This document shows, piece by piece, positions 1 through 32,036 of a stretch of 32,036 nucleotides of DNA (its first letter is position 1; every line of letters begins with the position of its first letter). The stretch is taken from assembly GCA_016192705.1 (NCBI GenBank), contig JACPTQ010000062.1, positions 1 to 32,036 of the forward strand, read 5' to 3'. The notes beneath the pieces were generated by a model. The model saw only the letters and a list, made by a program, of their open reading frames with translations. It was not told where the DNA came from and made no database searches. A program made the position numbers and the translations under genes. The stretch is from Deltaproteobacteria bacterium. Its GTDB lineage: Bacteria > Myxococcota > JACPTQ01.

Positions 1-52
1 ATTTCCGCTGCGCGGACGCTCCACTGGAGCATCCGCAGAAGGCAGCGGAAAT
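1..52. repeat. 52-nt bulged hairpin element, copy A
   Basis: Positions 1-11 pair perfectly with 42-52 (outer arm ATTTCCGCTGC). Positions 12-16 pair with 32-36 and 18-23 with 25-30, with one mismatch at 17/31 and apex CCACTGG. A one-sided bulge AGAAG lies at 37-41. A second element of exactly the same length and architecture is at 6055-6106. The element touches the window edge, so upstream context is unknown. It could be a palindromic repeat of the REP type, a small non-autonomous mobile element or a structured RNA. Confidence 0.75.
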
Positions 53-517
53 AGCCACCGGCTTGCCTGCAGACCGCCCGCAGAATAGGCGCGCCGTTGC
101 GGCGCCCCTGCCGACCCGACGCAACTGCTGGTGAACCGCTTACCGGGTAGATCTGTTTTGGCCCTTGAGGGCGGTGCGATGTGTTCACCCCACGGCTGGA
201 GACGAGCGATCGTTCAACCCCCAAACACACCGCCGCCATTTTCCGCTGAACGGTGAACTTTTGAGATGGCGGGAGGGGTTTGGGCAAGCAGAGGCTCGCA
301 TCCGCAGGGGCTGAGGTGTTGATCTGGCGTGGATTTGCCGCCACTGCGGGCCTTGATTCAACTGGCGCAGCCGTTCTTTTGATGTCAGCCCCGAGGACGT
401 CCGCGAGCCGAAGCGAGCCCAGACCCCGCCCGCTCTCTTAATGGTCTTCGCCGTTAACCGGCGAATCGGGGTCATCGCTTGCGAGGGGCGAGAGGCGCGC
501 GGTAATCGTAGAGGCTG
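53..517. other. Intergenic region without a convincing gene; possible structured RNA
   Basis: No open frame here has homology I recognise. The 7-mer GGTGAAC at 130-136 is complementary to GTTCACC at 183-189, enclosing a GCCC-TTGA-GGGC hairpin at 161-172. The same GGTGAAC recurs at 252-258, so two mutually exclusive helices are possible. The right half, about 300-475, is one copy of a diverged repeat also found at 17296-17462. A weak promoter-like pair (TTGCGA at 479-484, TAATCG at 503-508) precedes the gene at 518. I could not match the region to RNase P RNA, tmRNA or a tRNA by eye. Confidence 0.45.
300..475 (-). repeat. Diverged ~165-bp dispersed repeat, copy 1
   Basis: Read on the minus strand, this shares a colinear series of blocks with 17296-17462 on the plus strand: CCGGTTAACGGC, AAGACCA, GGGCTCGCT.CGGCTCGCGGA, CTGACAT, then 21 nt later TGAATCAAG, then a GGCAA...CCACGCC...CACCT block. 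The matching order and spacing make chance unlikely. In both places the repeat lies immediately upstream of a gene and in the same orientation relative to it. Confidence 0.6.
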
Positions 518-1357
518 ATGCGTATCGTTTCACTCCAATTTCGCGCGGCCGCGTGGTCGTTTTTTTTCGTCGTGATGGGTGTGCTCTTGGTGCGTGCGCG
601 CGGCATCGATTTTCGCGCCCTGGTTCTTGACGGCGGCACGGTCGCCCTCGCGGCGATGTCGGTCTTTTCCGCGACTGCAGCCCTCTTCATTGTTGCGGGG
701 GGGACGGCCACATTCGAACGGCTCTTAGCGTGGGGGCGTGAAAATCCACGCGTTGGCGCGGCGCGTGTCGTCGCCGGGGGTGTCTCGATTGTTTTGGGAA
801 TCGCGATTGGCGTCGCCTCATCGGCACACTTCCTAAGTCACTATCGCGCGGCGGGGTGGGCGGCGCTCGCAAACGGCGCGGTCTTCGCGGGCGGGCTTGT
901 TGTGGGCGCGGCGTTGTTCGTTCCGATTGAGTCGGTTCTTGAGCGCGCCGTTCGCCATCGGCAACCGGACTTTCGCGCGGCTTTAGCGTGGACCGCGCTC
1001 GTTGTCGCGGTTGCGAGTGTCGCGTTTCTCGAAACGATCTTCCAGCGCTCGCTGGTCCTCACGGGCCCCGTTGTTTTGATTCAGGCGGCAGCGCTGCGAT
1101 GGCCCCCGCGCGTTCCTAGGGCGGTGGATTTTTTCGTGACCCGCGCCTTCGTCGTTGGATGCGTCCTTCTTTTGTATGCGCGCGTCTTCGGTGTTCCGGC
1201 GAACAACGCGAATCCCGCGCCCCGTGCGGATTCTCGAGCGGAAGGGGTTGCGGTTCTGCCGCTGGTTGCGGATGCGGGAACAAAAGTTGATTCGGGCAAC
1301 GGCTCGGGCACACGATTGAAGGAGGGAGCGCGGGGGGTGCTGCCATCGCGACCGTAG
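518..1357 (+). CDS. Multipass inner-membrane protein of unknown function
   Basis: A 279-residue hydrophobic protein with about six predicted membrane segments. These are near residues 9-24, 42-62, 79-101, 115-139, 155-175 and 205-223. A soluble, low-complexity C-terminal tail of about 55 residues, rich in Ala, Gly and Asp, follows. I recognise no catalytic motif or named family. The ATG at 518 has only a weak GAGG at 511-514. A weak -35/-10 pair upstream would place transcription start about three nt before the ATG. The downstream NAD+ synthetase gene starts 69 nt later with its own strong ribosome-binding site. Translation is plausible from length and hydrophobic periodicity; function is unassigned. 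Confidence 0.6.
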   Translation: MRIVSLQFRAAAWSFFFVVMGVLLVRARGIDFRALVLDGGTVALAAMSVFSATAALFIVAGGTATFERLLAWGRENPRVGAARVVAGGVSIVLGIAIGVASSAHFLSHYRAAGWAALANGAVFAGGLVVGAALFVPIESVLERAVRHRQPDFRAALAWTALVVAVASVAFLETIFQRSLVLTGPVVLIQAAALRWPPRVPRAVDFFVTRAFVVGCVLLLYARVFGVPANNANPAPRADSRAEGVAVLPLVADAGTKVDSGNGSGTRLKEGARGVLPSRP

Positions 1358-1426
1358 AGGCGCGACAATCGAGTCGCATCGTGGTCGAATGGAAGATGTG
1401 TCGGACCTGAAGGAAGGGAGCTGAAC

Positions 1427-3160
1427 ATGGAGACGCTTCGGATCGCGCTTGTTCAGATGAACGCGACGGTCGGCGACCTCGCGAAAAATCGGGATCGAAT
1501 TATTCGTGGGCTCGAGGACGCACGCAAAGCCGGCGCGGCCTTCGTGGCGTTTCCAGAGCTTGCGGTGACGGGTTACCCGCCCGAGGATTTGGTGCTCTCG
1601 CCGCAGTTTGTCGCCGACAACGTCAAGGCGCTCGGCGACGTTTGCGCCGCGACGCGCGGTATCACGGCCGCGGTTGGATACGTCGATTGCGGTGACGACA
1701 TTTATAACGCCGCGGCGATTCTGCACGACGGCAAGCACGTTGCGACTTATCACAAGCGGTTTTTACCGAACTACTCTGTCTTCGACGAGGACCGGTATTT
1801 TCAAGCCGGCACCAAAGGTCTCGTCGTTGAGCTCGGTGCGGTGCGCATCGGCATCAACATCTGCGAGGACATCTGGTACCCCGGCGGTCCGACCACCGAC
1901 GAAGCGCTCGCGGGCGACGCCGACGTTATTCTCAACATCTCATCGTCGCCGTTTTGCGCCGGGAAACACGCGCAGCGCAAGAAGATGCTCGCCGTGCGCG
2001 CCGTCGACAACGTCGTGTGCGTCGCGTACCTCAACATGGTTGGTGGCCAAGACGAGCTCATTTTTGACGGTCGGAGCCTCGTCGTGAACGAGGCGGGCGA
2101 AACGCTTGCCGAGGGCCGCGCCTTCGACGAGGACCTTGTCGTTGTCGACCTCCCCATCGATTCGGTCTTTCGGCGCCGCCTCAAAGACCCGAGACGGCGC
2201 AAAGAGAAACTCCGAACGGGTGCGCATTCCGACGTCGACATTGTCCCACTCGCCGCTCCCGCATTTGCGTCCGCGCCCGCGCTCGCAACCGCTCCCGCCT
2301 ATGCGCCCGCCTCACCCGACGAAGAAGTCTACGGCGCGCTCGTTCTCGGTGTGCGCGACTACGTCCAAAAAAACAAATTTCAAAAAGTTGTCGTCGGTCT
2401 CTCGGGCGGAATCGACTCCGCGCTCACCGCCGCCATCGCTGTTGACGCGCTCGGCGCGACCAACGTGGTCGGCGTCACAATGCCATCGCGTTTTTCGTCC
2501 GACGCCACGCGTGCCGACGCCGAGGCCGTGGCCCACGCGCTCGGCGTACGCTTCCTCACGCTCCCCATCGAACCGCTCGCTGCTGCGTTCGACACCGCGC
2601 TCGCCCACGACTTTTCAGGGCTCCCGCGCGACATAACGGAAGAGAATCTTCAAGCGCGCATTCGCGGAAACCTCCTCATGGCGCTCTCGAATAAGTTCGG
2701 TTGGCTCGTCCTCTCGACCGGCAACAAGAGCGAGTTGTCGATGGGGTACTGCACGCTTTACGGCGACATGGCGGGCGGTTTCGCGATTTTGAAGGATGTT
2801 CCCAAGACGCTCGTTTATCGGTTGGCCGCGCTTCGAAACGCGCGCTCGCCCGTCATCCCCGAATCGACCATCGCGCGGCCGCCAACGGCCGAGCTCCGCG
2901 ACAACCAAAAAGACGAAGATTCGCTCCCGCCGTACGCGACGCTCGACCCCATCCTCCGGCTCTACGTCGAAGAGGATGCGAACGAGGATGAGATTGTCGC
3001 CGCCGGATTCGACCGCGCGACCGTGCGCCGCGTCTGCCGAACAGTCGACACGTCCGAGTACAAACGGCGCCAAGGCCCCGTCGGCATTAAGATTACGCCG
3101 CGCGCGTTCGGGAAGGATCGGCGATTTCCGATTACAAATGCCTACACGCGGACCGTTTGA
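1427..3160 (+). CDS. nadE: Glutamine-dependent NAD+ synthetase
   Basis: This cytoplasmic enzyme makes NAD+ from deamido-NAD+ (nicotinic acid adenine dinucleotide), ATP and glutamine, the last step of NAD biosynthesis. The 577-residue protein has both domains of the glutamine-dependent form. The N-terminal nitrilase-like glutaminase has the catalytic triad visible as Glu44 (FPELAVTGYPPEDL), Lys110 (YHKRFLPNYSVFDE) and Cys146 (INICEDIWYPGGP). The C-terminal synthetase has the PP-loop SGGIDS at 326-331, then STGNKSE and YGDMAGG. The C-terminal tail includes a motif of the KITPRAFGKDRR type. An Ala/Pro-rich linker at about 276-297 separates the domains. A strong Shine-Dalgarno (GGAAGGGAG) precedes the ATG. 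The length is typical of the two-domain bacterial family. The gene appears to be monocistronic. Confidence 0.96.
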   Translation: METLRIALVQMNATVGDLAKNRDRIIRGLEDARKAGAAFVAFPELAVTGYPPEDLVLSPQFVADNVKALGDVCAATRGITAAVGYVDCGDDIYNAAAILHDGKHVATYHKRFLPNYSVFDEDRYFQAGTKGLVVELGAVRIGINICEDIWYPGGPTTDEALAGDADVILNISSSPFCAGKHAQRKKMLAVRAVDNVVCVAYLNMVGGQDELIFDGRSLVVNEAGETLAEGRAFDEDLVVVDLPIDSVFRRRLKDPRRRKEKLRTGAHSDVDIVPLAAPAFASAPALATAPAYAPASPDEEVYGALVLGVRDYVQKNKFQKVVVGLSGGIDSALTAAIAVDALGATNVVGVTMPSRFSSDATRADAEAVAHALGVRFLTLPIEPLAAAFDTALAHDFSGLPRDITEENLQARIRGNLLMALSNKFGWLVLSTGNKSELSMGYCTLYGDMAGGFAILKDVPKTLVYRLAALRNARSPVIPESTIARPPTAELRDNQKDEDSLPPYATLDPILRLYVEEDANEDEIVAAGFDRATVRRVCRTVDTSEYKRRQGPVGIKITPRAFGKDRRFPITNAYTRTV

Positions 3161-3183
3161 CCCGATCGAATTAAAACAGCCCG

Positions 3184-3212
3184 TTCAAAGTTTCGAGGGC
3201 TTGTGACATAAT
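3184..3212 (+). promoter_or_regulatory. Putative promoter of the diguanylate cyclase gene
   Basis: TTCAAA at 3184-3189 and CATAAT at 3207-3212 are separated by 17 nt. The predicted transcription start is near 3219, giving a leader of only about seven nt before the ATG at 3226. No Shine-Dalgarno is visible. Confidence 0.45.
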
Positions 3213-3225
3213 ATTCGCGAGTCTT

Positions 3226-4173
3226 ATGGTTGCAAACGAAGGAAAAGAAAAAGGCCCGACGAAACGCATCTTGATCGTCGAAGACGACGCCGTTGTTCGG
3301 CGTTTGCTCGTGGATGCGCTGTCGCCTCAGTCGTATGAGATTGTCGAAACATCCGATGCCGTGCGCGCGCTCGCGCTCATTGAAGAAGCGACGCCCGATT
3401 GCATCATCGCCGACGTGCTTTTGCCGAGCATCGACGGTTTTCGGTTTCGCCAGATCTTGCTCGAAACGCCAACGACGCGCGACATTCCGTTCGTGTTTTT
3501 GACGTCGCTCACGACCACCGAAGACCAAGTGCGCGGGCTCGCGCTCGAGGCGGACGACTTCATCGTGAAGCCGTTTCAAGGCGACGTGCTCATCGGCAAA
3601 ATCAAGAATCTCTTGTCGAAATCGGATCGCTATCGCGAGGCGTCGTACCTCGACCCGCTGACGAGTTGTTACAACCGCCGCTTTTTCGACATGAAGCTCG
3701 ACGAAGAGATCGCCCGCGCGGCACGCTACGGCGAGTCGTTCACGCTCGTCATGATCGATATCGATCGGTTCAAGCAGGTGAACGACACGTGGGGCCACAT
3801 CGTCGGCGACCGCATCCTCGTCTACTTCGCCGATTTTACGCGCAAACGAAAGCGGTCGTGCGACTTGTTTTTCCGGTTTGGTGGCGACGAGTTTATTTTG
3901 TTGTTGCCGCGCATCGGGACGTCGGGTGGGCTCACGTGCGCCGAGCGCATTCGAACGTCGCTCGACCAGGCGGCGCGCGACACCGATCAAATCGTCAACA
4001 AGATGCCGATCACCGCGTCGGCCGGCGTCGCGTCGTTTCCGGTGAATGGCGTCGACCGCACGACGCTCGTCAAAGCCTGCGACGACGCGCTTTACCGCGC
4101 GAAGGAAGGCGGCCGAAATCGCGTCGAGTGCGCGGCGAATCTGGAGCCTGCCTCAACCGTCGCTGGCGATTAG
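3226..4173 (+). CDS. Response regulator with GGDEF output, diguanylate cyclase
   Basis: The 315-residue protein has an N-terminal receiver domain at about 13-130 and a C-terminal GGDEF domain at about 140-305. In the receiver, the acidic pocket (VEDD, residues 18-21), phospho-acceptor Asp63, Thr93 and Lys115 are all present. In the output domain the intact GGDEF motif is at 219-223. An RxxD inhibitory site (RSCD, 210-213) lies exactly five residues before it. The protein is therefore predicted to make cyclic di-GMP on phosphorylation and to be feedback-inhibited by product. It resembles PleD/WspR-type regulators but has one receiver. No kinase gene is adjacent, so the cognate kinase is unknown. 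The ATG at 3226 has no clear ribosome-binding site. Confidence 0.93.
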   Translation: MVANEGKEKGPTKRILIVEDDAVVRRLLVDALSPQSYEIVETSDAVRALALIEEATPDCIIADVLLPSIDGFRFRQILLETPTTRDIPFVFLTSLTTTEDQVRGLALEADDFIVKPFQGDVLIGKIKNLLSKSDRYREASYLDPLTSCYNRRFFDMKLDEEIARAARYGESFTLVMIDIDRFKQVNDTWGHIVGDRILVYFADFTRKRKRSCDLFFRFGGDEFILLLPRIGTSGGLTCAERIRTSLDQAARDTDQIVNKMPITASAGVASFPVNGVDRTTLVKACDDALYRAKEGGRNRVECAANLEPASTVAGD

Positions 4174-4222
4174 CGCCTCATTCAACTAGGATACCGCCCC
4201 GGCTTTCGTAAGGGGTGTGCTT

Positions 4223-6019
4223 ATGATGACAAGATTGACCGTTGTGTTTGTGATGACCTGCGTGCTCTTGGCCTGTAAGACCGGTGGAGACAAGGCGACG
4301 GCGGATCCGCGAAGGGAAGCGGCGCGTACGGGTGATCCGGCCGCGGTGCCACTTCGAGGAGCTGTTCCACCGGGTGCGGTCGCGGCGGCTCCGCAACCGG
4401 GCTCGCCGAGCGCGGCGCCGGGTGCAGCGGCCGTGGGAACGTCAGCCCCTGCTGTGGGCACGGCGACGACGGCCGACGAGCAGGAACCGAACGACGACGT
4501 TAAAACCGCGACGCCACTCGCGCTCGAAACGGCGATGCGCGCAACGCTCAAGGCTGCACCGGGCGCGAAAAAGAGCGACGAGGATTGGTTCAAGGTGACA
4601 ACGGCGGATGAGAAGGGCATCTTGAGCGTCGAGGTGACGGGCGTCCCAGGGATGAAATTGGGCGTCGAGCTTTTCGATGCGCAGAAGCGACTCATCGCAA
4701 GCGCCGTTGGGAGTGTCGGCGAGGCGGTCGTGTTTCCGAATCTCGGCGTGAAAAAGGGAGATTCGTATGTACGCGTGCGCGAGCGGACGCGCGGCAAGGC
4801 GGCCGTCGAGAGCGACACGCCGTACACCATCACCGCGACAACCGCGACACGCCTCGAAACGGAGGAGGTTGAGCCGAACAACCGCGCGGTTGATGCGACG
4901 CCGCTCGAAGAGGGGAAGACGATGAGCGGGTTCATGTCGCCGCGTGGGGACGAGGACTGGTGGAAAATTGTTTTGCCGGAGTCGAAGGGCGATAAGGAGA
5001 AAGGCGACAAGGGCGCGGACAAAGCCGGCGCGAGCTTTTTGCGCGTGAGCGTGAAGGGCGTTGCGACGGGCGACGGGCGGGTCGCGATCGTCGACTCGAT
5101 CGGCGCGAAGGTGACGGAACAGGCGCTTAAAGCGGGCGGCGAAGTGGTTTTTCCGAACGTCGGCATTAAGGAAGGGTCGAAGCAGATGCACGTCGTCGTA
5201 AAGACGGTCGGACTCGGGAGCGCGAAAGAGCGTTACGAGGTGACCGCGAAGGTCGAGAAATCGACGGGCGATATGGAGATCGAGCCGAACGACAGCGACA
5301 AACACGCGACGCCGCTCACGGTCGGGAAGCCGATTCGCGGGTTCATGGCGTCGGCGAAAGATGTCGATTGGTATTCGTTCAAGGTGACGGAGCCGTCGGT
5401 TGCGCGAATTGAGCTCGGCGGCGTCGAGCGCGTTGACCATGCGCTTGAGGTCGTTGGGGCGCGGGGCGAAAAGCTCGCGCGAAGCGATGATGGGCGGGCC
5501 AAGGAATCGGAGACGGTGACAAACGTTTTTCTGCCGGTCGGCGAGGCGTTCGTGCGCGTGTCGTCGGCGCGCAAGGGGGGCGAGAACATCGACGAGACGT
5601 ACGAGCTTGCGGTGACGCTTCGCGCGGCGCCGGACGACGAAGAGCGAGAGCCGAACAATGGAGACAAGCAGGCGAACGAGCTGTCTTCGGGGAAGACGCT
5701 TTTGGGGTACATCCACCCGAAAAAGGATCGCGATTTTTACCAGTTCGTGCTCCGCGAGGAGAAGAAGGTCGTTGTGAGCGTCATAGGGATTGCGAAGGTT
5801 GGGCTTGCCGTTTCGCTGGTCGACGAGAAGGGGGCGATCGTCGCGGACGGGCGTGGGCCAGCGGGCGGAGATGTCGCGTTCGATAAGAAGATTCCGGCTG
5901 GGACGTATCGCGTCGTTGTCGAACAAAACCTGCAACCGGCAAAAGGGAAAAAGGGAAAACCACGCACCGAATCAAATCCGCGTGACCCGTATAAGCTGAC
6001 GCTGAAGGTTGAATTGTGA
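4223..6019 (+). CDS. Lipoprotein with four PPC-like domains
   Basis: The 598-residue protein starts with a lipoprotein signal whose lipobox reads LLAC, with the lipidated Cys just before KTGGDK. An Ala/Pro/Gly-rich linker of about 60 residues follows. Four repeats of about 110-130 residues come next. Each opens with an acidic EPN motif (EQEPNDD, EVEPNNR, EIEPNDS, EREPNNG) and carries a DEDW/DVDW/DRDF turn followed by a beta-strand. This is the signature of bacterial pre-peptidase C-terminal (PPC) domains, normally found as accessory domains of secreted proteases. No protease domain is present, so this looks like a stand-alone surface or periplasmic binding protein. ATG 4223 is favoured over an upstream GTG because AAGGGG (4210-4215) lies seven nt before it. 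An alternative ATG is at 4226. Confidence 0.85.
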   Translation: MMTRLTVVFVMTCVLLACKTGGDKATADPRREAARTGDPAAVPLRGAVPPGAVAAAPQPGSPSAAPGAAAVGTSAPAVGTATTADEQEPNDDVKTATPLALETAMRATLKAAPGAKKSDEDWFKVTTADEKGILSVEVTGVPGMKLGVELFDAQKRLIASAVGSVGEAVVFPNLGVKKGDSYVRVRERTRGKAAVESDTPYTITATTATRLETEEVEPNNRAVDATPLEEGKTMSGFMSPRGDEDWWKIVLPESKGDKEKGDKGADKAGASFLRVSVKGVATGDGRVAIVDSIGAKVTEQALKAGGEVVFPNVGIKEGSKQMHVVVKTVGLGSAKERYEVTAKVEKSTGDMEIEPNDSDKHATPLTVGKPIRGFMASAKDVDWYSFKVTEPSVARIELGGVERVDHALEVVGARGEKLARSDDGRAKESETVTNVFLPVGEAFVRVSSARKGGENIDETYELAVTLRAAPDDEEREPNNGDKQANELSSGKTLLGYIHPKKDRDFYQFVLREEKKVVVSVIGIAKVGLAVSLVDEKGAIVADGRGPAGGDVAFDKKIPAGTYRVVVEQNLQPAKGKKGKPRTESNPRDPYKLTLKVEL

Positions 6020-6023
6020 TTGT

Positions 6024-6054
6024 GGGGTTCGCGCTCTGTAAACAGGCGCTCCCC
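6024..6054 (+). terminator. Hairpin after the PPC lipoprotein gene
   Basis: GGGG (6024-6027) pairs with CCCC (6051-6054), GCGC (6031-6034) with GCGC (6046-6049) and CTG with CAG in the centre. It begins five nt after the stop codon of the upstream gene. There is no T tract, so intrinsic termination is uncertain; it may be a 3'-end processing or rho-associated structure. The 52-nt hairpin copy B abuts it directly. Confidence 0.4.
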
Positions 6055-6106
6055 ATTTCCGACGCGCGCTCAAGCCACTGGCTTTCGCGCAGATAGCGGC
6101 GGAAAT
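6055..6106. repeat. 52-nt bulged hairpin element, copy B
   Basis: The length and layout match copy A at 1-52: outer arms ATTTCCG/CGGAAAT, apical CCACTGG and a one-sided AGATA bulge. The inner stem pairs GCGC with GCGC and AAGCCA with TGGCTT. Compared with copy A, four stem pairs change on both sides while pairing is kept. Its last T is the first base of the proposed TTG start of the next gene. Confidence 0.75.
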
Positions 6107-6504
6107 TGGCGAACGTCGTAATCGCCTTCGTCGGCGCCCTTCTCATCGTTGCGGCGGCGCTCATCGTCAGGCGCGAGAAGCGGCTCTTCGCGGATCGCGA
6201 CACGTTGCCCGCAAAAATACTTGAATACACACGCGCACGCTATCGGCGCCGGCTCGTCGGGTGCAGCGTTGTCGCGATTCTCGGCGCGTTTTTTGTCGCG
6301 TTTCCCTTTGTCCCGGCCGCGCCCGCAATCGTCAACGCTTACTGGATCGGCATCGTCGCGCTCGTCGTCGCGCTCGCGGTTTTCGCCGTGCTCGATCTTC
6401 GCGAGACGCATCGGCAACTTTCGCGACGCCTCCACGGCGACGAGCTTCGCGAATTCGTGCGTGACCCGGTTAACGATAAATCGCGCGACGGTGACCAACC
6501 TTGA
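6106..6504 (+). CDS. Small membrane protein of unknown function
   Basis: The 132-residue protein has an N-terminal membrane segment (about residues 3-20) followed by a basic, Arg-rich loop. Two closely spaced hydrophobic segments follow (about 50-70 and 78-100), then a charged C-terminal tail. It resembles no family I can name. The only in-frame candidate start before the first membrane segment is TTG at 6106, which overlaps the end of the 52-nt hairpin and has no Shine-Dalgarno. The 3' end overlaps the convergent relE-like toxin gene by 35 nt. Both the start and expression are uncertain. Confidence 0.5.
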   Translation: MANVVIAFVGALLIVAAALIVRREKRLFADRDTLPAKILEYTRARYRRRLVGCSVVAILGAFFVAFPFVPAAPAIVNAYWIGIVALVVALAVFAVLDLRETHRQLSRRLHGDELREFVRDPVNDKSRDGDQP

Positions 6505-6727
6505 GGACAATGACGACCAGCTGGCGTCCGTCGATCGAATACAGAACTCGGTAATCGCCAACTCGAATTCGGAAGACGTCGTCGTAACCCGCCAACTTTT
6601 TGTGGCCAGCGGGGCGTGGATTAACGGAAAGGGCCATGATGACCCTGAGGACGCGCACTTGGACCGGCCGGTCGAGAGAGCGAATCTGACGTTCCGCCGT
6701 ACGAGAAACTTCGACGCTATAAGTCAC
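6470..6727 (-). CDS. RelE/ParE-family toxin
   Basis: The 85-residue basic protein has the compact RelE/ParE fold pattern. It has an N-terminal TYSVEVSRTAERQIRSL helix region, a central PRPAGHKKLAGYDDVFRIRVGDYRVLY block and a C-terminal VIVLKVGHRRAIYR strand. Family members are mostly ribosome-dependent mRNA endonucleases; the basic and Tyr residues near the C terminus fit this but do not prove activity. The GTG start at 6727 lies inside the end of the upstream antitoxin gene (11-nt overlap), implying translational coupling. It is the second gene of a two-gene toxin-antitoxin operon read on the minus strand. Confidence 0.88.
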   Translation of the reverse strand: MTYSVEVSRTAERQIRSLDRPVQVRVLRVIMALSVNPRPAGHKKLAGYDDVFRIRVGDYRVLYSIDGRQLVVIVLKVGHRRAIYR

Positions 6728-6941
6728 GGGTCAGGCCGAGCTCTCGAATCAATTCCTTGAGCGGGCGCGTCGTCTCGCGGCGAAGCGTCTTGAGATCGTC
6801 GATGTCCTCATACTCTTCCAGCTTGTCGATGATCGCGTCTTCGACAAATCGACTGACCTTGAGGCCTCGGGCGCGCGTGAACGTTCTTAAGACCCGGCGG
6901 ACTCGAGAATCGATGCGGACGGCAAGTTGCGAATCGGCCAT
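6717..6941 (-). CDS. Ribbon-helix-helix antitoxin paired with the RelE-like toxin
   Basis: The 74-residue protein has an N-terminal ribbon-helix-helix pattern: a short strand LAVRIDSR, then helix VRRVLRTFTRARG, then SRFVEDAIIDKLEEY. A charged C-terminal tail (LKTLRRETTRPLKELIRELGL) likely wraps the toxin. Antitoxins of this type neutralise the toxin and bind their own promoter. Start choice: an in-frame ATG also exists at 6947. A -10 (TAATAT on the minus strand, 6948-6953) places transcription start on the A of the ATG at 6941, so I prefer 6941 and a leaderless mRNA. The gene precedes and overlaps the toxin gene. Confidence 0.85.
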   Translation of the reverse strand: MADSQLAVRIDSRVRRVLRTFTRARGLKVSRFVEDAIIDKLEEYEDIDDLKTLRRETTRPLKELIRELGLTRDL

Positions 6942-6947
6942 AAACAT

Positions 6948-6975
6948 ATATTAGCAAAAAGATAGAAATACGCAA
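6948..6975 (-). promoter_or_regulatory. Putative promoter of the RelE/RHH operon
   Basis: On the minus strand, TTGCGT (6970-6975) and TAATAT (6948-6953) are separated by 16 nt, in an AT-rich stretch unusual for this window. The predicted start coincides with the ATG at 6941. Confidence 0.55.
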
Positions 6976-7072
6976 CAAACGATTGACCGCGTGCGGACGC
7001 GAAATCCCGTTGACAGACTGGAGTTGGGAGGTCGCTTAAGGCACAATAAAAGAGTCGGGGGGAAGGTTTGCG

Positions 7073-7098
7073 GGTGACACATGTAGGATGGTGTCACC
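7073..7098. promoter_or_regulatory. Inverted repeat upstream of the histidine kinase gene
   Basis: GGTGACAC (7073-7080) and GTGTCACC (7091-7098) form a perfect 8-bp inverted repeat with a 10-nt spacer. It ends two nt before the Shine-Dalgarno GGAGCGGGG. It may be an operator for a dimeric regulator, or an mRNA hairpin controlling access to the ribosome-binding site. TTGACA at 7010-7015 upstream has no well-spaced -10. Confidence 0.5.
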
Positions 7099-7112
7099 TA
7101 GGAGCGGGGAAG

Positions 7113-9632
7113 ATGAAGCGGGCCCTTCTTCCGATCGCTGTGTTCGTTGCGCTGTCGGGCGTTTCATTCTTTTTTTGGCGGTCGCTTGAGCGAAACAACG
7201 ACGAGGAGATTCGCCGTGTGGTCGATGCGCGGGTCGATCATTTCGTCGATCGGATGAAGGGCGCGGTTAAGACTCGCTTCGACGCGCTTGCGAGGCTGGC
7301 CAAGCGATTCGAGGAGTGGGCGCCGCCCAAGCATTTATGGGAAGCCGATGTTGGTCGTTACATCGTCGACTACCCGGAACTGCAGGCGATTTCGTGGAAC
7401 GACGCGAGCAACGTTGTGCGGTGGTTTCTCCCGAAGCGCGGAAACGAAAAGGTCGACGGCCTTCAGATCGATAAGGAGCCGGTCCGTCGCGAGGCGCTTC
7501 GCGTCGCCCGCGAGACGCGAGCGCTTGTGGCGACAAAGACGCTTGACCTTGTTCAGGGGCGTCGCGGCTTCGTTGTTTTTATTCCTGTTTCTCGCTTCGG
7601 AGAATCGGTCGGTTCGATTGCGAGCGCCCTTGTGACCGCGGACTTTATTCGCGCCGTGGTTGAAAAATCGGTCGTCGATCAGCTGGAATTAACCGTGACG
7701 GAAGGTGACGAGATTCTTTTTGAGACGCGGTTGCCTCCAAACTCCTCGCTCGTCGCTGTGAACCGGCCGCTCGAGGCGAGTGGATTGTCTTGGCAAGTCC
7801 AGGCGGCGCCAACCACGACGCTTATTGCGAGCGTCCGCTCCGCTGTTCCCGAGGTCGTATTCGGGGGTGGAATCATCTCCTCGGCGTTTCTCGCACTCAT
7901 GCTGTTGGGCTTCCTTGGCGCTCGGCAGCGCGAAAAAAAGGCCGATGATGCGCGTCAGGAAATATCGCAGCTCAATGCGCGAATGGTTGAACGGTCGGCG
8001 GAGCTTGAGGGGGCGAGCGCCCAGATCGAAGCGTTGGCGAAAAAACTCAGCTCTGATCTCGCGACGAGCCAGACCGAGTTTCGGGCGATCATCGAAACCG
8101 CGCCCATTGGCATCGGCATCGTGCGCGGGCCGAAGGTGGTTTTTGCTAACGAAACTTTGGCTCGCTCGGTCGGGTACGAACGCCCCGCGGATGTCATCGG
8201 GCTTACAATGATGAATCTCGTTCACCCGGACGACGTCCCGAACGTCGTGGAAAAAATGCGGCTCTCGGCGACGGTCGGCGTATCGCCACCCCTCGTCATA
8301 CGGGGGCTTCGCAAGGACGGCGGCATTACCGTTCTCTCCATGTCGCAGGGGCGTCGAATCAACTTTGAGGGCGCGCCCGCGCAGTTCGCGATCTTGCGCG
8401 ACATCACCGACGAGCGGCGCCTCCAAGAGCAGGTTGCGACGGCCGACCGGCTCGCGACGATCGGCCTCATGGCCGCGGGCGTCGCGCACGAAATCAATAA
8501 TCCACTTGCCGCGGCCGTTGGTAACCTGTCGTTTCTCGCGTCGCAAGTCGAGACGCTTCAGCGGGGCGGGAAGGGGAGTGACGCGGAAAGTGACGACGAC
8601 GGTGAGGGTGATTTACCGGCGGCGTCGCAAATCGCCGCACTTGTGGAGCCCATTTCCGACGCGCGCGAGGCGCTTGAGCGGGTGCGCGTGATCACGCGTG
8701 ACCTGAAGACGTTTGCGCGATCCGAAGAGGAGCGCAAGGAACGGGTGGATGTTGAACGCGTGATTGAGGCTTCGCTTCGAATCGCGTGGCCGGAGATTAA
8801 GAATCGCGCGCGGCTCGTCAAGGAGTATGGCGCCGTGCAGCAAATCGTGGCGAACGAAGCGCGGCTCGGGCAGGTCATCCTGAACCTTGTCGTCAATGCG
8901 GCGCAAGCGATTCCACCCGGGGATCGGAATCGACAGCAGATTCGGGTTCGAACGAAGAGCGACGCAAAGGGAAACGTCGTGATTCGCGTGAGTGACACGG
9001 GATGCGGCATCACACCGGAAAACTTGGGCCGCATTTGGGAACCGTTTTTTACGACGAAGCACCGCGGTGAAGGGACGGGGCTTGGGCTATCGATTTGCAA
9101 GCGGCTCGTTGATGAGATGGGTGGGACGATTAGCGTCGAGAGCGCGGTTGGCGAGGGAACGACCTTCACGGTTCATCTGCCGCGGGCGGAAGAGATGCGC
9201 GATGCTGAAAGCGAGCGCCCCGCAAAGATCGAAAACGCTGGCGATTTGGCTCGGGCGCGGGTGTTGGTCGTGGACGACGAAACGGGGATGGGAAACGCGG
9301 TGCGCCGGTTGCTCGAACCGCGGCACAGCGTTGTCGTTGTCGAGCGCGGTGCCGAGGCGCTTGACCGGCTGCGGCGGGGCGAGAAATTTGATGTTGTTCT
9401 CATGGACATTTTGATGCCGGAAATGAATGGGATTCAGCTTTTCGCGCGACTGCGTGAGGTTTCACCGACGCTTGCGGAGCACACGATTTTTATGACGGGC
9501 GGGATGGCCAATGCGCAGGTGCGCGAGTTTTTAGAGTCGGTTGCGAATCCGCGGCTCGAGAAGCCGTTTGACCCGAAGAGCTTGGCGGTGCTTGTGAATG
9601 AGCGCGTTTCCACACCCAAGGCGCGGGCGTGA
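7113..9632 (+). CDS. Membrane hybrid histidine kinase, CHASE-like/PAS/HisKA/HATPase/receiver
   Basis: The 839-residue sensor kinase has a membrane segment at about 4-21. A periplasmic region at about 22-247 resembles CHASE sensors (for example YPELQAISWNDASNVVRWF and RRGFVVFIPVSRFGE). A second membrane segment lies at about 248-271, then a coiled coil. A PAS domain (about 321-430) is followed by HisKA with His459 in the H-box AHEINNPL. The HATPase has the N-box residue Asn595, DTGCGI and the G-box GEGTGLGLSICKRL. A C-terminal receiver has the phospho-acceptor Asp765 (LMDILMPEMNG) and a conserved Lys in EKPF. A large acidic insert follows the H-box. ATG 7113 is chosen over an upstream TTG because GGAGCGGGG sits just before it and the membrane segment follows. 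No partner regulator is adjacent, so output is probably by phosphorelay. Confidence 0.93.
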   Translation: MKRALLPIAVFVALSGVSFFFWRSLERNNDEEIRRVVDARVDHFVDRMKGAVKTRFDALARLAKRFEEWAPPKHLWEADVGRYIVDYPELQAISWNDASNVVRWFLPKRGNEKVDGLQIDKEPVRREALRVARETRALVATKTLDLVQGRRGFVVFIPVSRFGESVGSIASALVTADFIRAVVEKSVVDQLELTVTEGDEILFETRLPPNSSLVAVNRPLEASGLSWQVQAAPTTTLIASVRSAVPEVVFGGGIISSAFLALMLLGFLGARQREKKADDARQEISQLNARMVERSAELEGASAQIEALAKKLSSDLATSQTEFRAIIETAPIGIGIVRGPKVVFANETLARSVGYERPADVIGLTMMNLVHPDDVPNVVEKMRLSATVGVSPPLVIRGLRKDGGITVLSMSQGRRINFEGAPAQFAILRDITDERRLQEQVATADRLATIGLMAAGVAHEINNPLAAAVGNLSFLASQVETLQRGGKGSDAESDDDGEGDLPAASQIAALVEPISDAREALERVRVITRDLKTFARSEEERKERVDVERVIEASLRIAWPEIKNRARLVKEYGAVQQIVANEARLGQVILNLVVNAAQAIPPGDRNRQQIRVRTKSDAKGNVVIRVSDTGCGITPENLGRIWEPFFTTKHRGEGTGLGLSICKRLVDEMGGTISVESAVGEGTTFTVHLPRAEEMRDAESERPAKIENAGDLARARVLVVDDETGMGNAVRRLLEPRHSVVVVERGAEALDRLRRGEKFDVVLMDILMPEMNGIQLFARLREVSPTLAEHTIFMTGGMANAQVREFLESVANPRLEKPFDPKSLAVLVNERVSTPKARA

Positions 9633-9655
9633 GTGCACGAAAAAGCGAACGCCGG

Positions 9656-9684
9656 TTGACACGCGTCGGTCGAGCCCGTACCAA
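9656..9684 (+). promoter_or_regulatory. Putative promoter of the zinc-ribbon protein gene
   Basis: A consensus TTGACA (9656-9661) and TACCAA (9679-9684) are separated by 17 nt. The predicted start is within one nt of the ATG at 9692. No Shine-Dalgarno is present. Confidence 0.55.
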
Positions 9685-9691
9685 ATGATCG

Positions 9692-10972
9692 ATGGCGATT
9701 TGTGTCGGGTGTGGCTCAAACGTCGCGGAGCGCGCGACGTTTTGCTTGAACTGCGGGCGCGCGCAGGCTGACGGAACCGTCACGCCGACGCCGACCGAGA
9801 AGACGCTGATGTGGGGCGGAGTTGACGTCGCGGCGATGAGCCCGGCCGAAGCGGTGCCTGCGGCCGATTCAAACCCTGCCAAACCGCACGCGCCCGATGC
9901 CGTCGCTGGACAGCCGTTCGCGCCACCGCAACAAACCGCTCCATCGACGCCCTACGTTGCACCGCTCGCACCCGCCGAGCAACTCTCAGAGCGAACGGGG
10001 CGGCTTCCGAAGATTGAACCGATCGTCGTGCCGCGGCCAGACCGAGCGCCGTCCCGCGTGATGCGCCCCGTCGAACCCGCGTCGATTCCGTCGCTCGTCG
10101 TTGACTTAAAGACGATGGTCGAGCGCCCGGAGCCGCGCTGGGAGTCGCCAACTTTTTTTCAACTGGTCGTCGGCCGTCGACGCCGGGCGGCACCGATTGC
10201 GCGCATCGCGTGGATCGGCTTTTTGCTTGGACTTGTTATTCTGGGGGCTGCGATATTGCCGGTCGACGGCCGCTTCCTGTGGGAGCGCTTATCGCCACTC
10301 ACGGAGGGCGTTTTCTTCGTCGACGTCCTTCCGGGCATCGCGGCGCTTTTCCACGTCGCGACGCCGGCGCTCTCGCTATCCATTCGGGCGCGAGCCTTTG
10401 CGCAGCTTTTGACCGCCGCGCTCATCTTGGTTCCACGGGCATTTGTCGCGCCGCCGCTCTTCGCGCCCGACCTGACGGGGCTTCAAGTTCTCGTATCGCT
10501 GTACGTTCCCCCGCTCTTGGCGGCCTGCCTTTGGTGGCGATCGCGCGCATACCACGACATTTTGCCGCGCGTTGTTTGCTCCGCTGCGTGCGTCGTGGTG
10601 CTTGCGCTCATCGTTCTTCCATTCGGTAACGGGCACCCGTCGCTTGTGAGCGCTGCCGTTGAAACTTTGCGACGCGCGCAGCTCCCCGACCTTCGTGCCT
10701 TCGCGCTTCCCACGCTGGTTTACGGTTTATCGGCCGCACTCGGAGTCACCGCGACGCTCATGCGGGGCAAAGGAATCGCGGGGATCTGGGCGCTTGTTGT
10801 GATGGCCTCGTTCACAGTGTGGCTTGTCCTTGTTGCCCACGCGGTCGCAATTGATAGTCCAAGCGGCGCGCATTTCGGCGTCGTTACTGCGTTCGCGCTT
10901 CACGGCGCGGCGAGTTGGTTGGGGCTCATTGGAATCGTCTTCGTGTTAGCGCCGACCGCCGACGACGCTTAG
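9692..10972 (+). CDS. Zinc-ribbon multipass membrane protein
   Basis: The 426-residue protein opens with a four-Cys zinc ribbon (Cys4, Cys7, Cys18, Cys21; CVGCG and CLNCG). A Pro/Ala-rich, probably disordered linker extends to about residue 165. The C-terminal half is an integral membrane domain with about seven hydrophobic segments. This architecture is common among uncharacterised bacterial membrane proteins, and no catalytic residues are evident. The function is unknown; the zinc ribbon may mediate protein or nucleic-acid contacts on the cytoplasmic side. The gene is convergent with the DUF971 gene, with nine nt between their stops. Confidence 0.8.
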   Translation: MAICVGCGSNVAERATFCLNCGRAQADGTVTPTPTEKTLMWGGVDVAAMSPAEAVPAADSNPAKPHAPDAVAGQPFAPPQQTAPSTPYVAPLAPAEQLSERTGRLPKIEPIVVPRPDRAPSRVMRPVEPASIPSLVVDLKTMVERPEPRWESPTFFQLVVGRRRRAAPIARIAWIGFLLGLVILGAAILPVDGRFLWERLSPLTEGVFFVDVLPGIAALFHVATPALSLSIRARAFAQLLTAALILVPRAFVAPPLFAPDLTGLQVLVSLYVPPLLAACLWWRSRAYHDILPRVVCSAACVVVLALIVLPFGNGHPSLVSAAVETLRRAQLPDLRAFALPTLVYGLSAALGVTATLMRGKGIAGIWALVVMASFTVWLVLVAHAVAIDSPSGAHFGVVTAFALHGAASWLGLIGIVFVLAPTADDA

Positions 10973-10980
10973 CGTTTTTT
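10965..10980 (+). terminator. Weak intrinsic terminator candidate
   Basis: ACGC (10965-10968), loop TTA and GCGT (10972-10975) are followed by a run of T to 10980. The stem overlaps the stop codon of the zinc-ribbon gene. Four base pairs is very short, so confidence is low. Confidence 0.25.
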
Positions 10981-10981
10981 C

Positions 10982-11347
10982 TCAGTTGGCGCCGTGGCGA
11001 ATGATCGAACGGCAATCGGCGCACGGGCAGACGTCGCGCATGAATTCGTAGCTGTAAATCCCCGTTGCGTGTCCGTCGCTAAAAGCGAGTGAGAACGCGT
11101 AATTTCCAACAGCGCTTGCTCCCGTGCATCGCGCGGCCTCTTTGTAGAGAGCGAGTTTGGGCGCGGGCGGGCGCGGGCCGTCGAGACCGCCGTGTCCGCG
11201 GCAAAGTGCGCAGGGGCACTCGTCGCGCAGATATTGAAACGTGTAGCGGCTCTTGTGACCGTCGGCCCAGTCGATTTCGACGCCGGTGCCGCCCTCGACG
11301 TCGATACGGATTCGCGTCGGAGTCGGGTCTCCTTTACGGCTTGACAT
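10982..11347 (-). CDS. DUF971 (GBBH-like N-terminal domain) protein
   Basis: The 121-residue protein has the DUF971 pattern: VEIDWADGHKSRYTFQYLRDECPCALC, a central GNYAFSLAFSDGHATGIYSYEFMRD block and a Cys-rich end (CPCADC). It is written here in parts only to show the two CPCxxC motifs, which may bind metal. The domain resembles the N-terminal region of gamma-butyrobetaine hydroxylase and often stands alone in bacteria. Its role is unknown; in some genomes it neighbours iron-sulfur cluster assembly genes, but not here. The start is well supported by GGAGGTGATG eight nt or fewer before the ATG at 11347. It is divergent from the dehydrogenase pair. Confidence 0.85.
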   Translation of the reverse strand: MSSRKGDPTPTRIRIDVEGGTGVEIDWADGHKSRYTFQYLRDECPCALCRGHGGLDGPRPPAPKLALYKEAARCTGASAVGNYAFSLAFSDGHATGIYSYEFMRDVCPCADCRSIIRHGAN

Positions 11348-11387
11348 GGCGCATCACCTCCAATGGCCGAATTTACGCGCGCGGGGC

Positions 11388-11416
11388 TTGAGGCGCAAGG
11401 AGGCATGGGTCATAGT
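11388..11416 (+). promoter_or_regulatory. Putative promoter of the subunit-3/GMC operon
   Basis: TTGAGG (11388-11393) and CATAGT (11411-11416) are separated by 17 nt. The predicted start falls exactly on the GTG at 11423, which gives an ideal short Tat signal. This supports the GTG over the ATG at 11405, whose AAGGAGG is only one nt away. Confidence 0.5.
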
Positions 11417-11422
11417 CGCGCC

Positions 11423-11944
11423 GTGACGTTTTCGCGGCGATCGTTTTTGGGCTGGCTCGCGAGTCTTCTCGGCGTAGGCGGCGTAACGTTTCTCGGGTAT
11501 CGCGAGTCGAAGCATTGGCGTGAGCGGACACGTTCACGAGCTGGGGATGCGGGTTCACCGGCGGTTGCGCGCGGATTGTCGGCCGACGCGGTCGCTTTAG
11601 TCGCCGCCGTGAGTACGCGGCTCGTTCCCACGACCGACCTCCCGGGCGCGCGCGAGGCGAATGTGGCCGAGTTCATTGATCGGCAGATGGCGGATAAACA
11701 GTTTCGCGTTTTTCGAGACGAGATCGAGGCGGGGGCCAAGCGGTATGCGGATTTCGCGGCTTTGTCGCCTGAAAAACAAGTCGAGCGCCTCACGGGAATC
11801 CAATCGGATGAAACGCATCTCTTCCAAGTTCTCTTGACGCTCACGCTTGAGGGCGCCTTCGCCGATCCGCGTCACGGCGGCAATCGCGACTGTGCGGGTT
11901 GGAAGCTTCTCGGCATCGATCGCCACGAGTGCAAACACACATGA
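11423..11944 (+). CDS. Tat-exported gluconate 2-dehydrogenase subunit 3-like protein
   Basis: From the GTG at 11423 the protein is 173 residues and begins MTFSRRSFLGWLASLLG, a clear twin-arginine signal followed by a hydrophobic core. The mature part has the subunit-3 pattern: ALVAAVSTRLVPTTDLPGA, then NVAEFIDRQM, and near the end GAFADPRHGGNRDCAGWKLLG. In membrane-bound gluconate-type dehydrogenases this small subunit accompanies the GMC flavoprotein and carries it through the Tat pathway. The stop codon overlaps the next start (ATGA at 11941-11944), a hallmark of translational coupling. No cytochrome c subunit gene is nearby, so the electron acceptor is unknown. The start could instead be ATG 11405 or 11363. 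Confidence 0.82.
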   Translation: MTFSRRSFLGWLASLLGVGGVTFLGYRESKHWRERTRSRAGDAGSPAVARGLSADAVALVAAVSTRLVPTTDLPGAREANVAEFIDRQMADKQFRVFRDEIEAGAKRYADFAALSPEKQVERLTGIQSDETHLFQVLLTLTLEGAFADPRHGGNRDCAGWKLLGIDRHECKHT

Positions 11945-13431
11945 CGGTCGCCCCCGCATCAGCCGATGTCGTTGTGGTCGGGAGTGGTGCCGCGGGTGGG
12001 GCGATTGCTTTCGCGTGCGCCGAGCGCGGACTTCGCGTTGTTGTTATTGAAAAGGGCTCGGAATACCAGCGCGCGGACTATACGCACGATGAGCTTTCGA
12101 TCTGTCGTCGAAACTTTTTTCTGCCGTACATGGCCGACGAGCCGCGCACATTTCGCGAGCACGCCGATCATCCGGCCGGAAAATCAAACTTCGCGTGGAT
12201 CTCATGCTGCGTGGGCGGCGGTACGGTTCATTGGAGCGGTTTTTCGTATCGGTTTGCGGCGAGCGATTTTGTAGGCTGGCCGATCGACCTTGCGACCTTG
12301 GAGCCGTACTACGCGCGTGCCGAGGCGCTCCTTGGTGTGACGCGTGCGCTCAATGTGCACCCGCTCGCGAAGCGGTTCGCCGAACGGGTGCGCGCGATGG
12401 GGCACGCGACCGAGCAATCGCCGCGCGCGATTTTGCGCGAGGCAACGGCGACGCGGGGCGCGTGCAACTATTGCGATTTTTGCGGGTCGTACGGCTGCGA
12501 GACCGGCGCAAAGGGCTCGAGCCAGGAAGCGCTCCTCGCGCCAGCCCGTGCGACGGGGCGCTGCAACGTTATTTCGCGCACGGTCGTCACCGAAATCACG
12601 AAGGGCGCGGATGGGCGGGCGACGGGCGTTCAAGTGTTGCGGGACAACGGCGAGCGCCACGAGATGCGCGCAGCCGTCGTTGTTGTCGCGGCGTCGGCGA
12701 TCGAATCGGCACGCCTCTTATTGCTGTCGAAACTTGGGAATTCGAGCGGGCTTCTCGGCAACGGGCTCATGTTTTTGACGGTCGCGAACGGCGAAGCGAC
12801 GTTTTTGCGACGCGCGGGCGATCCCGTCTTTGCGAACGGGTCGCCGTTTTTCGATGTCACGGCGCGGCTTCGCGCAGGCGTCGTCAATTTTGGATTCGCA
12901 CACCCCAATCCTATCTTCAACGCGGAGAAATTGGCTGGATCCGGTGCGAGCGCGGTCTGGGGGAAACCGCTTGTCGAGCGGCTGCGGCGGCATTTTCGCG
13001 AGGGGCTTCATGTCGACTTCGAAGGCTATTCGCCGTGCACGCGCGTTGACACCAACGCCGTCGACCTCGACCCCGACGTGCGCGACAAGTGGGGGTTGCC
13101 GGTTGCGCGCATTACGTTCAAGCGCCCCGAGCGTGATTTTGCGGCGAGCCTTGCCCTTGCGACTCACGGGACAGCGCTCCTCCAGAAGGCGGGCGCCGAT
13201 CGCGTCGCCGAGCCGAGCCACGGTGAATCGCTCGTCGTCGTGCAGTCGGGAACGTGCCGCATGGGGCGCGATGCGCGGACATCGGTCGTCGACGCTGCGG
13301 GCAAACTCCACGATGCGGCCAACGTCTACGTCGCGGACAGCGCGGTTTTTCCGACGTCCGGGAGCGTCCCGCACACACTCACCATTGTCGCGAACGCGCT
13401 TCGTATGGGCGATGAAATCGCCCGAAGATGA
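11941..13431 (+). CDS. GMC-family flavin oxidoreductase (gluconate-dehydrogenase-like large subunit)
   Basis: The 496-residue protein binds FAD through VVVGSGAAGGAIAFACAERG near the N terminus (residues 11-30). It has the family's GGGTVHWSG and WPIDLATLEPYYARAE elements and a C-terminal GTCRMG...DSAVFPTSG block. It lacks its own signal and is probably exported by the Tat peptide of the coupled subunit-3-like protein. Four Cys at 175, 178, 181 and 186 (CxxCxxCxxxxC) lie where related FAD dehydrogenases carry an iron-sulfur cluster, so a cluster is likely. The usual catalytic His of HxxGTxRMG is Val434, and the usual Asn of the NPxLTI motif is Pro (VPHTLTI), so the active site is unusual. The substrate cannot be assigned. 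The start is the coupled ATG at 11941. Confidence 0.85.
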   Translation: MTVAPASADVVVVGSGAAGGAIAFACAERGLRVVVIEKGSEYQRADYTHDELSICRRNFFLPYMADEPRTFREHADHPAGKSNFAWISCCVGGGTVHWSGFSYRFAASDFVGWPIDLATLEPYYARAEALLGVTRALNVHPLAKRFAERVRAMGHATEQSPRAILREATATRGACNYCDFCGSYGCETGAKGSSQEALLAPARATGRCNVISRTVVTEITKGADGRATGVQVLRDNGERHEMRAAVVVVAASAIESARLLLLSKLGNSSGLLGNGLMFLTVANGEATFLRRAGDPVFANGSPFFDVTARLRAGVVNFGFAHPNPIFNAEKLAGSGASAVWGKPLVERLRRHFREGLHVDFEGYSPCTRVDTNAVDLDPDVRDKWGLPVARITFKRPERDFAASLALATHGTALLQKAGADRVAEPSHGESLVVVQSGTCRMGRDARTSVVDAAGKLHDAANVYVADSAVFPTSGSVPHTLTIVANALRMGDEIARR

Positions 13432-13480
13432 CCAGACATTCGGGTTGCAGATCGGTTCGTTCGCGTGGTCGTCTAAGGAA

Positions 13481-15310
13481 ATGATGCGGTCGTTTCTTGT
13501 TGGTGCGCTTTTTTTGGGGTCGTGCGCCGCGCGTGGTGACGCGGGCGTTAGCGTTCGGTCGAGCGACGGGGCGGCGAACGACGCGTTCGATGCGGCGCGC
13601 GCAGCGTTCGAAAAGGGCGACGCGAGCGCGTTTTTGCGGCTTAAGGCGTTTGTAAAACAGTTTCCGGTCGACGCGCAGCGGGGCGAAGCGGAGTATCTCG
13701 TTGGACTCATCGGAGCCGCGCGCGAGGATTTTGCAGCGGCCGCACGCCATTTCTCCGCTGCAGCGAAGTCGCCAGCGTTCGCAGAGCGGGCGCGGTGTTT
13801 TGAAGGCGTGACGCGATTCCGCGCGGGCGATCTCCCGGCCGCCGAAATGGCTTTTGTTGAAATCCGCGCCAAACCGAGCGGCGGTTTGCAACCGGGCGAT
13901 GGGCGACGCGGTCTTCTTGAGCGCGCAATTTTGGACGCGGCGAAATCGCTTTCGACCGAGAAGGAACGAGCGCATTGGCGTGCGACGCTGCCCACAGGAT
14001 GCGTGATGGTCGACGGCGGCTCACCACTCGCCCGCGCGACCGATGCGGGCGCGAATCCAGATGCGGGCGCGGTGGCCGCAGCGTCCATGGAAAAACCGGT
14101 GCCCAAACCCAAACAGCTCATCGGTGTTCTGCTTCCGCTTTCGGGGCGTGCCAAGGATCTCGGCGAGCGCGCGCAGATGGGAATCACGCAGGCCGGCGAA
14201 GAGCTTTCGAAGGAGCCGCTTTACGACAAAGCGTTTTTTGAGAAGTGGGCACCCCAAGCGGTCGCTGAGCAGGAAAAATACAAGGCCGCCGTCAGTGAGA
14301 AAGTTGCATCGGAGCCGCCGCCTGGAATCGTTTTTCGCGATTCGGGTGGGAAGCCCGAGAAGGCACGCGCGGCGGTGCGCGAGCTCGTGGAGAAAGAAGG
14401 CGTTGTCGCGATCATCGGGCCGATGCTGGCCGCGGAGTCCAAGGCCGCCGCAGAAGAGGCGGATAAACTGGGCGTTCCACTCGTCACGCTGACGCCGCGC
14501 CACGACATCACGACCATCGGCAAGATGTCGTATCGCCACTTCAAGACCGCGCGTCATGAAGCGTGGGCGGTTGCGCGATATGCGGTGCACGTCGACCGGC
14601 GCGAGCGCATCGCCGTCGTTCACAGCGACACCAACTACGGGCGTTCGGTTGCGCGCCTCTTCCCTGACTTTGTTCGCGACTTCCAGTCGTTGGGTGGAAA
14701 CGAAGCCCTCCGCGGGAAACCGGTTGTCGCCTTTTCTTTTGCGTCGAACGCGACCGACCATCGCGCCCTTGCGCGCGCACTCAAGGCCGCGCGGGTTGAC
14801 GCGATCTACTTTCCAGACGCCCCAAAAGCCGCTGCGCCCATTCTGCCGTTTCTCGCGAAGGAGCGATTGCCGTTTGCGGCGACGCTGAAAGCGAAGAGTC
14901 GAGTCCGCCCGTTGCTGTTGCTCGGTGGCGATTCGTGGAACTCAATGGACGTCGTCGCCCTCGGTGGAAATCTCGTTGAGGGCGCGGTGGTTGCGACACC
15001 GTTTTCCCCCGATGGCCCAGACACTTTTTCGACGCGCTTCAAATCGCGTTGGGGTGTGGTGTCGACGCACATCGAGCGGTTCGCGTACGGCGCGTACCGG
15101 CTTCTCCATTGGGCCGCAAATCGAGCCAACGCGCGCGATGCCGCTGGATTCGTCGCGGCGCTCAACTCCGACCCAACGAGTTTCCCCGACGATCTCGTTG
15201 CGCGCACCAACTGCCAACACATGCATGAACCGCGCGGACTCGATTGCCCGTCGAGCCTCGTCAAGGTTACGAACGGTCAATTGATTTCGATGGGCGACAA
15301 CTCGCCGTGA
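13481..15310 (+). CDS. LpoA-like lipoprotein: helical-repeat domain plus periplasmic-binding fold
   Basis: The 609-residue protein starts MMRSFLVGALFLGSC, with the lipobox LGSC giving lipidation near residue 15. Residues about 30-150 are Ala-rich helical repeats of TPR type (YLVGLIGAAREDFAAAARHF). A Asp-Ala-Gly-rich linker follows. The C-terminal part from about 210 has a periplasmic-binding type I fold: IGVLLPLSGRAKDLGERAQMG, then GPMLAAESKAAAEEADKLGVP, RIAVVHSDTNYGRSVARLFP and a final GAYRLLHWAA. This order matches penicillin-binding-protein activators (LpoA) and Leu/Ile/Val-type binding proteins. It is therefore probably an outer-membrane lipoprotein influencing peptidoglycan synthesis, or a ligand receptor; the sequence alone does not decide. 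The start may be 13481 or 13484. It follows the GMC gene by 49 nt. Confidence 0.82.
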   Translation: MMRSFLVGALFLGSCAARGDAGVSVRSSDGAANDAFDAARAAFEKGDASAFLRLKAFVKQFPVDAQRGEAEYLVGLIGAAREDFAAAARHFSAAAKSPAFAERARCFEGVTRFRAGDLPAAEMAFVEIRAKPSGGLQPGDGRRGLLERAILDAAKSLSTEKERAHWRATLPTGCVMVDGGSPLARATDAGANPDAGAVAAASMEKPVPKPKQLIGVLLPLSGRAKDLGERAQMGITQAGEELSKEPLYDKAFFEKWAPQAVAEQEKYKAAVSEKVASEPPPGIVFRDSGGKPEKARAAVRELVEKEGVVAIIGPMLAAESKAAAEEADKLGVPLVTLTPRHDITTIGKMSYRHFKTARHEAWAVARYAVHVDRRERIAVVHSDTNYGRSVARLFPDFVRDFQSLGGNEALRGKPVVAFSFASNATDHRALARALKAARVDAIYFPDAPKAAAPILPFLAKERLPFAATLKAKSRVRPLLLLGGDSWNSMDVVALGGNLVEGAVVATPFSPDGPDTFSTRFKSRWGVVSTHIERFAYGAYRLLHWAANRANARDAAGFVAALNSDPTSFPDDLVARTNCQHMHEPRGLDCPSSLVKVTNGQLISMGDNSP

Positions 15311-15311
15311 G

Positions 15312-16544
15312 CTATCGAACCGTGATCGGATTCGCGAAAACCCAAGGCGCCACGCGCGAACCCCAAAATGTCGGCACGCGCCGCGAAAGTTCGACGCGGT
15401 AACGTCCTTTGTCCAGAGCGCGGTACGCGGTGTCGCCGTCAAAGCGATGGACGACTTCACCATCGCGAAGGATGGTGCCTGCGACGTTGGCGCCGCCACC
15501 CCGCACGTGCAACGTGGCCGGCCGATGAGCGGTGCCGCCCACTTCGACGCGGCCCGTTCCGCCGACGGCGAAAACAGTCACGCCACGCGCATCGCCAAAA
15601 ACCTCAAGCGCGCAGATGAGTCGCCCCGCGCGAAGCGCCGCTCGAAGTTGATCGCGGTCTTTCGAGACGTCACCCGTGAGAGGCGCATCGACAAAGAAGT
15701 AATTCGTGACCGCGCCGAGTGCCACGGCGTAACTTGGAATTCCGTGCGCATCGGTGCCGCAAAACCCGACGACGTCACGGTCGACCGAGGCGCCATCCCA
15801 ACGTCGCAGGAGCTCATCGGGTGACTCCATGATCGAAGAAAGCGCGTACAACGCGTTGGCCGGGTAAGCGAGCGCCGCCCACGCAATTCCCGTCCACGGA
15901 AACGACGCCGCGCGAATGGCATCGGTTGCAAGGTTGTAGATTTCGAGTGCGTCGAATTGACCCGAATTCGCCCAACCAACATAGCTTGTGCGATCGCCGT
16001 GCGCGGGGCCCGCGAGGCCATGCACGCTGCGCGCCGCACTGAGCGGGTCGCTGTACCGCTCGGCCTTTGTGAGGAGACGGTCCGCTCCGAAAACGAGCAG
16101 GTGGCCGAACTTCGTTGTCTGCTCGGCGCCGTGCAAAAAGAGAACGCCATTTTCAACGCGGTCGTCGCCTTCGGTTACATCATGGTCGGTGAGCCACACG
16201 ACGTCGGTCTTTGTGGCGCGTGCCGCTTCGGCGATATCGCGAACGGTTCCTCGACCATCCGAGACCGACGTGTGCACGTGAAGCGCAACGCGCACGGGAA
16301 GTGGAATCGGCGCGGGTCCCGCATCGAGCGAACCGCCGTCGGGTTTGGGGCCAGCATCGAAAACGGGCGGGACCTCGAGAACGGGTGGCGTCGCTTTCGG
16401 CGAACTTGCGCTTGCGCCGGGAAAATCAAGGAACAAGATTCGGACGAAGGCCGAGCCGTACGCGAAGAAAACCATGAGCGCAGCAACACCCGTCCACTTC
16501 AGCCAGCGCCGTTGCGGTTTATCGATGTCGGTCCGATACGCCAT
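15312..16544 (-). CDS. Membrane-anchored PHP-domain phosphoesterase-like protein
   Basis: The 410-residue protein has one N-terminal membrane segment (about 17-37) and a Pro/Asp/Ala-rich linker. A PHP domain follows, with the metal-ligand motifs ALHVHTSVSDG, LTDHDVTEGDD, GAEQTT, GPAHGD and FCGTDAHG. The C-terminal ~100 residues look like a small beta domain. PHP domains are metal-dependent phosphoesterases; the location outside the inner membrane suggests an extracytoplasmic substrate, but which one is unknown. The gene follows the MlaF-like ATPase gene with only a few nt between them, so they are probably cotranscribed. The start is ATG 16544 or the adjacent GTG 16547. Its stop lies one nt from that of the convergent LpoA-like gene. 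Confidence 0.85.
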   Translation of the reverse strand: MAYRTDIDKPQRRWLKWTGVAALMVFFAYGSAFVRILFLDFPGASASSPKATPPVLEVPPVFDAGPKPDGGSLDAGPAPIPLPVRVALHVHTSVSDGRGTVRDIAEAARATKTDVVWLTDHDVTEGDDRVENGVLFLHGAEQTTKFGHLLVFGADRLLTKAERYSDPLSAARSVHGLAGPAHGDRTSYVGWANSGQFDALEIYNLATDAIRAASFPWTGIAWAALAYPANALYALSSIMESPDELLRRWDGASVDRDVVGFCGTDAHGIPSYAVALGAVTNYFFVDAPLTGDVSKDRDQLRAALRAGRLICALEVFGDARGVTVFAVGGTGRVEVGGTAHRPATLHVRGGGANVAGTILRDGEVVHRFDGDTAYRALDKGRYRVELSRRVPTFWGSRVAPWVFANPITVR

Positions 16545-16550
16545 CACCCC

Positions 16551-17282
16551 TCACGCGGCCAGCCCGAGCTCGACAAACCGCTTTACAATCGGGTTTTCCG
16601 TGCGACGAAAGACGTCGGGAGCCCCCTCGAGAATGATACGCCCTTCGTGAATCATCGCAATGTGCGTCGCGATTCGAAACGTCGACGGCATGTCGTGGCT
16701 GATGACGACCGACGTCACCTTGAGCTTCTCTTGCGCGTCGACAATCATCCGGTCGACGTTCTCGCTCATGATCGGGTCCAGCCCCGTCGTCGGCTCGTCG
16801 TAAATGATGATCGACGGGTCAAGCACAATCGCGCGCGCGAGCCCGACGCGCTTTTTCATTCCACCCGACAACTCCGACGGGAATTTGTCATCGACGCCGT
16901 GGAGCCCGAGAAGCGACAGCTTTGCGTGAACACGCTCGCGAATTTCCGCTTCCGACAGGCGCGTGTGCTCGTTGAGGGCGAAGCTCACATTTTCGTAAAC
17001 GTTCATCGAGTCGAACAGCGCCGCACTCTGAAACAACATCCCGAATTTTCGCCGCACGCGCAGCATGTCGCGCTCGGGGATCTTTGTGATTTCGTCGCCG
17101 TCGACGACGATACTTCCCGCATCGGGCCGAAGCAGCCCAATCATATGTTTCACGAGCACGCTCTTCCCGTGCCCCGAGCCCCCAATGATAACCGTGATGC
17201 CGCCGCGGGGAACCGAGAGCGTGACGCCGCGAAGAACCTCCGCGTCGCCAAAGCGCTTCACAAGGTCGGTCATCTGAATCAT
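16551..17282 (-). CDS. MlaF-like ABC transporter ATPase (Mla/Mce type)
   Basis: The 243-residue ATPase has a Walker A GGSGHGKS, Q-loop FQSAALFDSMNV, signature LSGGMKKRVGLARA, Walker B IIIYDEPTTGLDP and switch His in VISHDM. The FQSAALFDS and LSGGM variants and the length match the Mla/Mce (Ttg2A) family, which energises phospholipid transport between inner and outer membranes. The partner permease (MlaE) and substrate-binding (MlaD) genes are absent from the window, so it is an orphan here. The following gene encodes a membrane-anchored PHP protein. The ATG is at 17282 and is preceded by a well-spaced promoter giving a leaderless mRNA. Confidence 0.92.
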   Translation of the reverse strand: MIQMTDLVKRFGDAEVLRGVTLSVPRGGITVIIGGSGHGKSVLVKHMIGLLRPDAGSIVVDGDEITKIPERDMLRVRRKFGMLFQSAALFDSMNVYENVSFALNEHTRLSEAEIRERVHAKLSLLGLHGVDDKFPSELSGGMKKRVGLARAIVLDPSIIIYDEPTTGLDPIMSENVDRMIVDAQEKLKVTSVVISHDMPSTFRIATHIAMIHEGRIILEGAPDVFRRTENPIVKRFVELGLAA

Positions 17283-17288
17283 GGGGTT

Positions 17289-17317
17289 ATCATCCCTGAT
17301 TCCCGGTTAACGGCCAA
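17289..17317 (-). promoter_or_regulatory. Putative promoter of the mlaF-like/PHP operon
   Basis: On the minus strand, TTGGCC (17312-17317) and GATGAT (17289-17294) are separated by 17 nt. The predicted start is exactly the A of the ATG at 17282. The promoter lies within copy 2 of the ~165-bp repeat. Confidence 0.5.
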
Positions 17318-17462
17318 GACCAGCGTGGGGCGGTCGGGGTTGGGCTCGCTCCGGCTCGCGGAAGTCTCGGGTCTGACATTAAGTGTGAGTCTGTACGAAA
17401 TGAATCAAGCATTATGAGAACGGCAATGCCACGCCGCATCGGCACCTGCCGACCCTACGCAC
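17296..17462 (+). repeat. Diverged ~165-bp dispersed repeat, copy 2
   Basis: It is similar over its length to 300-475 in the opposite orientation. Shared blocks include CCGGTTAACGGC, GGGCTCGCT.CGGCTCGCGGA, CTGACAT and TGAATCAAG with conserved spacing. It occupies most of the gap between the mlaF-like gene and the small gene at 17560. No coding function is apparent. Confidence 0.6.
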
Positions 17463-17520
17463 GGAAGAGACCTGGCCGCTTATCCGGGGATCGAGAGGTC
17501 ATCATATACGAATGTTGCCC

Positions 17521-17549
17521 TTGTGTTTCATGCGGGCAAAGGGTAATTT
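17521..17549 (+). promoter_or_regulatory. Putative promoter of the small membrane protein gene
   Basis: TTGTGT (17521-17526) and TAATTT (17544-17549) are separated by 17 nt. The predicted start is about four nt before the ATG at 17560. No Shine-Dalgarno is visible near that ATG. Confidence 0.4.
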
Positions 17550-17559
17550 TATCGACCTT

Positions 17560-17922
17560 ATGAGTACACAAACGCCCAAAGAGTTTCAGCTCACCGACGC
17601 GGATGCGAAAAAACTCTCGGAGTTGCTTGAACCGGAGTACAGCCGCAAACGCACGGTGCACTTCATCGTTGCGAACCTTCTCGCCATTGGCGTGTGTGCG
17701 GGCCTTTTTCTCCTTTTCTTTTACGGCGACTTTTTGACCTCGGCGACCGACGCGATCATGGCCGCCTTTTCGAAGAGCGAGCTTGCGATTGTTCTCGTTG
17801 CGTCGATGCCGCTCATCATCGGCGTTTGGATGGGCGCGTTTTACTCGCGTCGCCGGGCGCAACGTCGCAAGGCGGAAAAACTGCGGGCGGAGCTGGATGG
17901 CAAGGCGCGGAGCGCAGCGTAA
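17560..17922 (+). CDS. Small membrane protein with two transmembrane segments
   Basis: The 120-residue protein starts MSTQTPKEFQLTDADAKKL. Two membrane segments follow (about 40-60 and 75-95) with a basic, coiled-coil-like C-terminal tail (SRRRAQRRKAEKLRAELDG) on the cytoplasmic side. I do not recognise the family. In-frame ATGs also exist at 17512 and 17530. I prefer 17560 because the extra residues are hydrophobically unlike the rest and a promoter-like pair points to this start. The gene stands alone between the repeat and the convergent Cys-rich lipoprotein gene. Confidence 0.65.
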   Translation: MSTQTPKEFQLTDADAKKLSELLEPEYSRKRTVHFIVANLLAIGVCAGLFLLFFYGDFLTSATDAIMAAFSKSELAIVLVASMPLIIGVWMGAFYSRRRAQRRKAEKLRAELDGKARSAA

Positions 17923-17940
17923 GAATCAAGGGCTTTTACT

Positions 17941-17975
17941 CTTCTCTGCGAACTCAGCGGTCTCGGCGGTGAAAC
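17941..17975. repeat. Tandem degenerate ~10-nt units CTCTGCG/CTCAGCG/CTCGGCG
   Basis: Three successive units (TCTCTGCGAAC, TCAGCGGTC, TCGGCGGTGAAAC) resemble the CTCTGCG...CTGCGGTGAAA-type short repeats I recall dispersed in intergenic DNA of diverse bacteria. It lies between two convergent genes. Its assignment to that repeat class is from memory and not verified. Confidence 0.4.
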
Positions 17976-17982
17976 TTCGGGG

Positions 17983-18423
17983 CTACCGACAGCCGGGGGT
18001 TCTGTTGAGTTCGTTCGTATCGTCGCAACAGATGGCCGAGTTCGAGAAGCCGCAGGTCATGCAGGCTCCGGTGTCGAGGCAACACGTGACGTGGCTCGGC
18101 AGCGACTTTGGGTTGCCACCGCACGACGGTGCCATTTTCTCACGGCGAAGTACAGACATCGTGGCGCTCGCCTTCGCATCGGCATTGAGGTCCGCGATCA
18201 GCAGGTGGTTTGTCGCGTCCGCGTTGAGGTCGGCCATGAGCAAATGGTTCGTGCCGATTGAGTCGTCCTCGATCTGCGCGTTAATGACCATCTTCGCCGC
18301 AAACGAGCGCGAGGCGATCGTTTTATCCGCTGGCGCCGAATCGAGCTCATCGTCGGCGCCGACGCCACAACCCGCAAACGCAAACCCTAAGAACATGCCG
18401 AACAGTTCCAATCCCTTTTTCAT
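17983..18423 (-). CDS. Cys-rich lipoprotein with a 13-residue tandem repeat
   Basis: The 146-residue protein begins MKKGLELFGMFLGFAFAGC, a lipoprotein signal with lipobox FAGC. The middle contains two near-identical 13-residue units, TNHLLMADLNADA and TNHLLIADLNADA, encoded by a 39-nt tandem duplication. The C-terminal 50 residues contain eight Cys, including two CC pairs and a CxxC, suggesting a disulfide-stabilised domain. No family is recognised. AGGAGG eight nt before the ATG strongly supports the start. It is transcribed toward, and ends near, the small membrane protein gene. Confidence 0.75.
   Translation of the reverse strand: MKKGLELFGMFLGFAFAGCGVGADDELDSAPADKTIASRSFAAKMVINAQIEDDSIGTNHLLMADLNADATNHLLIADLNADAKASATMSVLRREKMAPSCGGNPKSLPSHVTCCLDTGACMTCGFSNSAICCDDTNELNRTPGCR
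18175..18252 (-). repeat. 39-nt tandem duplication within the Cys-rich lipoprotein gene
   Basis: Two adjacent 39-nt units (18175-18213 and 18214-18252) encode the two 13-residue repeats. They differ at several mostly synonymous positions, so the duplication is not very recent. Confidence 0.7.
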
Positions 18424-18546
18424 CTTTCATCCTCCTGAATCGCTTCACGACTCGCGTCGGGCAAATGCAGGGGACGGGCCACGTCCGAGGATCGACTTAT
18501 CCGGGCGTTTTTCTGACGATTTCTAGGATCGCGTCAACAAGTGACG

Positions 18547-18577
18547 GATCGTTTGATCGAGAACAGCTCAAACGATC
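18547..18577. terminator. Stem-loop downstream of mgtE
   Basis: GATCGTTTGA (18547-18556) and TCAAACGATC (18568-18577) form a perfect 10-bp stem with an 11-nt loop. It lies eight nt beyond the mgtE stop on the minus strand. There is no T tract on that side, so it may protect or process the 3' end rather than terminate intrinsically. The remaining gap 18424-18546 shows nothing else. Confidence 0.5.
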
Positions 18578-18584
18578 GATCGGA

Positions 18585-19979
18585 TTAGCTCGGCGCGATC
18601 ATTTGCCCCATCACAATGAGCGCGATGTTGAAGTAGATGACGATGCCGGTCACGTCGACCGCGGTCGCAACGAACGGCGTCGACGCGAGGGCCGGGTCGA
18701 AGCCGAAACGCTTCATGACAAGCGGCAGCATCGCGCCGACCATTGAGCCCGCCATCACGACGAAAACGAGCGTGACGCCGACCGTGACGGCGATCGACGA
18801 CGTGTCGCCCCACATCAGCGAGCGCCCCAAGCCGAGAACGCCAAGCCCAAGCCCGAGCGCGAGTCCCATGCCCACCTCACGGCCAACCACTCTGAGGAAG
18901 TCGGACACCTTGAGCTCTCCGACGGCGAGCGCGCGCGTGATGAGCGATGCCGATTGCGATCCCGCGTTGCCACCCGCTGAAATGATAAGTGGAACGAAGT
19001 AACCGAGCGCCTTTTGTGTGTCTAAAATGTACGAGTAGTGACGGAGCGCGGTTCCCGAGAACATTTGTGCGACAAAAATCACCGCGAGCCAGATGATGCG
19101 GCTCGTGAAGATCGAGATGAATTTTGCGCGGATGTAGGGCTGCTCGATGGGGCGCACGGCGGCCATTTTTTGAGCGTCTTCGGTCGATTCTTCGACCAGA
19201 ACGTCTACAATGTCGTCAACGGTGACGATGCCGAGGAGTCGGTCGTCCGGGCCGACAACGGGCACCGAGAGCAAATCGTAGCGTGCGATCACGCGCGCGA
19301 CTTCTTCTTGGTCGGCCGTAACGGGCACGCTGATGACTTGTCGGTCCATTACGTCTGCAACGTGCTGTTCGCTCTCGCCACCGATGAGATCGCGAAACGA
19401 AGCGACGCCTTCGAGGCGGCGCGCGTCGTCAAGCACGTAAACGGCGTAGATCGTTTCGTGTTCGTGCGCCGCGGATTTAAGGCGGGCCATTGCGTTTTGA
19501 ACGGTCGTGCCCGCTGGGAGTGAGATGTACTCCGTTGTCATGAGACCGCCCGCGGTGTTCGGAGCGTACTGGAGGAGCGTTTTGACTTCGGCGCGTTCGG
19601 GTTCGGCGATTTCGCGGAGAATCGCGGCCGCGCCCTCGGACGAGAGCTCGGCGATAACGTCGGCTCGCTCGTCGGGCGACATCTCTCCGACGATGTCGGC
19701 GGCGCGCGCGGAGGGGAGCGCGGAGACAACGTGCGTGCGGAGTTCGTGGTCAAGGTACTCGACGATTTCGGCGCAGCGTTCGGCTGGGAGTGCGCCAATG
19801 AACAGCGCAACGTCGGTGTCGGGCAGCGCTTTGACGACGTCGGCCAAGTCGGCCGGGTGCATCTCGTCGGTCGCGGGGTGAAGCTGCGTCGGGTCGGCGT
19901 GAAGGATTTCGCGGACTTCGGGCAAAAGGAATTCGGCAACGTCGCGGGCAAAATCGTGATGGTCAGCGGCCGGCGGCAT
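18585..19979 (-). CDS. mgtE: Magnesium transporter MgtE
   Basis: The 464-residue inner-membrane Mg2+ channel/transporter has all three family regions. An N-terminal MgtE_N superhelix (about 25-135) contains LHPADLADVVKALP-like repeats. A pair of CBS domains (about 140-260) includes MTTEYISLPAGTTVQNAM and VADVMDRQVISVPVTADQEEVARVI. A C-terminal membrane domain has five segments and the pore motif PLIISAGGNAGSQSASLITRAL. In the family, Mg2+ binding between the N and CBS domains closes the pore. It lies 12 nt after the sirtuin gene on the same strand, suggesting cotranscription. There is no room for an M-box riboswitch before it. Confidence 0.95.
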   Translation of the reverse strand: MPPAADHHDFARDVAEFLLPEVREILHADPTQLHPATDEMHPADLADVVKALPDTDVALFIGALPAERCAEIVEYLDHELRTHVVSALPSARAADIVGEMSPDERADVIAELSSEGAAAILREIAEPERAEVKTLLQYAPNTAGGLMTTEYISLPAGTTVQNAMARLKSAAHEHETIYAVYVLDDARRLEGVASFRDLIGGESEQHVADVMDRQVISVPVTADQEEVARVIARYDLLSVPVVGPDDRLLGIVTVDDIVDVLVEESTEDAQKMAAVRPIEQPYIRAKFISIFTSRIIWLAVIFVAQMFSGTALRHYSYILDTQKALGYFVPLIISAGGNAGSQSASLITRALAVGELKVSDFLRVVGREVGMGLALGLGLGVLGLGRSLMWGDTSSIAVTVGVTLVFVVMAGSMVGAMLPLVMKRFGFDPALASTPFVATAVDVTGIVIYFNIALIVMGQMIAPS

Positions 19980-19991
19980 GACGAACGGGTA

Positions 19992-20747
19992 TCACGGCGC
20001 GGCGGCGGATTGAAGCTCTATCATGGCGGCGCCGAGGGCGACGGCGGCCGGTTCGCGGACGACGAGCGCAGCCACGGAATCGAGCGGCGTTGCGGTGCAG
20101 TTGATGATGACGAGTGGGGCGCCCGCATCGGCCGCGATGGCGGGGATATGCGCGGCCGGCGTGACGACAAGCGATGAGCCAACGACGACGCAGAGGTCGC
20201 AGCTCTGCGCGATCGATGCGGCACGCTCGAAGGCGCCGTCGGGGAGCATCTCGCCAAACATGACGGTGCCGGGTTTTAGGATTCCGTCGCAGGTTTCGCA
20301 TCGTGGGAGTGCGTCGCCGGCGGTAAGGCGCGCTTCGATGGGGTCGCGCGGGGTGCGGTTGCCACAGCGTAGGCAGACGACGTCGAGCGCGGTGCCGTGG
20401 AGCTCGATCACATTGCCCGGTGAGACGCCGCCACGCTGGTGAAGGCCATCGATGTTTTGGGTGACGACGGCGGCGAGTTTCCCACGCTCTTCGAAGAATG
20501 CCATCGCGCGGTGTGCGGCATTCGGCACGGCGGCTTTCATCGCGGCGAAAATCTCGCGTTCGATGGCCCAATAGCGGCGTCGGACGTCGTCGTTCGACAC
20601 GAAACGCGAGAACGTGAAATCGGCTGGGTCGTACCGCGACCAGACGCCGCCCGCGCTGCGGAAATCGGCGAGTCCAGATTCGGTGCTAACGCCCGCGCCG
20701 GTGAAAAATACGATGCGTTCCGCGTGGGATAAGAGGCTCGAGAGCAT
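19992..20747 (-). CDS. Sir2-family NAD-dependent protein deacylase
   Basis: The 251-residue cytoplasmic sirtuin uses NAD+ to remove acyl groups from lysines, releasing nicotinamide. Motifs in order: GAGVSTESGLADFRS (NAD binding), TQNIDGLHQRGG, the catalytic His in VIELHG, and a structural Zn site CLRCG...CETCDG. KPGTVMFGEMLP, VVGSSLVVTPA and INCTATPLD follow. All key residues are present. The GAGVSTESGLADFRS form resembles class II bacterial sirtuins. Start choices are ATG 20747, 20765 or 20780; I use 20747 because the Rossmann strand begins shortly after. It precedes mgtE and is divergent from the VapBC module. Confidence 0.92.
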   Translation of the reverse strand: MLSSLLSHAERIVFFTGAGVSTESGLADFRSAGGVWSRYDPADFTFSRFVSNDDVRRRYWAIEREIFAAMKAAVPNAAHRAMAFFEERGKLAAVVTQNIDGLHQRGGVSPGNVIELHGTALDVVCLRCGNRTPRDPIEARLTAGDALPRCETCDGILKPGTVMFGEMLPDGAFERAASIAQSCDLCVVVGSSLVVTPAAHIPAIAADAGAPLVIINCTATPLDSVAALVVREPAAVALGAAMIELQSAAAP

Positions 20748-20758
20748 CGAGGGCGACG

Positions 20759-20795
20759 ATACCATATTGCTGTATGGCATACGAGCTGGTATTCT
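20759..20795 (+). promoter_or_regulatory. Putative VapBC promoter with palindromic operator
   Basis: TTGCTG (20767-20772) and TATTCT (20790-20795) are 17 nt apart. The predicted start is exactly the ATG at 20802. Overlapping it are ATACCA (20759-20764) and TGGTAT (20787-20792) as inverted repeats and an imperfect palindrome GTATGGCATAC (20772-20782). Autoregulation by the VapB-VapC complex is typical of the family. The site also covers the 5' region of the divergent sirtuin gene. Confidence 0.55.
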
Positions 20796-20801
20796 GGGGA
20801 C

Positions 20802-21008
20802 ATGAAAACCGCTCGAAAGATAACGATTCAGGTCCCGGCTGAACTGCTGAAATCGGCACAAGCTTATACGGGCGAGGGCATCACGCCCACGGTTCGGCGC
20901 GGGCTCGAAAGGCTGGCCCGCGCAAAGGCCTACGAAGAGCTTCTCAAGATGAAGGGGAAAGTCCGCCTCGACATAGACCTCAAGAAACTTCGCGCTGACC
21001 GGCGTTGA
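20802..21008 (+). CDS. VapB-like antitoxin
   Basis: The 68-residue protein has an N-terminal strand (RKITIQVP) and helices (AELLKSAQAYTG, TPTVRRGLERLARAKAYEELL), consistent with a ribbon-helix-helix DNA-binding domain. A Lys-rich tail, KGKVRLDIDLKKLRADRR, contacts the toxin in related systems. It is upstream of and overlaps the PIN-domain toxin gene (TTGA, 21005-21008). The ATG has no Shine-Dalgarno and appears leaderless. Confidence 0.85.
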   Translation: MKTARKITIQVPAELLKSAQAYTGEGITPTVRRGLERLARAKAYEELLKMKGKVRLDIDLKKLRADRR

Positions 21009-21379
21009 TTGCGGTCGACACCAGCTCTTTTGTGGCTTTTCTTGCGGCCCATCCGGGCGATGACGTGGATCTTGTCACGACATTGCTTCACGGAGACGAG
21101 ATTGTATTTCCTCCCGTCGTGTTGTCCGAGATCGTAAGCGCGCCGAATTTAGAGGCAAGGGTTGAGGGGATGATCGTTAAGATTCCGCTCCTCGAGATCA
21201 CTTCAGGCTATTGGGATCGTGCTGGGCGCCTCCGCGCGAGAATGATCTCGGTCGGCTGGAACGTTTCGCTTGCTGACACACTCATCGCGCAATGTTGTCT
21301 TGACCACGGCGTCACGCTCGTGACACGCGACAAGGGGTTCAAGCCGTTTGAGCGACACGCGGGGCTTCGTTTGCGCTGA
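21005..21379 (+). CDS. VapC-like PIN-domain ribonuclease toxin
   Basis: The 124-residue PIN-domain protein has all four acidic metal ligands: Asp5 (IAVDTSSFVAFL), Glu42 (VLSEIVSA), Asp91 (SLADTLIAQ) and Asp109 (VTRDKGF). VapC toxins are Mg2+/Mn2+-dependent RNases, usually of tRNA or rRNA, inhibited by VapB. The TTG start overlaps the antitoxin stop, implying translational coupling. The module appears complete and probably active. Confidence 0.92.
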   Translation: MIAVDTSSFVAFLAAHPGDDVDLVTTLLHGDEIVFPPVVLSEIVSAPNLEARVEGMIVKIPLLEITSGYWDRAGRLRARMISVGWNVSLADTLIAQCCLDHGVTLVTRDKGFKPFERHAGLRLR

Positions 21380-21385
21380 CTCGCC

Positions 21386-21414
21386 TTGAAGCGGCGTCCG
21401 ACGGCGTGCATGAT
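21386..21414 (+). promoter_or_regulatory. Putative promoter of the MalK/UgpC-type ATPase gene
   Basis: TTGAAG (21386-21391) and CATGAT (21409-21414) are separated by 17 nt. The predicted start is about three nt before the ATG at 21424, with no Shine-Dalgarno. Confidence 0.4.
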
Positions 21415-21423
21415 GCGGGCGTT

Positions 21424-22425
21424 ATGGCGAGCGTGACGTTCAAGGCGGTCGAAAAGCGATTCGGGGCGGTCGCCGCGGTTCGCGATTTGAACCTCGAAGT
21501 CCCCGATGGCGCGTTCGCCGTTCTCGTGGGACCCTCTGGTTGCGGGAAAACGACGACGCTTCGAATGGTGGCTGGGCTTGAAGACCCAACCGGCGGCGAT
21601 CTCCTGATTGGCGAGCGGCGCGTCAACGACGTCTCTTCTAAAGATCGCGACATCGCGATGGTCTTTCAGTCGTACGCGCTCTACCCACACATGACCGTGT
21701 TCGACAACATCGCGTTCGGCCTCAAAATGCGGGGCGTCGCGCGCGCCGAGATTGAGCGCCGCGTGGTCGACGTGTCGGCGATGCTCGGGCTCGGCGATTT
21801 GTTGAAACGCCGGCCGCGCGAGCTGTCGGGCGGCCAACGTCAGCGCGTTGCGATGGGACGGGCGGTTGCGCGAAAACCGCAAGTCTTTCTGTTTGACGAG
21901 CCGCTTTCAAATCTTGACGCACAGCTTCGAAGCGACGTGCGAACCGAGATCGCGCGGCTGCACCGACAGCTCAAGACGACGACGATTTACGTGACGCACG
22001 ATCAAGTCGAGGCGATGACGCTCGCGCAGGTCCTCATCGTCATGAAGGATGGTCTCGTCCAGCAAGTTGGCGCCCCGCTTGAGGTTTATGAGCGCCCAGC
22101 CAATCGATTTGTCGCGGGATTTCTCGGGACGCCGCCCATGAACTTCCTTTCGACGCTCGAAGAAGGCTGTGTTGTCGGCATTCGGCCGCAGGCGCTTCGC
22201 GTCGAAACGGGCGGGCCGCTCAAAGGAACCATCGAAGTTCTTGAAACGCTTGGTTCGGAAACGCTCGCGCATGTTCGGCTCACCGCGACCGCGACTGGGG
22301 AACGGATCGTCGCGCGGCTCGAGCCCAAGACGTCGCTTCGCGAAGGGAGTTCAGTTGAATTAGCTGTCGACGCATCTGCGATCCGGCGGTTCAGCCGCGA
22401 GTCCGGCGTCGCAGTCCGTGCGTAA
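21424..22425 (+). CDS. MalK/UgpC-type sugar ABC transporter ATPase
   Basis: The 333-residue ATPase has Walker A GPSGCGKTT (36-44), Q-loop FQSYALYPHM, signature LSGGQRQRVAMGRAVAR, Walker B FLFDEPLSNLDAQLR and switch His in YVTHDQVEAMT. The C-terminal ~100 residues form a TOBE-type domain (FLGTPPMNFL, VGIRPQALRV). Family members energise uptake of maltose, glycerol-3-phosphate and other carbohydrates. In some genomes one such ATPase serves several permeases, which fits this orphan gene with no permease or binding-protein gene nearby. The ATG at 21424 is preferred over GTG 21406. It ends three nt from the convergent glycosyltransferase remnant. Confidence 0.93.
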   Translation: MASVTFKAVEKRFGAVAAVRDLNLEVPDGAFAVLVGPSGCGKTTTLRMVAGLEDPTGGDLLIGERRVNDVSSKDRDIAMVFQSYALYPHMTVFDNIAFGLKMRGVARAEIERRVVDVSAMLGLGDLLKRRPRELSGGQRQRVAMGRAVARKPQVFLFDEPLSNLDAQLRSDVRTEIARLHRQLKTTTIYVTHDQVEAMTLAQVLIVMKDGLVQQVGAPLEVYERPANRFVAGFLGTPPMNFLSTLEEGCVVGIRPQALRVETGGPLKGTIEVLETLGSETLAHVRLTATATGERIVARLEPKTSLREGSSVELAVDASAIRRFSRESGVAVRA

Positions 22426-22428
22426 TTG

Positions 22429-23526
22429 CTATCGCTTGCCGAAGGCCGGAACCCAAACTTGCGCCTCGGATGGCCGCGTGGCGCGATTGGGTACGAGCCA
22501 TGGATGTCCGAAGACAAGGTTTACTTTGCGACCGATGAGATAAGAAAGCGGCGCGACGCGTCGGTGTCCGACGTTGCCGCGCGTTGGAATGCCGTGAAGG
22601 GCGACGGTGCGGTCGGTGAGCCCGTGCATGTCGATGGCGCGCATCTTCGCGTAAAACGGAATCGCACCAGCGGCGGTCGTCGCGATCGAGACGTCGCGCT
22701 GCCCCGCGAATGTCCGCCCAAGGAGGCGGCCAATTCCGGGCCAGTTTCCGTCGTTTTGGTCTATGTGGCTGTTCAGGATGCCGACGCTTTCGATGACGCG
22801 GTCGACGCGATCGGCTGGGTTCGCATCCGCGCCGAAGGTGAGCGCATGGTGAAGCGAGCCGATGGGGACGAGGGCAAAGGCGGCTGAGCGAATGAACCGG
22901 TTCGCGGCAAGTCGAATGATGGTCCAGACGAGTGCGACGATTCCGAGGGGCAACGCGGGAACGACAAATCGAAACTCCATGAAGTCGCCGCCAACCCAGA
23001 CGACATACGCGCCCCAAAGCGTTATGGCGACGACGATTGAAACGACCGCAAAGTTCCGCTCGCGAATCGCGCGCACAAAGGCAATCGGGCCGACCATCAG
23101 AAACGGCGCAAGAAGGTACGAAATAAAAAACACACCAAGGTAGTAAAACCCGCGCTCGACGAACAGCTCGTCCGGTCGCTTAGCAGTGAAGGTGTTGGGG
23201 AGGACGGCGCCGTAAGTCGCGAGTTTCCACGCGAGCCACACGCCGAGAAGAGTCGCGCCCGGCACGACGAACGCCGCGATGCGTAGGGCGGTGGTCCGAG
23301 CGGGAAGGGGCGGTCTTTGACGCCGAACAATTGACGCTCCGCGAAAGAGCGCGGCCGGAAAGAGAAGGAGCGCTGAGTCGAGCCTCGTCAGAACAGCGAG
23401 CGCAGCGATGACAGAGAAGAGGGCGTTGTCGCGCATGCGATGCGATTCGCCTGTAGGTCTCAGAGCGACGTCGAAGCACGCCACAATGAGAAGCGACTGA
23501 AGCATCGTTCGGGAAGGCCCGTTCAA
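22429..23526 (-). CDS. GT-C-like membrane glycosyltransferase, probably 5'-truncated
   Basis: The 365-residue hydrophobic protein has about six membrane segments and a hydrophilic C-terminal domain. It carries motifs seen in GT-C glycosyltransferases related to arabinofuranosyl and mannosyl transferases. These are GAVLPNTFTAK, YYLGVFFISYLLAPFL, VVWVGGDFMEFRFVVPALPL and IDMHGLTDR. The family normally has another ~100-150 residues at the N terminus, with the first membrane helices and the catalytic acidic residues. Here the frame is closed by a TGA near 23565, although similarity to the family (SWLPLNGPSRTMLQSLL) continues up to that stop. No continuation is readable in the other frames. The open frame starts TTG 23526 or ATG 23505. 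It is likely a decaying gene. Confidence 0.6.
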   Translation of the reverse strand: MNGPSRTMLQSLLIVACFDVALRPTGESHRMRDNALFSVIAALAVLTRLDSALLLFPAALFRGASIVRRQRPPLPARTTALRIAAFVVPGATLLGVWLAWKLATYGAVLPNTFTAKRPDELFVERGFYYLGVFFISYLLAPFLMVGPIAFVRAIRERNFAVVSIVVAITLWGAYVVWVGGDFMEFRFVVPALPLGIVALVWTIIRLAANRFIRSAAFALVPIGSLHHALTFGADANPADRVDRVIESVGILNSHIDQNDGNWPGIGRLLGRTFAGQRDVSIATTAAGAIPFYAKMRAIDMHGLTDRTVALHGIPTRGNVGHRRVAPLSYLIGRKVNLVFGHPWLVPNRATRPSEAQVWVPAFGKR

Positions 23527-23691
23527 CGGAAGCCACGAAGTCGGCCAACGATCGCTTCTGGCGCGTCATCGTACTCGCGCGTCGGCAAGCGCGACAATGT
23601 TTTGTGGGATATCCTTCGTCACGCCCTTTTGGCCGCGTGTTTCATTCGCATCAGCTACGTTGCTATGCTGGGCGAGAGCGAAAGGTCAACC

Positions 23692-24570
23692 ATGAATCAA
23701 AGTTTGGGTGGAGTTGTCGTCACGGGTTCGTCGTCGGGAATTGGGCGCGCCGCAGCGCTGGCGCTCGATCGCGCGGGTTTTCGCGTTTTTGCGGGTGTTC
23801 GAAAAGAGAAAGACGCGGAGGCGCTTCGGGCCGAGGCGTCGCCGAACTTGACGCCGCTTTTTCTCGACATCACAGATGGAAAAATGATTTCCGAAGCGGT
23901 GCGCACGGTCGAGGGCGCCTTCGGTGGTGCCGGACTCCACGGGCTTGTGAACAATGCGGGAGTTGGTTTTTTCGGGCCACTCGAATTTTTGCCGATCGAC
24001 CAGTTTCGGGCGGAGCTCGACATCAACGTGACGGGACAACTCGCCGTCACGCAGGCGCTATTACCGTTCATTCGCAAGGCGAAGGGGCGCATCGTCAACA
24101 TCGGCTCCATCGCGGGGCGGCTCGCGCTTCCGTTCAGCGGCGCCATCTCGGTTTCGAAGCACGCGATCGAGGCGATGAGCGACGTGCTCCGCATGGAGCT
24201 CGCGCCTTGGGGCGTCCACGTGGTGCTCGTTGAGCCGGGCCTTACGCGAACCGAGGCGGTCGAAAAGGCGCACCCCCTCGCGGAACAGCTTCTCAAATCG
24301 TTGCCGCCTGCGGGTCAAACCTACTTCGGCGATTTACTTCGGAAGTTCAACGCGGTTTTCCTCGAGCAGAATCGCGACGGCAGCCCGCCCGAAGAAATTG
24401 CGCAGGTCGTGCTCCGCGCGCTGACGGTGGCGAAGCCGAACGCGCGATACGCAGTCGGCAAGATGTCAACGAAGGCGATCCTCGGGAGCGCGACGCTGCC
24501 CGACTGGTTGCTGGACCGGGTTCGGAAAAAACGTGTTGGGCTTCCCACGGAGTTTGGCGCCCTCCTTTAA
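23692..24570 (+). CDS. Short-chain dehydrogenase/reductase lacking the catalytic Tyr
   Basis: The 292-residue SDR has the cofactor motif TGSSSGIGRAAA (11-22), LFLDITD, NNAG (87-90) and the catalytic Ser139 in VNIGSIAGRLALPFSG. It also has the PG motif LVEPGLTRTE. At the YxxxK position the sequence reads ISVSK (152-156), so Lys156 is kept but the catalytic Tyr is Ile152. Either it is catalytically altered or non-enzymatic, or another residue serves. The closest architectural group is classical SDRs of retinol/11-beta-hydroxysteroid dehydrogenase type; the substrate is unknown. AAAGG about seven nt before ATG 23692 is a good ribosome-binding site. The gene is followed after 37 nt by the AOR gene on the same strand. 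Confidence 0.88.
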   Translation: MNQSLGGVVVTGSSSGIGRAAALALDRAGFRVFAGVRKEKDAEALRAEASPNLTPLFLDITDGKMISEAVRTVEGAFGGAGLHGLVNNAGVGFFGPLEFLPIDQFRAELDINVTGQLAVTQALLPFIRKAKGRIVNIGSIAGRLALPFSGAISVSKHAIEAMSDVLRMELAPWGVHVVLVEPGLTRTEAVEKAHPLAEQLLKSLPPAGQTYFGDLLRKFNAVFLEQNRDGSPPEEIAQVVLRALTVAKPNARYAVGKMSTKAILGSATLPDWLLDRVRKKRVGLPTEFGALL

Positions 24571-24571
24571 G

Positions 24572-24601
24572 TAGACAGCTGGCGCAGAGCGGGGGCATAT
24601 T
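24572..24601 (+). promoter_or_regulatory. Putative promoter of the aldehyde:ferredoxin oxidoreductase gene
   Basis: TAGACA (24572-24577) and CATATT (24596-24601) are separated by 18 nt. The predicted start is exactly the ATG at 24608. No Shine-Dalgarno is present. Confidence 0.5.
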
Positions 24602-24607
24602 GAAGTG

Positions 24608-26821
24608 ATGATTCGGGATTCCATACGGGCGTTGATGCCGCGCCTTGCGTCGGCGCCCGAATACCCGACGCAGGGGGCTACGCTTTTCGTGGATCTCGAG
24701 CGCCGAGAAATTGCACGCGCCTATACACCGCGAGCGGTCGTCGAAATGTTTCTCGAAGGGCGCGGCGCGAACATGTTTTACCTCTACAACTTACTCGACC
24801 CGACGCTCGATCCGTTTCACCCCGACGTGCCGCTCATTTTTGGAAACGGCATCTTGACCGGCATCGTGCCGTCGGCGGCTCGCGGCAACGTGACCGGCTG
24901 GTCGCCCGAAACAAGGCTCCTCATGGACTCGAACGCGGGCGATTACTTCCCGAGCTTTTTGAAGTTGAACGGGATCGACCGCCTGGTGCTTTTCGGCGAC
25001 GCACCCAGCTGGACGATGCTCGTCGTCGAAAAGGGCGAAGTCGCATTTCGCGATGCGCACACGTACGTCGGGCTCGACAACATCGATCTGCGCGCGCGCC
25101 TCGAGCGCGATTTTGGCGGCCAAGAGGGCAAAGAGCTTGCGATGGCGGCGATCACGAGAGCCGGCGAAAATCGTGTGTTGTCGGCGGCGATCATGGCGGG
25201 CCCGAAATGTTGTTACGCGCGCGGCGGTACGGGCGCGAAGATGGGCGCGCTCAAAGTGAAGGCGATCGTCGTGCGCGGCTTTAATCCCGCGCTGGGAGCC
25301 GGGCTTCACGTCGACGCTGTGAAACCGTTTAACAAGAAGATAGCGACGGAACTGTTGGACACAGGCGTCGTGAAGCACGCGCTCAAGCTGCGGGGTACGC
25401 CGTTTCTTTACAAGCCAAGTCGAATGCTTGGCGCCATGGGGACGAAGAACAATCAAGAAACGACGTGGACGGATGCGCTCGACGCCGAAAACATCGACCC
25501 GTATCGACCCGGGATGGCGGGGTGTTTTCGGTGCCCGGTGAATTGTCGGCCGCTGAATGACGTGAGAGAAGCGGGAGCGGGAGCGGATAGGTACAGCGCG
25601 GGAGATGGGCCGGAGTATGTGACGGTCGGAAAATTTGGGCCGGGGATTGGGATTCGCGACGTGCGGCAGGTGATTCGGCTGAACAACATCGCGAACGATC
25701 TCGGCATGGACACGGCGTCGCTCGGGTCGTCAATCGCGTGGGCGATGGAGCTCTGGCAGCGCGACCTCATCGGTGCGCGCGAAACAGGCGGGCTCGATTT
25801 GACATGGGGAAATTACGAGGCGATCGAAAAACTTTTTTTCATGACGGCGGCGCGCGAAGGGTTTGGCGATACGATCGCGTGTTCGGCGCGTGCGGTTGAC
25901 GACGGAAAATATCCGCGCGAGGCGCTCAACTATCGGATGGCCGTGAAGGGACTCATGCAATCGGACCCGCACGATGCGCGCATCATCAAGGCGTTTGCGC
26001 TTGGGCTTGCGGTTGCAACCCGCGGTATGGACCATTTGCGAAATCGCGCGACCCTCGAAATCAACGCGAAAATTAACGACGACGCGGCGTACAAGCGCGA
26101 GCTCTATGGAGGTGACGTTTCACCGAAGCCGAACGCGTACGACGGAAAGGCGCGCGCGGTAAGGGTTTGCGAGGACACGTTTGCGGTGGGCGATTCGGTC
26201 GGGATGTGCCGGTTCACGACGAAACTTTTTAACAGTCCGAACTTACCGGGGCTCGATGAGTTTTCGGCGCAAATCCGAAACGTGACGGGGCTCGAGTTCT
26301 CGCCGGTGGCTTTGCGGGACGTTGGCCTTTGCATCACGGGCCTGGAGCGTATGGTGAACCATCGGCTCGGCGCGCGGCGCGACGATGACACGCTTCCCTT
26401 GCGTTGGTTCGACGAACCGATTGTTTGGGGCGCGTATAAGGGCGAGAAGATCGATCGCGCCGAGTTCGATGCGATGCTCGATGAATTCTACGAACTGACG
26501 CGGCTCGACCGAGAGGGGCAACCGGAGCCGGAGTTTCGAGCGCGGCTTGCCGAAGTGGCGCGCGGGTTTGCCGTCACCGTGCGGATTCCCCGCGACGTGC
26601 GCGACGTGCCGAGTGGCGCCATTGTCGTCGCCGAGCCGATCGCAAATCTTCGTGAGTTGATCGCGATCCTCGACCGCGATTGCAACGGCTTGGGTGGACT
26701 GCTTTCGAGCGGCGCGTTTGCGCTAGCGGTTAACAACAACGTCGTCCTTCACGGCCAGGCTGAGACGCCGCTGAAATCCGGCGACGTCGTCGATGTCATG
26801 CCGGCGCTTGCGGGCGGTTAA
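24608..26821 (+). CDS. Aldehyde:ferredoxin oxidoreductase with fused MoaD/ThiS domain
   Basis: The 737-residue protein has the tungsten-pterin AOR fold: N-terminal, central and C-terminal AOR domains to about residue 640. [4Fe-4S] ligands are predicted as Cys306, Cys309 and Cys313 (CFRCPVNC) plus Cys534 (DSVGMCRF), matching the CxxCxxxC...C pattern of the family. Other motifs are DGPEYVTVGKFG, NDLGMDTASLG and DDDTLPLRWF. The last ~85 residues form a beta-grasp domain ending VVDVMPALAGG. This is the MoaD/ThiS pattern with a C-terminal Gly-Gly that in MoaD is thiocarboxylated for molybdopterin synthesis. Such AORs oxidise aldehydes to carboxylates, or do the reverse, with ferredoxin. No cofactor or tungstate genes are nearby. 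The ATG is preceded by a promoter-like pair only. Confidence 0.9.
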   Translation: MIRDSIRALMPRLASAPEYPTQGATLFVDLERREIARAYTPRAVVEMFLEGRGANMFYLYNLLDPTLDPFHPDVPLIFGNGILTGIVPSAARGNVTGWSPETRLLMDSNAGDYFPSFLKLNGIDRLVLFGDAPSWTMLVVEKGEVAFRDAHTYVGLDNIDLRARLERDFGGQEGKELAMAAITRAGENRVLSAAIMAGPKCCYARGGTGAKMGALKVKAIVVRGFNPALGAGLHVDAVKPFNKKIATELLDTGVVKHALKLRGTPFLYKPSRMLGAMGTKNNQETTWTDALDAENIDPYRPGMAGCFRCPVNCRPLNDVREAGAGADRYSAGDGPEYVTVGKFGPGIGIRDVRQVIRLNNIANDLGMDTASLGSSIAWAMELWQRDLIGARETGGLDLTWGNYEAIEKLFFMTAAREGFGDTIACSARAVDDGKYPREALNYRMAVKGLMQSDPHDARIIKAFALGLAVATRGMDHLRNRATLEINAKINDDAAYKRELYGGDVSPKPNAYDGKARAVRVCEDTFAVGDSVGMCRFTTKLFNSPNLPGLDEFSAQIRNVTGLEFSPVALRDVGLCITGLERMVNHRLGARRDDDTLPLRWFDEPIVWGAYKGEKIDRAEFDAMLDEFYELTRLDREGQPEPEFRARLAEVARGFAVTVRIPRDVRDVPSGAIVVAEPIANLRELIAILDRDCNGLGGLLSSGAFALAVNNNVVLHGQAETPLKSGDVVDVMPALAGG

Positions 26822-26874
26822 TCGAATCGTCGTCGCCCTCAAACCGGCGTTGCGATTCTGTTACGATTGTAAGT

Positions 26875-27921
26875 GTGAGGCGCGTAGCGGCCGCGGTTTT
26901 TCTCTCACTCGGCGTTTCGGGCGTCGTCGCGGCGGCGATTACGATTTCAACCGTCGCCGTTCGAACGGACGCCGAGAAGCGGAAATTCTCGCGCAAATAT
27001 CCGGAGCTCGCGGGACGCCTCGCGGCGGCGCGCACGACGCCCGGATTGAGTTCGCATGTGCCGCAAGGGATCGCATCGGTTGGGAATGGCTCGACGATCG
27101 TCATCTCGGCCTATTCGGCGACCGAGGGCAAGCCGTCGATCTTCATGCTCGTCGACGCGGCAACGGGTCGTCTCAACCGCGCGTTCGAGATTAAAACCGA
27201 GGTGGGCGCTCATTACACCGGGCACGTGGGCGGCGTTGCGGTGCTCGCGGGATCGCTTTGGACGGTGGGAGGCGGCGAAGTTGTGCGGTTCGCGCTGCGC
27301 CCGATGCTCGACGCGCGCGAGAACGGCGTTGTGCGGCCCGACAAGCGGTTCGTGGTCGACAGCAAAGCCTCGTACGTGAGCGCCGAAGGCGAGCATCTCT
27401 GGGTGGGCGATTTCGTCCATTCGGGCGATCGCGACTTTGCGGCGACACCGCACCACAGCGCGAAGGGAAAGAACGCGTGGGTTGCGGCGTACCGCGTCGA
27501 TGTGAAGACAGGTCTCCTCGCGACGCGGACGACGTACAAGGTTGGCTCGAAACAGGTTCTTCGGCCCGACAAGGTGCTCTTTGTGCGCGAGGATGTTCAG
27601 GGGATGGCTGTCGCAGGAAGTCGCGTGGCGCTGACGGCGTCGTTCGGCAGCGCGAATTCAAAGCTCGCCGTTTATCGGTCGCCGCTTGGCGGGATTCCGT
27701 TCGTCGTGAATCTTCCCGATGGCCAGCGAACAGACGGCTACGTCGTCGACTCGAACAACCATCTTTGGACGATCGAAATGCCGGCCGGCGCCGAGGACCT
27801 CGAGTGGAACGGCCGCCATCTGTTAACGCTGTTTGAAGGCGGGTCGGTGAAGTATCGCGCGCGGTGGCGCGCAAGCGGTGGTTTTATCGAGGATCGCTTC
27901 TATCGCTTGTCGCTCGATTAG
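26875..27921 (+). CDS. Exported beta-propeller-like protein of unknown function
   Basis: The 348-residue protein has an N-terminal signal or anchor (MRRVAAAVFLSLGVSGVVAA). The mature region has recurrent beta-rich units with GxVxxGGxxxV-type turns: GHVGGVAVLAGSLWTVGGGE, AEGEHLWVGDFVHSGDRD, DVQGMAVAGSRVALTASFGS, and near the end DSNNHLWTIEMPAGAEDL. These suggest a propeller of the NHL/SMP-30 type but no catalytic residues stand out. The function is unknown. The GTG start at 26875 has no Shine-Dalgarno; TACGAT at 26862-26867 may be a -10. It overlaps the convergent GNAT gene by four nt. Confidence 0.72.
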   Translation: MRRVAAAVFLSLGVSGVVAAAITISTVAVRTDAEKRKFSRKYPELAGRLAAARTTPGLSSHVPQGIASVGNGSTIVISAYSATEGKPSIFMLVDAATGRLNRAFEIKTEVGAHYTGHVGGVAVLAGSLWTVGGGEVVRFALRPMLDARENGVVRPDKRFVVDSKASYVSAEGEHLWVGDFVHSGDRDFAATPHHSAKGKNAWVAAYRVDVKTGLLATRTTYKVGSKQVLRPDKVLFVREDVQGMAVAGSRVALTASFGSANSKLAVYRSPLGGIPFVVNLPDGQRTDGYVVDSNNHLWTIEMPAGAEDLEWNGRHLLTLFEGGSVKYRARWRASGGFIEDRFYRLSLD

Positions 27922-28397
27922 CCGCGGGGGACGGTTGATGTCGTCGCGATTGCGCACTCCATGAGGACGTGTGGACCGATGTTCGGGAGTAGAAACGCTG
28001 CGCCGCGCGTCTCGAATCCACAACGCTCGTAAAAGCCAGACGCGGTTGTTCGGGCATTGCACCAGACGAGTGTCGCGCCCACATTCCGTGCGGCATCGAG
28101 GCACGCCTCGACCAGCGCGCGGCCAACACCGAGCTTGCGGTGCTCCCCCCGAACAGCCATCCCGCGCAGTCGCCACGCGGATTCGAGCGCTCTGCGCCCC
28201 GGCAGCGGCTCGTGGTAAAGCGAGGCAACGCCAATGACCGCGCCGCGCGTGATCGCCGCGAAGTGATGCCCGTCCGGCGGTTCATCCGCCGTCGCGTAGA
28301 TTTCGTCGATCGGCTGGTGCGGGCGCAAGACCGCGTGCCGGAGCGGAACCGTCTCTCGTGCCGCGACCAACTGCACCTCGAAGCCTCGGGCCAGCAT
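27918..28397 (-). CDS. GNAT-family N-acetyltransferase
   Basis: The 159-residue protein has the GNAT core. The acetyl-CoA-binding motif A reads LRGMAVRGEHRKLGVGRALVEA, and the LVWCNARTTASGFYERCGF segment gives the strand-helix of motif B. Family members transfer acetyl groups from acetyl-CoA to amines; the substrate is unknown. The sequence preserves the RxxGxGRAL pyrophosphate loop, so it is probably active. A -35/-10 pair upstream would start transcription next to the ATG at 28397. It is convergent with the propeller-like gene and divergent from the nucleotidase gene. Confidence 0.9.
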   Translation of the reverse strand: MLARGFEVQLVAARETVPLRHAVLRPHQPIDEIYATADEPPDGHHFAAITRGAVIGVASLYHEPLPGRRALESAWRLRGMAVRGEHRKLGVGRALVEACLDAARNVGATLVWCNARTTASGFYERCGFETRGAAFLLPNIGPHVLMECAIATTSTVPRG

Positions 28398-28404
28398 GCG
28401 CCGG

Positions 28405-28434
28405 ACGGTATTTGCTGAACGCCGTCGTCGTCAA
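28405..28434 (-). promoter_or_regulatory. Putative promoter of the GNAT gene
   Basis: On the minus strand, TTGACG (28429-28434) and TACCGT (28405-28410) are separated by 18 nt. The predicted start is next to the ATG at 28397. Confidence 0.4.
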
Positions 28435-28474
28435 CTTGAAGGTTTCGTTCCCCGTCTTCAGTGACGACGCGAAG

Positions 28475-28503
28475 TTGCGCGCACGCGGTTCGTCGCCGAT
28501 ACT
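28475..28503 (+). promoter_or_regulatory. Putative promoter of the HAD-IG nucleotidase gene
   Basis: TTGCGC (28475-28480) and GATACT (28498-28503) are separated by 17 nt. The predicted start is within one nt of the GTG at 28511, which decides the start choice. Confidence 0.45.
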
Positions 28504-28510
28504 TAAGACC

Positions 28511-30034
28511 GTGACCACGGCACGCGGGCCCAAAGTCGTTCCGCTCAACCGCTTGAAGACGATCGAGCTGCTCGCGAATCCGCCCGTCTATCGCACCCTC
28601 GAACGCGCGCGGCGCGTTTTCGTGAACCGCAATTTGCGCATGGACCAGATCGACCTCATCGGATTCGACATGGACTACACGCTCGCCCTCTACAAAAAGG
28701 ACCGCATCGAGGAACTTGCGTTTCGCCTCACGGTCGAAAAGCTGATTAAGAATAAGGGTTACCCAAGTACCGTCGCGAAGATTCAGTACGACTCGAAGTT
28801 CGCGATGCGCGGGCTCGTCATCGACAAAAAGCTCGGCAACGTCTTGAAGATGGACCGCCACCGCCACGTCGGCAAGGTCTACCATGGGCGCCGCCCCGTC
28901 TCGAAAGACGACCGCACGCAGATTTACCGCAACACGAAGATCCAGCCGTCGGCCGCGCGCTATCACTTGGTCGACACGCTCTTCACGCTGCCGGAGGTGT
29001 CGCTTTTCGCGGAGCTCGTCGACTGGAAAGACCGCGGCGAAATTCCGCACGACCACGAAAAAATCTTCGATGACATCCGCGTGTCGATCGACGAGGCGCA
29101 CCGCGACGGTTCGCTCAAGGCCGTTATTCTCGCGAACCTCGCGCATTACGTCGATGACGACCCCGACCTCGCCATGACGCTTCACAAGTTTCGATCGAGT
29201 GGGAAGCGCCTTTTCTTGATGACGAATTCATACTGGGATTACACCGACGCCGTGATGAAGTTTTTGCTCGAAAAGCGCATGGCGGAGTACCCGACGTGGC
29301 GCGCGTTTTTTGACATCGTGATCGTCGGGGCCGAGAAACCGGGGTTTTTCACGGGCGAAAAGGCGTTTGCCGACATCACCGACGGCACGACGCGGCACGC
29401 AAAGGGGCCGTTTGAAAAGGGGCGGGTTTATTTGCACGGGAATTTAGCCGACTTCGAGAAGTTCTCGGGTCAAGGGGGAGACCGAATCCTCTACGTTGGC
29501 GACCATATCTATGGCGACATTTTGCGGTCGAAGAAAAGCTCGACCTGGCGCACGGCGATGGTGGTTCAAGACCTTGAGGAAGAAATTGTCACGTTCCAAA
29601 AGTGCGAGGAGGAGTTTCGCACGCTCGGCGAGCTGGAAACGGAGCGGCAGCGGTGCGATTACGAACTCAACTACTATCAGATGGTGCTGAAGTCGCTGCA
29701 GAAGTTTCAGGAGCAACACAAAAACGAACTCGCGGACGAAGAAGAGGCGGCGCTCGAGGAGGCGAAGCGGCGCGCGCGCGCGAACCTCGACCGGTTTCGC
29801 CATCGGATGCGCGTCGCGGTTGAGCAAAGCGATTCGCTCGACGATTCGCTCGACGAACGGTTCAATCCTTACTGGGGCCTCATCTTCAAGGAGGGGAACG
29901 AAAACTCATCGTTCGCCGAGCAGGTCGAAGATTACGCGTGCATCTACACGAGCCGCGTGTCGAATTTCTTATGGTATTCGCCGCTGCAATATTTTCGAAG
30001 CCCGCGCGATTCGATGCCGCACGAGCGGCCATAG
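28511..30034 (+). CDS. HAD-IG family 5'-nucleotidase (NT5C2-like)
   Basis: The 507-residue protein begins near MTTARGPKVVPLNRLKTIEL. The HAD nucleophile motif DMDYT is at residues 53-57 (Asp53 nucleophile, Asp55 acid/base), inside IGFDMDYTLALYKKD. Later motifs are FLMTNSYWDYTDAVMKFLL, KPGFFTG, and the acidic metal motif YVGDHIYGDILRSKK. These match the purine 5'-nucleotidase (HAD-IG) family, which dephosphorylates IMP/GMP-type nucleotides in the cytoplasm. The C-terminal third is a charged coiled coil with long helices. The longer open frame begins upstream (28358), but that part overlaps the GNAT start and lacks a ribosome-binding site. It is convergent with the large exported protein gene. 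Confidence 0.9.
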   Translation: MTTARGPKVVPLNRLKTIELLANPPVYRTLERARRVFVNRNLRMDQIDLIGFDMDYTLALYKKDRIEELAFRLTVEKLIKNKGYPSTVAKIQYDSKFAMRGLVIDKKLGNVLKMDRHRHVGKVYHGRRPVSKDDRTQIYRNTKIQPSAARYHLVDTLFTLPEVSLFAELVDWKDRGEIPHDHEKIFDDIRVSIDEAHRDGSLKAVILANLAHYVDDDPDLAMTLHKFRSSGKRLFLMTNSYWDYTDAVMKFLLEKRMAEYPTWRAFFDIVIVGAEKPGFFTGEKAFADITDGTTRHAKGPFEKGRVYLHGNLADFEKFSGQGGDRILYVGDHIYGDILRSKKSSTWRTAMVVQDLEEEIVTFQKCEEEFRTLGELETERQRCDYELNYYQMVLKSLQKFQEQHKNELADEEEAALEEAKRRARANLDRFRHRMRVAVEQSDSLDDSLDERFNPYWGLIFKEGNENSSFAEQVEDYACIYTSRVSNFLWYSPLQYFRSPRDSMPHERP

Positions 30035-30043
30035 GGGTTCTCC

Positions 30044-32014
30044 TTACCTCTTCGGAACGACGCCGCGTCGCTCGTCTTTCGCGCGCTTTCGCAAGAGCCG
30101 CTTGAGCCCGCGCGCCGCCATGCTCTCAACGAACGATGCGCGCATCATCGCGTCTTCGTCGAGGTCGACAACTTTCGGCTGGTGCTCGACATAACTCTCC
30201 GCGTGCAGGACCGCAGCGGGCAGCCGCTCAAGCGCCGTTTCGCAGCGCTTCGTGATGTCGCTCGATTGCGGTTTGAGCTTTTCCGTGGGCGGCGCATACC
30301 ACCCCGGCATCACGGCCATCTCTGGCACCGTATAATATTCGTGTCCGTAAAGTCGTTCGCGCGCCATCAGCTCGCGTGCCGATGGTTTGTCGTCACCGCG
30401 ACGTTTCAGGTCCGGGCGTTTTTCGGCGCACTTTCGAAGCGACGCGAAACCCGCGCGTTTCACGACCTTCAGTTCCGCGGCCTTCTCCCACGACGTGCGA
30501 AGCCCCTTCGGAATCGCCGCCCAGTACTGGTGGCAGTTGTGCCGCGCGTGCGACTCGATTAACCACCGTGACGGCTTTGGTCCCTTTGATTTTTTCGCGA
30601 CGTCCTCGGCCTCATCGATCGCAATCCGCCAAATCGCCCCGCGTTTCGCGGTGCAATCGAGGATCGACTTAAGCCCGTGGGTCTCAAGTTGATGAAGCAC
30701 CGCCTTGGTGTGCTCGGCTTCGATAACGCGCGCCCGTGCCATATCCACCTTCCACGTCGCGTTCGCCGCGGCCCTGACCTCGGCCTTAGCCCTCGCGACA
30801 TCGCGCTCGCGGTCGTCGGCCTCCTCTTTCGCCTCCTTCGCCGCGCGCTTCTTTGCCTTCGCTTCCGCGTTCAGTTTGTCGCGCTTGTGTTTGACCTCGC
30901 GTTTTTCATCGTCAGCCTTTTCCTTGTCGTCGTCGTCGCAGGGGTCATCGCAGCCCATAAATCCACAGAAAACGCCCGTCACGGCGCCGCCAACCGCGCA
31001 TCCAATGTCCTTCAAAAACTTGGCGAGGTCTTCGAGGCGTTTGACGGCCCATCTCGCGAACTCCTCCGCCTTTTTAAGAATCTTCTCAGCGACCTTGACG
31101 AGCGATTTCGCCTTGTCCTTCGCCCAATCGAGCGCCTCCTTTGCCTTTCGCAGGTACTTCTCGGCTTTTTCCTTAACCTTGTGAAACCCCTCCTTCGCAG
31201 CTTCGACGGCGTCTTTCCCGATTTCAATCGCCTCCTTAACGAGCTTCTTCCCGATCTCAAGCGGGTCAAGGAGTTCCTTGACGGCGTCAACGATTTTGTC
31301 CCAGATGCGCTGCGGGTTCACAGGACCGACCGCGATGTCGATCCCAAAGAGTTCCGCTTCGGCCCAAACGCCGCGCTCGTCGACTTCGATGTCGAGCCCG
31401 AGTCCATGGCCCAGAATTTTCGCTTCGGCTTTACCCGCGAGCTTCCAATCCGACAGGTCCCACTTGGCGCGTCCGTTAAGATCCACTTTAACGACGCCAA
31501 AACGGAACGGGGCCTCGAATGAGACGCCGCGTTGATTGATGATGACAGTCGTTCGCCCGAAATCGTGCCCGAGCACGCGCAAGGTCGATTCACCGCGCAA
31601 CTCCCAGCGTTTGAAGTCGAACGAGACCTTTCCTCTGAACTTCGCTTTCTGCACAAGGAACTTTGTTTCGCATTCAATGGTTAAGTCGTCGCGCGAGACC
31701 GTGATGCTTGCGTCGCATCGAAAAAGGCTGACCCCCGCGATCGTGACCGGCGCGAGAACCTTAATCTGTGTTGGCGCGAGCGTAATTCTTATCGCGGCGC
31801 CCGGATCGGCGCTGCCGATAACGAGCGGTGTCGGGAGAATGGGTCCCACGACAACGCCCGTGAGCGGGATTTCAACGCCCTGCTTTGCGTCGACCGGAAC
31901 TTTAACCTTGAAAACGCGCTCAAAAACACCAATAAGTTCATTGGCTTGCGCCATGGATGCCGCTGGCACACCAAGAATACCGAGAAGAGACAAGGTGACG
32001 GCAAGGAGAGACAT
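30044..32014 (-). CDS. Large exported protein: beta domain, amphipathic helices and charged coiled coil; 5' end may be outside
   Basis: From the ATG at 32014 the protein is 656 residues. It begins with a signal peptide (LLAVTLSLLGILGVPAASMAQA). Residues about 25-235 are beta-rich with two similar units (LRGESTLRVLGHDFG...RGVSFEAPF and LAGKAEAKILGHGLG...RGVWAEAEL). Residues about 240-345 are a long run of Lys/Glu/Ala amphipathic helices. A short Gly/Cys hydrophobic hairpin (GCAVGGAVTGVFCGFMGC) is followed by an acidic patch (DDPCDDDDKEK) and a charged coiled coil. The C-terminal ~200 residues are basic. I recognise no family. The frame stays open upstream of 32014 to the window edge and that ATG has no Shine-Dalgarno, so the true start may lie outside. 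Confidence 0.7.
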   Translation of the reverse strand: MSLLAVTLSLLGILGVPAASMAQANELIGVFERVFKVKVPVDAKQGVEIPLTGVVVGPILPTPLVIGSADPGAAIRITLAPTQIKVLAPVTIAGVSLFRCDASITVSRDDLTIECETKFLVQKAKFRGKVSFDFKRWELRGESTLRVLGHDFGRTTVIINQRGVSFEAPFRFGVVKVDLNGRAKWDLSDWKLAGKAEAKILGHGLGLDIEVDERGVWAEAELFGIDIAVGPVNPQRIWDKIVDAVKELLDPLEIGKKLVKEAIEIGKDAVEAAKEGFHKVKEKAEKYLRKAKEALDWAKDKAKSLVKVAEKILKKAEEFARWAVKRLEDLAKFLKDIGCAVGGAVTGVFCGFMGCDDPCDDDDKEKADDEKREVKHKRDKLNAEAKAKKRAAKEAKEEADDRERDVARAKAEVRAAANATWKVDMARARVIEAEHTKAVLHQLETHGLKSILDCTAKRGAIWRIAIDEAEDVAKKSKGPKPSRWLIESHARHNCHQYWAAIPKGLRTSWEKAAELKVVKRAGFASLRKCAEKRPDLKRRGDDKPSARELMARERLYGHEYYTVPEMAVMPGWYAPPTEKLKPQSSDITKRCETALERLPAAVLHAESYVEHQPKVVDLDEDAMMRASFVESMAARGLKRLLRKRAKDERRGVVPKR

Positions 32015-32036
32015 GTTGCGAGTCCCGAACCCATTC

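Follow-up and report, generated by a model that had tools for sequence, protein, structure and literature searches.

A high-copy two-hairpin palindrome in a Deltaproteobacteria genome, probably a mobile DNA element, at hairpin apices, tRNA gene ends and inside protein genes

The window analyzed here is a stretch of 32,036 nt that makes up one whole contig from the draft genome of a Deltaproteobacteria bacterium (Myxococcota). Two copies, A and B, of a short palindromic element lie within its first 6,106 nt (Table 1). Because the contig opens at the second hairpin of copy A, the first hairpin of this copy has been cut off. Copy A interrupts a host element that itself resides in one end of a long interspersed repeat. 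The same arrangement is found complete at a second locus in the genome (L153), and the corresponding empty site exists at a third (L141).

Table 1. Elements and neighboring features in the first part of the window
Feature	Position	Strand	Remark
Copy A, second hairpin of an A-type element	1..52	+	matches model positions 34-85, 5' end cut
Host element, 3' half	53..86	+	interrupted at hairpin apex by copy A (AGCCACCGGCTTGCC...GCAGAAT)
Long non-coding interspersed repeat copy	87..473 (end ~473)	.	host element in one of its ends
TGA stop codon of ORF 4217-6019	6017..6019	+	copy B starts 2 nt downstream
Copy B, first hairpin	6022..6054	+	opens with tag GTGG (family tag GTNG)
Copy B, second hairpin	6055..6106	+	CCACTGG apex, 5-nt bulge, 3' end ..GGAAAT

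An earlier note on this sequence had described two 52-nt hairpins (1-52 and 6055-6106) with an invariant CCACTGG apex, a 5-nt one-sided bulge (AGAAG in the first, AGATA in the second) and compensatory changes in four stem pairs. Both hairpins are real. They align without gaps, and the claimed fold is reproduced in each, with folding energies of -33.6 kcal/mol (z -6.6) and -23.2 kcal/mol (z -3.1), respectively. The four double changes (pairs 15-33, 18-30, 19-29 and 20-28) are confirmed, and a fifth that had been overlooked is present at pair 9-44 (T-A / C-G). At pair 8-45, the second copy has A.G. A pattern built from these same two copies has zero chance matches in 100 shuffles, and an origin by chance or artefact is ruled out by the shuffles, the MAFFT-alignment covariation and the genome-wide copy number described below. 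The structure and coordinates thus stand, but the unit as described is incomplete. DNA-level searching with copy B's flanks as the query shows that conservation runs from 6022 to 6106, and the 52 nt are the second hairpin of an element of ~85 nt. The added part, GTGGGGTTCGCGCTCTGTAAACAGGCGCTCCCC, is the first hairpin and has covariation of its own.

At its 5' end, the complete unit opens with a leader of roughly 4-7 nt, in many cases ending in AAAG, and it continues with a GTNG tag, hairpin 1 (~30 nt) and then hairpin 2 (~52 nt) up to a terminal GAAAT. The two hairpins are unlike each other and are arranged in tandem. Throughout the family, hairpin 2 has a 5-nt one-sided bulge and an apex that is mostly CCACTGG. 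The tag fits GTNG in 49 of about 62 full-length free copies, most often as GTGG (24 copies), followed by GTAG (12), GTCG (8) and GTTG (5).

Covariation extends across both hairpins. In a MAFFT alignment of 28 copies, which was not fitted to the structure, 17 of the 33 pairs have changes on both sides, for a total of 85 cells. None of 500 shuffles reaches this level, which is also far above that of slid controls. The corresponding values are 28 of 33 pairs and 769 cells (again 0 of 500 shuffles) in an alignment of 150 rows, 138 of them distinct, that was fitted to the model and includes some rows read on the opposite strand. G-U pairs account for 40 of about 3,680 paired cells (1.1%), compared to 5.6% in the acceptor and T stems of tRNAs from the same genome. 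This scarcity points to a DNA palindrome, since an RNA under selection is expected to show more G-U intermediates. It is compatible with selection for hairpin DNA and also with repair templated by the palindrome.

With a shortened E-value calibration, a covariance model trained on 28 copies yields at least 143 matches in the element's own genome (150 candidates scored), a draft of 5.21 Mb in 88 contigs that is 96.65% complete. The 0.99 Mb fetched around these matches contains 142 non-overlapping copies. According to gene calls and copy classes from a home-made caller, 117 of these are intergenic, 20 lie inside ORFs and five overlap ORFs. It had been proposed in the earlier note that many covarying copies would support a mobile palindrome and a few syntenic copies an RNA; the genome-wide search finds the former, which favors mobility. 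The same model has zero matches in 145 other genomes of the phylum, the nearest of which share only the phylum with this bacterium, and the element is absent from 28 same-phylum genomes in a separate search and from IMG/VR. A 20-base pattern, which covers one hairpin-1 class only, matches 18 loci in ~85,000 species genomes, a scan that possibly excludes the own genome or very near ones. None of these loci has a second hairpin after the match, and they were therefore set aside as chance. As far as searched, restriction of the element to its own lineage is likely, though not proven.

Approximately 31 genuine pairs of filled and empty sites could be compared within this one genome. Four further apparent empty sites (L187, L210, L211 and L229) were dropped as matches to the 3' terminus of the element itself. 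The insertion pattern is constant: the leader and element take the place of 0-2 nt, and there is no target duplication. The leader brought in at insertion is 4-7 nt long, for example, CAAAG, CCGGT or AGAGG. Empty sites share no common motif or target tetranucleotide, and a general target-site duplication can be rejected. Seven insertions are located in the hairpin apex of another copy, one of them in a hairpin 1 apex (L173:5119). In one such case, GCGCGCTC[A]AGCCACTGG has become GCGCGCTC{CCGGT}[element]AGCCACTGG. In most of the remaining pairs, the site is one of two equivalent positions within the termini of the long repeat; these pairs may, for this reason, represent few original events that were copied along with it. 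A further short repeat, of type CTCTGTGCCTCTGTGGTTACTCC, likewise serves as the insertion site at L182 and L217, which are the empty counterparts of L156 and L198.

Direct repeats of at least 5 nt flank 11 of 62 copies, a count that 27 of 200 shuffles equal or exceed. Repeats of at least 7 nt flank three copies versus 0.53 expected (reached by 3 of 200 shuffles), and these long repeats go unexplained by duplication-free insertion. Strand relative to GC skew is not biased (32 of 58 copies), which rules out a lagging-strand orientation bias and argues against a mechanism that uses single-stranded DNA at the replication fork, where a bias might be predicted. Two A-type-like copies (L212:5312-5396 and L228:5510-5594) have similar flanks on both sides (CCCGGC... 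and TCCTCGA...), perhaps within related coding sequences.

The long repeat constitutes a non-coding family of ~320-420 bp (window 87-473; L072, L253-L259 and others). It is present in 58 of the 109 searched loci at an identity of roughly 73% or more. Its inverted terminal motifs, CCTGCGGA(C/G)GCG, hold up to two inserted 85-nt elements, and in some cases none. Many contigs of the assembly end in copies of the long repeat or of the element.

The least expected result concerns tRNA genes, of which 40 were examined (41 tRNA matches). In 15 cases, a reverse-complemented element starts 0-1 nt past the last tRNA base, so that the element's 3' end always faces the tRNA. These copies have no T-run 3' of the hairpin and are thus not classical terminators. 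Their exact placement may mean that the element prefers such targets or that it was recruited to 3' processing, and the data are compatible with both. A tRNA cluster at L184 (C41:76.3-80 kb) has several copies between its genes, including one that lies at the tRNA-Trp 5' end. At L163:823-910, a copy adjoins an apparent 5' half of tRNA-Leu, and a complete tRNA match lies ~60 nt away.

Protein genes are also affected. At least 13 ORFs read open through the element with more than 30 residues on either side, and the copies inside coding ORFs are mostly antisense. Alignment to the Thermus enzyme places ~29 extra residues of leucyl-tRNA synthetase at the element, and an additional stretch in prolyl-tRNA synthetase is likewise located there. 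Pfam domains span the element in a CusB-like protein, a phosphatidylserine decarboxylase and a polysaccharide synthesis protein. Outside of genes, seven of 44 intergenic free copies have their start at most 5 nt from a stop codon on the same strand (0.79 expected). Of the 83 intergenic copies that are flanked by called genes on either side, 25 sit between divergent ones.

The earlier note had suggested selection on the folded form, as in REP/REPIN elements mobilized by a TnpA_REP (RAYT) protein, or else a functional RNA. Such a transposase is not supported here: neither Y1_Tnp (PF01797) nor the REP tyrosine transposase model (NF047646) has a match in the draft assembly, while both find matches in E. 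coli, used as a control. Mobilization by IS110 or a reverse transcriptase was discarded in the same way, with zero matches in the assembly for the C-terminal IS110 domain (Transposase_20) or RVT_1, both of which are found in control genomes. Predicted proteins near the copies include no multi-copy transposase-like family. Repeats lie at the ends of many contigs and completeness stands at 96.65%, so that a mobilizer gene may be missing from the assembly.

The element is probably a high-copy, non-autonomous mobile palindrome made of DNA, similar in behavior to REPs and Rickettsia palindromic elements (RPEs) and, as far as searched, lineage-restricted. The mobile palindrome envisaged earlier is strongly supported in this form by ~140 dispersed copies, covariation in two hairpins and precise filled and empty sites; a RAYT and an inverted REPIN layout are not. 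The element would probably move as a folded single strand, with the tag, bulge and stem as putative recognition features, and this strand may join into single-stranded or extruded hairpin DNA. The enzyme would be supplied in trans and could be lost, unassembled or of unrecognized type. More tentatively, the palindrome may be independent of Y1/RAYT proteins and inserted by an unrecognized enzyme at DNA hairpin apices and exact tRNA 3' ends. It would have become the 3' neighbor of more than one-third of the tRNA genes and have been absorbed in-frame into aminoacyl-tRNA synthetases. Several observations count against the mobile element as preferred here. The searches of the draft assembly for a transposase gene were negative, copies show no strand bias relative to GC skew, and empty sites share no target tetranucleotide. 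Transposition alone does not explain the exact tRNA 3' placement, and duplication-free insertion does not account for the long flanking repeats of three copies. As the evidence comes from a single genome, current mobility is unproven.

If the family were instead a functional RNA, it would be a transcribed 3' end or processing signal that was copied to many genes, in its strongest form a tRNA gene 3' trailer that was also recruited to the ends of other genes. The 15 tRNA junctions, the seven copies close to stop codons and the strong covariation are compatible with this idea, and the tRNA copies leave room for a secondary role. However, so many covarying, dispersed copies are not what the RNA alternative in the earlier note foresaw. 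G-U pairs are scarce in the stems, copies occupy coding ORFs (mostly in antisense) and each other's hairpins, almost a third of the intergenic copies assessed lie between divergent genes, and the tRNA copies lack the T-run of a terminator. In addition, only tRNAs reached the gathering score when 59 kb were searched with Rfam, leaving the element unmatched. An RNA function as the primary explanation is therefore improbable.

True RAYT-driven REPs whose RAYT gene fell into draft breaks at repeats would be a narrower form of the mobile palindrome. The GTNG tag, the one-sided bulge and the mix of intergenic and in-gene copies resemble GTAG REPs (PMC3733652, PMC8266576), and the many contigs ending in these repeats provide places where such a gene could be lost. 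Set against this are the lack of PF01797 or NF047646 matches in the assembly, the unlike hairpins in tandem rather than an inverted REP pair, and a tag that is GTAG in only 12 of the full-length free copies. This reading is possible but doubtful. Spread might also have occurred with no dedicated enzyme, if replication slippage or template switching, together with recombination between repeats, both dispersed and homogenized the palindromes. Palindrome-templated repair would yield double changes that are exclusively Watson-Crick, and tandem remnants occur at L210, L211 and L229. Such processes do not account for unit boundaries that stay constant from one unrelated site to the next, in-frame gene insertions and tRNA ends among them, and this route is very unlikely.

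Several known systems share parts of this behavior. MITEs derived from IS200/IS605 have a hairpin near each end and insert without target duplication. The element described here resembles them in its hairpins and in the absence of target-site duplication from filled and empty pairs (the three copies with long flanking repeats apart), but it has no Y1 match and no fixed target tetra- or pentanucleotide at its left end. With GTAG REPs and REPINs it shares short, high-copy palindromes, a 5' tag, bulged stems and copies at gene ends and within ORFs, and it is a mainly intergenic palindrome (117 of 142 copies), as REPs are. It differs in that its tag is degenerate, its hairpins are unlike and in tandem instead of forming two inverted REPs, and the draft assembly has no match to a RAYT, the cognate Y1 HUH gene. 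It therefore works like a REP yet lacks the defining RAYT and inverted-pair layout, and it is not filed as one.

REPs are found next to gene ends as well as within genes, tRNA synthetase genes among them (PMC3733652), the bulge and tag matter for TnpA_REP (PMC8266576), and REPINs exhibit compensatory stem changes (PMC3116915). Abutment to tRNA 3' ends and nesting in apices are absent from the available portions of these three descriptions. CGTC REPs are reported to lack a dedicated transposase (PMC3733652). RPEs insert in-frame in unrelated protein genes (PMC10969869, citing Ogata 2000 and 2002), as does the present element in at least 13 ORFs, among them LeuRS and ProRS. This likeness is one of behavior. 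RPEs belong to another organism and are ~150 bp long, whereas the element here has two hairpins and ~85 nt.

For the question of how palindromic repeats without a RAYT spread, the ~31 site pairs allow insertion junctions to be read directly. The nested insertions mark the hairpin apex as a preferred target. The element's exact junction with the 3' ends of 15 tRNA genes hints at a new kind of target preference or, alternatively, at a mobile palindrome recruited to tRNA 3' processing, and both ideas are testable. This genome also provides essential enzymes with natural inserts of about 28-30 residues. An in-frame copy, in the sense orientation, is present in an ORF that fuses transaldolase and phosphoglucose isomerase (L173:12520-15225).

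Follow-up and report, generated by a model that had tools for sequence, protein, structure and literature searches.

Positions 30044–32014 of the window, which is the whole analyzed contig of 32,036 nucleotides, contain on the minus strand a real gene with host-like codon usage, hereafter P0001, whose product is probably an exported protein restricted to its lineage. The best overall explanation, which we hold tentatively, is a Sec-exported protein in which a beta domain is combined with a lipid-surface helix serving as a peripheral anchor. If the membrane reading is true, P0001 would have an architecture that is new for bacterial envelope proteins and would help to test what deep, sparsely sequenced lineages contain; as things stand, it joins the other probably exported proteins that are restricted to one lineage, and it is ordinary in kind.

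Reading frame, start and layout of P0001

Codon usage was scored with a table built from 17 other ORFs of the window, which themselves score 0.21–0.54. The P0001 frame scores 0.32–0.63, is positive in all seven segments and lies above all five other frames in every segment, and for this reason we take it as a real gene; its third-position G+C is 0.71. The plus-strand frames opposite to it (30677–31522 and 31536–32036) were rejected as shadow frames, having the lower codon score in every segment, by a small margin in one segment (0.59 vs 0.63). The coordinates of the initial annotation, given there without a strand, correspond to this minus-strand frame of 656 codons. A promoter and terminator scan of 29500–32036 was uninformative (no promoter-like site; three terminator-like sites vs 4.0 expected).

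The gene, its convergent neighbor and the regions of the encoded protein are as follows:

30044–32014, minus strand: P0001 open frame, 656 amino acids; frame open to the contig end, 663 codons
31946–32014, minus strand: residues 1–23, hydrophobic signal-peptide-like segment (Kyte-Doolittle mean 2.02 over residues 1–19)
31655–31945, minus strand: residues 24–120, beginning of the beta-rich domain, including Cys100 and Cys115
31496–31654, minus strand: residues 121–173, beta unit A with LGHDFG (alignment)
31343–31495, minus strand: residues 174–224, beta unit B with LGHGLG (alignment)
31001–31309, minus strand: residues 236–338, Lys/Glu/Ala amphipathic helix (periodicity; helix in the low-confidence model)
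30938–31000, minus strand: residues 339–359, Gly/Cys hydrophobic segment and DDPC, with Cys339, Cys350, Cys355 and Cys359
30680–30937, minus strand: residues 360–445, acidic patch and highly charged helix (model and sequence)
30047–30679, minus strand: residues 446–656, basic C-terminal part with Cys454, Cys494, Cys529 and Cys591 (net charge +16)
28358–30034, plus strand: HAD-IG family 5'-nucleotidase, P0002 (PF05761, 2e-154; TIGR02244, 2e-111)

The signal-like start described in the initial annotation is present as a sequence feature: the hydrophobic residues 1–23 end in SMAQ|A, an AxA-like site, and a hydrophobic core followed by such a site is typical of exported proteins. P0001 would accordingly be a candidate for export by Sec to the periplasm or the cell surface. 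If ATG 32014 is the start, the segment has no basic n-region, as there is no Lys or Arg between this codon and the hydrophobic core; the codons just upstream include an Arg, and the n-region hinges on the position of the true start, which is possibly located past the contig edge. Since the frame continues open to this edge, at base 32036, ATG 32014 is possibly not the real start, and the true one may be upstream. The seven further codons before the edge contain no other start codon, no clear ribosome-binding site was seen by eye before ATG 32014, and the last 120 bases of the contig gave, apart from the match to themselves, only matches of at most 20 bases in the own genome. Both the open frame with its seven extra codons and the lack of a clear ribosome-binding site would suit an intracellular or degenerate protein in which the seeming signal peptide would be the last piece of an N-terminal part that the contig edge has cut off; the hydrophobic core with its AxA-like site and the coding character of the first segment (codon score 0.38) argue against this, and we regard it as unlikely.

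Residues 24–224 read as beta strands, and strands are also drawn in residues 24–120 by the low-confidence models described below. Repeated beta units with an LGH(D/G)xG motif, as initially reported, were recovered as two units, A and B, which stand in tandem, head to tail, are 33% identical and have in common W-x-L-x-G, LGHxxG, RGV and E-A; the LGH(D/G)xG motif starts at residues 148 and 201. The alignment score of the two units is 80 (24.0 ± 4.0 for shuffled sequences) and was reached by none of the 2000 shuffles. No significant similarity was found between residues ~25–125 and the region with the two units (score 27, reached by 394 of 2000 shuffles). We regard the duplication of this ~52-residue unit as shown; the beta-rich N-terminal domain probably grew by it.

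AlphaFold2, run on the single sequence without an alignment, gave a mean pLDDT of 43.8 for full-length P0001 and 30.6 for the N-terminal domain alone; residues 371–410 form the only stretch with fair confidence (block pLDDT 77–82). The secondary structure in these low-confidence models matches the reading of the sequence, beta strands followed by long helices, which the full-length model places at residues 277–353 and 364–445. A Foldseek search of this model against PDB yielded no matches at E ≤ 0.001. The best match (E 0.39, a bile-acid-binding beta protein, followed by several fatty-acid-binding proteins) was discounted, and Foldseek matches count as nothing here because the model quality is so low.

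Searches for families and relatives

The initial annotation stated that the protein matches no known family, and within our searches this proved correct, with no significant match in Pfam, NCBIfam or PDB sequences. Up to E 1, Pfam returned only ERp29 (0.019) and DUF4268 (0.19), both on the helix and below the cut-off; the best NCBIfam match (0.021) lay on the Gly/Cys and charged part; and the best PDB sequence match, that of the helix to the designed three-helix bundle 4tql (E 0.023), was insignificant. When the N-terminal and C-terminal parts were searched alone, neither matched Pfam (up to E 10) or NCBIfam (up to E 1); the PDB sequences, likewise searched up to E 10, yielded three matches to the C-terminal part, the best at 0.38, and none to the N-terminal part. 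TBLASTN at E 0.01 found no match in 72,556 plasmid records or in 50,697 phage records. Short peptide patterns, with which viral contigs were scanned twice and genome contigs once, gave no relative; the genome scan and one of the viral scans were sensitive to close relatives only. Phyla other than the own one were covered only by these short-pattern scans and the plasmid and phage searches.

Of the 195 phylum genomes searched, only the own one gave a match to the N-terminal domain. The C-terminal part, for which at most 15 candidates per genome were scored, was found in the own genome and in one other (E 9e-4), where the match was taken as a non-coding frame. The full-length protein, with at most six candidates per genome scored, was found in the own genome and had weak matches in five of the 194 other genomes at E ≤ 0.01. 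Several candidates were rejected. A 37-residue match (E 0.49), the only one in the own genome apart from P0001, lies inside a frame which we take to be 5'-nucleotidase/UshA-like and was dismissed as chance. The match at L006 (genome G152), a piece at 1501–1782 in a long repetitive minus-strand frame, was taken as non-coding because this frame further on runs opposite a kinase-like frame (1963–3048). The match at L004 (G004) has three internal stops, and that at L115 (G181) precedes, in the same frame, the start of a lipoprotein that we take, from reading its letters, to be peptidyl-prolyl-isomerase-like. Two further full-length matches, L113 and L114, were handled as an analogue (see below).

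A profile of the two beta units gave 15 matches in 14 of the 194 other phylum genomes at E ≤ 0.1 (best 0.004). These were rejected as chance matches: in each of the 11 loci, out of 15, whose alignments were read, the match is partial and covers 15 to 38 profile columns. In the table of matched stretches, 13 loci, among them L107 and L109, have one stretch each, L101 has two weak ones (E 0.84), and L098 does not appear.

P0001 and the 5'-nucleotidase gene are convergent and separated by nine bases; the latter is not part of the P0001 system. The records of its 80 best relatives are mostly named as Myxococcales, Myxococcota or 'Deltaproteobacteria', and these names indicate Myxococcota as the phylum. 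The 80 loci that surround them, many with short flanks, contained no relative of P0001; the database used for this synteny analysis comprised 95 loci in all and frames of at least 80 codons.

How much weight the lack of relatives carries was calibrated with two other proteins of the window. A PHP-domain protein (Pfam match below the cut-off) was found in 124 of the 195 phylum genomes, the own one included. The other control is a 348-amino-acid protein at 26875–27921 on the plus strand, which has a signal-like start by eye and no Pfam match at E 0.001; at E 0.001 none of the 194 remaining phylum genomes gave a relative, so that it was found in one of 195, its own. From these two controls it follows that the search works and that being an orphan is not special in this window, as far as one comparison can tell. 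Moreover, all 57 other genomes listed as relatives are related at the phylum level only, so the absence of homologs says little. The lesson is one of calibration: orphan status carries little weight here. As no relatives were found, there is also no conservation to mark important residues.

The amphipathic helix and its analogs

The Lys/Glu/Ala amphipathic helix of about 100 residues noticed in the initial annotation spans 103 residues (236–338) and has a periodicity far above that of shuffled sequences: the helical power peaks at 21.2 with a period of 3.56, the maximum among 2000 shuffles being 12.2. The segment contains 22% Lys, 13% Glu, 15% Ala and no Thr, and its net charge is +6 over the 103 residues. 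The best overall period is 3.56–3.60 over 86–103 residues; in nine local windows of 22 residues the best periods are 3.44–3.70, two of the nine reaching 3.66–3.70. The mean angle from the hydrophobic center is 55 degrees for large hydrophobic residues, 42 for Ala and Gly, 121 for Lys and Arg, and 145 for Asp and Glu. Of the 19 Ala and Gly residues, eight lie within 30 degrees of this center, and they are flanked by large hydrophobic residues. The helix has class A charge placement (basic flanks and an acidic pole) as a tendency only, and 14 of its 27 Lys and Arg residues lie beyond 120 degrees.

A likeness to apolipoprotein or LEA helices had been suggested, and it stands in part. Like the class A helices of apolipoproteins and those of group-3 LEA proteins, the P0001 helix has an acidic pole, Lys and Arg on average nearer to the flanks, and an Ala-rich nonpolar face. 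However, LEA-type 11-residue repeats have a period of about 3.67, whereas the P0001 helix has one of 3.56–3.60 and lacks Thr; unlike in LEA proteins and apolipoproteins, it belongs to a larger protein that also has Cys residues and a beta domain; and no LEA or apolipoprotein family occurs among the Pfam matches of P0001 up to E 1. PMC10808001 describes the amphipathic elements of group-3 LEA proteins as enriched in Ala and Thr, and reports that one such protein from a tardigrade, whose Ala/Thr-enriched elements are weakly hydrophobic, binds negatively charged membranes. The latter bears on the P0001 helix as an analogy only.

The best match of the helix in the phylum is L113 (L113:1447-2958, genome G158; 504 amino acids from the first ATG), which belongs to an unnamed family found in 51 of the 195 genomes: 36% over residues 248–332, with E 7e-4 in one genome and hence about 0.13 over 195 genomes. 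Loci of this family include L119–L148, and their lengths run from the 504 amino acids of L113 up to about 1,800 codons; L113 itself has no Pfam family above the cut-off (Phasin_2 at 0.07). Like P0001, it combines a long amphipathic helix with apparent Gly/Ala/Val beta repeats, but the order of the parts is reversed (helix, then beta) and a signal-like start is lacking. In favor of kinship, the two helices score 114, a value that no plain shuffle out of 500 attained (37.9 ± 6.3), while reversing the helix lowers the score to 83. Against it, when residue classes were kept in place, 10 of 500 shuffles reached 114 (87.6 ± 11.7), and circular shifts of the helix scored 89 on average and 114 at most. 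The beta parts are not similar (41 vs 36.0 ± 5.9, reached by 106 of 500 shuffles). Profile comparison gave a probability of 3–13% for the helix and under 1% both for the reversed or shuffled helix and for the beta part. The class-preserving shuffles and the profile comparison do not show homology that goes further than composition and residue pattern. The resemblance is treated as a likeness of parts, with L113 a putative analog of P0001, although the helices may be distantly related.

The best PHROGs match is a tail tape-measure protein (E 0.003, residues 236–419). Phage tail tape-measure proteins have, like P0001, long charged helices; P0001 differs from them in its signal-like N-terminus and its beta domain, and the match covers nothing outside the helical part, whose composition is biased. 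This candidate was rejected, Pfam having identified no phage family in P0002 or in the 20 other ORFs of the window; the other flank lies beyond the contig end.

In the explanation that we prefer, the helix would lie on a membrane or another lipid surface as a peripheral anchor and would display the beta domain at one side and, at the opposite side, the charged C-terminal part with its Cys residues. We give the same tentative weight to an exported protein that has a structural or scaffolding role and does not touch a membrane: its helix would pack in a bundle, or in a stalk spacing the beta domain from the C-terminal part, by folding back against the second charged helix or against further copies of the protein. 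The packed arrangement is favored by the period of 3.56–3.60 and by the nonpolar face with Ala and Gly at its center and large hydrophobic residues beside them; the two long helices drawn by the full-length model and the three-helix bundle 4tql as the best, albeit insignificant, PDB match point the same way. On the other hand, residues 362–440 are almost devoid of an amphipathic pattern and make a poor partner because of their mean moment of 0.12, and the overall period differs from the 3.5 of a classical coiled coil. The charge placement favors the membrane helix, whereas its net charge of only +6 speaks against it. The two readings are about equally good, and we lean slightly, by a small margin, to the membrane helix because the charged helix at 362–440 offers no nonpolar stripe to pack against.

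A bolder form of the membrane reading, which we consider doubtful, would make P0001 the founding member of an undescribed membrane-active envelope family of this deep Myxococcota branch only, with beta units and a disulfide-locked Gly/Cys knob joined by the lipid-surface helix.

The Gly/Cys segment, the C-terminal part and other genes of the window

The remaining parts named in the initial annotation (Gly/Cys segment, acidic patch, charged helix and basic C-terminal part) are all present in the order given there. The helix is directly followed by GCAVGGAVTGVFCGFMGC and then by DDPCDDDD. The hydrophobic hairpin proposed for this place was not recovered: the Gly/Cys segment is a single hydrophobic stretch of ~18 residues (mean hydropathy 1.72 over residues 337–355), not obviously a hairpin, and the low-confidence model runs one helix through most of it. 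A membrane hairpin or pore-forming loop was rejected, as ~18 residues fit about one crossing and are too short for two hydrophobic legs. The segment is preceded by the Lys/Arg-rich helix and followed by an Asp-rich stretch. Flank charges of stop-transfer helices are governed by the positive-inside rule, and those seen here are, judged from the sequence, opposite to the ones expected of a stop-transfer helix behind an exported N-terminal domain. The proposed insertion into a membrane as a hairpin is weakened by the length of the stretch. Under the peripheral-anchor explanation, this segment at the helix end would not cross the membrane and might, at a guess, be locked by disulfides. P0001 has ten Cys residues, all outside the signal segment and distributed over its regions as 2 + 4 + 4; these even numbers fit an oxidizing compartment, a weak indication.

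The long modular layout of P0001, with a Gly-rich hydrophobic stretch in the middle and a C-terminal part containing His, Cys and Trp, resembles the layouts of toxins. P0001 might accordingly be read as a secreted effector with its activity in the basic C-terminal part and with the helix and Gly/Cys stretch used for delivery or membrane entry. We consider this improbable: the C-terminal part matched nothing in the Pfam and NCBIfam searches at the thresholds given above, no relatives with exchanged C-terminal parts were found, there is no immunity-like gene on the visible side of P0001 (the other flank again being beyond the contig end), and the Pfam scan of the 20 other window ORFs detected no secretion-system family.

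Three other loci of the window, all on the plus strand, were noted. The frame at 4217–6019 (600 amino acids) has a lipobox-like start and a match to the pre-peptidase C-terminal (PPC) domain, and by eye a PPC-like unit recurs in it. At 11363–13431, the frame for gluconate 2-dehydrogenase subunit 3 overlaps the GMC oxidoreductase frame that comes after it. Finally, the gene at 24605–26821 encodes an aldehyde ferredoxin oxidoreductase (AFOR_N, AFOR_C) with a C-terminal ThiS-type domain; for Azoarcus, PMC1779556 reports a MoaD fused to the C-terminus of an aldehyde ferredoxin oxidoreductase.
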